Source: Salipiger profundus (GTDB lineage: Bacteria; Pseudomonadota; Alphaproteobacteria; Rhodobacterales; Rhodobacteraceae). Taken from it: DNA of 64,000 nucleotides. Both the position numbers and the translations under genes were made by a program. Numbering within the stretch: position 1 is the first letter of the stretch; each line of letters starts with the position of its first letter. Under the pieces are notes generated by a model. The model ran no database searches, was not told the origin of the DNA, and worked only from the letters and a program-made list of their open reading frames with translations. The stretch spans positions 3,551,501 through 3,615,500 of the forward strand of contig NZ_CP014796.1 of the NCBI RefSeq assembly GCF_001969385.1, written 5' to 3'. Shown piece by piece: positions 1-64,000 of this stretch.

Positions 1-230
1 TTCAGACCGTCCTTCTGCGAGAAGTCGGTCGCGTAGATCATGGCCGAAAGGATCTTGTCCTTCGAACTGCCGGCCTGCTCGAGCAGCGCCTCGATCTTGG
101 CGCAGACCTCTTCCGTCTGGCCCTTCATGTCCTTGCTGCGGTCGTCGGCGACGACGCCGCCGATGTAGACGGTGCCCGCGTGTTCGACGATGCGGTGGTG
201 GATCTTGGTCTGGACGGAACGGGTGATCAT
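1..230 (-). CDS. RidA family protein (partial, C-terminus off window)
   Basis: The first 76 codons of a RidA/YjgF-family protein; the rest lies beyond base 1. The family hydrolyses reactive enamines and imines released by PLP enzymes and amino-acid oxidases, or acts on related substrates. Visible family features are the N-terminal strand pattern with HAGTVYIGG and the segment SSKDKILSAMIYATDF. The ATG at 230 has an AAGGAGAG ribosome site about 5 bases upstream. It stands next to a LysR regulator and a large amine/imino-acid oxidation operon, whose imine products would be a natural substrate (inference). The catalytic arginine region is not in the window, so an active deaminase cannot be told from a non-catalytic paralogue. 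Confidence 0.85.
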   Translation of the reverse strand, partial: MITRSVQTKIHHRIVEHAGTVYIGGVVADDRSKDMKGQTEEVCAKIEALLEQAGSSKDKILSAMIYATDFSQKDGL

Positions 231-373
231 GGATCTCTCCTTGTTGCGGCCGCGGGGCCGATGTGAACGGCCCCGTGCTGTCGCGACGGGGCCTTGCGCG
301 GCATCATTCCCGCAGGGCGTGCAAGCCGCAAATGAGAAAAGATCGAAACCCCATCACCCAGGGTTATGCGGTG

Positions 374-1327
374 TCAGTAGATCGGCAGAGGAGGCAAGGC
401 CGCGACAGCCTCGGGGGCCGGGCGGAAGCGCGCCTCGATCCGGTCGAGTTCCTCGCGGATCTGGGTCAGCAGGAGGCCGGAGAGCATGGAAAGCGGCTCG
501 TGCGTCCGGGTGTAGAGCCACATTTCCTTCGCGGGCTTGGGCCAGACCGGGCGAAAGGTAAGCTGTTCCTCGCTCCAGCCGAGCGTGGCCAGTGCCGGCA
601 CCAGCGCAACGCCCTGTCCCTCGGCGACGAAGGTGCAGGCGGTGTCGGCCATCTGCACCCGGATCACCGGGTCGATGTCTTCGCCGACCTGCCGGAAGGC
701 CTCGGCGGTCACGGTGGTCGAAAGATCGTCGCGTCCGAGCGAGATGAACCGTTCCCGCGCGATCTCGCGCAGGTCGATGACGGGCTTGCGGGCAAGCGGA
801 TGACCGGGCGGAAGCGCGCAGACCATCGAGGTTTCGCGGAAGATCCGGCAATCGAGCCCCGAATGGCTCGTCGGGATGAGCGAGATGCCGAAATCCGCGA
901 CGCCCGTCAGCATCGACTCGTAGATCGCCCGCGAGCTGCGGGTTTCGATCGACAGGCGGACATCGGGACGGGCATCCAGGAAAGACGAAGCGATGAGCGG
1001 CAGGAACCGGAGGCTGAATGCGGGGTATGCCAGCACCGCGATCTCGCCCCGTTCGAGCTCGCGGATCGAGCGGGCGATGTTCTCGACACGGGCGACCCCG
1101 GTCAGCAGCTTCTCGGTCTCCAGGTAGAGCCGTTGCGCTTCGGATGTCGGATGCAGGCGACCGCCCGCGCGTTTGAAGAGCGCGAAGCCGCAACTGTCCT
1201 CGAATCCACGAATCAACTTCGTCACCGCCGGTTGGCTGATGAAGAGCGATTCCGCTGCGCGTGTAACGGAGCCGCACTTAATCACGGCGTTGAAGGCTTC
1301 GATTTGCCGCATATTTGCCCGCGCCAT
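374..1327 (-). CDS. LysR-family transcriptional regulator
   Basis: A 317-residue LysR-type regulator. The winged helix-turn-helix is at about residues 6-65 (MRQIEAFNAVIKCGSVTRAA, then SQPAVTKLIRGFE), followed by a LysR substrate-binding domain. The frame is open 15 codons further upstream, but the ATG at 1327 is preceded by GGAGAA at ideal spacing and gives the usual MARANMRQ start. It is divergent from the ABC importer/oxidoreductase operon that starts at 1437 and is the natural candidate for its regulator, with binding in the 109-bp gap between them. The co-inducer cannot be read from the sequence; the imported amine or amino acid is the likely one (inference). Confidence 0.9.
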   Translation of the reverse strand: MARANMRQIEAFNAVIKCGSVTRAAESLFISQPAVTKLIRGFEDSCGFALFKRAGGRLHPTSEAQRLYLETEKLLTGVARVENIARSIRELERGEIAVLAYPAFSLRFLPLIASSFLDARPDVRLSIETRSSRAIYESMLTGVADFGISLIPTSHSGLDCRIFRETSMVCALPPGHPLARKPVIDLREIARERFISLGRDDLSTTVTAEAFRQVGEDIDPVIRVQMADTACTFVAEGQGVALVPALATLGWSEEQLTFRPVWPKPAKEMWLYTRTHEPLSMLSGLLLTQIREELDRIEARFRPAPEAVAALPPLPIY

Positions 1328-1436
1328 GTTTTCTCCATAACCAGTTGGAATGGGTGACCCAAGTAAACTCATTTGAAAGCGCGGGCAATCCGCCGCTTCA
1401 TCAAGGCGTCACATACAACCAACAGGGACACCCGTG

Positions 1437-2465
1437 ATGAACAAGAAACTGGCACTTGCAGCCGTTCTGGGGCTGACCACCGCGCTTCCGGCCATGGCGC
1501 AGGACAAGACGCTGACCGTGGGCGGCTACGGCGGCTCGTTCGAGACGCTGATGAAAGAGCTCATCATCCCCGAATTCGAGAAGGCGCATGACGTCAGCAT
1601 CGCCTTCGTGCCCGGCAACTCGACCGAGAACCTCGCGCGGCTTCAGGCACAGCGCAACTCGCAGGAACTCGACGTCGTGATCCTCGACGACGGTCCGATG
1701 TACCAAGCCGACGCGCTCGGTTTCTGTGCGCCGATCGAGGACACCGAGGCCAAGGCAGACGTCTACGACATCGCGCGTCTCGGCGAGAACTCGATTGGTG
1801 TGGGCTTTGTCGCCACCGGCTTCACCTACAACACCGAGTGGTTCGAGCGCGAGGGCTGGGAGCCGCCGAAGAGCTGGCTCGACCTCCAGGACGAGAAATA
1901 CGAGGGTATCCTGTCCATTCCGCCGATCACCAACACCTACGGCCTGCACACGCTCGTGATGGCCGCGCGCCTTGCCGGCGGTGGCGAAGAGGACATCGAC
2001 CCCGGCTTCGAGGTGATGGCCAACGAGATCGCGCCGAACGTGCTGGTCTTCGAACCCTCGTCGGGCAAGATGTCCGAGCTTTTCCAGTCCGAAGAGATCG
2101 CGCTGTCGATCTGGGGCTCGGGCCGTACCAAGTCGCTCGCCGATACCGGCTTCCCGGCCGCCTTCGCCTATCCCGAAGAGGGCGCCGTTGCACTCATGAT
2201 CGCGGCTTGCCCGGTGGTCGACAGCGATGTGCCCGAGGAAGCACAGGCCTTCATCGACTACCTGCTCGATCCCGAGATCCAGGTGCGCCTGGCCGATGCC
2301 ATGGGCACGGGCCCGGTGAACACCACCGCCGAGCTTCCGCAGGAACTGGCCGAGACGCTGCCCTACGGTGACAAGATCGACAGCCTCGTGGCGGTCGACT
2401 GGGACACCATCAACCCGGCGCGGCAGGACTGGACCAGCCGCTGGGCCCGCGAAGTCGAGCGGTAA
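1437..2465 (+). CDS. ABC transporter periplasmic substrate-binding protein, PotD-like
   Basis: A 342-residue extracellular solute-binding protein of the spermidine/putrescine-type family. It has a clear Sec signal peptide (MNKKLALAAVLGLTTALPAMA, probable cut before QD at about residue 22), then TLTVGGYGGSFE, which begins the mature binding fold. A GTG three bases earlier (1434) is in frame, but the ATG at 1437 is preferred. It is the first gene of an apparently single operon with an ATPase, two permeases and four oxidoreductase genes. The family binds polyamines, opines and other small cationic or carboxylated compounds. Linked FAD dehydrogenases suggest that the ligand is oxidised on entry, but its identity is unknown. 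Confidence 0.9.
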   Translation: MNKKLALAAVLGLTTALPAMAQDKTLTVGGYGGSFETLMKELIIPEFEKAHDVSIAFVPGNSTENLARLQAQRNSQELDVVILDDGPMYQADALGFCAPIEDTEAKADVYDIARLGENSIGVGFVATGFTYNTEWFEREGWEPPKSWLDLQDEKYEGILSIPPITNTYGLHTLVMAARLAGGGEEDIDPGFEVMANEIAPNVLVFEPSSGKMSELFQSEEIALSIWGSGRTKSLADTGFPAAFAYPEEGAVALMIAACPVVDSDVPEEAQAFIDYLLDPEIQVRLADAMGTGPVNTTAELPQELAETLPYGDKIDSLVAVDWDTINPARQDWTSRWAREVER

Positions 2466-2540
2466 GTCATTCTTTTCCGGCAATAACAACACGGGCGGGG
2501 GCCTGCATGGCGCCCGTCCGACATCCTTTCGGGAGAGACG

Positions 2541-3608
2541 ATGACATTTCTCGTTCTTGACGGTCTGACCAAGACCTATGGCGACGTGCGGGCCGTCGAT
2601 AACCTGACCTGCACGGTCGAGAAGGGCGAGTTCGTCTCGCTGCTCGGCCCCTCCGGCTGCGGCAAGACAACGACGCTGCAGATGATCGCCGGCTTCACCT
2701 CGCCCACTGGCGGGCGGATCGAACTGGCCGGGCGCGACCTCGCGTCGATCCCGGCGCGGCAGCGCGGACTGGGGATCGTGTTCCAGACCTACGCGCTTTT
2801 CATGCACATGACAGTGCGCGAGAACGTGGCCTTCGGGCTCGAGATGCGCAAGGTGCCCAAGGCCGAGTTGACCCGGCGCGTGAACGACGCGCTCGAGATG
2901 GTCCACCTCGGCGCGCTTGCCGACCGCTATCCGCGCGCCATGTCCGGCGGTCAGCGGCAACGGGTGGCGCTTGCCCGCGCCCTGGTGATCGAGCCCGAGC
3001 TTCTGCTGCTCGACGAGCCGCTGTCGAACCTCGACGCCAAGCTGCGCGAGGAAATGCAGCTCGAGCTGCGCCGCATCCAGCGCGAGGCCGGGGTCACCAC
3101 CGTGATGGTCACCCACGACCAGTCCGAGGCACTCGCCATGTCCGACCGCGTGGTCGTGATGGACAAGGGCCGCCTTCAGCAGGTCGACAGTCCCTTCGAT
3201 GTCTACGAGACGCCGCGGTCGAGCTTCGTTTCCACTTTCCTCGGAAAAAGCAACAACTTCCCGGCCACTCTTCAGAGCAACGACGAGACCGGATCGGTCA
3301 TCCTGTCGGGCGGCCAGACGCTGCGCGGACCCAGGGTCTCGCATCTGCCGGGGCCTGTCGAGATCGCGGTGCGCCCCGAGCGCATCGAGCTTGTCGACGC
3401 CGGGGCCGGTCTTGTCTCGGGCACCGTGCGCGAGCGGATCTTCTTCGGCGCGCAGTGGATGCTCGCGGTCGAGACGCCGATGGGAGAGTTCCTCGTCGCC
3501 CGCCGCAACGCCGGGGCCCGCGAGGTCGAGATCGGATCGACCGTGCACCTCGCCTGGGCACCGCATGACCTGCGCATCCTTCCCGCCGAACACGAGGTGT
3601 CGGCATGA
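2541..3608 (+). CDS. ABC transporter ATP-binding protein, PotA-like
   Basis: A 355-residue ATPase subunit of a polyamine-type importer, acting on the cytoplasmic face of the membrane. Walker A is at residues 36-44 (GPSGCGKTT), the signature SGGQR at 135-139 and Walker B LLLLDE at about 154-159. A C-terminal TOBE-like region follows (about residues 270-350), as in PotA/PotG. The ATG at 2541 is preceded by GGGAGAGACG. It lies 75 bp after the binding protein and ends in a 4-base ATGA overlap with the first permease, showing translational coupling. Confidence 0.93.
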   Translation: MTFLVLDGLTKTYGDVRAVDNLTCTVEKGEFVSLLGPSGCGKTTTLQMIAGFTSPTGGRIELAGRDLASIPARQRGLGIVFQTYALFMHMTVRENVAFGLEMRKVPKAELTRRVNDALEMVHLGALADRYPRAMSGGQRQRVALARALVIEPELLLLDEPLSNLDAKLREEMQLELRRIQREAGVTTVMVTHDQSEALAMSDRVVVMDKGRLQQVDSPFDVYETPRSSFVSTFLGKSNNFPATLQSNDETGSVILSGGQTLRGPRVSHLPGPVEIAVRPERIELVDAGAGLVSGTVRERIFFGAQWMLAVETPMGEFLVARRNAGAREVEIGSTVHLAWAPHDLRILPAEHEVSA

Positions 3609-4453
3609 CGGCGCGCCCCTGGCTACTCTCCGCGCCGGCGCTGGTGCTTTTCGGAGTGCTGCTGCTGGTGCCGCTCGGGATGACCTTTGTCCTGAGCTTC
3701 AACAGCTTCGACTTCTACGAAGGCATCATTCCCACTTTCTCGTTCGAGAACTATGCCGAGGTTCTGGGCGACAGCTACTTCTGGGAAATCTTCGGACGGA
3801 CCTTCGGCATCGCGCTGGCCACCACCGCGATCTGTGCCCTGATCGGGGTGCCTCAGGCCTACATCCTCTACCGGCTTTCGCCGATGTGGCGTTCGATCGT
3901 GGTGCTGATCGTGATCGGCCCGCTGCTGATCTCGGTGGTGGTGCGCACGCTGGGCTGGGCGATCCTTCTGGGCAACCGGGGCGTCATCAACACCGCGCTC
4001 GAGAACTGGGGGCTGATCGAGCGGCCGATCAAGATGATGTATACCGAGGGCGGCATCGTGCTGGCGCTCGTGCATGTCTTCGTGCCGTTCATGGTGCTCG
4101 CCGTGTGGGCGGCGCTGCAGCGCAAGGACCCCTCGACGGAGGCCGCCGCCGAAAGCCTCGGCGCCTCGGCCTTCACCGTGTTCCGGCGCATCGTGCTGCC
4201 GCAGACCATCCCGGGCATCCTCTCGGGCTCGCTCATCGTGTTCTCGATGTCGGCCTCGGCCTTCGCGACGCCCGCCATCCTCGGCGGTCGCCGGGTGAAG
4301 GTGGTCGCCACCACGGTCTACGACGAATTTCTCAACACGCTCGACTGGCCGCTCGGCGCCGCCATCGCGATGCTGCTGCTCGCCTCGGTCATGGTCATCA
4401 TGCTGGCATGGAACCGGCTGGTCGAACGCCGCTACGGGGAGGCGCTGGAATGA
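3605..4453 (+). CDS. ABC transporter permease, PotB-like
   Basis: A 282-residue inner-membrane permease with about six hydrophobic segments. The first is at about residues 8-30, and the EAA loop (EAAAESLGASAFTVFRRI) is at about residues 179-196, where the ATPase docks. It belongs to the binding-protein-dependent permease family that pairs with a PotC-type partner. It overlaps the ATPase gene upstream and the second permease downstream by ATGA junctions, so the importer is probably made in fixed ratio. Confidence 0.92.
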   Translation: MTARPWLLSAPALVLFGVLLLVPLGMTFVLSFNSFDFYEGIIPTFSFENYAEVLGDSYFWEIFGRTFGIALATTAICALIGVPQAYILYRLSPMWRSIVVLIVIGPLLISVVVRTLGWAILLGNRGVINTALENWGLIERPIKMMYTEGGIVLALVHVFVPFMVLAVWAALQRKDPSTEAAAESLGASAFTVFRRIVLPQTIPGILSGSLIVFSMSASAFATPAILGGRRVKVVATTVYDEFLNTLDWPLGAAIAMLLLASVMVIMLAWNRLVERRYGEALE

Positions 4454-5253
4454 ACCGCAACGGACCCTTCGCGCTGATCTTCAACATCGCTTTCTGCACC
4501 TTCATGCTCGCGCCCATCGTGGTCGTGCTGGGTGTGTCCTTCACACCCGAGGGCTTCCTCGAGTTTCCGCCGAGCGGCATCTCGCTGCGCTGGTATCAGG
4601 CGATCCTCGACAACCCCGATTTCATCGCCGCGGCCTGGATCAGCCTCAAGCTTGCCTTGGCGGCAGCGACGCTGGCCTGCATTCTCGCGATCCCGGCGGC
4701 GCTGGCCATCGGGCAGGGCAAGTTCCGGGGGCGCGAGGCGCTGCAGGCGCTGTTCCTGTCGCCGCTCATGGTGCCGACGGTGGTGCTGGGCATCGCCTTC
4801 CTGCGCTTCCTGAGCCTCTTCGGGCTGAACGGCACGTTCGTCGGTCTCATGGCGTGCCATGCGATCATCATCACGCCGTTCATCCTGCGGCTGGTGCTGG
4901 CGGCGGTGGTCGGGCTCGACCGGACGGTCGAAAGCGCGGCCGAGAGCCTCGGGGCCGGGCGCTGGACGGTGTTCCGCCGCATCACCTTCCCGGCGATCCT
5001 GCCAGGCGTGGTCGGCGGCTGGGTGCTGGCCTTCATCACCAGCTTCGACGAGCTGACGGTGACGGTCTTCATCGTGAACCCCTCGACCACGACGCTGCCC
5101 GTGCGCATGTTCTCGCATATCACGCAGACGACAGATCCGCTGGTGGCCTCTGTTTCCTCGGTAACGGTGATCTTCAGCGTGGTGCTGATGGTGATCGTCG
5201 ACAGGCTCTACGGGCTCGACAGGCTCCTGATCGGAGAAGGCAAGAAGACATGA
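4450..5253 (+). CDS. ABC transporter permease, PotC-like
   Basis: A 267-residue second permease of the importer. The frame is open far upstream on the same strand, but the ATG at 4450, overlapping the stop of the preceding permease (ATGA), starts the family-typical MNRNGPFALIFNIAFCTFML segment. About six membrane segments and the EAA loop (ESAAESLGAGRWTVFRRITF, about residues 158-177) are visible. It completes a PotDABC-like set. Its own stop overlaps the start of the next gene, an FAD oxidoreductase, so transport and oxidation genes are translationally linked. Confidence 0.92.
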   Translation: MNRNGPFALIFNIAFCTFMLAPIVVVLGVSFTPEGFLEFPPSGISLRWYQAILDNPDFIAAAWISLKLALAAATLACILAIPAALAIGQGKFRGREALQALFLSPLMVPTVVLGIAFLRFLSLFGLNGTFVGLMACHAIIITPFILRLVLAAVVGLDRTVESAAESLGAGRWTVFRRITFPAILPGVVGGWVLAFITSFDELTVTVFIVNPSTTTLPVRMFSHITQTTDPLVASVSSVTVIFSVVLMVIVDRLYGLDRLLIGEGKKT

Positions 5254-6371
5254 ACTGGACTGGAAGCGCCGACACCATCGTCGTCGGTGGCGGGCTTGTC
5301 GGCACCGCCATCGCCTGGGGCCTCGCCCGCGAGGGCGAACGGGTGACGGTGATCGACGAGGGCGACGTGGCGCTGCGCGCCTCGCGCGGGAACTTCGGGC
5401 TGGTCTGGGTGCAGACCAAGGGCCGCAACCTGCCGGAATACGCGCGCTGGACCCGGCGCTCGGCCGACATCTGGCCCGAGTTCGCCGCCACGCTCACCGA
5501 GCAGACCGGGGTGGGCCCCGACTACCACAAGCCCGGCGGCATGATCCTCGCGCTCTCGGAAGAAGAGCTCGAGGGCATGCGCGAGACCAACCAGCGGATG
5601 CACAACGTCAACGGCGGGCAGGGCTACGGTGCCGAGATCCTCGACCGGGCCGAGCTCGAGAAGATGCTGCCGGGCATCGGCCCCGACGTGGTCGGCGGCT
5701 CCTACGGCAAGCACGATGGCCACGCCAGCCCGCTGCGGCTGCTGCGTTCGCTCACGGCGGGGCTGAAGGCGCAGGGTGTGCAACACGCCACCGACGGGCC
5801 AGTGACCGAGGTCGGCAAGGACGGCGAGGGCTTCTTCGCCAAGACCGCTTCGACCACCTATCGCGGCGCCAAGATCGTTCTCGCGGCGGGGCACGGCAAC
5901 AGCAAGCTCGCGCCGATGATCGGGCTCGACGTGCCGCTGCGGCCGGAAAAGGGCCAGATCCTCGTCACCGAGCGCTGCGCACCGTTCCTTCCGATGCCCA
6001 CCCACGTGGTGCGGCAGACCGACGAGGGGTCGATCATGATGGGCGACAGCCACGAGGACACCGGCTATTCCACGCGCTCCACGACGCCGCCGCTGACCGA
6101 CATCGCCCGCAACGCGGTGCGCTGCTTCCCGGCGCTGGCGAAGCTCCGGATCCTGCGAAGCTGGGCGGCGGTGCGCATTCTCAGCCCCGACGGCGGGCCG
6201 ATCTACGAACAGAGCCGCGAGATGCCGGGGGCCTTCTCGGTCAACTGCCACTCCGGCGTCACCCTTGCGGGCGCCCATGCCATGGCGCTGGCCCCGATGA
6301 TCGCGCGCGGCGCGCTCGATCCCGACATCGACATCTTTACGACCAGGAGGTTCCATGGCGAAGCGTATTGA
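5250..6371 (+). CDS. FAD-dependent oxidoreductase, DadA-like (first of two paralogues)
   Basis: A 373-residue member of the D-amino-acid oxidase/glycine-sarcosine oxidase superfamily. The dinucleotide-binding motif VVGGGLVG is at residues 11-18, with the acidic end of the second strand at VIDEGD. The C-terminal region retains RPEKGQI and a glycine-rich FAD contact. The start at 5250 overlaps the permease stop (ATGA). In heteromeric dehydrogenases of this class (opine oxidase, hydrogen cyanide synthase, D-hydroxyproline dehydrogenase) such a subunit oxidises the C-N bond. Here it precedes the small [2Fe-2S] gene and overlaps it by 17 bases. The substrate is not determinable; an amino acid, imino acid or opine is likely. 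Confidence 0.85.
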   Translation: MNWTGSADTIVVGGGLVGTAIAWGLAREGERVTVIDEGDVALRASRGNFGLVWVQTKGRNLPEYARWTRRSADIWPEFAATLTEQTGVGPDYHKPGGMILALSEEELEGMRETNQRMHNVNGGQGYGAEILDRAELEKMLPGIGPDVVGGSYGKHDGHASPLRLLRSLTAGLKAQGVQHATDGPVTEVGKDGEGFFAKTASTTYRGAKIVLAAGHGNSKLAPMIGLDVPLRPEKGQILVTERCAPFLPMPTHVVRQTDEGSIMMGDSHEDTGYSTRSTTPPLTDIARNAVRCFPALAKLRILRSWAAVRILSPDGGPIYEQSREMPGAFSVNCHSGVTLAGAHAMALAPMIARGALDPDIDIFTTRRFHGEAY

Positions 6372-6648
6372 GGACGGGGGCGAAACCGTCACCTTCACCT
6401 TCGAGGACCGGCCCATCGAGGCGCGCGCGGGCGACAGCGTTGCCGCGGCGCTCACGGCGGCGGGGGTGCGCAGCCTGCGCGACAGCGTCGTGTCGGGCGA
6501 GCCGCGCGGCATCTTCTGCATGATGGGGACCTGTTTCGACTGCCTGATGGAGATCGACGGCGTGCCGAACGTGCAGGCCTGTCGCACGCCGGTTGCGGCC
6601 GGCATGACGGTAAGCCGCCAGCATGGCGGCCCGGCGGTGGAAGGATGA
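6355..6648 (+). CDS. Small [2Fe-2S] ferredoxin-like subunit
   Basis: A 97-residue protein with four cysteines at 55, 60, 63 and 76, in the plant-type [2Fe-2S] pattern CMMGTCFDC...ACRT. It matches the small gamma-type subunit (HcnA-like, Fer2_4 type) that passes electrons inside multi-subunit FAD dehydrogenases. The start at 6355, after AGGAGG, lies 17 bases inside the upstream oxidoreductase. The stop overlaps the next start (ATGA). Its position between two FAD proteins supports assembly into one complex. Confidence 0.88.
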   Translation: MAKRIEDGGETVTFTFEDRPIEARAGDSVAAALTAAGVRSLRDSVVSGEPRGIFCMMGTCFDCLMEIDGVPNVQACRTPVAAGMTVSRQHGGPAVEG

Positions 6649-8054
6649 GCGAGATGATCCAGGACAAGACGACACCGCATATTTGCGACCTTGCGGTCAT
6701 CGGCGCTGGCCCGGCAGGCATGGCCGCGGCCACCACGGCGGCGAAGGCCGGGCTTTCGGTGGTGCTGCTCGACGAGGGCGAGGGCCCCGGCGGGCAGATC
6801 TATCGCAGCATCGAAGGTACGACCCCGGCGCGCGCCAAAGTGCTCGGCGCCGACTACAACGCCGGCGCGGCGCTGGCCCGCGCGCTACGCGAGGCCGATC
6901 TCACCTACCTGCCGCGCAGCACGGTGTGGAACATTTCGACCGACCGCGTGGTCGATTTCTCGCGTGATGGCGGCTCGTCCCAGTTGCAGGCGGGCTTCAT
7001 CCTCGTGGCCACCGGCGCGCTCGAGCGGCCCTCGCCGATCCCGGGCTGGACGAAGCCGGGCGTGACCACGGTGGGCGCGCTGCAGATCCTGCTCAAGTCG
7101 GCCGGCATCGTCGAGGAAGACGCCGCGCTCGCTGGCTCCGGCCCGTTGCTGTGGCTGGTCGCCAAGCAGATGATCGATGCGGGTGCGCCGCCCGTGGCCG
7201 TGGTCGAGACGACGCCGCGCGGGCGCATGTCGGCGGCGCTGCCGCATCTGGCGGGCGCGCTCAAGGGGCACCGCTACCTGCGCAAGGGGCTGTCGATGAT
7301 GCGCGCGGTGCGCCGCGCGGGCGTCCCCGTGCATCCCGCGGCGTCGGGGCTCGAGGTCATGGGCGATGCCGAGGCCACCGGCCTGCGCTTCACCTCGAAG
7401 GGGCGCACCCACGAGATCCGCGCCGCCCACGTGGCGCTGCATCAGGGCGTCGTGCCGAACCAGCAGGTCACACGGATGCTGCGCTGCGAGCATCACTGGG
7501 ATGCGGCGCAATATTGCTTCCGCCCGGTGGTCGACGCGCGCGGCCTGACGAGCGTCGAGAACGTCTACACCGCGGGCGATGGCGCCGGCATCATGGGGGC
7601 GGTCTCGGCCGCGCTGCAGGGGCGGCTCGCGGCGCTCGACATCGCCTCGAAACTCGGCAAGTCCGCGCCCGAGCGGGCCGACCGGCTCGAGGCGGCGCTG
7701 ACCCGCGACGGCGCGGTGCGCCCCTTCCTCGAGGCGCTCTACGCGCCCGCCGAGGAATTCGTGCTGCCCGGTGACGGCGTTACCGTCTGCCGCTGCGAGG
7801 AGATCACCGCGGGCGCGATCCGCGAGGCGGTCGATCTCGGCGCCCCGGGCCCGAACCAGGTGAAGAGCTTCCTGCGCTCGGGCATGGGGCCGTGCCAGGG
7901 CCGGGTCTGCGGGCTCGTGGTGGCCAACATCATCGCCGAGCGCCGGCACGCCGGGATGGACGACACCGGGTATTTCCGCATCCGTCCGCCGTTGAAGCCA
8001 ATGCAGCTGTCGGAGCTGGCGCAGTTCAAGCCGCTGGAAAAGCTGGAACCATGA
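6645..8054 (+). CDS. FAD/NAD(P)-binding oxidoreductase with C-terminal BFD-type cysteine domain, HcnB/OoxA-like
   Basis: A 469-residue protein. The N-terminal FAD motif GAGPAG is at residues 20-25, a second nucleotide-binding motif (GSGPL) lies near residue 164, and a C-terminal bacterioferritin-associated-ferredoxin-like domain has cysteines at 382, 384, 417 and 422 (CRC and CQGRVC). This is the architecture of the alpha subunit of opine oxidases, hydrogen cyanide synthase and D-hydroxyproline dehydrogenase. It probably takes electrons from the DadA-like subunit through the two iron-sulfur centres. ATGA overlaps on both sides tie it to its neighbours. Another ATG lies three codons in. Confidence 0.87.
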   Translation: MSEMIQDKTTPHICDLAVIGAGPAGMAAATTAAKAGLSVVLLDEGEGPGGQIYRSIEGTTPARAKVLGADYNAGAALARALREADLTYLPRSTVWNISTDRVVDFSRDGGSSQLQAGFILVATGALERPSPIPGWTKPGVTTVGALQILLKSAGIVEEDAALAGSGPLLWLVAKQMIDAGAPPVAVVETTPRGRMSAALPHLAGALKGHRYLRKGLSMMRAVRRAGVPVHPAASGLEVMGDAEATGLRFTSKGRTHEIRAAHVALHQGVVPNQQVTRMLRCEHHWDAAQYCFRPVVDARGLTSVENVYTAGDGAGIMGAVSAALQGRLAALDIASKLGKSAPERADRLEAALTRDGAVRPFLEALYAPAEEFVLPGDGVTVCRCEEITAGAIREAVDLGAPGPNQVKSFLRSGMGPCQGRVCGLVVANIIAERRHAGMDDTGYFRIRPPLKPMQLSELAQFKPLEKLEP

Positions 8055-9175
8055 TCTCGGGCGGAGAGCAGACCGCCGACCTCGTCATCATCGGCGGCGG
8101 CATCCACGGCTGTTCGGCGGCGATGTTTGCCGCGCCGCGGGGGCTCGACGTGATCGTCATCGAGAAGGACACGGTTGCGCGCCATGCCTCTGGCACGAAC
8201 GCGGGCGGCGTGCGCCGCCTCGGGCGGCATCTCGACGAGGTGCCGATCTCGCAGCATGCCATGGATATCTGGTACGGCCTGCCGGACATGGTCGAGGACG
8301 ACTGCGGCTTCCAGATCGCCCCACAGATCAAGGTGGCCGAGACCGAGGCCGAGCTCGACACGCTGCGCGAGCGCGCCGCCACCCTGCGCGGGATGGGCTT
8401 CGAGCACGAGGTAATCCTCGACCGCAGCGCCTTGCGCGAGCATCTGCCGGCGGTCGCGGACCATGTCGTCGGTGGCCTCGGCAGCCTGCGTGACGGCTTC
8501 GCGCAGCCCTACCAGACGACCTTCGCGATCTCGCGCCGGGCGAAACGCGACGGGGCGCGGATCTTCGAGGGCGAGGCGGTGACGGATGTCACGCGGGACG
8601 GCGGCGACTGGCTGGTCGAGACCGCCGGGCGCCGTTTTCGGGCGCCGAAGCTGCTCAACTGCGCCGGCGCATGGGCTGGACGCATCGCGGAACGGCTGGG
8701 CGAGCGTGCGCCGGTCGAGCCCATCGCGCCGATGATGCTGGTCACGGCGCGGCTGCCGCATTTCTGCGACGCGGTGGTCGGCGCCACGGGCCGACCGCTG
8801 TCGTTCAAGCAGATGCCCAATGGCACCGTGGTCATCGGCGGCGGTCGCCGGGGCAGGGCGGAGCCGTCGGACAACCTCACGGAGATGCTCTTTCCCGAGC
8901 TGCGCCTGACCGCCGAGACGGCGATGGAGATCTTCCCGATCATGCGTGGCGCGACCATCGTGCGCAGCTGGTCGGGCGTCGAGGGGCGGATGCCAGACGA
9001 CATCCCGGTGATCGGGCCCTCGGAGACCCACGAAGGGCTCTACCACGCCTTCGGTTTCTCGGCGCATGGCTTCCAGATGGGCCCGGGCGTGGGCGATATC
9101 ATGGCCGAGCTGATCGCGACGGGGGCGACGCAGGCGCCGATCCGGCCGTTCTCGATCGGCCGCTTCGCGCGGTAG
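8051..9175 (+). CDS. FAD-dependent oxidoreductase, DadA-like (second paralogue)
   Basis: A 374-residue D-amino-acid-oxidase-superfamily protein with the FAD motif GGGIHG at residues 15-20. The frame is open upstream, but the ATG at 8051 overlaps the previous stop and starts the typical MISGGEQTADLVIIGGG. It is clearly divergent from the paralogue at 5250-6371, so this is not a recent tandem duplication. The two DadA-like subunits may serve alternative substrates with a shared electron-transfer core, or both may be structural parts of one enzyme. It is the last gene before a strong hairpin terminator. Confidence 0.85.
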   Translation: MISGGEQTADLVIIGGGIHGCSAAMFAAPRGLDVIVIEKDTVARHASGTNAGGVRRLGRHLDEVPISQHAMDIWYGLPDMVEDDCGFQIAPQIKVAETEAELDTLRERAATLRGMGFEHEVILDRSALREHLPAVADHVVGGLGSLRDGFAQPYQTTFAISRRAKRDGARIFEGEAVTDVTRDGGDWLVETAGRRFRAPKLLNCAGAWAGRIAERLGERAPVEPIAPMMLVTARLPHFCDAVVGATGRPLSFKQMPNGTVVIGGGRRGRAEPSDNLTEMLFPELRLTAETAMEIFPIMRGATIVRSWSGVEGRMPDDIPVIGPSETHEGLYHAFGFSAHGFQMGPGVGDIMAELIATGATQAPIRPFSIGRFAR

Positions 9176-9205
9176 GGGCGCAGATGATATTCTACACGGC
9201 ATGAA

Positions 9206-9236
9206 AAACGCCCGGAGAACGGCTCTCCGGGCGTTT
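9206..9236. terminator. Bidirectional intrinsic terminator
   Basis: A perfect 13-bp inverted repeat (9206-9218 and 9224-9236) with a 5-base loop (ACGGC). It starts with an A-run and ends in TTT, so it can act in both directions. It lies between the convergent oxidoreductase operon and the MFS exporter gene. Confidence 0.85.
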
Positions 9237-9261
9237 CATCGTTTCGGCTTTGACCGCAGGC

Positions 9262-10776
9262 TCAGCTCGACAGCGGCAGTTCGCGCAGTTGCGTCGAGGC
9301 AATGCAGGCGATGAGCGCCGAGCCTGCCGCGATCCAGAACACCGGGTGCAGCGCGCTGGCGATGCCGTCGAGCACGTGGGCGCGGGTCTCGGGCGGCAGG
9401 GCGGCGACCATTTCGGCCTCGATGGTGCGGATGCCGCCGGCGCCGGCCTCGGGCAGCCACTTCACGAGGTTGTGCGCCATGCCCGCGCTGAAGAGTGCGC
9501 CGAAGCCCGCGGTGCCGACCGCGCCGCCGATCAGGCGGAACATGTTGGCGCTCGCCGTGCCGACGCCCAGCATCGACACCGGGATCGCGTTCTGGATGGC
9601 GGCGACGCCGATCGAGAACACCGGCCCGAGCCCCAGCCCGATGCCGATCATCGACAGCGCGATGAGCCAGAGCGGGCTGTCGGGCGCCAGCGTCGTCATC
9701 GACAGCAGCGCCACCGACAGCAGCGCGGTCGAGAACACCGGCAGCAGCTTGTAGCGCCCGGTGCGCGCCATGTAGCGGCCCGACCCGATTGATGCGGTCA
9801 GCAGGCCGCCCATCATCGGCACGAGGAACAGCCCCGACGAGGTCGGCGAGATGCCCTTCACCACCTGCAGGAAGAACGGCAGGAAGGTGATGGTGCCGAA
9901 CATCGCCATGCCGACCATCAGGCCCACGAAGTTCACCACGAGAAAGGTGTTGTTGGCGAAGAGGCTCATCGGCAGGATCGGCTCTTCGGCGCGGCGCTCG
10001 ACCCGCACGAACATCACCACGGCGGCCAGCGCGATCAGCGCGAGCGACAGCGTCTGCACGCTCGACCATGCAAAGACGGTGCCGGCTGTGTTCGAGATCA
10101 GCACCAGCGCGGCAAGGAAGGTCGCCAGAAGCGCGCCGCCGGCATAGTCGACGGACTTGCGCGAGCGGTCAGCGCGCCGGGGCAGGGCGATGCCGAGGAT
10201 GATAAAGGCGGCAAGCCCCACGGGGAAGTTCACGAAGAAGATCCAGTGCCAGCTCAGGTGTTCCACGAGAAAGCCGCCGAGCAGCGGCCCGATCACCGTG
10301 GACAGGCCGAAGGCCGCACCGAGAACGCCCTGCGCCTTGCCGCGCTCGCGGGCCGGAAGCAGGTCTCCCACCACGGCCATCGAGGTCACGATCAGCGCAC
10401 CGCCGCCGCCGCCCTGCAGGATGCGGCCGGCGATCACCTGTCCCATGCTGGACGCGATTCCGCAAAGCACCGCGCCCACGATGAACACGACAATCCCGGT
10501 CTGCAGCACCATCTTGCGGCCGTAGAGGTCGCCGAGCTTGCCCGCCACCGGCGCCCCGATTGTCGAGGCCAGAAGATAGGCGGTCATCACCCAGGTGATC
10601 TTGTCCATGCCGCCGAGGTCGGCGACCATCACGGGCAGGGCGGTCGAAACGATCGTCTGGCCGAGCGAGGCGAACAGCAGCGTTGCCGCCACCGCCCCCA
10701 GCACAAGCCTGATGCTGCCATCTTCAATGCGTTTTTCCGGCGCGGCCGTGGCCGCTCCGTCGTCGACGTCCACCAT
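9262..10776 (-). CDS. MFS multidrug exporter, DHA2 (14-TMS) family
   Basis: A 504-residue inner-membrane proton antiporter with about 14 hydrophobic segments. Family motifs are visible: GQTIVSTALPVMVADLGG in the first membrane segment and loop, GKLGDLYGRKMVLQ (motif A) and the GPLLGGFL segment (motif C). The frame is open further upstream, but the ATG at 10776 has CAGGAG 8 bases before it and removes a polar, cysteine-rich extension. It is divergent from a MarR-family regulator at 10919, the common arrangement for a ligand-induced drug efflux pump. The exported compound is unknown. Confidence 0.92.
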   Translation of the reverse strand: MVDVDDGAATAAPEKRIEDGSIRLVLGAVAATLLFASLGQTIVSTALPVMVADLGGMDKITWVMTAYLLASTIGAPVAGKLGDLYGRKMVLQTGIVVFIVGAVLCGIASSMGQVIAGRILQGGGGGALIVTSMAVVGDLLPARERGKAQGVLGAAFGLSTVIGPLLGGFLVEHLSWHWIFFVNFPVGLAAFIILGIALPRRADRSRKSVDYAGGALLATFLAALVLISNTAGTVFAWSSVQTLSLALIALAAVVMFVRVERRAEEPILPMSLFANNTFLVVNFVGLMVGMAMFGTITFLPFFLQVVKGISPTSSGLFLVPMMGGLLTASIGSGRYMARTGRYKLLPVFSTALLSVALLSMTTLAPDSPLWLIALSMIGIGLGLGPVFSIGVAAIQNAIPVSMLGVGTASANMFRLIGGAVGTAGFGALFSAGMAHNLVKWLPEAGAGGIRTIEAEMVAALPPETRAHVLDGIASALHPVFWIAAGSALIACIASTQLRELPLSS

Positions 10777-10862
10777 TCGTTTTTCTCCTGAAATGGCGGG
10801 GCGGGCGCAGCAGATCGCGATCTGGCGCCAACACGCCCCTTGGGTCACAATGAAACCTCGTC

Positions 10863-10889
10863 TATATATGTGCTGATGGCATATATATG
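10863..10889. promoter_or_regulatory. AT-rich palindromic operator candidate between MFS and marR
   Basis: TATATATG (10863-10870) and CATATATA (10880-10887) form a perfect inverted repeat around a 9-base spacer. The right arm is itself inside the palindrome CATATATATG (10880-10889). In this GC-rich genome the AT-rich block stands out. It lies between the two divergent starts, so a MarR dimer bound here could repress both genes (inference). Confidence 0.65.
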
Positions 10890-10918
10890 TCAATAGCATC
10901 TATTTGCGCGAGGCAGCT

Positions 10919-11527
10919 TTGAGCGAACGGGACGAAAGACTGAAGGACGATCTGGAACGGGCCGGGATCGGGCGGGAGGTGTCGCAGGCGGCGCTCGACA
11001 TCGACGCCGTGCTGCAACGCTGGCGCCGCCGGGTGATGAAACGCGAGCTGGGCCACGCGGCGCTCAACGATCTGGGCCTCGACCTGGATGTGCCGCAGCT
11101 CGACGTGCTGATGGCGGTGCGCGCGCCGGCAAACGAGTTCCGCGACGAGGACACCGGCTGCGAGACCATGGTGGGCACCGTGGCGGCCCGGCTCGGGATC
11201 GACCCGTCACGCGCGAGCCGCATCACCAGCGAGCTGATCCGGCGCGGCTTCATACGCCGCGAGGTCAGCCAGCAGGACGCGCGCCGCAGCGTGCTTGAAC
11301 TGACCGAGACCGGCGCCAGGATCGTAGAGGCGGTGCGCACCTACAAGCTGCTGGTGCTGGGCTCATATCTTCGCGACTGGCGAAAGGACGAGATCGAGAC
11401 GTTCCTTCCGTTGCTCGAACGGTTCAGCGCGTGGTCCGAGCGGGCGGAGCGGCCGAGCGGGCCTGTGGCGTCCGAAGTGGCGCAACTGCGAGACGCGCTC
11501 GCGGAGCAGGCCGCCCCCGAGGATTGA
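10919..11527 (+). CDS. MarR-family transcriptional regulator
   Basis: About 202 residues, with a winged helix-turn-helix in the middle (ETMVGTVAARLGIDPSRASRITSELIRRGFIRREVSQQDARR), typical of MarR, followed by a dimerising helical tail. No ATG is available. TTG at 10919 is preferred because GAGG lies 6 bases upstream; TTG at 10904 would add five residues. It is divergent from the DHA2 exporter, and a FUSC-type exporter gene follows 103 bp downstream. It probably represses the efflux genes until a toxic ligand binds. Confidence 0.85.
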   Translation: MSERDERLKDDLERAGIGREVSQAALDIDAVLQRWRRRVMKRELGHAALNDLGLDLDVPQLDVLMAVRAPANEFRDEDTGCETMVGTVAARLGIDPSRASRITSELIRRGFIRREVSQQDARRSVLELTETGARIVEAVRTYKLLVLGSYLRDWRKDEIETFLPLLERFSAWSERAERPSGPVASEVAQLRDALAEQAAPED

Positions 11528-11630
11528 ACGTGCGGCAGACCGGCTGTCACCTCCGCGCGAGCGGTCTTCCGCATGTCGCCAGAGGTGCCTAACCGGACGC
11601 CCCGAGACGCCAGCCAGACCGAGACCGTCG

Positions 11631-12635
11631 ATGATGTCCGCGCTACCTTCCGATTTCCGTCCCGACGTCCGACGCGGAACGCAGCTTTTCATAGCGGCCT
11701 TCGGGGCCTTGGCGCTGGCGCATGCGCTGGGGCTGCGAAACCCGTTCTGGGCGGCGATGCCGGTCTGGGTGGTGAGCCAGCCTTGGCGGCAGGATATCCT
11801 GATCCGCGGCGGGCTGAGGCTGCTGGGAACGATGCTCGGTGCGGGCGTGGGCTTTGCCGCGCTGGCCGCTTTCGACGACCCGGTGGCGCTTGCGATCTGC
11901 CTTGCGCTCACCGCCGGTGTCTCGGTCACGGTGGCCTACTGGATCGGCACGATCTACAGCTACGGTGCGCTGATGACCTCGATGACCTGCGCGGTGGTCA
12001 TGCTGCCCGCGCTCGCCGCGCATGACGACGGGCTGGCGCTGGCCGTCGATCGGACGTGGTGCACGGTGATCGGGGTGATGGCGGTCACGCTGGCCACCGT
12101 GGCCTTCACCCCGCCCCGCGAGGAGCCGCATCGCTTCCGCTTCGAGGAACACGGGCTGGCCGTGGCCCTGAGACGGGGCGGCGTCGCGGCGTTCTGCGCG
12201 GTCGCCGGGATCGCGCTGGTGCTCGCCACCGAGAGCTTCGTGGCAGTGGCAGCGGCGCTCTCGATCTGCATCTTCTCGTCGATCATAGGGTCGATGGCCG
12301 ATCCGCGACCGGTCCTCAAGAACCTGCTCCCCGGGGCGACGCTCGGCGTACTGGCGGGGCTGGTCTACCGCCTCGGTGGCGACGCGCTTGGCTTCGGGCC
12401 CGAGGCAATGCTGCTCTTCGCCGCTCTCTTCATCCTGGCCGGAGCGATGATCCGTGCCACGCCTCGCATCGCGCCGCTCGGGCTCGATGGCAACATGTGC
12501 TTCCTGCTCTCGGCCGAGGTCGGGGCGCGCGGCCACGGACCCGTGCTGCACGTGACCAGCGCCATCGCGCTACTCGCGGGGGCCGGCGTCATGGTGCTGA
12601 TCTACCGGGCTCTGCTTGCGAGACAGCTGGTCTAG
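11631..12635 (+). CDS. FUSC-family membrane protein, putative aromatic-acid exporter
   Basis: A 334-residue membrane protein with about ten hydrophobic segments in two similar halves. The N-terminal segment PFWAAMPVWVVSQPWRQDIL followed by GLRLLGTMLGAGVG is characteristic of the fusaric-acid-resistance/AaeB-like family, and a soluble-loop motif FTPPREEPHRFRF follows the first half. Full AaeB proteins have about 650 residues; this is a short single-module form. Start codons ATG at 11631 and 11634 are equivalent. Its position downstream of marR suggests joint regulation with the divergent MFS pump. Confidence 0.75.
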   Translation: MMSALPSDFRPDVRRGTQLFIAAFGALALAHALGLRNPFWAAMPVWVVSQPWRQDILIRGGLRLLGTMLGAGVGFAALAAFDDPVALAICLALTAGVSVTVAYWIGTIYSYGALMTSMTCAVVMLPALAAHDDGLALAVDRTWCTVIGVMAVTLATVAFTPPREEPHRFRFEEHGLAVALRRGGVAAFCAVAGIALVLATESFVAVAAALSICIFSSIIGSMADPRPVLKNLLPGATLGVLAGLVYRLGGDALGFGPEAMLLFAALFILAGAMIRATPRIAPLGLDGNMCFLLSAEVGARGHGPVLHVTSAIALLAGAGVMVLIYRALLARQLV

Positions 12636-13380
12636 GATTGCGTAACGGGCCTTTCGCACCCGCGCCGTGGCAAGGCCGCGGCCAGTGCATCGTCTGGTGA
12701 TCGGTCTGATGGGCCTGACGCGGCGCGTGAGCAGGTCATCGCCGCGTTCTGATCCGGGCGGGATGTCCCTCGAGACTTGGAGCATCCGCAAAACGACGGA
12801 CACCCCGCGAATGCAGCGGAATGCCGTCTTGATGATCCGGATAACCTGCCAAAACCAATGAAGGTTTTGTGGCGGATAGACAGGGATTCGGACCTTGGGG
12901 CCCCGTGAAGGGTCAACGGTTTTCGAGACCGTTTTCTCGGGAAAGGGGCAAGCGCAATCCCCCTGTTTTGTTGGCTCTGCGCAGACGAGTTGCGCGACAT
13001 CGGCAGTTATAGCGGTGCAGGACGGATAGTCAGACGTCATAGTGGTGGCATGCTGCTGGCGTCGTGGACGGCCCAGAGCCGACCTTCGTGCCCTGCGAAG
13101 GGAAGGCCCGGATCGCGCTCTTTCAGGGCAATCCCTTGGCCCTTGGTTGCCGCCGTCCCGATACTCCCCACGATTTTGCGAGACGTCATCAAGAGCATCG
13201 GGTCCGCCTTCAATGACGGCGTTGGCCATTGAGGCTCAGGAGAAACCTTGCTCCGCGGTGCCCTGTGCGGTGATCCTGGCGTTCTCCTCGGAGCAACACG
13301 GTGACAATATTTTCGCTCTTGTGTGCAGCACTGTAGTCGGGGCAGCTTCATGGGACCCCTTCGACCACCCGCGAGGCCCC
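12636..13380. other. Long non-coding region containing a displaced tRNA-Ser fragment
   Basis: A 745-bp stretch between the FUSC gene and the serine-acetyltransferase-like gene. I see no credible gene: short open frames on both strands lack ribosome sites and family features. Bases 12870-12931 are a copy of the 3' two-thirds of tRNA-Ser. The part to its left (12636-12869) should be original chromosome and the part to its right (12932-13380) the left end of the island, if the island model is correct. Confidence 0.6.
12870..12931 (-). repeat. Left att-like repeat: partial tRNA-Ser (3' part)
   Basis: Sixty-two bases match the tRNA-Ser gene from its CCA end through the complete anticodon stem-loop at 58 of 62 positions; the last 31 bases are identical. 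Homology stops abruptly at the 5' side of the anticodon stem, and the 5' half of a tRNA is absent, so this is not a functional gene. The orientation is the same as the intact copy (direct repeat). The preceding bases keep a weak extra match (AAACCAATGAA against AAACCAGTGAA). Confidence 0.85.
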
Positions 13381-14163
13381 ATGAGCCGGAACTCTCTGCG
13401 GCAGACGCTTCTGCCCGACACCCTTGACCGACTCGCCGAAGAGCCGGGGCTGTCAGTGCTGCTTGGGGTCGAAGATGGCGCGCTGACCGATCTGCCGGAC
13501 CTGATGGCCGCCGCGCTGACCGCCTGTTTGCCCGAAGGCCGTGCGCGGGACTGGCTGCGGGGGGTGACGGCTGCACTCTTTCGCCGGGAGCCCGAGGTGC
13601 TGGACACGGCGCTCGACGACCTGCTGCTTACCAGCGCGCGCGACGATCAGCCCGGAGGAGCCCCGCGGGTGCTGCTGTTTGCCAACGGCTATCACGCGCT
13701 TCTGTCCTACCGTGTGAGCCGGGCGCTCTGGCTGGCCGGGCGGGAAGACCTCGCGCTGGCGATCAAGAGCCAGTTCACCCGCGCGCTTTCGGTCGAGATC
13801 TGGCCACAGGCAACCATTGGCCGCGGCGTGTGGTTCGATCACGGACTCGGCTTGGTGATCGGACAGACGTCGGTCATCGAAGAGGGGGTGAGCCTGTGGC
13901 ATGGGGTGACACTGGGGTCGAACTTCGTCGATATGGGTGAAGGGCGGCACCCCAAGCTGCGCCGTGGCGCGGTCGTCGGGGCAGGCGCCAAGATCCTCGG
14001 CCCGGTCGAGGTGGGCGCAGGGGCGACGGTGGCAGCCGGCGCAATCGTGACCAAGGACGTTCCGCCCGGCCACGTGGTGACCGGGCCACGCGGGACCGAT
14101 CGCGGTGCCGGGCGGTTCGCGGGCTTTGTCACGCTGGCTGAATTGAAAGGTGGCGCGGGATGA
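13381..14163 (+). CDS. Serine O-acetyltransferase-like hexapeptide-repeat acetyltransferase
   Basis: A 260-residue CysE/EpsC-type protein. An N-terminal helical domain (about residues 1-120) is followed by a left-handed beta-helix of hexapeptide repeats (about residues 140-230). The helix holds the family motifs RALSVEIWPQATIGRGVWFDHG and VSLWHGVTLGS, with the catalytic-type histidines. The frame is open upstream, but the ATG at 13381 has CGAGG 8 bases before it. It would transfer acetyl from acetyl-CoA to L-serine or a similar amino/hydroxy acid. Its 4-base overlap with a glyoxalase-like gene and its place in a catabolic cluster leave open a role other than cysteine synthesis. Confidence 0.82.
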   Translation: MSRNSLRQTLLPDTLDRLAEEPGLSVLLGVEDGALTDLPDLMAAALTACLPEGRARDWLRGVTAALFRREPEVLDTALDDLLLTSARDDQPGGAPRVLLFANGYHALLSYRVSRALWLAGREDLALAIKSQFTRALSVEIWPQATIGRGVWFDHGLGLVIGQTSVIEEGVSLWHGVTLGSNFVDMGEGRHPKLRRGAVVGAGAKILGPVEVGAGATVAAGAIVTKDVPPGHVVTGPRGTDRGAGRFAGFVTLAELKGGAG

Positions 14164-15056
14164 CCTCGCTGGCGATCGACCATCCGCTGGTCTGTGTGCG
14201 CAATCTGGCCGAGGCGCGTGAGACCTACCTGAAGCTGGGCTTTCTAATGAAGCCGCCGGGGATGCATCCGTGGGGCACATCCACGGCGCTCGTGATCTTC
14301 CGCAACCAGCTGCTGGAGTTGGTAGGTATCGGCGACGAGGGTCTGCTTGACGGATACCCGGCCGGAGATTTCCGGTTCGGCCGCCATGTCCAGCACTGGC
14401 TGGACGAGCGCGAAGGCGTCCCGCTTTCTGCGCTCAACTCAAGCGATGCTGCTGCGGACGAGGCAGCGGTCGTGGCGCGCGGCGGGCACTGCGAGGGGAC
14501 CATCGAATTCGGTCGGGACGTTGTGCGCGATGACGGCACGCCGGATCGCACCGCGACGACGCTGAAGATCTTCACCCGGCCCGGCCTCCCGCGCCTGTCG
14601 ATGTTCGCCTGCCAGCAACACCGCCGCGACCTGATCGAATTTCCGCAATGGATGGACCACCCCAATGGCGCGCATGGCTTTGTCTCGGCCACGATCCTCG
14701 CCGAGCCGAAAGACCAGCCTGCGGTGCGGGACTGGCTGGCCACGCTGCACGGCCCCGGGGCCGTGACCGCCACCGCCGGGGGCTTCGACGTCGCCACCGG
14801 CAAAGGCCACTGGCGGGTGCTGGACCGCGATGCCGCCCGTGCTGTCCTTGGGCCGCTGCCCGATGACCTTGCCCCGGACAGCGCACCCTCGGTGATCTCG
14901 CTCGATGTCGCCTGCCAGGCGCTGGATCGGGTGCGCCCTTTCGTTGAGACCGGCGGCTTCGCAGCTCGTGAGATCGGCGGGGCACTCGTCCTGACCGAGC
15001 CGGCAAAGCTGGGCGGCATCCTGCTGACCTTCCAAGAGGCGCCGAAGGCGCCCTGA
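14160..15056 (+). CDS. Glyoxalase-like (VOC superfamily) domain protein
   Basis: A 298-residue protein whose N-terminus (DHPLVCVRNLAEARETYLKLGF) is the standard opening of a vicinal-oxygen-chelate module of the glyoxalase-like type. The later segment MDHPNGAHGFVSATILAE looks like the start of a second module. Histidines in DHP and DHPNG are candidate metal ligands. It overlaps the acetyltransferase stop (ATGA) and lies 40 bp before the M20 hydrolase gene. No specific reaction can be assigned; VOC enzymes include dioxygenases, isomerases and lyases. Confidence 0.7.
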   Translation: MTSLAIDHPLVCVRNLAEARETYLKLGFLMKPPGMHPWGTSTALVIFRNQLLELVGIGDEGLLDGYPAGDFRFGRHVQHWLDEREGVPLSALNSSDAAADEAAVVARGGHCEGTIEFGRDVVRDDGTPDRTATTLKIFTRPGLPRLSMFACQQHRRDLIEFPQWMDHPNGAHGFVSATILAEPKDQPAVRDWLATLHGPGAVTATAGGFDVATGKGHWRVLDRDAARAVLGPLPDDLAPDSAPSVISLDVACQALDRVRPFVETGGFAAREIGGALVLTEPAKLGGILLTFQEAPKAP

Positions 15057-15096
15057 CGCAAATCCGGACGCCCGCGCGCGTCCCGAAGGAGACCTC

Positions 15097-16236
15097 ATGT
15101 TCGACCAAGACCACATCGCCGAAGCCATTGCCTGGCGCCACGATCTGCACCGCCATCCCGAACTGGGCTTCGAAGAGCACCGGACCTCGGAGATGATCGC
15201 CGGGCTGCTCACCGACTGGGGCTGGCGGGTGCATCGTGGCCTCGCGGGCACCGGCGTCGTCGCGCAGATGGGGCAGGGCGCGCCGGTGATCGGCCTGCGT
15301 GCCGACATCGACGCGCTGCCCATCGTCGAGGCGACGGGTGCGGCCCATGCCTCGACCCTTCCGGGCAAGATGCACGCCTGCGGCCATGATGGACACACGG
15401 CCATGCTGCTGCTGGCCGCGCGCCAGATCGCGGCGGAGGGCGTCGAGACAGGCACGATCACGCTGATTTTCCAGCCCGCCGAGGAAAGCGACGGCGGCGC
15501 GCGGGTCATGATCGAACAGGGGCTGTTCTCTCAGTTCCCGTGCGACAAGGTCTTTGGCATCCACAACTGGCCCGGCGTCGCGCCGGGGCGCTTCGTGGCC
15601 CGCGACGACAAGATGATGGCGGCCTTCTCGGTCTTCGACATCGAGATCCTCGGCAAGGGCGGCCATGGCGCCATGCCCGAACAATCCGACGGGGTGATCG
15701 CCGCCGCCGGGCGCACCGCCGCCGCCTTGCAGGAGATCCCTGCGCGCGCGTTGTCGCCGCTCGAACCCGGCGTGGTGTCGGTCACGCAGATCCACAGCGG
15801 CTCGGCCTACAACGTCTGCCCGGACCGCGCCGTCGTGAGTGGCACCTGCCGCTGGTTCGGCGCCGAGGCCGGCGACATCATCGAGGATCGCCTCCGCCGG
15901 GTGGCCAGCGCCGAGGCCGCCGCGCAGGGCTGCACCGCCAACATCGACTACCAGCGCCGTTATCCCGCGACGATCAACACCGCCCCCGAGGCCGCGCTGG
16001 CCCGTGAGGTCGCGGCCGACATGGGGCTTGATACGTCGATGGTCGGTCCGAGCATGGCCTCCGAGGATTTCGCCTTCATGCTGAACGAGGTGCCCGGCGC
16101 CTACCTCTGGCTTGGTGCTGCGCGCGAGGGCGAGAACCCCGGGCTGCATTCGGCGAAGTTCGACTTCAACGACGCGGTCTTGCCCGCCGGGGCCGAGTTC
16201 TGGGTGCGCCTCGCCCGTCGCGCCACGCAGGGCTGA
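15097..16236 (+). CDS. M20 family amidohydrolase (hippurate hydrolase/N-acyl-amino-acid deacylase type)
   Basis: A 379-residue M20D metallo-amidohydrolase. Metal-binding motifs are HACGHDGH (residues 93-100, with C95 and H97) and PAEE (127-130), with HRHPELGFEEHRTSE near the N-terminus. The lid domain contains GKGGHGAMPEQSD. Such enzymes cleave the amide bond of N-acyl amino acids, hippurate or indoleacetyl conjugates. The start has AAGGAGA at ideal spacing. The stop overlaps the following LysR gene (TGATG). It suggests that the island system deals with an amide-linked compound (inference). Confidence 0.9.
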   Translation: MFDQDHIAEAIAWRHDLHRHPELGFEEHRTSEMIAGLLTDWGWRVHRGLAGTGVVAQMGQGAPVIGLRADIDALPIVEATGAAHASTLPGKMHACGHDGHTAMLLLAARQIAAEGVETGTITLIFQPAEESDGGARVMIEQGLFSQFPCDKVFGIHNWPGVAPGRFVARDDKMMAAFSVFDIEILGKGGHGAMPEQSDGVIAAAGRTAAALQEIPARALSPLEPGVVSVTQIHSGSAYNVCPDRAVVSGTCRWFGAEAGDIIEDRLRRVASAEAAAQGCTANIDYQRRYPATINTAPEAALAREVAADMGLDTSMVGPSMASEDFAFMLNEVPGAYLWLGAAREGENPGLHSAKFDFNDAVLPAGAEFWVRLARRATQG

Positions 16237-17144
16237 TGGACGCGCTCGACAGCCGCTTCCTGCGCGAATTTCTCGCGGTCGCGCAGGAGGGCTCGATCCG
16301 CCGGGCGGCGGATCGGCTGAACGTCGTGCCTTCGGCGATTTCACGCAAGATCGCCGATGCCGAGGTCCGGCTCGGGGTCACGCTCTTCGAGCGTAGCTCC
16401 AGGGGCGTGACGGTGACCGAGGCCGGGGAACTGCTGCGAGAGCATGCACTGCACCTGCAGGACGAACAGACTTTCCTTCTTGACCAGATTGGCCGGTATC
16501 GCGCGGGCCAGACCCAGACCGTGCGCATCGCACTTGGGGAGGGGTTCACCGCCGACCTGATGGAGAATGGCCTGGCGGAGCTGAGCCGTCAGCAGCCCGA
16601 TCTGCGCATTTCCATGGATCACGCTGGCACCGAGGAGTTGCAGCGCCGGGTGGTCGAGGGCGAGGCCGATATCGGGATCGCCTACAACCCGCTGCTGACA
16701 GAGGCGACGCGCTCGCTGGCCATGGGGCGCCAGCCGCTCTGCGCCGTGGTGCCCGCGAATTCATCACTGGCGGGGCGGCGGAGCGTGGGGCTGGCCGAGG
16801 TGCTGGAACATCCCGTTGCCATGCTCGATGCCCGCCACGCCATCCGGCACCTCGTGGGGCAGGTCGCCGCCGACCGTGGTCTGGCACTGCGGGTGCATGT
16901 GGAGACCTCCTCCATCGCGCTGCTGATCCGCTACGTGAGCGCGGGCATCGGCGTGACCTTCCTGCCGAGATTTTCTGCGTCAATTCAAGCAGCTCGCGGT
17001 GACCTGGCGGTGATCGAGCTGGACGAGCCGGCGCTGCACCGGGTCAGCACGCACCTCATGGTGCGGGCCCGCCGGCGCCTGCCGAAATCGGTGGACCTGG
17101 TGGCCACCTTCCTGTCGGACCGCATGGTGGCCTTCCGCCGGTGA
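16236..17144 (+). CDS. LysR-family transcriptional regulator (island cluster)
   Basis: A 302-residue LysR regulator. The HTH is at about residues 5-60 (SRFLREFLAVAQEGSIRRAADRLNVVPSAISRKIADAE), followed by a substrate-binding domain. It is co-oriented with, and overlaps, the M20 gene rather than being divergent, so it is probably made with the cysE-like/VOC/M20 genes. A striking 11-bp inverted repeat begins 6 bp after its stop and lies upstream of the dehydrogenase operon, and is the obvious candidate binding site. The regulator thus sits between the two halves of the cargo cluster. Confidence 0.9.
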   Translation: MDALDSRFLREFLAVAQEGSIRRAADRLNVVPSAISRKIADAEVRLGVTLFERSSRGVTVTEAGELLREHALHLQDEQTFLLDQIGRYRAGQTQTVRIALGEGFTADLMENGLAELSRQQPDLRISMDHAGTEELQRRVVEGEADIGIAYNPLLTEATRSLAMGRQPLCAVVPANSSLAGRRSVGLAEVLEHPVAMLDARHAIRHLVGQVAADRGLALRVHVETSSIALLIRYVSAGIGVTFLPRFSASIQAARGDLAVIELDEPALHRVSTHLMVRARRRLPKSVDLVATFLSDRMVAFRR

Positions 17145-17149
17145 TCCCC

Positions 17150-17172
17150 CGCGTTGCCATCATGGCAACGCG
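17150..17172. promoter_or_regulatory. Perfect 11-bp inverted repeat, probable regulator site
   Basis: CGCGTTGCCAT (17150-17160) and ATGGCAACGCG (17162-17172) are exact reverse complements around one central base. It lies right after the LysR stop and 102 bp before the dehydrogenase start. The tight symmetry fits a dimeric repressor or LysR recognition site better than a terminator, since no T-run follows. Confidence 0.6.
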
Positions 17173-17230
17173 ATGTGCGCGATATGCCCCCTACCTGTGA
17201 ACGCCGTTCCTCCGGTTAGCTGTGTGGAAC

Positions 17231-17250
17231 GCCAGCCAAGGGTGGCTGGC
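17231..17250 (+). promoter_or_regulatory. Leader hairpin upstream of dehydrogenase operon
   Basis: GCCAGCCA (17231-17238) and TGGCTGGC (17243-17250) pair around a 4-base loop. The hairpin ends 23 bases before the start codon, so it would lie in the mRNA leader close to the ribosome site (CAGGAG). It may affect mRNA stability or translation; no T-run follows. Confidence 0.4.
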
Positions 17251-17273
17251 CAAGCACAACGACAGGAGATCAC

Positions 17274-18185
17274 ATGGCAACAGAGACAGGCAAACGGGCC
17301 GGGGTGATCGGACTTGGGGCCATGGGATTTGGCATGGCGTCGAGCCTTGTGCGCGCCGGGTTCGAGGTCTCGGGCTTCGATCCTTCCCCCGCGGCGCAGG
17401 ACCGCGCCCACGAGGCGGGCATCGCGCCACTGGCGACCCCCGAGGACGTCGTTGCCGCCGCAGAGGTGATCGTGCTTTCGCTGCCCACGGCAGCGCATGT
17501 CGAAGGCGTCATTTCCGCGGCACGGGACGCGGGGCTGCTGGGCGCGGACACCGCGGCCAAGGTCATCATCGACACCTCCACCTCCGAGGCCGAGGTCAGC
17601 CGCAAGCTTTCAGCGGCGCTTGCCGAGGAGGGGCACGGCTTCCTCGACGCGCCGGTCAGCGGCGGGCCCGCGGGCGCGGCCGCAGGCCAGCTTTCGGTCA
17701 TGCTCGGCGGTGACGAGAAATGGGTCACCGCGGCGATGCCCGCGCTCGAGGCGATGGCGGCGAAGATCCTGCACGTCGGCCCGAGCGGCGCGGGCAATGT
17801 GGCCAAGCTGGTCAACAACATGCTGGTCGCCAGCCACATGGTTACCACGCTCGAGGCGCTGCGGCTGGCCGAAGCGTCGGGCGTTGGCGCCGAAGACGCG
17901 CTGCGGGTGATCAACTCGGCCACCGGGCGCAGCGCGATCTCGGAAATCCACTATCCCAACTGGGTGCTGCCGCGCAGCTTCGACAGCGGCTTCAGCACCG
18001 GGCTGATGCGCAAGGATGTGCGGCTTGCCCGCGAACTGGCGCAAAGCGTCGGATGCGCCATGCCGGTGGCCGACCTGGTGGCGGACCTCTGGGCCGAGGA
18101 GACCTCGGGCCTGAAGGACGCCGACGATTTCATGCACATGGGCGATCCCACGGTGGACCGCCTGAGCCAGAAGGAAGACAAGTGA
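17274..18185 (+). CDS. NAD(P)-dependent beta-hydroxyacid dehydrogenase (3-hydroxyisobutyrate dehydrogenase family)
   Basis: A 303-residue protein. The Rossmann motif GLGAMG is at residues 13-18, the substrate-binding signature FLDAPVSGGPAGA is present, and the catalytic lysine is K178 in GNVAKLVNN. Family members oxidise 3-hydroxyisobutyrate, tartronate semialdehyde-related acids, threonate and similar beta-hydroxyacids. A ribosome site (CAGGAG) precedes the ATG. It ends in a TGATG overlap with the aldehyde dehydrogenase, so an alcohol-to-aldehyde-to-acid sequence is likely. Confidence 0.9.
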   Translation: MATETGKRAGVIGLGAMGFGMASSLVRAGFEVSGFDPSPAAQDRAHEAGIAPLATPEDVVAAAEVIVLSLPTAAHVEGVISAARDAGLLGADTAAKVIIDTSTSEAEVSRKLSAALAEEGHGFLDAPVSGGPAGAAAGQLSVMLGGDEKWVTAAMPALEAMAAKILHVGPSGAGNVAKLVNNMLVASHMVTTLEALRLAEASGVGAEDALRVINSATGRSAISEIHYPNWVLPRSFDSGFSTGLMRKDVRLARELAQSVGCAMPVADLVADLWAEETSGLKDADDFMHMGDPTVDRLSQKEDK

Positions 18186-19720
18186 TGGCCAAGGACATCA
18201 TCGATACCGCGGCCCGCGTGGCCGAGCTGCTGAAGGACCTGACAGGCTCCTCCGAAGTGCAATCCTGGGTTGGCGGCGAACTGGTGCCGGGCACCGGGCA
18301 CGCACTGGAGCTGACCGACCCCGCGACGGGCGAGGTCTTCGCCCGCTACAAGGACGCTGGTGCCGACGTCGTGGCACAGGCCGCCGAGGCTGCCACTCGC
18401 GCGCAGAAGGAATGGTTCGCCAAGACCGCTTCCGAACGCGGCCGCATCATGTTCGAGATCGGCCGCCAACTGCGCGCCAATTCCGCCGCGCTGTCAGAGC
18501 TCGAGGCGCTCTCCTCGGGCCGTCCGATCCGCGACACGACCGGCGAGCCTGCGCGCATGGCCGAGATGTTCGAATATTACGCCGGCTGGTGCGACAAGAT
18601 CAGCGGTGACGTGATCCCGGTGCCCTCGACGCATCTCAACTACACCCGGCACGAGCCGCTTGGCGTGGTCAGCCAGATCACGCCGTGGAACGCGCCGCTG
18701 TTCACCTGCTGCTGGCAGGTCGCCCCGGCGATCTGCGCCGGCAACGGCGTGATGATCAAGCCGTCCGAACTGACGCCGCTGTCGTCCATCGTCACCGGCA
18801 TCCTCTGCGAGAAGGCGGGCGTGCCCAAGGGCCTCGTTAACGTCATCGCCGGTGATGGTCCGGGCTCCGGTCAGGCGATGATCGAGAACCCGGCGACGGC
18901 GCTGGTGGTTTTCGTCGGCTCCGCAGAAGCGGGATCCAAGATCGCGGGCGCAGCGGCCAAGCGGCTGGTGCCCTCGGTGCTCGAACTGGGCGGCAAGTCG
19001 GCCAACATCGTCTTCGGAGATGCCGACCTCGATCGCGCCGTGGTGGGCGCGCAGGCGGCAATCTTTGCTTCCTGCGGTCAAAGCTGTGTGGCTGGCTCGC
19101 GCCTGCTGGTGCACCGCTCGGTGCATGCCGAGATGGTCGAGAAGCTGAGTGCCGCCGCCGGCAATATCCCCGTCGGCGCGCCGATGGACCCGGCGACGCA
19201 GATCGGTCCGGTGAACAACCAGCGGCAATGGTCGAAGATCGACGAGATGGTGCGCGAAGCCGTGAGCCAGGGCGGCGAGATCACCAGTGGCGGCGCGAAA
19301 CCCGCAGCGCTGACGGAAAGCGGCGGCTTTTTCTTCGCCCCCACCGTGGTCGACCGGGTGACCCCGCAGATGACCATCGCCAACGAGGAAGTCTTCGGCC
19401 CCGTGGTGTCCGTTCTGCCCTTCGACACCGAGGAGGAGGCGATCGCGCTGGCCAATGCCACGCCCTACGGCCTTGCCGGCGCGGTTTGGACGCAGGACGT
19501 GGGTCGGGCGCACCGCATGGCGGCAGAGGTCCGGGCGGGCACCTTCTGGGTCAACAGCTACAAGACGATCAACGTCATGTCGCCCTTCGGCGGCTTCGGG
19601 CGCTCGGGCTATGGCCGCTCGTCGGGCCGCGAGGCGCTGGCCGCCTACACCCAGACCAAGTCCGTCTGGGTCGAGACCGCGGCGAACCCCGCGCAGGGCT
19701 TCGGCTACGCGCCGGGCTGA
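18185..19720 (+). CDS. Aldehyde dehydrogenase family protein
   Basis: A 511-residue NAD(P)-dependent aldehyde dehydrogenase. The catalytic cysteine is C301 in GQSCVAG, the general-base glutamate lies in LELGGKSANIVF, and the cofactor site shows PWNAPLF and IKPSELTPLSS. The frame is open upstream, but the ATG at 18185 overlaps the preceding stop. It probably oxidises the semialdehyde made by the upstream dehydrogenase to a carboxylate. The exact substrate is unknown. Confidence 0.92.
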   Translation: MAKDIIDTAARVAELLKDLTGSSEVQSWVGGELVPGTGHALELTDPATGEVFARYKDAGADVVAQAAEAATRAQKEWFAKTASERGRIMFEIGRQLRANSAALSELEALSSGRPIRDTTGEPARMAEMFEYYAGWCDKISGDVIPVPSTHLNYTRHEPLGVVSQITPWNAPLFTCCWQVAPAICAGNGVMIKPSELTPLSSIVTGILCEKAGVPKGLVNVIAGDGPGSGQAMIENPATALVVFVGSAEAGSKIAGAAAKRLVPSVLELGGKSANIVFGDADLDRAVVGAQAAIFASCGQSCVAGSRLLVHRSVHAEMVEKLSAAAGNIPVGAPMDPATQIGPVNNQRQWSKIDEMVREAVSQGGEITSGGAKPAALTESGGFFFAPTVVDRVTPQMTIANEEVFGPVVSVLPFDTEEEAIALANATPYGLAGAVWTQDVGRAHRMAAEVRAGTFWVNSYKTINVMSPFGGFGRSGYGRSSGREALAAYTQTKSVWVETAANPAQGFGYAPG

Positions 19721-19820
19721 AGCGCCCGGATCGCCGAAATTTCGAACCGCTGCGGACCGGGTAAGCGCCCGGTCCCGGCCAATACGCCCCGCCCCAAGGG
19801 GCACGACAGAGAGGGTCCTC

Positions 19821-20636
19821 ATGCCAATAAAAGACATTCTGACCGACTGGCGCCTGCATGGCAGCGTGCTTGTCATCACCGTTATCGCCGAGCTTGTCGG
19901 CGTCATCGCCGTGCCGATCGGCATCGGCTCCATCCTGCTGTTGCCGCTGCTCTACGCCTTCGTCATGGGGCTGCTGATCAACCCCAACGTGATCTCGGGC
20001 GCCCGCGCGCTGATCCGCGATCGGGAGGTACATGCCGCCTCGCCGCTGATCGTCATCGCCATCATGCCCTTCATTGCCAAGTTCGGCACGATCATCGGCC
20101 CGTCCATGGAGCAGATCATCGCCGCGGGTCCCGCGCTGATCCTGCAGGAGCTGGGCAACCTTGGCACCATCCTGCTGGCCTTCCCGGTCGCGGTGCTTGT
20201 GCTGCGCATGGGCCGCGAGTCCATCGGTGCCTGTTTCTCGGTCGCGCGCGAACCCAACATCGCGATCATCGCCGACAAATACGGCCTCAAGAGCCAAGAA
20301 GGCGCCGGTGTCATGGGTGTCTACGTGATCGGGACGCTCTTCGGCACGTTCATCTTTGCCATCCTCGCGTCGATCCTGGCGACGACCGGGGCCTTCTCGG
20401 TCGAGGCGCTGGCCATGGCCTGCGGCATCGGCTCGGGCAGCATGATGGCGGCCTGCTCGGGCGCTCTGGTGCATGCGGTGCCCGAAATGGAAGAGCAGAT
20501 CCTTGCGCTGGCCGGCGCGTCCAACGTGCTGACCTACGCCACCGGTCTCTACCTCTGCGTCTTCGTGGCGCTGCCGTTGACCGAGAAACTCTACGACCTG
20601 CTGGGCCGCAAAGAGCCCTCGAACGCCGGAGCCTGA
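19821..20636 (+). CDS. DUF3100-like multi-pass membrane protein
   Basis: A 271-residue membrane protein with about eight hydrophobic segments. It begins MPIKDILTDWRLHGSVLVIT and has a strongly conserved-looking core with GLLINPNVISG, FGTIIGPSMEQII and CGIGSGSMMAACSGALVH. I recognise it as probably DUF3100, a family without known function. The symmetric glycine-rich re-entrant-looking stretches resemble secondary carriers (inference). The ATG at 19821 follows GAGAGGG. It lies 100 bp after the aldehyde dehydrogenase and 3 bp before a second small membrane protein, so the two are probably one transporter. Confidence 0.7.
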   Translation: MPIKDILTDWRLHGSVLVITVIAELVGVIAVPIGIGSILLLPLLYAFVMGLLINPNVISGARALIRDREVHAASPLIVIAIMPFIAKFGTIIGPSMEQIIAAGPALILQELGNLGTILLAFPVAVLVLRMGRESIGACFSVAREPNIAIIADKYGLKSQEGAGVMGVYVIGTLFGTFIFAILASILATTGAFSVEALAMACGIGSGSMMAACSGALVHAVPEMEEQILALAGASNVLTYATGLYLCVFVALPLTEKLYDLLGRKEPSNAGA

Positions 20637-20639
20637 GCC

Positions 20640-21119
20640 ATGAGCGACATCCAATCCCAAGACCTCGATCCGACCGAAGAACTCAAGCTCGGCCTCGGTG
20701 CCCATGCCGCGGCGCTGGCGGTGGTCTGCGTGATCGCGCTGGTGGGCAACACCGTGGCGACCGAAAACACCGTTCCCCAGGGGCTGGTGGGGCTGATCAT
20801 CCTGTGGGTGATGTGCATGATCGGCATGCTTCTGACCAGGTTCGTGCCGTTCAAGCTGCCCTCTGTCGCGTGGATTTCCGCCGTCGGCATTCTGGCCACC
20901 ATGCCCTGGACGCCGGGCAGCGCCTGGGTCCTCGACAAGGTCAGCCACGTGAATTTCCTGACGCTGGCAACGCCCTGCCTCGCATATGCCGGCATCGCGA
21001 TCGCCAAGCGCGAGATCGAGATCGCCAAGGCCTCGGGCTGGAAGATCGCCGTGGTTGCCGTGTTGGTGATGACCGGCACCTACGTGGGCTCGGCCATCGT
21101 GGCGCAGGCGTTCCTCTGA
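20640..21119 (+). CDS. Small membrane protein, partner of the DUF3100-like protein
   Basis: A 159-residue protein with a polar N-terminus (about 25 residues) and four to five hydrophobic segments. I do not recognise the family. The start follows the previous stop by three bases. The close coupling suggests a two-component membrane system with the DUF3100-like protein, like the split large/small subunits of some carriers. It is the last intact gene of the island cargo; a 12-bp hairpin follows. Confidence 0.65.
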   Translation: MSDIQSQDLDPTEELKLGLGAHAAALAVVCVIALVGNTVATENTVPQGLVGLIILWVMCMIGMLLTRFVPFKLPSVAWISAVGILATMPWTPGSAWVLDKVSHVNFLTLATPCLAYAGIAIAKREIEIAKASGWKIAVVAVLVMTGTYVGSAIVAQAFL

Positions 21120-21135
21120 TCACGTCCTGATCCCC

Positions 21136-21164
21136 GCCACGGGCCGTGCTCAACGGCCCGTGGC
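21136..21164 (+). terminator. Hairpin terminator of the island operon
   Basis: Perfect 12-bp arms (21136-21147 and 21153-21164) with loop GCTCA begin 16 bases after the stop of the last membrane-protein gene. The stem is very GC-rich, but no clear T-run follows, so termination may be partial or Rho-assisted. Confidence 0.6.
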
Positions 21165-21319
21165 ATCCATACGCTGTCGGGCAACGTACGACTGGCGGTC
21201 CTTTCCTGTGGTCGTCGCGGCGAATGACGGGTTCCCGCCGATGCTGTTGAGAAAGTCTTTGTTGCAGTGCGGCAAGTCTCTCGTTTCACCCGACGATGAG
21301 GGGATGAGAGGAAATCGGG

Positions 21320-21696
21320 ATGATGGGTCGGCAGGACGCTCCAGTGCAGCTGTTCTATGAGTTCAATCTGGACCGTCATGTCCCGGCCAATCATATGCTG
21401 CGAGAGATCGATCTGTTCCTTGACGGTGACAGCCTGCGGGAGGCGCTGCGACCGTTCTACAGCCACCTTGGCCGCCCCTCCATCGACCCCGAACTGATCA
21501 GTCGGATGCTGGTGATCGGCTACGTCATGGGCATCCGGTCTGAACGACGCCTGTGCAACGAGGTTCATCTGAACCTGGCCTATCCTTGGTTCTGCCGGTT
21601 GGGCCTGGAGGGCAACGTCCCGGATCATTTGACCTTCTCGCGGTATCGCCACGGCAGGTTCCGGGAAAGCAACCTGCTGCGACAGGTGTTTGAAGA
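21320..21696 (+). pseudogene. Truncated IS1182-type transposase (N-terminal part)
   Basis: About 125 codons match the N-terminal DUF772-type domain of IS1182-family transposases (QLFYEFNLDRHVPANHML, SIDPELISRMLVIGYVMGIRSE and DHLTFSRYRHGRF). A good start at ATG 21320 follows AGAGG. Similarity stops at about 21694; the DDE catalytic region is absent, and the frame runs on for only 20 unrelated codons. The preceding 150 bases have no gene and may hold the left end of the IS. The element was truncated by an event whose other end lies in the recombinase remnant. Confidence 0.75.
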
Positions 21697-21892
21697 TGAG
21701 CCTTCGGCGCCCGACTCCATGACATCCGCCACAAGTTCGCAATCGAACGGCTGAGGGAAGGGCGGGGCGGTCTATCGCGTCCAGCGCTACATTGGCCACG
21801 GATCTGTGAACACGACCGAGCGCTATTACTTCCGCTACCTATCGCAGGAGCAGCAGGAGATCGCTAACGCTGATGGGAATGCCGGTCCCTGA
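21697..21892 (+). pseudogene. Tyrosine recombinase (integrase) C-terminal remnant, frameshifted
   Basis: In one frame, 21703-21762 reads ARLHDIRHKFAIERLREG, the HxxR catalytic box. In the next frame, 21770-21889 reads VYRVQRYIGHGSVNTTERYY and on to IANADGNAGP, then a stop. This is the GH...T..Y catalytic end with the nucleophilic tyrosine. Removing one G in the G-rich run near 21766 joins both parts. The N-terminal and core-binding domains are lost; the sequence upstream is the transposase fragment. It reads towards tRNA-Ser, 219 bp away, and was probably the island integrase. Confidence 0.78.
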
Positions 21893-21916
21893 ACCAGCAT
21901 GGCATCTGCCCGAAGC

Positions 21917-21940
21917 AGCCCCGCTCGAAACGGCGGGGCT
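21917..21940 (+). terminator. Possible terminator after the integrase remnant
   Basis: AGCCCCGC (21917-21924) pairs with GCGGGGCT (21933-21940) around an 8-base loop; a weak T-rich tail (TCGTCGTTT) follows. It lies 25 bases after the recombinase stop. The remaining stretch to the tRNA (21941-22110) holds no gene that I can support. Confidence 0.45.
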
Positions 21941-22110
21941 TCGTCGTTTCAGGACATCTTCCGGGATGTTCAGTGGCACCAACGGCGGCATCTCGGCATA
22001 GTCGGTGCAACCGGGGGGAAAGTCGTCATAATATGCCGAATCTGGCATTTCACGGCTCTTACGACCCGCAAGAGCGGGTAGGACCAGAAACCAGTGAAAT
22101 AAGGCCAAAG

Positions 22111-22172
22111 TGGCGGAGAGACAGGGATTCGAACCCTGGGACCCCGTGAAGGGTCAACGGTTTTCGAGACCG
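22111..22172 (-). repeat. Right att-like repeat inside tRNA-Ser
   Basis: These 62 bases, from the CCA end through the anticodon stem-loop, recur at 12870-12931 in the same orientation with four substitutions, at positions 8, 22, 26 and 31 of the repeat. All four lie in the acceptor and T-arm side; the anticodon side is unchanged. Confidence 0.85.
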
Positions 22173-22200
22173 CCCCGTTCGACCACTCCGGCACCTCTCC
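22111..22200 (-). tRNA. tRNA-Ser(CGA)
   Basis: A 90-nt type II tRNA on the minus strand. The acceptor arm GGAGAGG pairs with TCTCTCC (one G-T pair), the discriminator is G, and CCA is encoded at 22111-22113. The anticodon loop CTCGAAA carries anticodon CGA (22164-22166), a long variable arm (TTGACCCTTCACGGGGTC) is present and the T-arm loop is TTCGAAT. It decodes UCG. Its 3' part doubles as an att-like repeat, so the present gene may be a hybrid of chromosomal 5' and island 3' sequence. Confidence 0.97.
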
Positions 22201-22374
22201 GCGGGGGTCGTTGTGGAGCGCCGTTTAACGAGATGCTTCAGCGGGTGCAACAGCAAAAGTTCAACATTTTCGCAGATTTTCGCGCGGGGTGGGGAGACGC
22301 CGCGTTGTCGCCTTGGAAATCCTCGCGCCCGGGCCTAGGCTTTCCTCCAACCAGCGAACGGGAGGTCTCGCCAC

Positions 22375-23196
22375 ATGTTCCTGCGCACAGTTGCCTGCGC
22401 CCTGACCACGGCTCTTGCCTGGCCCGCGACCGCCGATCCGGAGGACCCGGCCGATGCCGTTCTCGACGCGCTGCGCCTGCCCGAGATCCTGGAGGTGATG
22501 CGCGAGGAGGGGCTCGCTTACGGGAACGAGATGGCACGCGACCTGACAGCCGGCGCCCCGTCCGAGGGGTGGGAGGACACGGTGTCGTCGATCTACGACA
22601 TAGAGGCCATGGAAGAGACCGTGCGGGCCCGGTTCTCTGAAACGTTCGGCGACACCGACGCCAACCGCATCCTCGAGTTCTTTTCCGGGGACACCGGGCA
22701 GCGCATCGTCGAGCTCGAGCTTTCCGCCCGCCGGGCGCTGATCGACGATGATGTCGAGCAATCGGCCCGAGAGGTCTTCCGCGGGCTCGATGGCGCGTCG
22801 GATCATCCGCGCCTCGACCTCGTGGAGGAATTCGTCGAGGCCAACGATCTTCTTGAGGCCAATGTCACGGGCGGAATGAATGCCAGCTACCAGTTCTACC
22901 TCGGGATGGTCGACGGCGGGGCTTTCGACATGGCCGAGGACGAGATCCTGCGCGAGGTGTGGTCGCAGGAGGCCGAGACCCGCGCGGACACGCGGGAATG
23001 GCTCTACGGATACCTGCTCATGGCCTACGGCCCCCTGCCGCTGGAGGATCTGCAGGATTACGTTGCCTTGTCGAGCAGCGCGCCCGGCCGCGCCATGAAT
23101 GCCGCGCTGTTCGCGGGGTTCAACGAGATGTATGACCGGATTTCATATGCGCTGGGGCTTGCGGCGGCGCAGGAGTTGGCCGCGGAGGAACTCTAG
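22375..23196 (+). CDS. DUF2059-type secreted protein
   Basis: A 273-residue protein with a Sec signal peptide (MFLRTVACALTTALAWPATA), then a mostly helical acidic body. Its segment FSETFGDTDANRILEFFSGDTGQRIVELE resembles DUF2059, a periplasmic family of unknown function. The start follows GGGAGG at good spacing. It stands alone between tRNA-Ser and the L21/L27 operon, so context gives no function. Confidence 0.6.
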   Translation: MFLRTVACALTTALAWPATADPEDPADAVLDALRLPEILEVMREEGLAYGNEMARDLTAGAPSEGWEDTVSSIYDIEAMEETVRARFSETFGDTDANRILEFFSGDTGQRIVELELSARRALIDDDVEQSAREVFRGLDGASDHPRLDLVEEFVEANDLLEANVTGGMNASYQFYLGMVDGGAFDMAEDEILREVWSQEAETRADTREWLYGYLLMAYGPLPLEDLQDYVALSSSAPGRAMNAALFAGFNEMYDRISYALGLAAAQELAAEEL

Positions 23197-23229
23197 ACGG
23201 GGCTTCGGATTGCAGGGGACCGAGGCGGG

Positions 23230-23258
23230 TTGACAAACACGCGGGTTCTGTTGATAAG
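23230..23258 (+). promoter_or_regulatory. Sigma-70-type promoter of rplU-rpmA
   Basis: TTGACA (23230-23235) and GATAAG (23253-23258) are separated by 17 bases. Transcription would begin near 23265, giving a leader of about 140 bases before L21, long enough for ribosomal-protein-leader control. Confidence 0.65.
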
Positions 23259-23405
23259 CGCGGTTCGTGACGGGGCCATTGCGGCCCCGCTTTCGAGTTA
23301 TATATCAATGACAGCCCTGAAAGGGCGCGCTGTCCGAGGCGGCCAGATGGCCCGGTAAGTCCCGCAAGGGCGCCACAGGACGCGGTTAATGCAAGGAAGA
23401 TGCAG

Positions 23406-23978
23406 ATGTTCGCGGTGATGAAAACCGGCGGCAAGCAATACAAGGTCCAAGCGGGCGACGTGCTCCGCGTGGAGAAGCTGGCCGCAGACGCGGGTGAAAC
23501 CGTGCAGTTCAACGACATCCTGATGCTCGGCGGCGACAAGGTCGTCGTGGGCGCGCCGCTGGTGGCAGGTGCCGCCGTGCAGGCCGAGGTCGTCGACCAG
23601 GTCAAGGGTGACAAGGTCATCCACTTCGTGAAGCGTCGCCGCAAGCACAGCTCGCAGCGCACGAAGGGCCACCGCCAGAAGCTGACGCTGCTGCGCGTGA
23701 CCGAGATCCTCGCCGAAGGTGCGGATGCATCCGGCGTCAAGGCCGCGGTCGGCGCGGGCTCCGTGTCCGCCGCAGACGCGCCGAAGGCAGCTGCCGCTCC
23801 GGCCGCCGCATCGGGCGACGACCTGACCCAGATCACCGGTGTCGGCCCCGCCGCCGCCAAGAAGCTCAACGAGGCCGGCATCACGACCTTCGCCGAGCTC
23901 GCCGCAGTGGACCCCGAGACCTTCGAGGCCGCCAAGGTGAAGCCCGAGTGGGTCGAGCAGGCCAAGACTCTCGCATAA
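23406..23978 (+). CDS. rplU: 50S ribosomal protein L21 with C-terminal helix-hairpin-helix extension
   Basis: A 190-residue protein. Residues 1 to about 103 are L21 (MFAVMKTGGKQYKVQAGD at the start and FVKRRRKHSSQRTKGHRQK at the 23S rRNA-binding end). An Ala-rich linker follows, then a helix-hairpin-helix-like domain (DLTQITGVGPAAAKKLNEAG). Bacterial L21 is normally about 103 residues, so the extension nearly doubles it; similar extensions occur in Rhodobacterales. The ATG at 23406 is chosen over 23400 because it gives the family start and 7-base spacing from AAGGAAG. It is the first gene of the conserved rplU-rpmA operon. Confidence 0.95.
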   Translation: MFAVMKTGGKQYKVQAGDVLRVEKLAADAGETVQFNDILMLGGDKVVVGAPLVAGAAVQAEVVDQVKGDKVIHFVKRRRKHSSQRTKGHRQKLTLLRVTEILAEGADASGVKAAVGAGSVSAADAPKAAAAPAAASGDDLTQITGVGPAAAKKLNEAGITTFAELAAVDPETFEAAKVKPEWVEQAKTLA

Positions 23979-23997
23979 GCGTTAAGGAGACAGACCC

Positions 23998-24267
23998 ATG
24001 GCACATAAAAAAGCAGGCGGTTCGTCCCGTAACGGCCGCGACTCCGCCGGCCGCCGTCTTGGCGTGAAGCTTTACGGTGGTCAGGACGCGACCCCGGGCA
24101 ACATCATCATCCGTCAGCGCGGCACCAAGTTCTGGCCGGGCCAGGGCGTCGGCATGGGCAAGGATCACACGATCTTTGCCACCGAAGCCGGTTCCGTGAC
24201 CTTCCGCAAGGGCCTGAAGGGACGCACCTTCGTATCCGTCCTTCCGGTGGCGGAGGCTGCCGAGTAA
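23998..24267 (+). CDS. rpmA: 50S ribosomal protein L27
   Basis: An 89-residue L27 starting [20 protein letters not shown], with the basic N-terminal tail that reaches the peptidyl-transferase centre and no cleavable extension of the Firmicutes type. The downstream motif [18 protein letters not shown] is typical. It lies 19 bp after rplU with AAGGAG before the ATG, and a hairpin terminator follows. Confidence 0.97.
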
Positions 24268-24294
24268 GCCGACCTCAAAGGTGATGAAAATCAG

Positions 24295-24319
24295 GGGGAT
24301 CGGCGAAAAGCCGGTCCCC
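24295..24319 (+). terminator. Terminator of rplU-rpmA
   Basis: GGGGATCGGC (24295-24304) pairs with GCCGGTCCCC (24310-24319), with one T-G wobble and a GAAAA loop. It lies 28 bases after the L27 stop. The T-run is poor. Confidence 0.6.
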
Positions 24320-24382
24320 TTCGGCGTTTCAGGGAGGGGAAACGCCGGTTCATCGTGACGAGTGCATGAGAGGAGTGTGCAC

Positions 24383-24949
24383 ATGAATCTGGACCAGTTG
24401 AAAATGCCCGAGCGGCCCGACCCGGTCGCGTTGCAGGCGGAGATTCCGGCCGAACGTTTCGTGCTGCGTCCGCTGCGCCGCTCGGACGCCGGTCTGATCA
24501 GGCTCTACACCAGTGACGAGCGCGTTGCGCGCATGACGACCTCGATACCGCATCCGCTTCCGCCCGGGGCGACCGAAGCCTACATTGCCCGCGCCACCGC
24601 GGCGGACAGGGTCGAGGATGTCTGGGCGCTGGATGCTTCGGGGCAGGGCGGTTCCGAGGTTCTCGGCGTGATTTCGCTCGAGCGGCTCGAAGGCAACCAG
24701 AGCGAGATCGGCTATTGGATCGCCCCACCTTACTGGAACACCGGCCACGCTTCGGAAGCAGTCCAGGCGGTCATCGACGCGAACCCAAATCGCTCGGCAA
24801 CGTTCTTTGCCAGCGTCTTTCAGGACAATCCGGCCTCGGCGCGGGTTCTGACGAATTGCGGGTTCGAATACATCGGAGACGCCGAAGCCTATTGCGTGGT
24901 GCGCAAGGCCAAGGTTCCGACCTGGACCTATCTGCGTCGCCTGGGCTAA
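24383..24949 (+). CDS. GNAT-family N-acetyltransferase, RimJ/RimL type
   Basis: A 188-residue acetyltransferase. It opens with ERFVLRPLRRSDAGLIRLY and has the acetyl-CoA-binding region IGYWIAPPYWNTGHASEAVQ, then NPASARVLTNCGF, the usual RimJ/RimL layout. The frame is open upstream to GTG 24362, but the ATG at 24383 has AGAGGAG 8 bases before it. Substrates of this class include protein N-termini and small amines. It follows rpmA by 115 bp with a terminator between, so it is probably a separate unit. Confidence 0.85.
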   Translation: MNLDQLKMPERPDPVALQAEIPAERFVLRPLRRSDAGLIRLYTSDERVARMTTSIPHPLPPGATEAYIARATAADRVEDVWALDASGQGGSEVLGVISLERLEGNQSEIGYWIAPPYWNTGHASEAVQAVIDANPNRSATFFASVFQDNPASARVLTNCGFEYIGDAEAYCVVRKAKVPTWTYLRRLG

Positions 24950-25013
24950 GCTCGGGCAGACAGGAACGGTTCGCCAGACACGCCGACCTCACGGAAATAT
25001 CAGCGTAAAAACA

Positions 25014-25041
25014 ACGAGGCGCCCGGAACGGGGCGCCTCGT
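25014..25041 (-). terminator. Terminator of the DUF882 gene
   Basis: Perfect 11-bp arms (25014-25024 and 25031-25041) with a 6-base loop. Read on the minus strand, the stem is followed by TGTTTTT, so this is a good intrinsic terminator for the gene at 25080-25649. Confidence 0.85.
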
Positions 25042-25079
25042 GATACGTTCTGTTCATGTGAATGAAGCGCGAGCCGGGC

Positions 25080-25649
25080 TCAGCTCCCCCAGCTACGGAC
25101 CGGGCCGCAGTCCATGTGAACGAAGTTGGAGGAGGTATAACGTCCGACGCCGCCTGCCTTGCAAGCCTGAGCGGCCTTGGCGATCTGGTTGACGGAGCGC
25201 GAGTTGAGGTGAAGGTCCGCTGCCTCGCCCCGGAGATGGCGCGAGTTCTTGGCCACACCCGAACTGCGAGCGCGGAGCATCGCGTTGGTCTTCGGACAAC
25301 GGTAGCCCGAGATCAGCATGTAAGGCTCGCTCGTATCCATCAGGTTGTGCGCCGCGGCCATGATGTCGATGGTCCGAGCGTCGATGGTCTTGACGTCGTT
25401 CGTGCGCCAGTCGCGCATGAAGTAGTTGATTTCCTTGAGAGCTTCAGGGATGTACTGACCTTCGATCCAGTAAATCATGTCGATCTTCTCGCCGGTGCGT
25501 CCGGAATACATCTTGACCCGGCGAACATCGCCGCCGCCGCGCAGGAAGCCTGCTGCGCTGGCATAGGTCGGAGCTGCTGTGACGATCGTGGCTGCGAATG
25601 CGCCAAGAAGGCCGCGGCGCGTGAGGCCGCCTGCGGAGTTTTCTGTCAT
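25080..25649 (-). CDS. DUF882/YcbK-family peptidase M15-like protein, Tat-exported
   Basis: A 189-residue protein. A twin-arginine signal (TRRGLLGAFAATIVTAAPTYASA) is followed by an M15A-like fold. Zinc-ligand candidates are visible: SGYRCPKTNAML, then SRHLRGEAADLHL (His and Asp) and NFVHMDCGPVRSW (His). YcbK-type proteins are murein peptidases or related to them. It is divergent from an L,D-transpeptidase gene at 25958, and the pair probably acts on peptidoglycan in the periplasm. Confidence 0.85.
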   Translation of the reverse strand: MTENSAGGLTRRGLLGAFAATIVTAAPTYASAAGFLRGGGDVRRVKMYSGRTGEKIDMIYWIEGQYIPEALKEINYFMRDWRTNDVKTIDARTIDIMAAAHNLMDTSEPYMLISGYRCPKTNAMLRARSSGVAKNSRHLRGEAADLHLNSRSVNQIAKAAQACKAGGVGRYTSSNFVHMDCGPVRSWGS

Positions 25650-25833
25650 GTGAAGCGCCTGTCCCGTAGTGTCGCTGTACCTGTTTCATCGCCTCGTTGG
25701 GCGACCCTGCCATCTCCCCCAAGATGTGCGGTTTTTATGCCACGATCATCATCGACTCGAAAGGTTGATTTAGTGCGAACGAAAAACGGCAAGCGATTTC
25801 GGCAAAAACCCGCGCAAATGGTGCTGGCGCTGT

Positions 25834-25847
25834 GGCGCATATGCGCC
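25834..25847. promoter_or_regulatory. Perfect 14-bp palindrome in the divergent DUF882/L,D-transpeptidase gap
   Basis: GGCGCATATGCGCC reads the same on both strands. It is central in the 308-bp gap (25650-25957) between two divergent peptidoglycan genes. No other feature is seen in this gap. It could be a dimeric regulator site; the regulator is unknown. Confidence 0.35.
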
Positions 25848-25957
25848 GATCTCGTGGGGCGGTGCGTTAGTGCCGCATGTGCAAGCGAAAGACCGGTCGT
25901 CGCGCAGATGTCAGTGGACACTCCGGCCCCTCGAGAAAGAAGAATAGTTTGAACACC

Positions 25958-27616
25958 ATGAGCCATTATGCAGAGCGAGACATGACGACAGCGCGTTTCC
26001 AGACATCCTATTGCGTAAGGGCCGGATTTGCCGCGGCCCTGGCCGGGGCGTGGTTCCTTGCCGCGACACCGCAGCCTGCAGCCGCCCAAGGGCTCGCGCT
26101 GACCGCCTACAAACAGGCCGTCGCCGAGTCCGTGTCGGAAGACGAAGGGCTTGCCTCCTTCTATCGCGCCCGGGGCTTCGAGCCGGTCTGGACCGGGACC
26201 GATGCACAGTCCTCCGCCCGTCGCGCCGCGCTTCTGGATGCCCTGAGCCAGGCCGAGATGCACGGACTTCCCGTGTCCCGTTATGACGCGGCCGGCCTGA
26301 TGGCCCAGATGCGTTCGGTCCGTGGGGACCGGGCGAGGGGCCAACTCGAGATCACGCTCAGTGAAACCTACCTGCGTTACGCGCATGACCTGAACGGCGG
26401 CGTGCTCGACGGCCGTCGTGTGAACAGCGGAACCAAGCGCGGCCCGCAACGTCTGCCGTCGGAGGCGCTGCTCGAGCGCCTCGAGCAGGGGGATCCGCAA
26501 GTCGTCCTCAAGGGGCTCGCGCCGCAGGGGCCGGAATACACGCGACTCATGCGGGCCAAGCTGACCTTGGAGCAGGAAATCGCGCGCGGCGGCTGGGGGC
26601 AGGCCGTCACAGGCGACAAGTTCGAGCCGGGTCAGTCCGGTCCGGCCGTCGTCGCACTGCGGGACCGGCTTGCTGCGATGGGCTACCTCGCACGCTCCGC
26701 GTCGCCGCGATACGACGGTGCCCTGAGCGATGCAGTCGCCCAGTTCCAGACGGATCACGGGCTCAAGGTCGATGGTATCGCCGGCCCGTCCACGCTGGCC
26801 GAAATCAACGTGCCGGCGGTCGACCGGCTGAAGTCGGTCATCGTCGCGATGGAACGTGAACGCTGGCTCAATGCGCCGGAGGGGCTCGGTAAGCGGCACG
26901 TTCTCGTGAACGTCGCCGACTTCCAGACCCGGATCATCGATGACGGCAAGACGACCTTCGAAACCCGTTCGGTCGTCGGGCACAGGGACGCGGATCGTCA
27001 GACTCCCGAGTTCTCCGACACCATGGAACACATGGTCATCAACCCGTCGTGGTATGTGCCGCGGTCGATCGTCGTGAAGGAGTACCTTCCGATGCTGCGG
27101 CGTAATCCCGGTGCGGTCAGCCATCTCGAGATCACCGACAGCCGGGGGCGCCGGGTGAACCGGGGTCGTGGCTTCTCGCAGTATACCAAGGCGAACTTTC
27201 CGTTCTCGATGCGACAGCCGCCGGGGCCGCGCAACGCGCTTGGTCAGGTGAAGTTCATGTTCCCGAACAAGTACAACATCTACCTGCACGACACTCCGGC
27301 GAAGCATCTCTTCAACGAGACGGAGCGCGCCTACTCGCATGGCTGCGTTCGGCTGGGCGACCCCAAGGACTTCGCCTATGCGCTGCTCTCGCTGCAGACG
27401 GACGATCCGCAGGGTCTCTTCGAGCGCAAGTTGCGCACCCAGAGTGAGGCCCGCGTGAACCTCGAGCAGCCCGTGCCGGTGCACCTGATCTATCGCACCG
27501 CCTTCACCAAGGCGAAGGGCCCGGTCAACTTCCGCAAGGACATCTACGGTCGCGACGCAAAGCTTTGGGATGCCCTCTCGGCTGCGGGGGTGGCGCTGGC
27601 GGCACCGCGCAGCTAG
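25958..27616 (+). CDS. L,D-transpeptidase, YcbB-like (YkuD domain)
   Basis: About 552 residues, or 544 if the ATG at 25982 is used, which would place the signal peptide ([24 protein letters not shown]) at the N-terminus. An N-terminal helical scaffold is followed by a peptidoglycan-binding module ([20 protein letters not shown]...[12 protein letters not shown]) and a C-terminal YkuD domain with catalytic [10 protein letters not shown]. It makes 3-3 peptidoglycan cross-links or attaches proteins in the periplasm. Frames upstream of 25958 are open but lack ribosome sites. Confidence 0.92.
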
Positions 27617-27645
27617 ATCCTGCGGGAGACATCCCGGAGGACAGC

Positions 27646-28737
27646 ATGCCCTACAGCATTTTCGACATCGCCACTGCGCTCGGGCTCGAAGCGCAGGGTG
27701 ACACCGACCTCGAGGTGAGCGGCGTCAACGAGCCGGCGCTGGCGGCGTCCGACGAACTGGCGCTGGCGATGAAGCCCGAGTTCGCCGCGCAGATTGCCGA
27801 CGGCCAGGCGCAGGCGGCGATGCTGTGGCAGGGCGCCGACTGGCAGGCGCTGGGGCTGCGCGCCGCGCTGCTGGCGCCGCGCCCGCGGCACGCGCTCTCC
27901 GGTCTGTCGGCCATGATGGACCCGGGGCCGGGCTACGGCGGCGGCATTCATCAATCGGCCATCGTCGACCCTTCGGCCCGGCTGGGCGAGGGTGTCTCGA
28001 TCGGTCCCTTCAGCATCGTCGGCGCCGGCGCCGAGATCGGGGCCGGCACGATCATCGGCCCGCAGTGCCACGTGGGCTGGCAGAGTCGCGTCGGCGCGGG
28101 CTCGCTTCTGCATACCGGTGTCCGCATCGGCGCCCGCGTCACCATCGGCGCGCGTTTCATCGCGCAGCCCGGGGCCGTGGTCGGCGGCGACGGATTTTCC
28201 TTCGTGACCCCCGAGCCTTCGGGCGTCGAGCAGGTCCGCGAAACGCTTGGGCGCGAGAACGACGCCGAGGCCCAGAGCTGGGCTCGCATCCATTCGCTGG
28301 GCGGCGTGACCATCGCCGACGACGTCGAACTCGGGGCGAACGCCTGCATCGACCGGGGAACCGTGCGCGACACGGTGGTCGGCGAGGGCACCAAGATCGA
28401 CAACCTCGTGCAGGTCGGCCACAACGTGGTGATCGGCCGCAACTGCCTGCTCTGCGGACAGGTCGGGATCGCCGGCTCGACCGTGCTGGGCGACAACGTG
28501 GTGCTTGGCGGGCAGACCGGCGTGGTCGACAACATCCGCGTCGGCGACCGGGTCATCACCGGGGCCGGCACCATGCTCATGGCAAACGTGCCGGCGGGCC
28601 GCGCGATGCTCGGCTACCCGGCGACCAAGATGGATGCGCATGTCGAAAGCTACAAGGCGATCCGCCGGCTGCCCCGTCTTTTCCGCGAGGTGGCGGCGCT
28701 CAAGAAAGCGGTTTCCAAGCCGGGCGGGGATGGGTAA
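27646..28737 (+). CDS. lpxD: UDP-3-O-acylglucosamine N-acyltransferase (LpxD-like)
   Basis: A 363-residue LpxD-type acyltransferase. An N-terminal uridine-binding-like domain (about residues 1-100) is followed by a long hexapeptide-repeat beta-helix, with the catalytic-type histidine in [10 protein letters not shown], and a C-terminal helix. The start at 27646 has CGGAGG upstream. LpxD transfers a 3-hydroxyacyl chain from ACP to the lipid A precursor. Here it lies beside its own ACP and ketoacyl-synthase genes instead of the usual bamA-lpxD-fabZ-lpxA group, so it may be a second, specialised copy (inference). Confidence 0.85.
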
Positions 28738-28776
28738 ACCGGCGCTGACTCAGCGACGAAGAGGGAGCGCGCCGCC

Positions 28777-29037
28777 ATGAGTGTGAAGGACCGGGTCATC
28801 GCGATCATCGCCGAACAGGCGATGCTGGAGCCGTCGGACGTGACGATGGACAGCACGCTGGAGGATCTGGGGATCGACAGCCTCGGCCTTGTCGAGAGCA
28901 TCTTCGCCATCGAGGAAGAGTTCGACATCTCCGTTCCGTTCAACGCGAACGAGCCGGGCGAGAGCGACTTCGACATCTCCTCGGTCGCGACCATCGTCGC
29001 CGGCATTGAAAAGCTGATCGCCGAGCAGAAGACGTGA
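28777..29037 (+). CDS. Acyl carrier protein (specialised)
   Basis: An 86-residue acidic four-helix carrier with the phosphopantetheine site Ser35 in GIDSLG. It differs from housekeeping AcpP by a longer loop (PFNANEPGESDFDIS). It lies between an lpxD-like gene and a FabF-like synthase, whose GTG start overlaps its stop (GTGA). This fits a dedicated carrier for an unusual acyl chain, comparable in idea to rhizobial AcpXL. The start is preceded by GAGGGA. Confidence 0.9.
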   Translation: MSVKDRVIAIIAEQAMLEPSDVTMDSTLEDLGIDSLGLVESIFAIEEEFDISVPFNANEPGESDFDISSVATIVAGIEKLIAEQKT

Positions 29038-30242
29038 AACGGGTCGTCATCACCGGCGCGGGCACCATCAACGCGCTGGGACCGGACGTGCCGACGACGC
29101 TCGAGGCCATGCGTGAGGGCCGCTGCGGCATCTCTCCGCTGGAGTTCCGCGATGTCGAACGGCTCTCGATCCGGATCGGCGGGCAGGTGACGGGCTACGA
29201 TCCGACGGCCTACTTCAACCGCCAGCAGATGTCGCTGTATGACCGCTTTACCCAGTTCGCGCTGCTTGCCGCGCGCGAGGCGGTGGCGCAGTCGGGGCTG
29301 TCGTTCAAGGGCGAGCTCGGGGATGCCTCGGGCGTGGTGCTCGGCACCTCCGGAGGCGGGCTCACGACGCAGGACGAGAATTACCGCTCGGTCTACGAAG
29401 AGGGAAAGAACCGCGTTCATCCCTTCGTTGTGCCGAAGCTGATGAACAATGCCGCCGCAAGCCATGTCAGCATGGAGATGAACCTGCGCGGCCCCACCTT
29501 CACGGTCGCGACGGCCTGCGCGTCCTCCAACCATGCCATGGGGCTCGCCTTCCAGATGGTCCGCTCGGGCGCCTGCCCGGTGATGCTGACGGGCGGGTCG
29601 GAATCCATGCTCTGCTTCGGCGGCGTGAAGGCCTGGGAAGGGCTGCGCGTCATGTCGCGCGATGCCTGCCGCCCATTCTCGGCCAACCGCAACGGCATGG
29701 TGCAGGGCGAGGGGGCGGGCGTCTACGTCTTCGAGGACTACGACCACGCCCGCGCGCGCGGCGCGGACATTCTTGCCGAAGTGGTCGGGTTCGCCATGAC
29801 CTCGGATGCCTCGGACATCGTGATGCCCTCGAAACAGGGCGCGGCACGGGCGATCACCGGCGCGCTGCGCGACGGCCGGATCGACGCCGAGGACGTGGGT
29901 TACATCAACGCTCATGGCACGGGCACCGCCGCCAATGACAAGACCGAATGCGCTGCCGTGGCCGATGCGCTCGGCAGCCAGGCCGACCGCGTGATGATTT
30001 CGTCGACCAAGGCGATGCACGGGCATTGCATCGGCGGCACCGGCGCAGTGGAACTTCTGGCCTGCATCATGGCACTGCGCGACGGCGTCATCGCTCCGAC
30101 CATCGGTTACGAGGAACCGGACCCGGAGTGCGCGCTCGACGTGGTGCCGAACACCGCGCGCGAGGCGGATGTTTCGGTCGTGCTCTCGAACGCCTTTGCC
30201 TTCGGTGGCCTCAACGCGGTGCTGGCACTGCGCAAGGCCTGA
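29034..30242 (+). CDS. Beta-ketoacyl-ACP synthase II-like (FabF/NodE family)
   Basis: A 402-residue condensing enzyme starting at GTG 29034. The catalytic cysteine is C162 in TACASS; the two histidines lie in NAHGTGT and KAMHGHCIGGTG, giving the complete Cys-His-His triad. It elongates an acyl chain on ACP. Translational overlap with the ACP gene and adjacency to lpxD suggest a role in making a lipid A (or other envelope) acyl chain rather than bulk fatty acids. It is the last gene before a shared terminator. Confidence 0.9.
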   Translation: MKRVVITGAGTINALGPDVPTTLEAMREGRCGISPLEFRDVERLSIRIGGQVTGYDPTAYFNRQQMSLYDRFTQFALLAAREAVAQSGLSFKGELGDASGVVLGTSGGGLTTQDENYRSVYEEGKNRVHPFVVPKLMNNAAASHVSMEMNLRGPTFTVATACASSNHAMGLAFQMVRSGACPVMLTGGSESMLCFGGVKAWEGLRVMSRDACRPFSANRNGMVQGEGAGVYVFEDYDHARARGADILAEVVGFAMTSDASDIVMPSKQGAARAITGALRDGRIDAEDVGYINAHGTGTAANDKTECAAVADALGSQADRVMISSTKAMHGHCIGGTGAVELLACIMALRDGVIAPTIGYEEPDPECALDVVPNTAREADVSVVLSNAFAFGGLNAVLALRKA

Positions 30243-30338
30243 GGCTCCAGCCGCGTCGGACGACGCACGAGGGCCAACCGGCGGCGGTCGGGCGGATATT
30301 CTGCGAAAAGAGCGGGCAGGGCGCCGAGCGCTAAAAAA

Positions 30339-30364
30339 GGGTGGCGGTCTCCCCTCCGCCACCC
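30339..30364. terminator. Bidirectional terminator between the ketoacyl synthase and gap
   Basis: GGGTGGCGG (30339-30347) pairs with CCGCCACCC (30356-30364) around an 8-base loop. An A-run (30333-30338) precedes it and gives a T-run on the minus strand for gap; CTTTC follows on the plus strand. Confidence 0.8.
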
Positions 30365-30394
30365 CTTTCTGAGGCGTTCCCGTCAGCACTCACA

Positions 30395-31402
30395 TCAGTG
30401 ATGCAAGCGGCCCATTGCACCGGCCACATCGGCCATGCGGGCAGAGAAGCCCCACTCGTTGTCATACCACGCGAGCACGCGCACGGTACGCTTGCCGACC
30501 ACCTTCGTCTGTTCGGGTGCGAAGATCGAGCTGGCGGTCGTGTGATTGAAATCGACCGAGACCTTGGGCTCGGGATCATAGGCAAGGACCATTCCCATGC
30601 GGCCTGCCGCAGCCTCACGAACGATTTCATTCACGTCATCTACGGTCACATCCTTGCTTGCCTGGAAGGTGAGGTCAACCGCTGAAACGTTCGGGGTGGG
30701 CACGCGAAGCGCTGAGCCGTCGAGCTTGCCCTTGAGGTTCGGGAGCACCTCGCCGATGGCCTTCGCGGCGCCGGTCGAGGTGGGGATCATCGCCATCGCC
30801 GCCGCGCGTGCGCGGTAGAGGTCGTCGTGGCGGCGGTCGAGCGTCGGCTGGTCGCCGGTGTAGCTGTGGATGGTCGTCATCACGCCGCTCTCGATGCCGA
30901 TGGCCTCGTCCAGTACCTTGGCCAGCGGGGCGAGCCCGTTGGTGGTGCAGGAGCCGTTCGATACCATCACGTCGCCCTCGCCGAGGTCACGGTGGTTCAC
31001 GCCGTAGACGATGGTTTTCTGCACGTTCTTCGCGGGCGCCGAGATCAGCACCGACTTCGCTCCCTGGTGGATGTGCTGAACCGCCTTGTCGCCGTCGTTG
31101 AACTTGCCGGTACACTCGAGCACCACGTCGCAGCCGGTCCAGTCGAGCTCGCCCATCTCGTAGGTCGACATGACGTCGATGGGGCCACGTCCGAGATCCA
31201 GCGCGTTGCCGTTGACCACCTTCACCTCGCCACCGAAGCGCCCGTGCACGCTGTCATAGCGCAGCAGGTGCGCCGAGGTCTCGATCGGACCGGTGGCGTT
31301 GATCTTGACCACCTGCACGTCGTTGCGCGCGCTCTCGGCGATATGGGCCAGCGTGCAGCGGCCGATGCGGCCGAAGCCGTTGATCCCGACGGTGACGGTC
31401 AT
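30395..31402 (-). CDS. gap: Glyceraldehyde-3-phosphate dehydrogenase
   Basis: A 335-residue GAPDH. The NAD motif VGINGFGRIGR is at residues 5-15, the catalytic Cys is C152 in NGSCTTNG and the catalytic His is H179 in MTTIHSYTGDQ. The frame is open 41 codons upstream, but the ATG at 31402 gives the invariant N-terminus and has AAGGAG upstream. CTTNG replaces the more usual CTTNC, losing the second cysteine. It is cytoplasmic and acts in glycolysis and gluconeogenesis. Two GCGCTAACA-type elements lie about 90-120 bases upstream. Confidence 0.96.
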   Translation of the reverse strand: MTVTVGINGFGRIGRCTLAHIAESARNDVQVVKINATGPIETSAHLLRYDSVHGRFGGEVKVVNGNALDLGRGPIDVMSTYEMGELDWTGCDVVLECTGKFNDGDKAVQHIHQGAKSVLISAPAKNVQKTIVYGVNHRDLGEGDVMVSNGSCTTNGLAPLAKVLDEAIGIESGVMTTIHSYTGDQPTLDRRHDDLYRARAAAMAMIPTSTGAAKAIGEVLPNLKGKLDGSALRVPTPNVSAVDLTFQASKDVTVDDVNEIVREAAAGRMGMVLAYDPEPKVSVDFNHTTASSIFAPEQTKVVGKRTVRVLAWYDNEWGFSARMADVAGAMGRLHH

Positions 31403-31492
31403 GGGCGGGTCTCCTTGCAATGTCTCCGAAATCGCAGCCTGTATACGGACGTATGCCGAGTTTCCAACTCGAAAAACGCATTTATTGCAGCA

Positions 31493-31524
31493 TGTTAGCG
31501 TTAAATATTCAGATTGCGCTAACA
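31493..31524. promoter_or_regulatory. LacI-family-like palindromic elements upstream of gap
   Basis: TGTTAGCGTTAAAT starts at 31493, and GCGCTAACA lies at 31516-31524. Both approximate a TGTTAGCGCTAACA palindrome, with centres 18 bases apart. The same half-site occurs twice upstream of eno. The consensus resembles the site known for CceR, a LacI-type regulator of central carbon metabolism in alphaproteobacteria. The regulator gene is not in the window. Confidence 0.5.
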
Positions 31525-31664
31525 ATTGCGTGCCGTTTGACCGAGCCGCGCGCAGGGTTGCGGTAACAGCGCAAGCGGTGGCTTTCTCCGCCTGCGGCCG
31601 TCGTCCCGCTTGAACCCGGACCGCCCCCGGCTACTCTTCCTTCGAACTGGATTTGGAGCAGGAC

Positions 31665-32633
31665 ATGAGCGGACTTCTGGCGCTTCTCGACGACGTGGCG
31701 GGCATCGCCAAGATCGCGGCGGCCTCGGTCGACGACATCTCGGCCAACGCGGCCAAGGCCGGCTCGAAGGCGGTCGGGGTGGTCGTGGACGACGCGGCGG
31801 TGACCCCGAAATACGTTCAGGGCTTCGAGCCGGCCCGGGAATTGCCGATCATCTGGCGCATCGCCCGGGGCTCGGTGTTCAACAAGATCGTCATCCTGCT
31901 GCCCGCCGCGTTGCTCATGGCGGCCTTCGCGCCGTGGCTGGTGCCGCCGTTGCTGATCCTCGGCGGCTCCTATCTCTGTTTCGAGGGGGCGGAGAAGATC
32001 GTGCATGTCCTCATGCCGCACGACGAGCATTCCGGAGGGCCCGATGGCAGCCATGACGTTGGCGATCCGGCGCACCTCGAAGAGAAGAAGGTCAAGGGCG
32101 CGATCAAGACAGACTTCATCCTGTCGGCCGAAATCATGACTCTGGCGCTGTCCACCATTGACGCGACCGAGGTCTGGATCCAGGCGGCCGTGCTTGCCCT
32201 TGTCGGTCTCGGGATCACCGCTCTGGTCTACGGCGCGGTGGCGGTCATCGTGAAGATGGACGACGTCGGGCTCTGGCTGACCCAGGTCGGTCGTCTCGGC
32301 GCCACGCGGGCGGTCGGACGCGGCATCGTCAAGGGCATGCCCTGGGTGATGAAGCTGCTCGCGTTCGTGGGAACCGCTGCGATGCTCTGGGTCGGCGGCT
32401 CGATCATCGTGCATTCGCTGGCGCAGATGGGATGGCCCCTGCCGGAAGAAACCATCCACCACTACGCCGAGGCCGTGGCGCACGGCGTGGGCGCCGATCT
32501 GCAGGCCGCGGCGCTGTGGATCGCGACCGCCGCGATGGACTTCGTGCTCGGCCTCGCATGGGGACTCGTGCTCGTGCCGGTCGTCACCAAGCTGGTGATG
32601 CCGCTCTTCGGCAAGGCTGGCGCACAGCACTGA
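31665..32633 (+). CDS. DUF808/YedI-family inner-membrane protein
   Basis: A 322-residue protein beginning MSGLLALLDDVAGIAKIAAASVDD, the signature opening of the DUF808 (YedI) family, with VDDAAVTPKYVQGF and about six hydrophobic segments. Its function is unknown. The ATG at 31665 has GGAGCAGG upstream; an in-frame ATG at 31653 lacks one. It is divergent from gap and convergent with tkt. Confidence 0.85.
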   Translation: MSGLLALLDDVAGIAKIAAASVDDISANAAKAGSKAVGVVVDDAAVTPKYVQGFEPARELPIIWRIARGSVFNKIVILLPAALLMAAFAPWLVPPLLILGGSYLCFEGAEKIVHVLMPHDEHSGGPDGSHDVGDPAHLEEKKVKGAIKTDFILSAEIMTLALSTIDATEVWIQAAVLALVGLGITALVYGAVAVIVKMDDVGLWLTQVGRLGATRAVGRGIVKGMPWVMKLLAFVGTAAMLWVGGSIIVHSLAQMGWPLPEETIHHYAEAVAHGVGADLQAAALWIATAAMDFVLGLAWGLVLVPVVTKLVMPLFGKAGAQH

Positions 32634-32696
32634 CGGCAAGCCGGGGCCGAACGCCGTAGGGTGGTTCGCAACCCACCACCACCCTCGAAAAAGAGA

Positions 32697-32724
32697 AAAG
32701 CGCGCCGGATGACCGGCGCGCTTT
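32697..32724. terminator. Bidirectional terminator between DUF808 gene and tkt
   Basis: A perfect 12-bp stem (32697-32708 and 32713-32724) with loop ATGA, with AAAG at its base and a CTTTCTTCTT tail. Confidence 0.85.
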
Positions 32725-32748
32725 CTTCTTACATCATGATCTAACTGC

Positions 32749-34767
32749 TCAGAGCAGCGACTTGGCCTTCTCGACCACCGCCTCGGCGGTGATGCCGAAC
32801 TTCTCGAACAGTTCTTCGGCCGGAGCCGACGCGCCGAAGCTGTGCATGCCGACGAAGCCGGCCTTGGCCTCGCGACCGCGTTCGCCCAGCAGCCAGCGGT
32901 CCCAGCCGAAGCGGCTCGCAGCCTCGATGCCGACGCGCACGGGGCCGGCGGGCAGCACCTTGCGACGGTAGCTCTCGTCCTGTGCCTCGAACAGCTCCCA
33001 GCAGGGCATCGAGACGACCCGGGTGCCGATGCCTTCCGCCTGCAGCGCCTCGCGCGCGGCCATCGCCAGCGAGACCTCGGAGCCGGTCGCCATGAGGATG
33101 ACCTGGCGCTTGCCCTCGGCGTCGGCGAGCACGTAGGCGCCTTTCTCCGACAGGTTGTTGGTCTTGTGCTGGGTGCGCAGCGTCGGCAGGCCCTGGCGGG
33201 TCAGCGACAGGACCGACGGCGTCTCGGTCTGCTTAAGCGCGATTTCCCACGCCTCGGCGGTCTCGATGATGTCGGCGGGGCGGAACACCAGCGTGTTCGG
33301 CGTTGCGCGCGAGATCGAGAGATGCTCGATCGGCTGGTGGGTCGGACCGTCCTCGCCGAGGCCGATGCTGTCATGGGTCATCACGAAGACGGTGGGCGTC
33401 TTCTGCAGTGCCGCAAGGCGCATCGCCGGACGGGCATAGTCGGTGAAGGCCATGAAGGTGCCGCCGTAGGGGCGCAGGCCGCCATGCAGGCCGATGCCGT
33501 TCATCGCAGCGGCCATGCCATGCTCGCGGATGCCCCAGTAGACGTAACGCCCCTTGCGGTTGTCGGTGTCGAACACGCCGAGATCGGCGGTCTTGGTGTT
33601 GTTCGAGCCGGTGAGGTCGGCCGAGCCGCCCACGGTCTCGGGCATCACCGGGTTGACCACCTCGAGCACCATCTCGGATGCCTTGCGGGTCGCGACCTTG
33701 GGCTGCGCCTCGGCGTTCTGCTTCTTCAGCGCGCGGATCACCGACGACAGTTTCTTCGGCGCCTCGCCGGCGAAGACACGGGCGAATTCCGCCTGCTTGC
33801 GCTCGGACAGCGCGGCAAGACGGCCGTCCCAGGCCTCGCGCTCGGCGGCACCGCGGTGGCCCACTTCTTCCCACCAGCTCTTGATCTCGGCCGGCACCTC
33901 GAACGGGCCGTAGCTCCAGCCCCAGCCGTCCTTGGCGGTGGCGTTCTGATCCGCGTCGGTCAGCGCGCCGTGGCCCTTGGAGGTGTCCTGCGCCGCGTGA
34001 CCCAGCGCGATGTGGGTCTTGCAGGCGATCATCGACGGCTTGTCCTTGACCGCTTTCGCCGCGGTGATCGCCGCGTCGATGGCCTCGGGGTCGTGGCCGT
34101 CGATTTCCTGAACGTGCCAGCCCGCCGCGTTGAAGCGCCCGATCTGGTCGGTGCGGTCCGACAGCGAGACCTCGCCGTCGATGGTGATGTTGTTGTTGTC
34201 CCAGAACACCACGAGACGGCCCAGCCCGTAGCGGCCGGCGAGCGCCACCGCTTCCTGGCTCACGCCTTCCATGAGGCAGCCGTCGCCGGCGATGACATAG
34301 GTGTGGTGATCCATCGCGCCCTTGCCGAAGCGGGCGCGCAGCATCTCCTCGGCCATGGCGAAGCCGACCGAATGCGCGATGCCCTGGCCGAGCGGGCCGG
34401 TGGTCATCTCGATGGCGTCGGCGTGGAAGTTCTCCGGGTGACCGGCGGTGCGCGAGCCCCACTGGCGGAAGTTCTTCACCTGGTCGAGGGTGATCTGCGG
34501 GTCGCCCGAGAGGTAGAGCAGCGAGTAGAGCAGCATCGAGCCGTGGCCCGCCGACAGGATGAACCGGTCGCGGTCCGGCCAGGTCGGGTTGGCGGCGTCG
34601 AACTTCAGGTGCTTCGACCACAGGACAGTGGCGACGTCGGCCATGCCGATCGGCATGCCGGAGTGGCCGGAGTTGGCGGCGGCGACGGCGTCGAGCGTCA
34701 GCGCGCGGATGGCGGCTGCGCGCATCCAGTGGTCGGGATGTGCTTCACGAAGGGCGGTGATGTCCAC
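32749..34767 (-). CDS. tkt: Transketolase
   Basis: A 672-residue thiamine-diphosphate enzyme. Family motifs are [17 protein letters not shown] near the N-terminus, the ThDP site [12 protein letters not shown] with NNNITIDGE, and [12 protein letters not shown] in the pyrimidine domain. It starts at GTG (34765-34767), supported by AGAGAGGA 7 bases upstream. It moves two-carbon units between pentose- and hexose-phosphates. Its place between gap and eno groups central carbon genes here. Confidence 0.96.
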
Positions 34768-35023
34768 GGGGGCGTCCTCTCTCTCCCAGTGCTGTTCTCC
34801 GGGTCAATAGCAGCACGGGTCCGAAGTTCAAGCGTTTGCGCTCCCATCGGGGCCGCTACCGCGGCATTTCAGCGGGGCTCTGCCGCATGTGACGGCGCGA
34901 CGGAGGCGCTAGGAACAACCGGGGCGCAATTTCCAATTCCCCTTGATAAACTGTTGTCAAACGGGGCGAATCCGATTCGTGCATCGGCGGGACAGGCCCC
35001 GAAGGCAGATCAGAGAGGGCATG

Positions 35024-35605
35024 ATGAGCCAGATCGACGACTTGCAGTCGCGCATCACGCGGGCGCTGGACCGTATCGCGCAGGGGGTGGAGCGGGTCTC
35101 CGCTGCGCCGCCGGCACCCGAGCCGACACCGGAACCCGAACCGCAGCCCGACCCCGAGTCCGCGCGCGCCGCCGAAGAGGCAGCAGCGGAAATCGCCCGG
35201 CTCACCGATGCGCTGGACGACGAGAAGATGGCCAACGCCCAGCTCGAGGAGCGCGTCCGCGAGCTGCACGCGCGGCTGGACGGGCAGGGCGCGCCGGACC
35301 CCGCGCTGCAGGACCAGCTCGCCGCGCAGCGCGACGGCATGGCCACGCTCGACAGCGAGCTACAGCGTCTGCGCACCGCGAACACCATGCTGGTGCGGAC
35401 CAACGAACAGCTGCGCACGGCGCTGCAGGACAATCTCGGCGAGCCGCATCTCGTGAACCAGGCGATGCTCGCCGAGCTCGAGGCGCTGCGGGCCGCCCGC
35501 GCCGTCGAGGAGGCCGAGGCCCGCGCCGTCCTCGGCGCGCTCGAACCCGCGCTGGCGCAGGCCGCCGGCACGGAGCAGGCAACTGGCGGGGAGACCATGC
35601 AATGA
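35024..35605 (+). CDS. Coiled-coil protein upstream of zapA
   Basis: A 193-residue acidic protein. Its N-terminal helix (SQIDDLQSRITRALDRIAQG) is followed by a Pro-Glu-rich stretch (PAPEPTPEPEPQPDPE, about residues 32-47) and a long coiled coil (about 50-185). ATG at 35024 gives proper spacing from AGAGGG; ATG 35021 is too close. I do not know a named family. The 4-base overlap with zapA suggests a role with ZapA in cell division (inference). Confidence 0.75.
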   Translation: MSQIDDLQSRITRALDRIAQGVERVSAAPPAPEPTPEPEPQPDPESARAAEEAAAEIARLTDALDDEKMANAQLEERVRELHARLDGQGAPDPALQDQLAAQRDGMATLDSELQRLRTANTMLVRTNEQLRTALQDNLGEPHLVNQAMLAELEALRAARAVEEAEARAVLGALEPALAQAAGTEQATGGETMQ

Positions 35606-36003
35606 GCCAGATGGAAGTGCAGATCACCGTCGGTGGCCGAACATTCGACGTCGCCTGCCAGCAGGGCGAGGAACAATACCTGCTCACCGCTGCCCGGATG
35701 CTCGACACCGAGGCGCAGGTGCTCGTCGACCAGATCGGCCGAATGCCGGAGTCGCGGATGCTGCTGATGGCGGGTCTGATGCTCGCCGACAAGACCGCCG
35801 GTCTCGAGGACCGCCTGCGCGCCGCCGAGGACAAGCTCGGCGAAATGTCCGACGAACTGCGGGAACTGCGCGAACGCCCCGCGCCGGCCCCGGAAAAGGT
35901 CGAGGTCCCGGTGGTGCCGCGCAGCGTCACCGACACGCTCGCCGAGCTTGCCGCCCGCGCCGAGGCCGTCGCCGAGGAGGTCGAGGGCAAGGCCACCTCC
36001 TGA
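35602..36003 (+). CDS. zapA: Cell division protein ZapA
   Basis: A 133-residue ZapA. The globular N-terminal part (EVQITVGGRTFDVACQQGEEQYLLTAARMLD) is followed by a coiled coil and an extra Pro-rich plus helical tail that makes it longer than the usual 100 or so residues. It bundles FtsZ filaments at the division site. The ATG at 35602 overlaps the upstream stop. I looked for 6S RNA downstream, where it often lies, and saw none in the short gap before eno. Confidence 0.9.
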   Translation: MSQMEVQITVGGRTFDVACQQGEEQYLLTAARMLDTEAQVLVDQIGRMPESRMLLMAGLMLADKTAGLEDRLRAAEDKLGEMSDELRELRERPAPAPEKVEVPVVPRSVTDTLAELAARAEAVAEEVEGKATS

Positions 36004-36022
36004 CCGCGCCAAATTCGCGCGA

Positions 36023-36059
36023 CGCCGGGCGCACAGCACCACGCCCGGCGCTTCTTCTC
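36023..36059 (+). terminator. Terminator of zapA
   Basis: CGCCGGGCG (36023-36031) pairs with CGCCCGGCG (36042-36050) around a 10-base loop, followed by CTTCTTCTCTT. Confidence 0.75.
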
Positions 36060-36120
36060 TTCGAAAATACCCTCGGGGGTGAGCGCGCCGCAGGCGCGCG
36101 AGGGGGCCGCGCCCCCCTTT
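36051..36120 (-). repeat. Palindromic intergenic repeat, copy 1
   Basis: On the minus strand: a GGGGGGCGCGGCCCCCT hairpin, GCGCGCCTGCGGCGCGC hairpin, then CACCCCCGAGGGTATTTT and CGAAGAGAAGAAG. The same order occurs at 38962-39030 and 63193-63261. It lies between the zapA and eno terminators. Such GAGGGTATTTT elements look like the REP-type repeats common between Rhodobacterales genes. Confidence 0.75.
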
Positions 36121-36181
36121 CTGCCTCCGCCATCATCGCGCCACGGCCGGTCACCACGAAGCGGACTCACGAGAACAAGGA

Positions 36182-36211
36182 AAGGGCGCGCCCGGTATCG
36201 GGCGCGCCCTT
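36182..36211. terminator. Terminator of eno (bidirectional)
   Basis: A perfect 13-bp stem (36182-36194 and 36199-36211) with loop GTAT; on the minus strand it is followed by TCCTTG rather than a long T-run. It lies 68 bases beyond the eno stop. Confidence 0.75.
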
Positions 36212-36279
36212 CGTCTGTCGGACCCGGGCGACACGACACGAGCGGCCCCCGAAGGGCCCGCTGCCGTGCCGCCGCCGTC

Positions 36280-37584
<1,305 letters not shown>

Positions 37585-37628
37585 TCACGCGAGCTATAAC
37601 AGCCCCGTGCACAATGTAAACGCGGCTC

Positions 37629-37666
37629 GCGCTAACAGCCTGTTGCATGGGCCGCTTGCGCTAACA
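37629..37666. promoter_or_regulatory. GCGCTAACA elements upstream of eno
   Basis: GCGCTAACA occurs at 37629-37637 and 37658-37666, both in the same direction, with centres 29 bases apart. The half-site is identical to that upstream of gap. Both elements lie in the 225-bp gap between eno and the divergent mechanosensitive-channel gene; which promoter they control is not certain. Confidence 0.5.
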
Positions 37667-37779
37667 TTTTCACGGCTGGGGCCCGAAAATTTTGCCAAAT
37701 GCCGCGGTGCAGCTATCTTGGGAGCGATACCAACGGACAATCCCGGGGCGGGGGGAGGCGCGCCCGGACGGGAGAGTTG

Positions 37780-38928
37780 ATGGAAGAAGAACTGGAACTG
37801 CTCGAGACCCAGGTCGAGGAGATCACCTCGGGCATCGAAGAATTCGTTCCGATCCTGCCGGACTGGGCCATGCCGGTGCTCGTGCTGGCGCTGGCCTTCA
37901 TCGTGGGCCTCGCGATCTTCCGGCTGGTCTTCGGCATCCTCAACCGGATGGTGGCGAAGCGCGATCTCTTCTGGCGCAGCCTCGTGGCGCGGACCCGCCG
38001 GCCGCTTCGGCTGGGGCTGGTGGTCGCGGCGCTCTCGATCGGCGTCGCCGTGGCGCCGCTGAGCTTCGAGGGCAGGGATCTCGCGCAGCATGGGCTGCTG
38101 ATCGCCTTCATGGTGCTGGTCGCATGGGCGCTGCACACCGCGCTGCACATCTGGACAACGGTGCACCTGCGCAAGTTCACTCTCGACGCCGAGGATAATT
38201 TCCTCGCGCGCAAACACGTCACGCAGAGCCGGATCCTCGTGCGGCTCGCGGGCTGGCTGATCGTGATCCTGACGGTGTCGGCGATCCTGATGACCTTCGA
38301 CGGCGTCCGGCAATGGGGCGTGTCGCTGCTTGCCGCGGGCGGCGCCGCCGGTATCGTCGTGGGCTTCGCCTTCCAGCCGGTACTGAAGAATCTCATCGCC
38401 GGTATCCAGCTTGCGGTGACGCAGCCGATCCGCATCGACGACGCGGTGATCGTCGAGGGCGAATGGGGCTGGGTCGAGGAGATCACCGGCACCTACGTGG
38501 TGATCAAGGTCTGGGACTGGCGCCGACTGGTGGTGCCGCTGAGCTACTTCATCGAGCAGCCGTTCCAGAACTGGACGCGCGACAGCTCGTCGCTGATTGG
38601 GGGCGTGCTGCTCTACCTCGACCATTGCGCCGACATCAAGCGGCTGCGCACCAAGACCGAGGAGATCTGCCGCGCCTCGAAGCTCTGGGACGGCAACGTC
38701 TGCCACGTTCAGGTCAACGAATTCCGCGAGCGGGTGATGGAGGTGCGCATCCTCGCCTCGGCCCGCAATGCGCCGCGCACCTACGACCTGCGCTGCGAGA
38801 TCCGCGAGGAGATCATCACCTGGATACAGCGCGAGATGCCCGAGGCGCTGCCGCGCACCCGCGAGACGGTCTCGGTCGATGGCGCCGGGGTGGCGCCGCA
38901 GCACGGGATCGGTGTCGTCGGGCGGTGA
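37780..38928 (+). CDS. MscS-family mechanosensitive ion channel
   Basis: A 382-residue membrane protein. Several membrane segments (first at about residues 24-47) are followed by the MscS pore helix GVSLLAAGGAAGIVVGFAFQPVLKNLIAG and the beta domain IDDAVIVEGEWGWVEEITGTYVVIKVWDWRRLVVPLSYF. It should release solutes on osmotic downshift or serve a related role. The ATG at 37780 has GGGAGAG upstream; the open frame before it lacks support. Confidence 0.9.
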   Translation: MEEELELLETQVEEITSGIEEFVPILPDWAMPVLVLALAFIVGLAIFRLVFGILNRMVAKRDLFWRSLVARTRRPLRLGLVVAALSIGVAVAPLSFEGRDLAQHGLLIAFMVLVAWALHTALHIWTTVHLRKFTLDAEDNFLARKHVTQSRILVRLAGWLIVILTVSAILMTFDGVRQWGVSLLAAGGAAGIVVGFAFQPVLKNLIAGIQLAVTQPIRIDDAVIVEGEWGWVEEITGTYVVIKVWDWRRLVVPLSYFIEQPFQNWTRDSSSLIGGVLLYLDHCADIKRLRTKTEEICRASKLWDGNVCHVQVNEFRERVMEVRILASARNAPRTYDLRCEIREEIITWIQREMPEALPRTRETVSVDGAGVAPQHGIGVVGR

Positions 38929-38961
38929 GCTGGCTGGTGCGGCGCTTTTGCGGTGCGGTCG

Positions 38962-39030
38962 GGAGGGGGCTCTGCCCCCTCGCACGCCTGCGGCGCGCTC
39001 ACCCCCGAGGGTATTTTTATAACCGGAGAA
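38962..39030 (+). repeat. Palindromic intergenic repeat, copy 2
   Basis: AGGGGGC-TCT-GCCCCCT hairpin (38964-38980), CGCACGCCTGCGGCGCGC, then CACCCCCGAGGGTATTTTT and a degenerate tail (ATAACCGGAGAAGG). It has the same layout as the copies at 36051-36120 (opposite strand) and 63193-63261. Confidence 0.75.
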
Positions 39031-39084
39031 GGGCCAGGGGTGGCGCCGGCGTGCGGACAGACGCGGCCTGCGGACGCGACGGTG

Positions 39085-39119
39085 CTTCTTCTGGCCATAA
39101 ATATCCCCGCCGGAGGCGG
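39085..39119 (-). repeat. Partial or related intergenic repeat, copy 4
   Basis: CTTCTTCTGGCCATAAATATCCCCGCCGGAGGCGG has the same tail-first layout as copy 1 (CTTCTTCT, then AAATA, then a C/G-rich palindrome) but a shortened palindrome. It faces copy 2, 54 bp away, just before the end of the DMT gene. Confidence 0.45.
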
Positions 39120-39127
39120 ACGGACGG

Positions 39128-40012
39128 TCAGGGCCGCAGGACGGCGCTTTCCTGCCGGGCGAGGCGGCGTTCGCGCAGGAACGTGTAGAGCCCCGCGCCG
39201 AGGATCAGCGTGGCGCCGGCAAGCGTCCAGCCGTCGGGACGTTCGCCGAAAACCAGCATGCCAAGCCCGGTGGTAAAGACGAGGCGGGTATAGCGGAAGG
39301 GTGCCACCGAGGAGACCGGGGCCATGCGCATCGCCATGGTGACGGCGAGGTATCCCGCCGCCGTCACAACGACTGCGCCGGCCATGTGGGCGAAGACGAC
39401 GGGCTGCGTCGTGATCTGGGCGCCAGTGACGAGCAGCACGACGGCGCCCACCGGGAAGACCGCGGCGAAGCCGTAGGCCGAGAGCGCGATGGAGGGGATG
39501 CGCCCTGGGGTCACGCGGGTCACGAGGTCACGGGCCGCGAGACCGCTGACGCCGATGACCGGGAAGATTTCCCAGCCGCTGAAGCCGCTCCCACCGGGCC
39601 GGATGACCATCAGCATTCCCGCGAGCCCGAGCGTGATGGCGAGCCAGCGCCGCCAGCCCACCGGCTCGCGCAGGAAGAGCGCGGCGCCGAGGGTGACCAC
39701 CAGCGGCGCGGTCTGCATGATCGCCGCCATCAGCGACAGCGGGATCTTCGACAGCCCGACGATCATGCCGAGCGCACCGATCATCTCGCAGAGGTTGCGC
39801 AGCATGACCCGCCGCTCGAAGGCGTCGGCGAGGGTCAGCGACACGCCCCGCAGCCGCGCGAGCAGCACGAACAGCAGCGTGGCACCGGTGCTCAGCATCA
39901 GCATGACCTGACCGACCGGTGCCACCTGCGAGGCGAGCTTGAGAAAGGCGTCGCTGGCAGCCAGCAACGCCATGGAAAGGACCATCAGCAGGATGGCGCG
40001 CAGCGTGTCCAC
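39128..40012 (-). CDS. EamA/DMT-family transporter
   Basis: A 294-residue protein with about ten hydrophobic segments in two EamA halves, e.g. AILLMVLSMALLAASDAFLKLAS and TLAGATLILGAGLYTFLRE. The open frame reaches 40093 inside pgm, but that part reads as pgm antiframe. GTG at 40012, four bases after the pgm stop, puts the first membrane segment at the N-terminus and implies translational coupling, though no clear ribosome site is visible. The substrate is unknown. Its link to glycogen genes may be only positional. Confidence 0.8.
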   Translation of the reverse strand: MDTLRAILLMVLSMALLAASDAFLKLASQVAPVGQVMLMLSTGATLLFVLLARLRGVSLTLADAFERRVMLRNLCEMIGALGMIVGLSKIPLSLMAAIMQTAPLVVTLGAALFLREPVGWRRWLAITLGLAGMLMVIRPGGSGFSGWEIFPVIGVSGLAARDLVTRVTPGRIPSIALSAYGFAAVFPVGAVVLLVTGAQITTQPVVFAHMAGAVVVTAAGYLAVTMAMRMAPVSSVAPFRYTRLVFTTGLGMLVFGERPDGWTLAGATLILGAGLYTFLRERRLARQESAVLRP

Positions 40013-40016
40013 GAGG

Positions 40017-41663
<1,647 letters not shown>

Positions 41664-43523
41664 CTATCGCCCGGCACGTTTCATGATGTGGGCGCAGTTT
41701 GCAAGCACTTGGGATTGCGCGATTTCACCGACGCCGGCGGGGAGCCGCTGGCGCCAGTTCGGGTATTCGAAAACGGTCCCGGGCAGGTTCGGCTGATCCT
41801 CGAGACCAAGCACGTCCTCGACCTGCAGGGCAACCATGCGCGAGGCGGTGACGGCGAGCAGCGAGGCCATCGCCTCGGGCGCCTCGGGCGGAAAGCCGTT
41901 GCGGTAGGGGCTGGTGGCCCCGTCCATGCCCTCGACCTCGCGGCCGCGCCAGCCGAGCATGCCGTCCACGTGCTCGGGCGGGATGATGCCCAGATCGCGG
42001 CGCAGCACGATCTCGCGGCCTTCGCGCCAGCCTTTCCACGTCGGAAGGTCATGCGAGGAAAAGCTCGCGATGGCGCCCTCGGTGTACTCCTGCGGGGCCT
42101 TGTACCACGGTGGGTCGCCGGCGTGCTCGAAGCAGGTGAGCCGGCAGCCGAGGATGCCGCTCTGCGACAGTTCCTGCTGCAACCCGTCGGGGATCACGCC
42201 GAGGTCTTCACCGACGATGACGGCGTCGGCGCGGGCGGCCTCCATCCGGGCGACGGCAAGCATCGCGTCACGCGGCATGGCGACATAGGCGCCGGGATGG
42301 CCGTCGGGCACCCAGTAGGCCCGCTCGAAGCCGAGGATGTGGTCGATGCGCAGCGCGCCCGAGAACCGCAATTGCTGGCGCAGGGTCAGCGCCAGGGCCT
42401 CGAACCCGGTGTCGATGAGATGCACGGGGTTGAAGGGCGCGAGATGCCAGTTCTGCCCCTGCGGCGCGAAGGCGTCGGGCGGGGCCCCGAGGCTCGCGCC
42501 GAAGGCGAAGCTCTGCCGGTCCTCCCAGGTTTCGGCGCCGTGCGGATGGGTGCCCACGGCAAGGTCGAGGTAGAGCCCGAGGTCCATGCCGGCGGCGCGG
42601 GCGCGCGACTGGGTTTCGGACAGGGCGCCCTCGGCCTTGTATTGCAGCCAGGCGTGGAAGCGCACGCGGTCGGCCATCTCGTGCGCCGCCGTGCGAACGG
42701 CCGCGCCTTTCGGATCGTGGTATTCCTCGGGCCAGCTGTCCCAGTAGGCGCCGAACTTCTCGGCCAGCGCTTCGTAGATGGCGAAGGACTGGAGCGCCTC
42801 GCCCTCGTGGGCAAGGTAGCGGTCGAAGGCATCGCCGGGCGGGGCGACGCGGTATTCTTCCTCGAGCGCGTGCATCCGGGCCGGGATTTCCTCGGGCAGG
42901 TTCAGCACCGGGCCCGGATCGTCGGCCTGCGCCGCGGTCGGCAGGTAGAAGGGCGAGAACCGCCGGCGGTGCGAGGGCGTGTAGGGGCTGAAGCCGCCGG
43001 GATTGGTCGGAAAGCCCGCATGGATAGGGTTCACGCCGAGAAAGGCGGCGCCCTGCGAGCCAAGCCCCTCGGCGAGCGCGGCAAGATCGTCGTAACTGCC
43101 AAGACCGCCCTGTGACGGCGGACGCAGGCAGGCAAGCGGCGCCATGAGGCCCCACATCGGGCGCGGCAGCGGCAGGCGCGCCGGCGCGGACAGAAGCCAG
43201 CAGCGCGCGCCGTCGGCTTCGAGCAGGTGTCGGCCAAGCGGCAGCGCCGGCAGCGCGCCGCGCCCCTCGAGCTCGGTGCCGTCCTCGCAGCGGATGCGCC
43301 AGCTCTGCGGAAGGTTCATGCCGCAGGGCTGGTCGGCCTCGCAGACGTGGTAGCGGGGCAGCGCCGGATCGGCTTCCGGAGCGTCACCGTCGCCAAGGCC
43401 CATCGCGGCAAGAAGCGCCGCCTTGGTCTCGTCCGATGCCACTTGAGTTTCGCCGAACAGGTCCTTGAATTCAGGGATGATTCCGGCTTTCAGGGCGCGT
43501 TCGTGAAGGGTCGGGTCGGTCAT
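41664..43523 (-). CDS. malQ: 4-alpha-glucanotransferase
   Basis: A 619-residue GH77 amylomaltase. Catalytic regions are RIDHILGF (nucleophile Asp), VGEDLGVIP (acid Glu) and SSHDLPTWKGW (third Asp). The frame is open upstream inside glgX, but the ATG at 43523 overlaps the glgX stop (ATGA). It disproportionates the short maltodextrins left by GlgX and GlgP. An N-terminal region of about 150 residues with PLGRHLLE precedes the barrel, as in other MalQ proteins of this type. Confidence 0.93.
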   Translation of the reverse strand: MTDPTLHERALKAGIIPEFKDLFGETQVASDETKAALLAAMGLGDGDAPEADPALPRYHVCEADQPCGMNLPQSWRIRCEDGTELEGRGALPALPLGRHLLEADGARCWLLSAPARLPLPRPMWGLMAPLACLRPPSQGGLGSYDDLAALAEGLGSQGAAFLGVNPIHAGFPTNPGGFSPYTPSHRRRFSPFYLPTAAQADDPGPVLNLPEEIPARMHALEEEYRVAPPGDAFDRYLAHEGEALQSFAIYEALAEKFGAYWDSWPEEYHDPKGAAVRTAAHEMADRVRFHAWLQYKAEGALSETQSRARAAGMDLGLYLDLAVGTHPHGAETWEDRQSFAFGASLGAPPDAFAPQGQNWHLAPFNPVHLIDTGFEALALTLRQQLRFSGALRIDHILGFERAYWVPDGHPGAYVAMPRDAMLAVARMEAARADAVIVGEDLGVIPDGLQQELSQSGILGCRLTCFEHAGDPPWYKAPQEYTEGAIASFSSHDLPTWKGWREGREIVLRRDLGIIPPEHVDGMLGWRGREVEGMDGATSPYRNGFPPEAPEAMASLLAVTASRMVALQVEDVLGLEDQPNLPGTVFEYPNWRQRLPAGVGEIAQSQVLANCAHIMKRAGR

Positions 43524-45580
43524 GCAGGCTCCTCGACGAGCGCGACGACGGAGTTCTCCGCCAGGGTGAGTTCCGGTCCGACGGGCTCGGCGGCCAGTTC
43601 GGGGCTCGCGGTGTCGACATGGCGCACCCAACGAAACCCCTCGGAGATCGGGGGCAGCGTGATCTGCACCGCCTCTCCGGCATTGAAGGCAAGGTAGATC
43701 GCCTCTTCGCGCTGCGCATAGCGCGGCGTGCCGCTGGCCATGCGAAATTCGGCGCAGAGCACGCTGAGGTGCCCATTGGTCCAGTCGGCCCGGGTCATCT
43801 CGGTGCCGTCCGGGCGCCACCAGAAAAGGTCGGGCACACCGTCGACCTTGCGCGGCTGCGAATGCAGGAAACGCTTCTGGCGCAGGATCGGATGCGCCTT
43901 TCGGAAGCCGATCAGCCAGCGGGTGAAGGCAAGGAATTCCTCGTCGGCGGAGTCCCAGTCGATCCAGCCGATCTCGTTGTCCTGCGCGTAGGCGTTGTTG
44001 TTGCCCGATTGCGAATTGCCGATCTCGTCGCCGCCGAGGATCATCGGAGTGCCCTGGCTGAGCAACAGTGTCGCCATCATGTTGCGACGGCGCCGGGCGC
44101 GCGCGGCGTTGATGGCCTCGTCATCGGTCGGACCCTCGACACCGAAGTTGTCCGAGTAGTTCTCGCCGTGGCCGTCGCGATTGTCCTCGCCGTTGGCTTC
44201 GTTGTGACGCTCGACGTAGGAGACGGTGTCGGCGAGCGTGAAACCATCATGGGCGGTCAGCAGGTTGACAGACGACGTCGCGCGCCGTCCGGAATGATCG
44301 AAAAGCCCGGCGGACCCGGTGATGCGATCCGCCAGAACCGGGACGTGGCCAAGATCGCCGCGCCAGAAGCGCCGGACGCCATCACGATACTTGTCGTTCC
44401 ACTCCGAGAACGGCGGCGGAAAGCCACCCAGCTGGTAGCCTCCGGGACCGATGTCCCAGGGTTCCGCGATGAGCTTTTTATTCGAAAGAACAGGATCTTG
44501 GCGAACGGCCTTGAAAAACGCTGAATTACTATCGAAGCCAGTGGCGCCGCGCCCGAGCGTGGCACAGAGATCGAAGCGGAAGCCGTCGACCCCCATGGTC
44601 GTCGCCCAGTAACGCAGCGAGTCCATCACCATGCGCAGCACCATCGGATGCTCGAGGTCGAGCGTGTTGCCGGTGCCGGTGTCGTTCACGTAGTGGCGTT
44701 TGTCGTCCTGCAGCCGGTAGTAGGCGCGGTTGTCGAGCCCGCGAAAGCTCAGCGTCGGCCCGTTCCCGTCGCCCTCGCAGCTGTGGTTGTAGACGACGTC
44801 GAGAATGACCTCGATCCCGGCGGCATGCAGCCGGGCCACCATGTATTGGAACTCCCACAGACCGCCTTGGCCAAGGTAGCGCGGCTCTGGAGCGAAAAAG
44901 CCCAAAGTCTGGTATCCCCAGTAGTTTACGAGCCCTTTTTGAACCAGGAAACGGTCGTTCAGGAAGGCATGCACCGGCAACAGCTCGACCGCCGTCACGC
45001 CAAGCCCGACAAGGTGATCGATCACCGGGTCGGAGGCGAGGCCAAGAAAGCTGCCGGGGTGTTTCACGCCGGGAAAGCGCTGGGTGAGCCCCTTGACGTG
45101 CGCTTCGTATATGACGCTTTCCTCGAAGGGGGTGCCCGGTGCCGCGTGACGCTGGCCCCAGTCGAAGCTCGGGTCCTCGACCACGCATTTCGGCATGAAT
45201 CGGGCGCTGTCTCGCGTGTCGGGCGCCTCGGCGCCGCCATAGAGCGCGTCATGCCAGGTGGGATGGCCGGTCAGCCGACGCGCATAAGGGTCGAGCAGCA
45301 GCTTCGCGGGGTTGAAGCGGTGGCCGTCCTTCGGCGCAAAGGCACCGTGAGCTCGAAAGCCGTAGTGCTGACCGGGGGTGAGCCCCGGCACGCGGCCATA
45401 CCAGATGTCGCCGTCACGCTCGGGCAGCGGCAGCCGTGCGGTTTCGGTCCCGTTCTCGTCGAAGAGGCATAGATCGAGGGCTTCGGCATTCTCAGAGAAG
45501 ACGGCGAAGTTGACCCCGTCGCCATCGAAAGAGGCCCCGAGCTCTGCGGGGTTTCCGGCCAAAATGACAGGGTCGCTCAT
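43520..45580 (-). CDS. glgX: Glycogen debranching enzyme GlgX
   Basis: A 686-residue GH13 isoamylase-type enzyme. An N-terminal CBM48-like domain (GNPAELGASFDGDGVNFAVFSENAEALDLCLFD) is followed by the barrel with GFRFDLCATLG (nucleophile Asp), LIAEPWDIG (acid Glu) and LTAHDGFTLAD (His-Asp). It removes short branches from phosphorylase-limit glycogen. ATGA overlaps on both sides (glgA upstream, malQ downstream) show tight coupling. Confidence 0.95.
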   Translation of the reverse strand: MSDPVILAGNPAELGASFDGDGVNFAVFSENAEALDLCLFDENGTETARLPLPERDGDIWYGRVPGLTPGQHYGFRAHGAFAPKDGHRFNPAKLLLDPYARRLTGHPTWHDALYGGAEAPDTRDSARFMPKCVVEDPSFDWGQRHAAPGTPFEESVIYEAHVKGLTQRFPGVKHPGSFLGLASDPVIDHLVGLGVTAVELLPVHAFLNDRFLVQKGLVNYWGYQTLGFFAPEPRYLGQGGLWEFQYMVARLHAAGIEVILDVVYNHSCEGDGNGPTLSFRGLDNRAYYRLQDDKRHYVNDTGTGNTLDLEHPMVLRMVMDSLRYWATTMGVDGFRFDLCATLGRGATGFDSNSAFFKAVRQDPVLSNKKLIAEPWDIGPGGYQLGGFPPPFSEWNDKYRDGVRRFWRGDLGHVPVLADRITGSAGLFDHSGRRATSSVNLLTAHDGFTLADTVSYVERHNEANGEDNRDGHGENYSDNFGVEGPTDDEAINAARARRRRNMMATLLLSQGTPMILGGDEIGNSQSGNNNAYAQDNEIGWIDWDSADEEFLAFTRWLIGFRKAHPILRQKRFLHSQPRKVDGVPDLFWWRPDGTEMTRADWTNGHLSVLCAEFRMASGTPRYAQREEAIYLAFNAGEAVQITLPPISEGFRWVRHVDTASPELAAEPVGPELTLAENSVVALVEEPA

Positions 45581-46989
45581 TCAGCCTTGACCATCTCGGC
45601 GTAGAGCGCCGCGTAGGCGGCGGCGGATTGATCCCAGCCGACGGGTGCGGCCATGGCGTTCTTCATCATCTTCTTCCAGGTGGTCTGATCTTCGTAGAGT
45701 TTGACCAGCTTCATCAGCGATTGCGCAAGAGCCTGCGCGGTCACGGGGTGGAACTGGAGCCCGGTCGCGGCACCGGCTGCCAATCCAGCAGGCGATGCGT
45801 TGATGACCGTATCGGCCAACCCGCCCGTGAGCGCAACCAGCGGGAGCGTCCCGTGACGCAGCCCGTAAAGTTGCGTGAGCCCGCAGGGCTCGAAGCGGGA
45901 CGGCACCAGAATGGCATCGCCGCCCGCGATCATGCGGCGTGCGAGCGCCTCGTCGTAGCCGATGGTGACCGCGACGCCCGGGTGCGCCTCGCGATAGTCG
46001 AGGAACGCCCGCTCAAGTTCGCGGTTGCCCGAACCGAGCAGGACGAGTTGGCCACCCCGATCCAGAAGTGCCGGCAGCGCCTGCAGGAGGATGTCGAGAC
46101 CCTTCTGCTCGGTCAGGCGCGAGACCACCACGCAGACCGGGCCGGGCCAGTCGGGCAGGCCCATCTCGTCGCGCAGCGCGGCGCGGTGCTTGGCCTTGCC
46201 GGCCGGGGTCTTGTAGGGCGGTGTCCAAATCGCCTCGTCGATGCCGTTCAGGATGCCGACGAGATCTTCCTGCCGGGCGCGCAGCACGCCGTCGAGCCCC
46301 ATGCCGAACTCTTCGGTCATGAGTTCCGAAGCGTAGGTCGGCGACACTGTGCCGAGCTTGTCCGAGTAGACAAGACCGGCCTTCAGGGCGCTGATATTGT
46401 TGTAGAACTCGTATCCGTTCTCGGTGAATTCCGAGTGCGGCAGGCCGAGCGTCGAGATCATCTCTGGCGGCGAAATGCCTTGGAAGGCGATGTTGTGGAT
46501 CGTCATCAGCGAGGCGACGCGATCGCTGGCGCCCAGCTCGCGGAGGTAGAGCGGTGCCCAGCCGGACTGCCAGTCGTGGCAATGCATGACCTGTGGCATC
46601 CACCCCTCGATCCCCTCGGCGCAGATCATGGCCGCGGCGCTGGAGAGGGCGGCGAAGCGTTCGGCGTTGTCATCCCAGTCGCGACCGTGGCCATCGAGGT
46701 AGGGTCCGGCATCGCGGTCGAAGAGATGCGGCGCGTCCAGCGCGTAGAGCACCTGGTCGCCGAGCGCGCCGCGATAGACCCGTGCGAAGCCTCCGAAGAG
46801 GTTGTCCCATTCCGCCACCTTGCGGCGCCGGCCGACCGCCTGCATCACCGGGCGATAGCCGGGCACGAGGGTGCGCATCTCGACGCCCTGTGCCGCCAGT
46901 GCCCCCGGCAGGGCGCCGGCCACGTCGGCCAGCCCCCCGGTCTTGATCAGCGGCACGCATTCCGAGGCGACGGACAGCACACGGGTCAT
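45577..46989 (-). CDS. glgA: Glycogen synthase
   Basis: A 470-residue GT5 glucosyltransferase. The ADP-glucose-binding motif [13 protein letters not shown] is at residues 16-28, and the C-terminal signature [21 protein letters not shown] is present. The frame is open upstream, but the ATG at 46989 overlaps the glgC stop (ATGA). It extends alpha-1,4-glucan chains from ADP-glucose. Confidence 0.96.
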
Positions 46990-48251
46990 TTCTCGGCTTC
47001 CCTCCGGTCCAGCATCCGCTGGGTGATGAGCGTCACGCCACCGGGGCTGACGCGGAACCACCGGGCGTCTTCTTCCGGGTCCTCGCCCACGACGAGCCCC
47101 TCGGGGATGTGTACACCACGGTTTATGACGACGTTTTTAAGCCGCGCGTGTCGTGCCACGTTGACATAGGGCAGCGCCACCACGCGGTTGAGCGAGGCAT
47201 AGGAGTTGGTGTGACACATGGTTGACAGCAGCGACTCGCGGATTTCCGTGCCCGAGACGATGCACCCCCCGGTGACCAGCGAGCTTACCGCCGAGCCACG
47301 CCGGTCTTCCTCGTCGTGGATGAACTTGGCGGGCGGCAGCAGCTCGGAGTAGGTCCAGATCGGCCAGTCTCGGTCCCACAGATCGAGATCCGGGGTGAAA
47401 TCGGTAAGGTCGATGTTTGCCTTCCAGAAGGCGTCGATCGTGCCCACGTCACGCCAGTAGGCCGGTGCATCGGGCCGGGTGCGCACGCAGCTGTCCTCGA
47501 AGCGATGCGCCTGCGCGGTGCCCTTTTCGACGATCTCGGGGATCATGTCGTTGCCGAAGTCGTGGCTCGATGCCTCGTTGTCGAGATCCTCGAGCAGCCG
47601 CTCGCGGAGGAATTCCCATGTGAAGACGTAGATGCCCATCGACACGAGCGTCTTCTGCGGATCGTCCGGAAGACCCGGCGGGTCGGCGGGCTTCTCTAGG
47701 AACGAAGTGATCCGGTCCTTGCCGTCGACCGCCATGCAACCGAAGGCGCTGGCCTCGCCACGATCCACCGTCAGGCAGCCCACGGTCACGTCGGCATTCG
47801 TCTCGACGTGCTGGGCGATCATCGCCTCGTAGTCCATCTTGTAGATGTGATCGCCGGCGAGAATGACGATGTAGTCGATGTCGTAGCTGTCGATGATGTC
47901 GATGTTCTGCGCCACCGCGTCGACCGTGCCGCGATACCACATCCCCTCAGTGACCCGCTGCGAGGCGGGCAGGATGTCGAGGAACTCGTTGCGCTCGGAG
48001 CGGAAGAAGTTCCAGCCGCGCTGGCAGTGGCGGATCAGGCTGTGGGCCTTGTATTGCGTGGCGAGCGCAATCTTGCGGATGCCCGAGTTCAGCGCGTTCG
48101 ACAGCGCGAAGTCGATGATCCGGGTTTTGCCGCCGAAGTAGACCGCCGGTTTTACCCGGCTGTTGGTCAGTTCGTGCAGGCGTGAGCCGCGCCCGCCGGC
48201 CAGGACGAAGGCCATGCTCCGTCCGGCAAGGCGCTGTTGTCTCCAAGGCAT
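46986..48251 (-). CDS. glgC: Glucose-1-phosphate adenylyltransferase
   Basis: A 421-residue ADP-glucose pyrophosphorylase. Motifs are [15 protein letters not shown] (catalytic/ATP), [18 protein letters not shown] and the glucose-1-phosphate site FLEKPADP; a C-terminal beta-helix carries the allosteric region. It is the control step of glycogen synthesis. The ATG at 48251 has GAGGAGGATGAGAG upstream. Confidence 0.96.
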
Positions 48252-48328
48252 CTCTCATCCTCCTCGTCATGCTGGGGGGCCGCACCCCTCGCTGCGGCGG
48301 TCCCCGTGATGTGGCCCCGTCTGTCTTG

Positions 48329-50512
48329 TCAGCCCTCGTGCACCAGGTAGATGGCCGAGAGCGGTGGCAGCGTCACGTCGGCATAGGCGGGCTGGCCATG
48401 GTGCGTGCCGTCCTTCGCATCGACCCCCCCGTAGTTGCCGCGGTTGCCGCCGCCGTAGAGTTCGGAATCGCTGTTGAGCGCCTCGCGCCAGCGGCCCTTG
48501 GCGGGCATGCCCACGCGATACGAGCCGTGTTCCTGCGGTGTCATGTTGCAGATCACCACAACGTCCGGGTCGCCGTCGTTGCCGTGGCGGATCCACGCGA
48601 AGACCGAGTTGGTCTGGTCGTCGCCGATGATCCACTCGAAGCCGCTCTCGAAGCAGTCTCGTGCGTAAAGCGCCGGCGTGTCGCGGTAGAGCGTGTTGAG
48701 ATCGCGCACCAGCGCCTGCATGCCCGCGTGCTGCGGGTTCGACAGGCAGTCCCAGTCGACCTGCGCGTCGTGGTTCCATTCGGAACGTTGTGCGAGCTCC
48801 TGGCCCATGAACAGCAGCTTCTTGCCCGGATGGCCCCACATGAAGCCGTAGTAGGCCCGGAGGTTGGCGAACTTCTCCCACTCGTTGCCGGGCATCTTGC
48901 CCAGCATCGAGCCCTTGCCGTGCACCACCTCGTCGTGGCTGATCGGCAGGATGAAGTTCTCGGAGAAGGCGTAGACCAGCCCGAAGGTCATCTTGTGGTG
49001 ATGATGGGTGCGGTAGAGCGGGTCGGTCTTCATGTATTCGAGGGTGTCGTTCATCCACCCCATGTTCCACTTGAAGCCGAAGCCGAGCCCGCCCTGGTCC
49101 ACCGGCTGCGAGACGCCGGGATAGGCGGTGCTTTCCTCGGCCACCGTCATGATGCCCGGGTTCTCGCCGTAGGACTCCGTGTTGACGCGGCGCAGCAGGT
49201 CTATGGCCTCGTAGTTCTCGCGGCCGCCGTCCTTGTTCGGCACCCACTCGCCGGGATTGCGCGAGTAGTCGCGGTAGAGCATCGAGGCGACCGCATCCAC
49301 GCGCAGACCGTCGGCGTGGTATTCTTCGAGCCAGTAGAGCGCGTTGGCGGTCAGGAAGTTGGCAACCTCGGCGCGGCCGTAGTTGTAGATCAGCGTGTTC
49401 CAGTCGCGGTGGAAACCTTCGCGCGGGTCGGCGTGCTCGTAGAGCGCGGTGCCGTCGAACTTGCCCAGCCCGTGCGGGTCGGTGGGGAAGTGACCCGGCA
49501 CCCAGTCGAGGATGATGCCGAGACCGGCGCGGTGCGCCGCGTTCACCAGGTCGCGGAATTCATGCGGCAGGCCACAGCGGATCGTCGGCGCAAACAGACC
49601 CACCGGCTGGTAGCCCCAGGAACCGTCGAAGGGGTATTCGCTGATCGGCAGAAGCTCGATGTGGGTGAACCCCATCTCGGTCACGTACTCGACCAGCTCC
49701 TGCGCCGCCTCGATGTAGGAGATCGGCCGGTTGTCGTTCTTGCGGCGCCACGAGGGCAGGTGCACCTCGTAGACCGAGATCGGGGCCTCGCGCTTCTGGG
49801 CCTCGGCGCGGGTGGTCATCCATGCGTCGTCGGACCAGCCGTAGCCGGTGATGTCGCGCACGATCGAGGCGTTGGCGGGCGGATGCTCGGACCCGAAGCC
49901 GACCGGGTCGGCCTTGAGCGGCTGGATGGTGCCGTCGGGGCCGACGATCTCGTAGCGGTAGATCGCGCCGTCGGTAACATTCGGGATGAAGATTTCCCAC
50001 ACGCCGGTGGCGCCACGGCGGCGCATGCTGTGGCGCAGCCCGTTCCACCAGTTGAACTCGCCCACCACCGAGACCCGCTGCGCGTTCGGGGCCCAGACGG
50101 CGAACTGCGTGCCCCAGCAGCCCTCGTGCTCGCGGATATGGGCGCCGAGCGCTTCCCACATGCGGTGGTGACGGCCTTCGCCCAGCAGGTATTCGTCAAC
50201 CTCGCCCAGCACCGGTCCGAACCGGTAGGCGTCCTCGAACTCCCACTCGCTGCCCTGCGCGGCCCCCTTGAGGTGATACGGCGCATCGCCCGGAACCTTG
50301 CCGCGAAACACGCCCGGCGCATCCTGCACCGGGTCGAGCGGATGGCTCGTGCCGTCGATCACGGCCCACATCTGGTGCGCGCCGGGATCGAAGGCGGTCA
50401 CATACTGGGTGTCATCCGCGAAATGCGGCCCCAGCAGCGCGAATGGATCGTCGTGATGCCCTTGGATCAGGCGTTGAAAGTCCGAAGCGGTGGGGTGCTT
50501 TGCATCTGTCAT
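48329..50512 (-). CDS. glgB: 1,4-alpha-glucan branching enzyme
   Basis: A 727-residue GH13 branching enzyme. Two N-terminal beta domains are followed by the barrel with GLRVDAVASMLYRDYSR (nucleophile Asp), TVAEESTAYPG (acid Glu) and PISHDEVVHGKGS (His-Asp). It makes alpha-1,6 branches. It lies between glgP (69 bp upstream) and glgC (77 bp downstream), gaps larger than elsewhere in the operon. Confidence 0.96.
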   Translation of the reverse strand: MTDAKHPTASDFQRLIQGHHDDPFALLGPHFADDTQYVTAFDPGAHQMWAVIDGTSHPLDPVQDAPGVFRGKVPGDAPYHLKGAAQGSEWEFEDAYRFGPVLGEVDEYLLGEGRHHRMWEALGAHIREHEGCWGTQFAVWAPNAQRVSVVGEFNWWNGLRHSMRRRGATGVWEIFIPNVTDGAIYRYEIVGPDGTIQPLKADPVGFGSEHPPANASIVRDITGYGWSDDAWMTTRAEAQKREAPISVYEVHLPSWRRKNDNRPISYIEAAQELVEYVTEMGFTHIELLPISEYPFDGSWGYQPVGLFAPTIRCGLPHEFRDLVNAAHRAGLGIILDWVPGHFPTDPHGLGKFDGTALYEHADPREGFHRDWNTLIYNYGRAEVANFLTANALYWLEEYHADGLRVDAVASMLYRDYSRNPGEWVPNKDGGRENYEAIDLLRRVNTESYGENPGIMTVAEESTAYPGVSQPVDQGGLGFGFKWNMGWMNDTLEYMKTDPLYRTHHHHKMTFGLVYAFSENFILPISHDEVVHGKGSMLGKMPGNEWEKFANLRAYYGFMWGHPGKKLLFMGQELAQRSEWNHDAQVDWDCLSNPQHAGMQALVRDLNTLYRDTPALYARDCFESGFEWIIGDDQTNSVFAWIRHGNDGDPDVVVICNMTPQEHGSYRVGMPAKGRWREALNSDSELYGGGNRGNYGGVDAKDGTHHGQPAYADVTLPPLSAIYLVHEG

Positions 50513-50528
50513 GCCTTGGACTTTAGTG

Positions 50529-50580
50529 CCTTCGACGCCGTCTGCAATGGCCGACGTCGAAGGTATTGCCGTACCGGCAA
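50529..50580 (-). promoter_or_regulatory. Two inverted repeats in the glgP-glgB gap
   Basis: CCTTCGACG (50529-50537) pairs with CGTCGAAGG (50555-50563), and TTGCCG (50566-50571) pairs with CGGCAA (50575-50580). They fill the 69-bp gap after the glgP stop. They may be mRNA stability or attenuation hairpins that set GlgP against the synthetic enzymes (inference). Confidence 0.45.
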
Positions 50581-50581
50581 A

Positions 50582-52969
50582 TCAGCCTTGCAAGAGGCTC
50601 TTGGCGTTCCAGATATCGTGCATGTAGCCGCGGATCGTGCGGTCCGACGAGAACCATCCCGAGCGGGCGGTGTTGAACGCTGCCATGCGGGCCCAGCCCT
50701 GCGTGTCCTTGAAGGCCGCGTCCACCTCGCGCTGTGCGCGCCAGTAGTCGGTGAAGTCCGAGCATACGAGGAAGTAGTCGGCGCCTTCGAGGTTGTCGGC
50801 GATGCCGCGGTAGCGGTCGGGCTCGGAGGGCGAGAAGCGGCCCTCGCGCACGGCCTTGAGCGCGGCGGCAAGGCGCGGGTCGGCCTCGATGGCCTTGCGG
50901 GCGTGGGATTCGACCGTGCGGCGCTCCATGACTTCCTCGGCTGTCATGCCGAAGAGGAAGAAGTTCTCGGCGCCGACGTGTTCGCGGATCTCGACGTTGG
51001 CCCCGTCGAGCGTACCGACGGTGGGCGCACCGTTCAGCGCGAACTTCATGTTGCCGGTGCCCGAGGCTTCCTTGCCGGCGGTGGAGATCTGCTCGGAAAG
51101 GTCCGCTGCAGGAACGAGCCGCTCGGCCAGCGTCACGTTGTAGTTCGGCAGGAAGGCAATCTTGAGATACTTGTTGGTCACCGGGTCGGCGTTGATCACC
51201 GTGGCGGCGTCGTTGATGAGCCGGATGATGTCCTTGGCGAAGAAGTAGCCCGGCGCGGCCTTGCCGGCGAAAAGCTTGAGACGCGGCGTCCAGCCGGCAT
51301 CGGGGTTCTCGCGGATCTCCTGCCAGTGGGCAATCGCCTCGAGGATGTTGAGGTGCTGGCGCTTGTACTCGTGCATCCGCTTGATCTGCACGTCGAAGAG
51401 CATATCGGGATCGGCGTGCAGCCCGTAGGTCTGGCCCATCCAGTTCGACAGCTCGACCTTGTTCTCGCGCTTCACCTGCGCGTAGCGGTCGAGCCACGCG
51501 CTGTCCTGGATGTGCGGCTCGAGCCGCTCGAGCTGCTCGAGGTCGTCCACCCAGCTCTCGCCGATGGACTCGGTGATGAGCCCTGCGAGGGCGGGGTTGC
51601 AGGCCAGCAGCCAGCGGCGCGGCGTGACGCCGTTCGTCTCGTTGACGATGCGGTCGGGGTGCAGGCGGTGCAGCTCCTCGAAGACGGTGGTCTTCATCAG
51701 CTCGGTGTGCAGCGCCGAGACGCCGTTCACGTGGTGCGCCATCACGAAGGACAGCTGGCCCATCTTGACCTGGTGGTCGGCGCGCATCGACTGCGTGCGG
51801 CTCGGGTTCTTCTGGGCGTGGGTGTAGTCGATCTGGTCGATCAGCTGGATGTGGCGCGGCAGAAGCCGGCCGAAGAGAGACTCGTCCCAGCTTTCCAGCG
51901 CCTCGGGCAGCAGCGTGTGGTTGGTGTAGGACAGCGTCCCGCGCGCGATCTCGACCGCGTCATCGAAGGGCAGGCCGCGCTCGTCGTGCAGGATGCGCAC
52001 CAGCTCGGGGCCGGCGATCGCCGGGTGGGTGTCGTTGAGCTGGATCGCCACCTTCTCGGGCAGCTTGCGGATGTCTCCGAACTGGTTGTCGAAGCGGCGC
52101 AGGATGTCGCGCAGCGCGGCCCCGGTGAGGAAGTATTCCTGCTTGAGCCGCAGCTCCTTGCCCTGCTCCGTGGTATCGTCGGGGTAAAGCACGCGGCTGA
52201 TCGTCCGCGCCAGCGCCTCCGGCGCGGCCGCACGGGCGTAATCGCCGTGATTGAAGGCGTCGAGGTCGAACGGGTGGATCGCCCGGCCGGACCAGAGCCG
52301 CAGCGTATTGGCCCAGCGGCCCTTCCAGCCGACGATCGGCGTGTCGAATGCCTCGGCCTCGACCTCTTCGGCGGGATGCCAGCGCACCGTCTCGCCGTGA
52401 TTGGTCACATGGCCGCCGAAGCCGATGCGGTAGCGCACCTCGGGGCGTTCAAATTCCCACGCGTGGCGCTGGCTAAGCCAGAGCTCGGGCTGCTCGATCT
52501 GCCGGCCGTCGACGAAGCTCTGCCGGAACAGGCCGTGTTCATAGCGGATGCCGTAGCCGTGCGCGGGGCAGCCGATGGTCGACAAGCTTTCGAGGAAGCA
52601 GGCGGCAAGCCTGCCCAGTCCGCCGTTGCCCAGCGCCGCGTCGGGTTCGTCGGCGAGCACCTCGTGGTAGTCCTTCGAGAATTCAGCCAGCGCGGATTTC
52701 GCCTCGTCCACCAGCTCGAGGTTGACGATACCGTCCTCGAGCAGGCGCCCGATCAGGAACTCCATCGACAGGTAGTAAACGCGCTTCGCGCCGGTGTCAT
52801 AGGTCGTGCCGGTCGCCTTGAACCACGCGTCGACGATCCGGTCGCGAACGGCGTAGGACAGCGCCATGCGCCAGTCCTCGAGAATGGCATGCTCCGGATC
52901 CTTGCCGAAGGAGTAGGTCAGATGGCGCAGAATGGCGTCGCGAAGAGGCGGTGTTTTCATCTGGATCAT
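50582..52969 (-). CDS. glgP: Glycogen phosphorylase
   Basis: A 795-residue GT35 phosphorylase. The pyridoxal-phosphate lysine lies in EASGTGNMKFALNG near the C-terminus, and N-terminal features include YYLSMEFLIGRLL and LGNGGLGRLAACFLES. It releases glucose-1-phosphate from glycogen. The ATG at 52969 is chosen over an open but unsupported extension; ATG at 52960 is another option. It is the first gene of the minus-strand glg operon, with degradation placed ahead of synthesis. Confidence 0.95.
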   Translation of the reverse strand: MIQMKTPPLRDAILRHLTYSFGKDPEHAILEDWRMALSYAVRDRIVDAWFKATGTTYDTGAKRVYYLSMEFLIGRLLEDGIVNLELVDEAKSALAEFSKDYHEVLADEPDAALGNGGLGRLAACFLESLSTIGCPAHGYGIRYEHGLFRQSFVDGRQIEQPELWLSQRHAWEFERPEVRYRIGFGGHVTNHGETVRWHPAEEVEAEAFDTPIVGWKGRWANTLRLWSGRAIHPFDLDAFNHGDYARAAAPEALARTISRVLYPDDTTEQGKELRLKQEYFLTGAALRDILRRFDNQFGDIRKLPEKVAIQLNDTHPAIAGPELVRILHDERGLPFDDAVEIARGTLSYTNHTLLPEALESWDESLFGRLLPRHIQLIDQIDYTHAQKNPSRTQSMRADHQVKMGQLSFVMAHHVNGVSALHTELMKTTVFEELHRLHPDRIVNETNGVTPRRWLLACNPALAGLITESIGESWVDDLEQLERLEPHIQDSAWLDRYAQVKRENKVELSNWMGQTYGLHADPDMLFDVQIKRMHEYKRQHLNILEAIAHWQEIRENPDAGWTPRLKLFAGKAAPGYFFAKDIIRLINDAATVINADPVTNKYLKIAFLPNYNVTLAERLVPAADLSEQISTAGKEASGTGNMKFALNGAPTVGTLDGANVEIREHVGAENFFLFGMTAEEVMERRTVESHARKAIEADPRLAAALKAVREGRFSPSEPDRYRGIADNLEGADYFLVCSDFTDYWRAQREVDAAFKDTQGWARMAAFNTARSGWFSSDRTIRGYMHDIWNAKSLLQG

Positions 52970-53074
52970 GACTTTTTTCTCGCTCGATAGGTGTCCGGTC
53001 ACCCGGGGCGCGCTGGCCCCGCGTGTTACGGCTATCAACATTCCCTCGGGTCAAAAGGCAATAGCGGGGGTGGT

Positions 53075-54043
53075 CTACCCCGGGATTTGCGACTGTTCGG
53101 TTAAGTGACACGCACAACCGGTAAGCGCCGCGTAGTCGTCGGTGACAAGATGAACCGGGAACTGGTCCATGAACACGCTGAAGCGGCCCTTGTCGCGGAA
53201 GCCCTCGCGGAAGCCGCAGTTCAGAAGGTGCGGGCCGAAATGCCGGGCGACGCCACCGATCAGGTAGATGCCGCCGAAGGGCAGGGTGATCAGTGCCAGG
53301 TCGCCGCAGACCCGGCCAAGCAGGCGGGAGAACATCTCCACGGTGTTGGCCGCGCGATCATGACCTTCTTCCATGAGCTGCATGATCTCGGCAGCGTCGC
53401 GGGGATCCTCGATGCCGTCCTCGTCGCAGAGCCAGTTCCAGATCCGCTCGAACCCGCGGCCCGAAAGGAAATGTTCGACCCCGGCACCGTCATGCTTGCG
53501 CGAGACGTACTGGAAGAGCCGCAGCTCGTCGTCCGAGCGCAGCGCCATCGTCGCATGGCCAGCTTCGGACGGCGGAACCAGTGTCCGGTCACCGAGCCGG
53601 TAGACTGGGGCTGCGTTCATGCCCGTGCCGACGCCAACCACGAGCCGCGCGGCCTGCGGGCTGGCCTCGAGCCCGGGCAGGATCTCGGTGAGGTTGTCCT
53701 TGGAGATGTGGCCGAGCGCATGGCCCTGCGCCTGCAGGTCGTTGAGCACTGCCAGCGTCTCGGCGCCGGTGGCCTCGTGCAGGATCTCGCGATTGACCTC
53801 CCACGCGAGGTTGGTGAGCCAGCCGGCGCTGTCGCGCACCGGGCCCGCCATCGCGACGCAGGCGGCGCGGGGGGCCACGTCCTCTCGCCTGAGGTAGTCG
53901 CGCAGCACGTCGCCGATGCCGGCATGGTCGGCATTGGAGTAGCGCCGCACCGAATGTTCGAGCACCTTGGACCCGCGCGCCAGGGCGACGCGGGTGTTCG
54001 TGCCGCCGATGTCCGCCAGGACCGCATCCACCGTCTTGCTCAT
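53075..54043 (-). CDS. glk: Glucokinase
   Basis: A 322-residue ROK-unrelated Glk-type glucokinase. The phosphate-binding motif ADIGGTNTRVAL is near the N-terminus, VGVGTGMNAAPVY in the middle and PFGGIYLIGGVA later. The ATG at 54043 overlaps the bglA stop (ATGA); the open frame before it is inside bglA. It phosphorylates the glucose released by BglA and AglA. Confidence 0.92.
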   Translation of the reverse strand: MSKTVDAVLADIGGTNTRVALARGSKVLEHSVRRYSNADHAGIGDVLRDYLRREDVAPRAACVAMAGPVRDSAGWLTNLAWEVNREILHEATGAETLAVLNDLQAQGHALGHISKDNLTEILPGLEASPQAARLVVGVGTGMNAAPVYRLGDRTLVPPSEAGHATMALRSDDELRLFQYVSRKHDGAGVEHFLSGRGFERIWNWLCDEDGIEDPRDAAEIMQLMEEGHDRAANTVEMFSRLLGRVCGDLALITLPFGGIYLIGGVARHFGPHLLNCGFREGFRDKGRFSVFMDQFPVHLVTDDYAALTGCACHLTEQSQIPG

Positions 54044-55371
54044 GCCTTGCTCTCCGTCAACGCTTGTTGGAGAGCGTGGTAGGAGGCTTTCGGCGTGCGC
54101 GCAAGCGTGTCGAAATCGACATGAACAAGCCCGAAGCGCTTGTCGTATCCGAAGCTCCATTCGTAGTTGTCGAGCAGCGACCAGAGGAAATAGCCCTTCA
54201 CCGGAACACCGCGGGCGATGGCGCGGCGCACCTCGGCGAGATGGGATTCGATGTAGGCGATGCGGTGCGGGTCCTCGACCTCGCCGGCGACCGGATCGTC
54301 ATGCGAGGCCATGCCGTTCTCGGTGACGTAGATCGGCAGCTCGCCGGTGTATTCGGTCGCCGTGCGTTCGAGGAACTGCAACAGCCCCTCGGGGTAGATT
54401 TCCCAGTCCATGTAGGTCTTGGGCAGGATGCCGCGCACCTCGTCGATCGCGGGCCACGGGCCCGTGCCGGGGGCAAGCACCTTGCGCGTGTAGTAGTTGA
54501 TCCCGCACCAGTCGAGCGGCTGCGAGATGAGCGGCATGTCGTCCTGCCAGTTCGCGGGCAGGTGCGGCTCGAGCCCCTCGAGCACGATCTCGGGGTATTC
54601 GCCGCGAAAGACGCCGCCCATGAACCAGCGGTTGTAGAGACCATCGTAGCGGGCGGCCGCGGCGCGGGCACCCTCGCTGTCGTCGGCGGGATGGGCCCAT
54701 TCGAGGTTGAAGACCCCGCCGAGCCCATTCATCCCGAGCCCGCGCATGACCTCGGTCGCGCGGCCGTGGGCAAGCAGCACGTGGTGCATCGCCCGGGCGG
54801 CGGCGCGGATGTCACGGATGCCCGGCGCCTGCCCGCCGAGGAAATGCGACAGCCATGCCACGCACCACGGCTCGTTGATCGGCGCGACGGTATCCACGCG
54901 GTCGCCGATCCGTTTCATGGCGACCTCGGTGAAGTCCCCGAACCATTGCGCGATGTCGCGGTTGCGCCAGCCCCCGAGGTCGGCGAGCGCCGAGGGCAAC
55001 TCCCAGTGGTAGAGCGTGGCATAGGGGGACAGCCCGCGTTCGAGCATCGCGTCGACGAGCCGGTCGTAGAAGTCGAGCCCTTCGGCATTCACTGCACCGC
55101 GCCCCTCGGGCAGCACGCGGGCCCAGGAGATCGAGAAGCGGTAGGCGTCGAAGCCCGCGTTCGCCACGAGGTCGAGATCCTCGGCGTAGCGGTGATAGTG
55201 GTCGCAGGCGATGTCGCCGTTCTCGGCGCGCACGACGTTGCCGGGCGTGTCGGCGAAGTCGTCCCAGTGGGTGCGGCCGGCGCCGCCGAAGGAATGGCCT
55301 TCGATCTGGTAGCTCGAGGTGGCTGTTCCGAAGATGAAATCTTCGGGAAAATCCTTGCGTGACAGGAGCAT
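54040..55371 (-). CDS. bglA: Beta-glucosidase, GH1
   Basis: A 443-residue GH1 enzyme. It begins with the family signature DFPEDFIFGTATSSYQIEG. The acid/base Glu lies in PINEPWC and the nucleophile Glu in YVTENGMA. No signal peptide is visible, so it acts in the cytoplasm on imported beta-glucosides. It lies 11 bp after the LacI regulator and overlaps glk, giving an aglR-bglA-glk operon. Confidence 0.93.
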   Translation of the reverse strand: MLLSRKDFPEDFIFGTATSSYQIEGHSFGGAGRTHWDDFADTPGNVVRAENGDIACDHYHRYAEDLDLVANAGFDAYRFSISWARVLPEGRGAVNAEGLDFYDRLVDAMLERGLSPYATLYHWELPSALADLGGWRNRDIAQWFGDFTEVAMKRIGDRVDTVAPINEPWCVAWLSHFLGGQAPGIRDIRAAARAMHHVLLAHGRATEVMRGLGMNGLGGVFNLEWAHPADDSEGARAAAARYDGLYNRWFMGGVFRGEYPEIVLEGLEPHLPANWQDDMPLISQPLDWCGINYYTRKVLAPGTGPWPAIDEVRGILPKTYMDWEIYPEGLLQFLERTATEYTGELPIYVTENGMASHDDPVAGEVEDPHRIAYIESHLAEVRRAIARGVPVKGYFLWSLLDNYEWSFGYDKRFGLVHVDFDTLARTPKASYHALQQALTESKA

Positions 55372-55382
55372 GTGAATTGATC

Positions 55383-56414
55383 CTAGGTCTGTTTCGGGGC
55401 GGGCCCGGTCGAGCCGCCGATGATCAGTTGTGCCTCCATGAGGTGCGTTTCCGGAGGCTGGTCGGGTGCGGAGATCTGCCGGAGCAACATCTCGGCCGCG
55501 ATCCGCCCCGCCTCGCGGACCGGCGAGCGGGTCGCGGTGAAGATCGGGACGTCGCGCCCGTTCGAGAGGTAGCTGAAGTCGTCGTCATGCGTGATGACCG
55601 ACACGTCGCGGCCCATCTCGAGACCGGCCTCGTGGATGGCGCGACGCACGCCGATCGCGGTGATGAGCGAGGACGAGAGGATCGCTGTGGGCGGCTCGGG
55701 CAGGGAGAGCAGCCGCGTCGTCGCCTTGTAGCCGTAGGGCTCGGTCATTTCTTCGCTGAACATCAGCGCCGGGTCGCACGCGATGCCGCGTTCCTGCAGC
55801 GCATCCTTGTATCCGAGCCGCCTTCGGTGGGCGAAGTCCATGAACTCGAGGCCGTTGAGCAACGCGATGCGCTTATGCCCGAGATCGAGCAGGAAGGCCG
55901 TGGCGCGCCGGAACGCCCGCGCACTGTTCATGTCGACCCAGGAATACGGCTCGTCGAGGTCCGACGCCCGACCATGCACCACGAAGGGCATGTCGAGCCC
56001 CGTCAGGAAGGGGATCCGCCCGTCGGCCATCTTGGGGCCATGCACGATGATTCCATCGACGTGCCCCTTGGCCTTGAGACGGCGGTAGTTGTCGGCCTCG
56101 TCCTCGTCGCCGGTCATCGAGAGCGTCATGTCGTAGCCGGCCTTGAGGTAGGTCTCGGAGGCCCCGGCGACGAAATCGCCGAACACCGGGTTCATCATCT
56201 CGTGCCGCTTGGACACGGGAATCACGTGGCCGATGGCCATGGCGCGCCCGGTGGCGAGCCCCTTGGCGCGCTGATTGGGGGCATAGTTGAGGCGCTGCGC
56301 GGCCTCGACAACCCGCTGGCGGGTGGCTTCGCTCACCTCGGGGTAGCCGTTCAGCGCACGGCTGACGGTGGTCTGAGACAGGCCGAGATGTGCGGCGAGC
56401 ATCTTGAGGTTCAT
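55383..56414 (-). CDS. aglR: LacI-family regulator of alpha-glucoside use (AglR-like)
   Basis: A 343-residue LacI regulator. The HTH with hinge is at residues 1-55 (MNLKMLAAHLGLSQTTVSRALNGYPEVSEATRQRV), followed by a periplasmic-binding-like sugar domain. The ATG at 56414 follows GGGGGGAG. It is divergent from aglE, and two AAAGCGCTT-type palindromes in the gap suit a LacI repressor. Its operon also carries bglA and glk, so it probably controls both alpha- and beta-glucoside use. Confidence 0.9.
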   Translation of the reverse strand: MNLKMLAAHLGLSQTTVSRALNGYPEVSEATRQRVVEAAQRLNYAPNQRAKGLATGRAMAIGHVIPVSKRHEMMNPVFGDFVAGASETYLKAGYDMTLSMTGDEDEADNYRRLKAKGHVDGIIVHGPKMADGRIPFLTGLDMPFVVHGRASDLDEPYSWVDMNSARAFRRATAFLLDLGHKRIALLNGLEFMDFAHRRRLGYKDALQERGIACDPALMFSEEMTEPYGYKATTRLLSLPEPPTAILSSSLITAIGVRRAIHEAGLEMGRDVSVITHDDDFSYLSNGRDVPIFTATRSPVREAGRIAAEMLLRQISAPDQPPETHLMEAQLIIGGSTGPAPKQT

Positions 56415-56431
56415 CACTCCCCCCGTCCCCT

Positions 56432-56445
56432 CCAAAGCGCTTCGG
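56432..56445. promoter_or_regulatory. LacI-type operator 1 (aglR side)
   Basis: CCAAAGCGCTTCGG: six of seven base pairs are symmetric, with the LacI-family CG centre. It lies 17 bases before the aglR start, which fits autoregulation. Confidence 0.7.
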
Positions 56446-56592
56446 GTATTTTCCAGCCTAACCGCAAACCGACCCCGGCGGAAAGATGTTTTCTGCGCGC
56501 CTTGAAAAGCTGCAGTGCGGCGCTAAAACTGTCGCAAACTATGGCGTTTCGCAATTGACATGGGAGGTCAAACGCGGGACGGTAAATTATCT

Positions 56593-56606
56593 TCAAAGCG
56601 CTTTGA
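56593..56606. promoter_or_regulatory. LacI-type operator 2 (aglE side)
   Basis: TCAAAGCGCTTTGA is a perfect 14-bp palindrome, 64 bases before aglE. TTGACA (56555-56560) and TAAATT (56583-56588) lie just upstream, though their 22-base spacing is poor. A repressor bound here would cover the start of transcription. Its centre is 161 bases from operator 1, so looping is possible. Confidence 0.8.
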
Positions 56607-56670
56607 TCGACTCGTGTCAAAGCGACGAACGCGCGGGCTGTTTCCGCGACAATCGGGAGGACGATCTTTC

Positions 56671-58035
56671 ATGACATTTCGCACCAAGCGCCACATTCTT
56701 TGCGGCACGGCGGCGCTCGCGCTGACGGCCGGGGCGGTCCAGGCACAGGACATGCCGTTCCCGGTGGGCGAGGGCGGCTTTCACTGGGACGGCTACAACA
56801 GCTTCGCGGAAAGCCACGACCTGAGCGGTGAGACCATCGAGATCACCGGCCCGTGGACCGGCTACGAGAAGGACAAGGTGGACATCATGTTCCGCTACTT
56901 CGAGGAGGCCACCGGCGCCGAGGTGAACTATTCCGGTTCCGACAGCTTCGAGCAGGACATCGTGATCTCGGCCCGTGCGGGCACGGCCCCCAACCTCGCG
57001 GTGTTCCCGCAGCCGGGGCTGGCCGCCGACATGGCGAAACAGGGTTACCTGACACCGCTGCCGGATGGCACCTCCGACTGGATTGCCGAGAACTACGCCG
57101 CCGGCGTCAGCTGGGTCGACCTCGCCACCTACGAGGGCGAGGACGGCGAAGAGCATCTCTACGGCCAGTTCTACCGCGTCGACCTCAAGTCGCTGGTCTG
57201 GTATTCGCCGATCGCCTTCGACGAGATGGGCTACGAGATCCCCGAGAGCATGGAAGAGCTCAAGGAACTGACCGAGCAGATCGTCGACGACGGCGGCACG
57301 CCGTGGTGCATCGGTCTCGGCTCGGGCGCGGCGACCGGCTGGCCCGCGACCGACTGGGTCGAGGATCTCATGCTGCGCACGCAGGAGCCGCAGGTCTACG
57401 ACCAGTGGGTGAGCAACGAGATCCCCTTCGACGATCCGGCCGTGGTCGGCGCCATCGATGAATTCGGCTGGTTCGTGCGCAACGACGATTTCGTGCAGGG
57501 TGGCGCGCAATCGGCCGCGACGACGGATTTCCGCGACAGCCCCTCGGGCCTCTTCAGCGTTCCGCCGGAGTGCTACATGCACCGTCAGGCAAGCTTCATC
57601 CCGGCCTTCTTCCCGGAGGATGCCGAGCTTGGCGACAACGTCGACTTCTTCTACTTCCCGGCCTACGAGGACAAGGATCTCGGCAAGCCGGTGCTTGGTG
57701 CGGGCACGCTGTTCTCGATCACCAACCCGTCGGAGGCCACCAACGTCATGCTCGAGTGGCTGAAACTGCCGATCGCGCATGAGCTGTGGATGGCACAGGA
57801 CGGCTTCCTCACCGCGCATGCAGGCGTCAATCTCGATGTCTACGCCACCGACGCGCAGCGCGCGATGGGCGAGATCATCAGCGAGGCAACGACCTTCCGC
57901 TACGATGCCTCGGACCTGATGCCCGCCGAGATCGGCGCGGGCGCCTTCTGGACCGGCATGGTCGACTACGTCACCGGCACCCCGGCCGAGCAGGTTGCCG
58001 AGACCGTTCAGAGCCGCTGGGACACGCTCCAGTAA
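56671..58035 (+). CDS. aglE: Alpha-glucoside ABC transporter binding protein
   Basis: A 454-residue family-1 solute-binding protein. The signal peptide (KRHILCGTAALALTAGAVQA) is followed by EIEITGPWTGYEKDK-like opening and the aromatic-rich sugar pocket (LVWYSPIAFDEMGY and TGWPATDWVED). The start has GGGAGGA upstream. It captures alpha-glucosides such as sucrose, maltose or trehalose in the periplasm. The gene order aglE-F-G-A-K matches the rhizobial alpha-glucoside operon. Confidence 0.92.
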   Translation: MTFRTKRHILCGTAALALTAGAVQAQDMPFPVGEGGFHWDGYNSFAESHDLSGETIEITGPWTGYEKDKVDIMFRYFEEATGAEVNYSGSDSFEQDIVISARAGTAPNLAVFPQPGLAADMAKQGYLTPLPDGTSDWIAENYAAGVSWVDLATYEGEDGEEHLYGQFYRVDLKSLVWYSPIAFDEMGYEIPESMEELKELTEQIVDDGGTPWCIGLGSGAATGWPATDWVEDLMLRTQEPQVYDQWVSNEIPFDDPAVVGAIDEFGWFVRNDDFVQGGAQSAATTDFRDSPSGLFSVPPECYMHRQASFIPAFFPEDAELGDNVDFFYFPAYEDKDLGKPVLGAGTLFSITNPSEATNVMLEWLKLPIAHELWMAQDGFLTAHAGVNLDVYATDAQRAMGEIISEATTFRYDASDLMPAEIGAGAFWTGMVDYVTGTPAEQVAETVQSRWDTLQ

Positions 58036-58122
58036 CGGCTCCGGCGAGAACCAGGATCCCCGCGCCCGGTCGGCGCGGGGACGACCAGACGACAAGGGCG
58101 AGAGCGCGAGGAGGCGCAGGGC

Positions 58123-59097
58123 ATGTCACCGATCCTTCAGGGCATCCTGACCATCATCATCGGGGTCGGCGGGTGCGTGGGGTATTTCTTCCTCTCGAAC
58201 CTCATTCTCGACCGCTTCATCTTCCCGCCGCGCAGCAATGACCAGGGCCGCAACATCGCCCGGGCGACCGCCGTGCGGCCGTGGCTGTTCCTGCTGCCGG
58301 CGATGCTGGCGCTCGGTCTCTACCTCGTCTACCCGGTGATCGGCAGCTTCATCCGGTCGCTCTACAACCGGTCCGGCAACACCTTCATCGGGCTCGACAA
58401 CTACATTCAAATGTTCGGCGAGCATGGCTTTCGCGTGGCGCTGTTCAACAACTTCCTCTGGATCCTCTTCGTGCCCGCCGCGGCGACCTTCTTCGGCCTG
58501 CTGGTGGCGCAGCTCACCGACCGGCTGAACTGGGGCAGCATCGCCAAGTCGCTGATATTCATGCCGATGGCGATCAGCTTCGTCGGCGCCTCGCTGATCT
58601 GGAAATTCGTCTACGCCAACGACCCCGACATCGGCATCATCAACGCGATCCGGGACTACTTCGGCGCGCAGCCAATCGACCCGATGCAGATTCCGTTCTG
58701 GAACAACTTCTTCATCATGCTGATCATGGTCTGGATGCAGACCGGCTTTGCCATGGTGATCCTGTCGGCGGCGCTGCGCGGCATTCCCGACGAGACGGTC
58801 GAGGCCGCGATCATCGACGGCGCCAACCCGTTCCAGCTGTTCTTCCGCATCAAGGTGCCGCAGATCGCGGGCACCATCGTGGTGGTCTGGACCACGATCA
58901 CCTTCCTGACGCTGAAGATCTTCGACATCGTCTACACGATGACCGGCGGCAACTTCGACACCGAGATCCTGCCCAGCTACATGATGGACTACATGTTCCG
59001 GGACGACGGGCGGGCCACCGCCGTGGCCTTCGTCATCATGCTGATCGTGACCCCGGTGATGATCTACAACATTCGCCAGGCGAAGCGGGAGGTCTGA
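58123..59097 (+). CDS. aglF: Alpha-glucoside ABC transporter permease
   Basis: A 324-residue MalF-like permease. An N-terminal membrane segment (residues 5-25) precedes the main membrane domain, and the EAA loop is EAAIIDGANPFQLFFRIKVP. It ends three bases from aglG. It forms the membrane channel with AglG. Confidence 0.92.
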   Translation: MSPILQGILTIIIGVGGCVGYFFLSNLILDRFIFPPRSNDQGRNIARATAVRPWLFLLPAMLALGLYLVYPVIGSFIRSLYNRSGNTFIGLDNYIQMFGEHGFRVALFNNFLWILFVPAAATFFGLLVAQLTDRLNWGSIAKSLIFMPMAISFVGASLIWKFVYANDPDIGIINAIRDYFGAQPIDPMQIPFWNNFFIMLIMVWMQTGFAMVILSAALRGIPDETVEAAIIDGANPFQLFFRIKVPQIAGTIVVVWTTITFLTLKIFDIVYTMTGGNFDTEILPSYMMDYMFRDDGRATAVAFVIMLIVTPVMIYNIRQAKREV

Positions 59098-59098
59098 G

Positions 59099-60355
59099 AT
59101 GGACAATATTGCCGGGAAGAAATCCTCGCTGACCATCGTCACCCATCTTGCGGTGCTGGCGCTGGTGGTGATCTGGCTGATCCCCACCGTTGGACTTCTG
59201 GTCTCGTCCTTCCGCGACCGCGAGCAGATCTCGGAAACCGGCTGGTGGGCCGCGATGTTCCCGGTCGAGCAGGCGGTGCGTATCCGCCCCGAGGCAGACG
59301 GCGCCACGATGGACGGCGACTACGGCGTGCTCACCGGCAACCTCTTCTCGGGCGGCTCGGGCGAGGTGGCGGGCTTCGGCCTCATCGGGCGCGACCCCGG
59401 CGCCGCCGAACCGGGCCAGACCTATGCCTGGTACGAGGTGCAGGTCACCGACGAGAACGGCGAACCCGATGACGAGCGCATCGAGATTTCCTACCCGTCC
59501 GACGGCGAACCGGAGTTCCCGACAGAGACCGAGGACGGTCTGCCGATCACCCCCGATACCGCCGTGCTGCAGCGCTCGCTCACCGTGGCCGAGAACGGCG
59601 ATTTCACCTATCGCGACGAGGGCGAGATCAGCCGCGCGCCGTCGATCTACATCGTGACCGAGCAGCCGCCCGACTTCGGCCTGCAGAACTACCGGCAGAT
59701 CCTGACCTCGGACGGGATGGACCGGGCCTTCATCAACACGCTCACGGTGACGGTGCCGGCGACGGTCATCCCGATCCTGATCGCGGCCTTCGCGGCCTAC
59801 GCGCTGGCATGGATGGAGTTCCCCGGCCGCGGCTGGCTGGTCGCCGCCGTGGTGGGCCTGCTGGTCGTGCCGCTGCAGCTCGCGCTGGTGCCGATGCTGA
59901 AGCTGCACCAGACCATCGGCATCGGGCAGAGCTTTCTCGGCATCTGGTTCGCGCATACCGGCTTCGGCCTGCCGCTCGCGGTCTACCTGTTGCGCAACTA
60001 CATGATCGGCCTGCCGCGTGACATCATCGAAAGCGCCAAGGTCGACGGGGCCACCGACTTCCAGGTCTTCACCAAGATCGTCCTGCCGCTGTCGTTCCCG
60101 GCGCTTGCCTCCTTCGCCATCTTCCAGTTCCTCTGGACCTGGAACGACCTGCTCGTCGCCAAGGTCTTCCTCCCGGCCAATGCCGACAGCTGGGTGATGA
60201 CGGTCAAGATCGCCGACGACCTTCTCGGCTCGCGCGGTGGCGACTGGGGCATCCTCGCGGCGGCGGCCTTCGTGTCGATCGCGGTGCCGCTGCTGGTCTT
60301 CTTCGCAATGCAGAAATACCTCGTGCGCGGCCTGCTGGCCGGCTCGGTAAAGTAA
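59099..60355 (+). CDS. aglG: Alpha-glucoside ABC transporter permease with large extracytoplasmic insert
   Basis: A 418-residue MalG-like permease. The first membrane segment (about residues 15-35) is separated from the next (about 218 on) by a polar stretch of some 180 residues that contains repeated acidic motifs (VTDENGEPDDERIEISYPS). The EAA loop is ESAKVDGATDFQVFTKIVLP. Typical MalG proteins have about 280-300 residues; AglG proteins are longer because of this insert. The insert must be periplasmic and may help receive the sugar from AglE (inference). Confidence 0.9.
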   Translation: MDNIAGKKSSLTIVTHLAVLALVVIWLIPTVGLLVSSFRDREQISETGWWAAMFPVEQAVRIRPEADGATMDGDYGVLTGNLFSGGSGEVAGFGLIGRDPGAAEPGQTYAWYEVQVTDENGEPDDERIEISYPSDGEPEFPTETEDGLPITPDTAVLQRSLTVAENGDFTYRDEGEISRAPSIYIVTEQPPDFGLQNYRQILTSDGMDRAFINTLTVTVPATVIPILIAAFAAYALAWMEFPGRGWLVAAVVGLLVVPLQLALVPMLKLHQTIGIGQSFLGIWFAHTGFGLPLAVYLLRNYMIGLPRDIIESAKVDGATDFQVFTKIVLPLSFPALASFAIFQFLWTWNDLLVAKVFLPANADSWVMTVKIADDLLGSRGGDWGILAAAAFVSIAVPLLVFFAMQKYLVRGLLAGSVK

Positions 60356-60370
60356 AGGATCTCTCCCCAC

Positions 60371-62026
60371 ATGACCGAAGTGCCGGACATGAACCCGAAA
60401 CGATACCTCAAGAAAGACCCGGATTGGTGGCGCGGAGCGGTGATCTACCAGATTTACCCGCGTAGTTTCCAGGACAGCAACGGTGACGGCGTCGGCGACC
60501 TGCTGGGCATCGCCCAGAGGCTTCCCTACGTCGCCTCGCTGGGCGTCGACGCAGTCTGGATCTCGCCGTTCTTCCGCTCGCCCATGCATGACTTCGGTTA
60601 CGACGTCAGCGACTATTGCGACGTCGACCCGATGTTCGGCAGCCTGGCGGACTTCGACGTCGTGATCGAGACCGCGCACATGCTGGGTCTCAAGGTGCTC
60701 ATGGACCTCGTGATCTCGCACAGTTCGATCGAGCACCCTTGGTTCAAGGAAAGCCGCTCGTCGAAGGACAATCCGCGCGCGAACTGGTATGTCTGGGCCG
60801 ACGCCAAGCCGGACGGAACGCCGCCCAACAACTGGTTGTCGATCTTCGGCGGATCGTCCTGGCAATGGGACCCGACCCGGTGCCAGTACTACCTGCACAA
60901 CTTCCTGTCCGACCAACCGGACATGAACTTCCACGAGCCCGCCCTGCAGGACGCGCTGCTCGACGTGGCGAAGTTCTGGCTGGACCACGGTGTGGACGGT
61001 TTCCGGCTCGACACGGTGAACTTCTACACCCACGACAAGGAATTGCGCGACAACCCGGCACTTGCCCCGGAAGAGCGCAATCCGATCACCGCACCGGCGG
61101 TGAACCCCTACACCTGGCAGAACCACCTCTACGACAAGACCCAGCCCGAGAACCTCGACTTTCTCGCGCGGCTGCGCACGCTGATGAACCGGTACGACGC
61201 CGCCGCCGTCGGCGAAATCGGCGAGGATCAACGCGGACTGGAGGTGCTGGGCGACTACACGCGGGGCGACAAGTACCTGCACATGTCCTATGCCTTCGAA
61301 CTGCTGTCCGACCATGCGCCGACAGCGCCCTACATCAAGACCGTCATGGACGACATGGAGGAGAAGGCGCCGGGCGGCTGGGCCTGCTGGGCCTTCTCGA
61401 ACCACGACGTGGTGCGCCACATCAGCCGCTGGAACATCAGCGAGCAAGCGGCCCGGCTCTACATGACGCTGATGATGTGCCTGCGCGGATCGGCCTGCCT
61501 CTACCAGGGGGAGGAGTTGGGCCTGCCCGAGGCAGAGGTGGCCTTCGAGGATCTGCAGGACCCCTACGGCAAACGCTTCTGGCCGGCGTTCAAGGGCCGC
61601 GACGGGTCGCGCACGCCGATGGTCTGGGAGCCGGACACGCTCAACGGCGGCTTCAGCGAGAGCATGCGGCCATGGTTGCCGATCAGCCACGCGCATCTCG
61701 GCCGCACGGTGGCGACGCAGGAAAAGGATCCGCTGGCGATCCTGCACCATTACCGCCGGGCGATCTCGTTCCGGCACAATCATCCGGCGCTGATGAAGGG
61801 GGAGATCAGCGAGGTGAAATGCATCGGCACGGTGCTGACCTTCCATCGCTGTCTCGATGACGAGGAGCTGTTCTGCGGCTTCAACATCGGTGACGAGCCG
61901 GTGACGATCGACGCGCCCGAGGGGCGCTGGCACCAGGTGGGCGGAGAGCTGGGGTCGGCCGGGCCGCTGCCGGACGGCAAGCTGCATTTCGGGCGCTGGC
62001 AGCCCGTGCTGGCACTGAAGATGTGA
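60371..62026 (+). CDS. aglA: Alpha-glucosidase, GH13
   Basis: A 551-residue GH13 exo-acting glucosidase. It begins with DPDWWRGAVIYQIYPRSFQD. The nucleophile Asp is in GFRLDTVNFY, the acid Glu in AAVGEIGED and the third Asp in FSNHDVVRH. No signal peptide is present, so it hydrolyses imported alpha-glucosides in the cytoplasm, giving glucose for Glk. It lies between aglG (15 bp) and aglK (19 bp). Confidence 0.93.
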   Translation: MTEVPDMNPKRYLKKDPDWWRGAVIYQIYPRSFQDSNGDGVGDLLGIAQRLPYVASLGVDAVWISPFFRSPMHDFGYDVSDYCDVDPMFGSLADFDVVIETAHMLGLKVLMDLVISHSSIEHPWFKESRSSKDNPRANWYVWADAKPDGTPPNNWLSIFGGSSWQWDPTRCQYYLHNFLSDQPDMNFHEPALQDALLDVAKFWLDHGVDGFRLDTVNFYTHDKELRDNPALAPEERNPITAPAVNPYTWQNHLYDKTQPENLDFLARLRTLMNRYDAAAVGEIGEDQRGLEVLGDYTRGDKYLHMSYAFELLSDHAPTAPYIKTVMDDMEEKAPGGWACWAFSNHDVVRHISRWNISEQAARLYMTLMMCLRGSACLYQGEELGLPEAEVAFEDLQDPYGKRFWPAFKGRDGSRTPMVWEPDTLNGGFSESMRPWLPISHAHLGRTVATQEKDPLAILHHYRRAISFRHNHPALMKGEISEVKCIGTVLTFHRCLDDEELFCGFNIGDEPVTIDAPEGRWHQVGGELGSAGPLPDGKLHFGRWQPVLALKM

Positions 62027-62045
62027 TGCGGGGGAGAGGACGCAA

Positions 62046-63137
62046 ATGGCCGATCTGAAACTGAGCGATGTAGGCAAGACCTACGGCGGCGCGGTCGAGG
62101 TGCTCAAGCACATCGACCTCGACATCAAGGCGGGCGAGCTGATCGTCTTCGTGGGACCCTCGGGCTGCGGCAAGTCCACGCTGCTGCGGATGATCGCGGG
62201 GCTCGAGAAGATCTCGGCGGGCACGCTCGAGATCGACGGGCAGCGCGTCAACGACGTGCCGCCGGCGCAGCGTGGCATCGCCATGGTGTTCCAGAGCTAC
62301 GCGCTTTATCCGCACATGACGGTGCGCGACAACATGGCCTTTGCGTTGCAGATCGCGAAGAAGTCGAAGGAGGAGATCGAGGAGTCGGTGCAGCGGGCGG
62401 CGAAGATGCTGCAACTTACCGATTACCTCGACCGCCTGCCGAAGGCGCTGTCGGGCGGTCAGCGCCAGCGGGTCGCCATCGGCCGGGCCATCGTGCGCGA
62501 TCCCAAGGTCTACCTCTTCGACGAGCCGCTCTCGAACCTCGACGCGGCGCTGCGCGTGGCGACCAGGATCGAGATCGCGCAGCTCAAGGAGAAGATGCCC
62601 GACCGCACGATGATCTACGTCACCCACGACCAGGTCGAGGCGATGACGCTCGCCGACCGGATCGTGGTGCTGGCCAACAAGGGGATCGCGCAGGTGGGCT
62701 CGCCGCTCGAGCTCTACGAGACGCCGAACTCGGAGTTCGTGGCGCAGTTCATCGGCTCGCCTGCCATGAACCTGATGCCCGGCGAGATCACCGGCACCGG
62801 CGAGCGCACGACGGTGAAGCTCGAGCAGGGCGGCACGGCGGTCTCCGAGGTGCCGACCAGGGAGACGGACCGGGGGCTGAAGGTCAATGTCGGCATCCGG
62901 CCGGAGGATTTCGTGATGGCCGAAGGCGAGGCCGCCTACAGCGGCACCGTCGCGTTGACCGAGGCGCTCGGCGAGGTGACGCTGCTCCACTTCGAACCGG
63001 AGACCGGCGCCCCCGAGGGGCTGGTCGCGAAGCTGCCGGGCATCCACCGCGGTCTGCGCGGCACCGAGGTGCGGCTGGGTGCGGAGCCGTCGAAGGTGCA
63101 TCTTTTCGCGAACGGGCAGTCGTTGCGCTACCGCTAG
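62046..63137 (+). CDS. aglK: Alpha-glucoside ABC transporter ATP-binding protein
   Basis: A 363-residue MalK-type ATPase. Walker A is at residues 37-45 (GPSGCGKST), the signature SGGQR at 136-140 and Walker B YLFDE at 156-160; a TOBE/regulatory domain follows (about 240-355). It powers AglFG and is the last gene of the operon. Confidence 0.94.
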   Translation: MADLKLSDVGKTYGGAVEVLKHIDLDIKAGELIVFVGPSGCGKSTLLRMIAGLEKISAGTLEIDGQRVNDVPPAQRGIAMVFQSYALYPHMTVRDNMAFALQIAKKSKEEIEESVQRAAKMLQLTDYLDRLPKALSGGQRQRVAIGRAIVRDPKVYLFDEPLSNLDAALRVATRIEIAQLKEKMPDRTMIYVTHDQVEAMTLADRIVVLANKGIAQVGSPLELYETPNSEFVAQFIGSPAMNLMPGEITGTGERTTVKLEQGGTAVSEVPTRETDRGLKVNVGIRPEDFVMAEGEAAYSGTVALTEALGEVTLLHFEPETGAPEGLVAKLPGIHRGLRGTEVRLGAEPSKVHLFANGQSLRYR

Positions 63138-63192
63138 GTCCGGGCCGCTGCGGAGGTTAGACCTCGCGCGGTCCGCGTGGATGGCAATCGTG

Positions 63193-63261
63193 GGCGGGGG
63201 CTCTGCCCCCGTCCGCGCCTGTGCGCGGACTCCCCCGAGGGTATTTTCGAAGAGAAGAAGG
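63193..63261 (+). repeat. Palindromic intergenic repeat, copy 3
   Basis: GCGGGGGC-TCT-GCCCCCGTC hairpin, then CCGCGCCTGTGCGCGGA hairpin, then CTCCCCCGAGGGTATTTTCGAAGAGAAGAAGG. Its last 20 bases are identical to the tail of copy 1 (36051-36120) although 27 kb apart. The second hairpin has compensating changes that keep it paired. It lies in the 170-bp gap after aglK; nothing else is seen there. Confidence 0.78.
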
Positions 63262-63307
63262 ACGGGCGTTGCGCGTGGTGGCGAAGCCCGTCGCCGCGCC
63301 GCCACGG

Positions 63308-63625
63308 TCAGCCGGTGCTGTCCTCGATGGTGAGCGCCTCGGCCGTCATCCGGTCGGGGAATGGGCCGGCGATGCGGCGGCCGGACACGCTGAGACGGGT
63401 GCCAGGTGCGAGCGTCTCCGGGCGGCGGTCGCGCAGGGTGACGATCCACTCGGTGCCGTCGTCGGTCACGAGCAGGATGTCGTCGGGCCCCTCGGTGCGC
63501 CTGTGCAGCAGGGTGCCGCTGATCTCGATCCTCGGGCGCCGCAGGTGCGACGCGCGGGCGCCACCCGCGATCAAGGTGCCGGCGCCAAGAACCCCGGCGA
63601 TCATTTCCCTGCGCGTGAACCTCAT
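63308..63625 (-). CDS. Small Tat-exported protein of unknown function
   Basis: A 105-residue protein. A twin-arginine-like signal (MRFTRREMIAGVLGAGTLIAGGARA) is followed by about 80 residues with alternating strands (IEISGTLLHRRTEG, WIVTLRDRRPE, RLSVSGRRIAG), suggesting a small beta-barrel such as an OB fold. I do not recognise a family. Its codon pattern looks genuine. The reverse-strand frame to its right (63662 on) is a separate gene. Confidence 0.6.
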   Translation of the reverse strand: MRFTRREMIAGVLGAGTLIAGGARASHLRRPRIEISGTLLHRRTEGPDDILLVTDDGTEWIVTLRDRRPETLAPGTRLSVSGRRIAGPFPDRMTAEALTIEDSTG

Positions 63626-63707
63626 CCTGCCGCTCCACCTGGTGTCCTTTCGGAAAAGTTAGGCGAAGCGGGCAGGGCTCGGATCACACGCTTTCGTGAT
63701 CGGCGGA

Positions 63708-64000
63708 TCAGCGCTCGATTTGACCGCCGGCGCGCTGCCAGTGCGCGAGGCCGCCGATGTTGTGGACATCGCCGTGACCGAAGCGGCGCAATGTCTTGGC
63801 GGCCATGGCGGAGCGGGCGCCGCTGGCGCAGTAGAGCGCGATCGGCTTGCCGGTGCCGAGCTCTGGCAGGTACTCCGGACTGCGGGGATCGCAGCGCATG
63901 GCGAGGGGCGCCATGGGCACGTGCAGCGCACCCTTTGCCTTGCCGGTCGCGGCGACCTCGGCGCCATCGCGGATGTCGAGGACCACGACGTCGCCGTCCC
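63708..64000 (-). CDS. Rhodanese-domain protein (partial, N-terminus off window)
   Basis: The last 97 codons of a rhodanese-type sulfurtransferase domain. The strand GDVVVLDIRDGAEVAATG leads in, the catalytic loop is YCASGARSAMAAKTL with the active-site Cys, and GGLAHWQRAGG closes the domain. It may move sulfane sulfur or be a single-domain regulator. The gene start is beyond base 64000. The sequence between its stop and the neighbouring gene holds nothing further. Confidence 0.85.
   Translation of the reverse strand, partial: DGDVVVLDIRDGAEVAATGKAKGALHVPMAPLAMRCDPRSPEYLPELGTGKPIALYCASGARSAMAAKTLRRFGHGDVHNIGGLAHWQRAGGQIER

Follow-up and report, generated by a model that had tools for sequence, protein, structure and literature searches.

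Does the DNA between an intact tRNA-Ser(CGA) gene and a partial copy of that gene mark the remains of an integrated element and, if so, what became of the element? We addressed this question in the window, the whole stretch of 64,000 nucleotides of Salipiger profundus DNA that was analysed; the coordinates of its features are collected in Table 1. We propose, with a probability of about 0.92, that the unit from 12869 to 22172 is the relic of a tyrosine-integrase element that inserted into tRNA-Ser(CGA) at its anticodon loop. The first-pass annotation, made from the sequence alone, had already read the locus as a relic island, and this was supported by the finding of integrase kin beside tRNA-Ser(CGA) in all five genomes that have them, by a common breakpoint of the tRNA fragment, and by putative arm-type sites inside each end.

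The sole tRNA called by ARAGORN within the window was tRNA-Ser(CGA). Its 3' part recurred as a direct repeat of 63 nt with 94% identity and a start-to-start spacing of 9241 bp, in agreement with the earlier count of 58 matches in 62 positions from 12870. With the tRNA on the minus strand and the fragment at lower coordinates, the fragment lies downstream of the tDNA in the same orientation, and both are on one replicon. When the fragment was compared by BLAST with the 5.42-Mb genome from which it came (six of six candidates scored), it matched itself, tRNA-Ser(CGA) (E 3.2e-21), and one sequence of 74% identity about 0.7 Mb away, from which we concluded that the repeat did not arise by chance. 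The earlier statement that neither repeat would be found by a search for intact tRNAs was mistaken, as the right-hand repeat sits in the intact gene and is found by an ordinary tRNA search. Identity between the two repeats stopped in the anticodon stem, the loss point claimed before, on its 5' strand, and it did so in five other genomes as well; the breakpoint was the same in five of the six further genomes searched, with the fragments of G090, G032, G149, G164, G171 and the window sharing the same terminal base (in G164 and G171 fragment and tRNA were on different contigs). Past the breakpoint all six of these fragments read TTT, and the tRNA of the window reads CCC. A 21-bp attR core was identical across the six distal fragments aligned, and the four positions at which the two repeats of the window differ all lie outside it. 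This segment is the probable crossover core, and crossover would have occurred at a known tDNA subsite, the anticodon stem/loop.

Table 1. Features of the tRNA-Ser(CGA) unit, by position in the window
Feature	Coordinates	Strand	Basis
Displaced 3' tRNA-Ser(CGA) fragment (attR)	12869..12931	+	59/63 versus 22110-22172
Putative attR crossover core of 21 bp; inverted repeat whose 7-bp centre is identical to the anticodon loop	12914..12934	+	alignment
Putative tandem arm-type repeats, attR side	13022..13043	+	matrix from five other genomes, 19.0 bits
cysE-like ORF (serine-acetyltransferase domain); translation probably begins inside the ORF	13042..14163	+	
Colinear operon block	13224..21186	+	85-88% DNA identity to copies in seven same-genus genomes
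Glyoxalase-like protein (PF13468)	14160..15056	+	
M20 amidohydrolase	15097..16236	+	
LysR-type regulator	16236..17144	+	
3-hydroxyisobutyrate-dehydrogenase-like protein	17274..18185	+	under NCBIfam equivalog cut-off
Aldehyde dehydrogenase domain, within ORF 17720-19720	18296..19666	+	
DUF3100 domain, within ORF 19455-20636	19881..20597	+	
Small ORF; no Pfam family above cut-off	20640..21119	+	
IS1182-family transposase gene, 5' part (profile positions 3-122 of 488)	21320..21694	+	NCBIfam 118 bits, cut-off 270
Tyrosine integrase C-terminal remnant, ~60 aa, one frameshift, subfamily linked to tRNA-Ser(CGA), reading towards tRNA	21703..21889	+	protein matches
Putative arm-type sites GGCATAGTCGG and GTCATAATATG, attL side	21993..22037	+	matrix from five other genomes, 40.3 bits
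att segment on 3' side of intact tRNA (attL)	22110..22172	-	repeat alignment
Intact tRNA-Ser(CGA)	22111..22200	-	ARAGORN

The recombinase remnant that had been claimed next to the tRNA inside the unit proved to be real and matched the integrase of G171 in two frames: 21703-21762 was 95% identical to residues 298-317, and 21758-21886, in a different frame, was 84% identical to residues 316-358. With the two frames joined as a query, 58 aa matched the integrases of G171 and G150 at 88% and that of G032 at 72%; with Pfam alone, the longer piece scored E 0.15 and the shorter one had no match. As the interval 12869-22172 contains no intact integrase gene but only this frameshifted remnant, the unit is a relic, not a complete member of the Islander type. 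Relatives of the integrase were found in five of 295 genomes of the family (at most six candidates scored per genome), and in each of the five the gene lay 226-249 bp from tRNA-Ser(CGA) and read towards the 3' end of the tRNA. The distance from the remnant to the tRNA is nearly equal to that in G032. Internal stops were absent from four of these five relatives; the copy in G150 has two. No subfamily integrase was found in G090 within the 19.9 kb read.

Putative arm-type sites were present inside both ends. They were scored with matrices built from five other genomes, the letters of the window being excluded, but the motifs were first spotted with the window in view, so that their selection was not blind. 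The attL-pair matrix gave its best score in the window at 21993, and sites sharing no half with this one scored 14.8 bits or less; the attR-pair matrix scored best at 13022, the next score being 11.2 bits. The two attL sites lie 4 bp nearer to each other in the window than in the five other genomes, and the attR-side repeats, which are spaced 13 bp in relatives, lack one base in the first copy in the window. As in the integrase subfamily of G032 and G171, putative arm-type sites flank the core on both sides. These motifs may be the binding sites of the integrase.

Both ends of the unit derive from the tRNA, the remnant is kin to the subfamily integrases, and the architecture is common to other elements. 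The best reading is that of a relic whose integrase is dead and which retains an att site at either end, structurally like a cis-mobilizable element (CIME). We infer the following order of events. On integration, the segment at 22110-22172 that now forms the 3' part of the tRNA would have come from the element, and the original 3' part of the host would have been displaced to 12869-12931, this integrase presumably having moved the element, and arm-type sites would have been retained inside both ends. The integrase would later have been destroyed: its last ~60 codons are frameshifted and directly adjoin a truncated IS1182 gene, as expected of an IS-associated deletion. The IS1182 score fell under the cut-off, as that of a fragment would; the IS1182 gene stops just ahead of the integrase remnant and separates it from the operon. 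What the two ends enclose at present is a catabolic operon of the genus, which may have travelled with the element.

The earlier suggestion that everything between the ends is a coherent island cargo is weaker, given copies of the catabolic block elsewhere in the genus, flank-like GC and the IS1182 fragment between block and integrase remnant. There is nearly an even chance that the ends of the island are real and the operon from 13224 to 21186 is not its cargo, but entered the relic later, or was recruited by an IS, from a different replicon or location in the genus. The block lies on contigs other than that of the tRNA in at least seven of 19 same-genus genomes, the matched stretches in the seven starting at 13224-13505 and ending at 21158-21186, and the copies in G015, G005, G011 and G014 share common flanks. 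The comparison of GC with the flanks, as first proposed, showed no contrast for the operon (0.678 versus 0.675 and 0.664); only the short relic ends are lower (0.606 and 0.589), so that a foreign origin of the operon received no support from GC. Since the colinear block is found in the genus on contigs without this tRNA and its GC is flank-like, the catabolic genes may have entered separately from the island. Against later entry, islands can carry host-like DNA, and the general scans of the unit brought to light neither a target-site duplication nor a complete IS as a sign of a second insertion. Relatives that keep the gene order but have no site next to the tRNA, which the first-pass annotation had named as evidence against an island, were found for the operon alone and not for the ends of the unit. 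Between G000 and G001 identity was 93.9% for mmsA and 88.4% for the operon, between G001 and G010 it was 86.0% and 91.1%, respectively, and the operon tree groups G000 with G001 (0.84); from identity alone, with mmsA as the one core gene, these values are only suggestive of transfer of the operon.

It is unlikely that two same-family elements lay in tandem and that a deletion between them kept one att end of each. Such an arrangement would resemble G032, in which an additional partial integrase copy of the subfamily adjoins the displaced fragment, and would fit the deletion seen to cross the integrase in the window; however, the genome studied yields one displaced fragment only, and a single element with an internal deletion requires fewer steps. 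A chance duplication or gene conversion that involved no mobile element is extremely improbable for, even though partial tRNA copies arise in other ways, such as those in CRISPR arrays mentioned in the available text of PMC9897764, it leaves the integrase remnant, the common breakpoint, and the motifs at both ends unexplained.

The relic reading predicts relatives with an empty site, in which, as first proposed, 12869/12931 should join directly to 22173. No true empty site was found for this genome, and backing from another genus was only partial. The downstream side of the tRNA was highly variable among 19 same-genus genomes, and in none of them was the sequence left of 12869 found beside tRNA-Ser(CGA), whether among the listed matches or within 16-19 kb read downstream of the tRNA. 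When 10850-12931 was compared with the same 19 genomes at E 1e-22, only the MarR part matched, in 12 of them and at other places. Judged by this comparison, the sequence on the left is not what adjoined the tRNA ancestrally. FUSC relatives were found in 31 named loci, and the nine scanned for tRNAs contained one tRNA-Ala and no tRNA-Ser. G090 was dropped as an empty-site control, since its fragment and the adjoining sequence, about 360 bp in all, are 97% identical to its own tRNA side, and G371 was not clean as an empty site.

Insertion into a tRNA gene followed by decay is a known kind of event. Islander islands, as described in the available part of PMC4383910, consist of an intact tRNA gene, a 3' fragment of it displaced downstream and oriented alike, and the island between; the unit likewise has an intact tRNA and a displaced fragment, with a probable crossover of the anticodon-centred class 'A', but its contents are reduced by decay, and since it has no intact integrase the Islander integrase filter, as given there, would reject it. 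CIMEs, according to the text available of PMC5704250, have lost integration and transfer genes and kept functional attL and attR. The unit similarly lacks integration genes, retains attL and attR sequences, and has no transfer genes in the ten ORFs scanned, in which neither relaxase or secretion domains nor the conjugation genes of an integrative and conjugative element were found; it differs in having no tandem partner, att sites of putative function, and a parent that may or may not have been conjugative. The ssrA islands of Dehalococcoides (excerpts of PMC3146451) share an RNA-gene hotspot, direct-repeat fragments, metabolic cargo, and some members without the integration module, but use a serine recombinase and tmRNA rather than a tyrosine integrase and tRNA-Ser(CGA). 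Paracoccus prophages, in the portion available of PMC6536676, likewise have a tyrosine recombinase and occupy the 3' side of serine tRNA genes, and their bacterial host is probably of the same family; they are phage genomes at tRNA-Ser(GGA) and tRNA-Ser(GCT), and the likeness drawn here is one of recombinase type and site. Among the titles and opening lines of abstracts listed in the literature searches, none described this integrase family or tRNA-Ser(CGA) islands in this bacterial family. A further comparison is with a 20-kb element of G149 at the same tRNA, with a subfamily integrase (a 365-aa open frame), the same fragment breakpoint and the same arm-type sites; it carries defence-type genes (methyltransferase, Vsr, MzaB-like protein, SNF2 helicase, SoFic-like protein), whereas the window carries a catabolic operon.

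It is a rather doubtful extension of these results that this bacterial family has mobile islands dedicated to tRNA-Ser(CGA), which use a two-sided arm-site code of their own and include one or more members with defence genes, and that the relic has enough left of its two att sites to be mobilised by an incoming intact relative; if true, this would let a resident catabolic operon pass from one species to another. Methods that demand an integrase gene would miss the relic, on which several marks concur, and DNA within island boundaries need not have arrived with the island. The arm-site pattern offers a means to seek other dead islands of the family and, as members with open frames exist, integration could be tested at the bench. 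With the G171 integrase as query, 76 phage and 103 plasmid records matched, every best place at less than 60% identity, and among solved structures four sequences matched the integrase weakly.

A single tRNA gene was found in the window by ARAGORN, a tRNA-Ser(CGA) on the minus strand, and a repeat finder returned a 63-nt direct repeat of its sequence with 94% identity (59/63) and a start-to-start distance of 9241 bp. When the own genome (5.42 Mb, 9 contigs) was searched with the displaced fragment, it matched itself, the tRNA-Ser(CGA) of the window and, about 0.7 Mb away, a single further site at 74% identity; the direct repeat reported in the first-pass annotation was thus real and not due to chance. 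As the fragment is the 3' part of the tRNA gene, found downstream of the intact gene and with the same orientation, the arrangement has the geometry of a tRNA island. Immediately left of the fragment is a hairpin, CAAAACC/GGTTTTG, which by eye resembles tRNA-adjacent hairpins in relatives and may represent the former terminator of that gene.

Features of the window in order of position
Feature	Position	Remark
MarR gene	10904-11527
Hairpin	12850-12869	left of displaced fragment
Displaced tRNA fragment	12869-12931	first copy of direct repeat
Putative arm-type sites, attR side	13022-13043
Colinear block	13224-21186	cysE-like acetyltransferase, glyoxalase-like protein, M20 amidohydrolase, LysR regulator, hydroxyisobutyrate-dehydrogenase-like protein, aldehyde dehydrogenase, DUF3100 protein, small ORF
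IS1182 transposase gene, first quarter	21320-21694	ends just before integrase remnant
Integrase remnant	21703-21889	C-terminal
Putative arm-type sites, attL side	21993-22037
tRNA copy of repeat	22110-22172	second copy of direct repeat
tRNA-Ser(CGA)	22111-22200	minus strand

In translation, the remnant reads RLHDIRHKFAIERLREG and continues one frame on with VYRVQRYIGHGSVNTTERYY..ANADG; by its motifs we took it to be the C-terminus of a tyrosine recombinase, whereas Pfam alone gave E 0.15. The PF00589 matches listed for 14 chosen genomes led to an integrase with a 365-aa open frame adjoining tRNA-Ser(CGA) in G032, a genome of the same bacterial family. With up to six candidates scored per genome, relatives of this integrase were found in 5 of the 295 genomes of the family (G032, G149, G150, G164 and G171); four had no internal stops and the G150 copy had two. 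All five had an intact tRNA-Ser(CGA) at a distance of 226-249 bp and read towards the 3' end of that gene, and G032 contained an additional partial copy adjoining its own displaced fragment. The joined two-frame remnant matched the G171 and G150 proteins at 88% over 58 aa and that of G032 at 72%; in the reverse search, with whole integrases as queries, it appeared as two pieces, of 20 aa (95% identity to G171) and 43 aa (84%). Its end lies about 220 bp from the tRNA, the distance in G032 being about 230 bp. The recombinase remnant proposed beside the tRNA was therefore borne out. No match to the G032 integrase was obtained in the own genome at E 1e-25 among the best 6 of 24 candidates scored. 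Because the IS1182 fragment stops just before the remnant, we propose that insertion of the IS, followed by a deletion, was the likely cause of integrase loss. In G032 (C1:3551361-3600372) the subfamily is represented twice at tRNA-Ser(CGA), apparently in tandem, the second copy being shortened.

Six genomes were searched for tRNA-Ser fragments, and in G090, G032, G149, G164 and G171 the end of a fragment coincided to the base with that of the window (22172), those of G164 and G171 being on different contigs from the tRNA; no fragment was found in G150. G090, in which no integrase of the subfamily was found within the 19.9 kb read, was grouped with the others by breakpoint and motifs only. In all six aligned fragments, that of the window included, the 21 bp CAACGGTTTTCGAGACCGTTT were identical, and beyond the break they read TTT vs CCC in the tRNA of the window. 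This core is an inverted repeat centred on the 7-base anticodon loop, and we would therefore place the crossover there.

Between integrase and tRNA, on the attL side, seven sequences from six genomes had GGCATAGTCGG in common, with a GTCATAGTATG-like site after it. Inside the far end, on the attR side, five relatives had two copies of G(G/T)CATAG 13 bp apart, and the window had one complete copy and one lacking a base. Matrices built from five sequences each, from other genomes only, were scanned over both strands of the window; the choice of motifs was not blind, since they were first noticed with the window in view. The attL pair scored 40.3 bits at 21993, its spacing 4 bp shorter than in the five others and inside the range allowed in the search. 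Among the sites listed, those sharing a half with this pair reached 14.8 to 16.1 bits on the plus strand and at best 15.1 on the minus strand, and the best distant site 13.6. The attR pair scored 19.0 bits at 13022, the next site 11.2. The top site of each matrix was on the expected strand and at the expected end of the unit. About 45 bp inside the break, the distal fragments of G032, G149 and G164 also contain an AT-rich box, AATAAAATAAGG, which in G090 and G171 is present approximately as the reverse complement.

The kind of element is already known. By the Islander definition of a tRNA-gene genomic island (PMC4383910), the unit has everything but the integrase gene, of which a remnant is present. 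The integrase relatives lay at tRNA-Ser(CGA) in 5/5 genomes found, and the earlier reading as a relic island is supported. In structure, with putative attL and attR sites, it likewise agrees with the definition of a CIME (PMC5704250), and similar terms are used for fifteen Dehalococcoides ssrA islands that lack integration modules (PMC3146451). To this known kind the unit adds an integrase subfamily and its putative arm-type sites, for neither of which was a description seen among the papers listed by literature searches.

Another genus offers a partial parallel to the empty site proposed in the first-pass annotation. The G149 element is 20 kb long, and host DNA begins beyond the fragment at its end. 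G371, which belongs to the genus of G149, lacks the 20 kb and has this host DNA about 0.5 kb from its tRNA. Two features spoke against an empty site in the strict sense: some 0.9 kb adjoining the G149 fragment was without a counterpart in G371, and a 123-bp stretch next to the G371 tRNA (L226 2022-2144) was 72% like the tRNA-side arm of the element. The G371 site thus looks like an almost erased relic, with only this arm-like stretch left beside tRNA-Ser(CGA). In G372 and G373 the corresponding place is taken up by about 9 kb of other DNA. Among the genes of the G149 island (L181 8883-19160) are several of defence type (cytosine methyltransferase, Vsr, MzaB-like protein, SNF2 helicase, SoFic-like protein); motifs judged by eye suggest that it also encodes an HNH protein and two more tyrosine recombinases.

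Eight same-genus loci matching the first gene of the colinear block were compared (two candidates scored per genome). The block was present at 85-88% DNA identity in seven (G016, G010, G015, G001, G005, G011 and G014) and in pieces in G009; it thus occurs in at least 7 of 19 same-genus genomes, always on another contig than their tRNA-Ser(CGA). Flanks were compared in all of the seven but G016: they were shared in G015, G005, G011 and G014, and neither G010 nor G001 showed a shared one longer than 200 bp. GC content, which the first-pass annotation had suggested comparing, did not set the block (0.678) apart from the flanks (0.675 and 0.664), and only the short relic ends were lower (0.606 and 0.589). 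By mmsA identity the own genome (G000) fell with G001 (93.9%) and G018 (93.5%); G018 gave no operon match among the matches listed for the first-gene query, two candidates being scored per genome. Operon identity was below that of mmsA for G000-G001 (88.4% and 93.9%) and above it for G001-G010 (91.1% and 86.0%). This mismatch suggests that the operon moved within the genus, the basis being one core gene, while in the operon tree G000 pairs with G001 (0.84). The operon may have arrived with the element or separately.

The downstream side of the tRNA looks like a hotspot. Neighbouring ORFs there differed strongly among the 19 same-genus genomes, as did by eye the adjoining 80 bp, apart from a few look-alike groups. 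The first neighbour was a shared gene of about 170-220 aa in six (G005, G014, G010, G011, G009 and G015); this gene was 4 kb from the tRNA in G016, and most of the others had unrelated ORFs at that place. The tRNA and operon searches covered two candidates per genome among the matches listed, and further relatives may therefore carry fragments that escaped them. In the own genome mmsA lies about 206 kb from the tRNA, as against 8-9 kb in G005, G009, G010 and G015 and about 12 kb in G016. The left flank (10850-12931) is unusual as well: of it, the MarR part alone matched same-genus genomes at E 1e-22, in 12/19, at other places and with at most 79% identity; FUSC relatives among the named genomes belonged to other genera. 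The MarR gene shares 78-79% identity with its counterparts in G018, G001, G019 and G007, against about 94% for mmsA in G018 and G001, and on these identities it looks like a replaced copy. Finally, the own genome has 14 places with equal-score tyrosine-recombinase matches in three neighbouring open frames (427, 464 and 416 aa), on contigs C1, C3, C6, C7, C8 and C9, the largest contig and smaller ones; these resemble 'recombinase in trio' elements.
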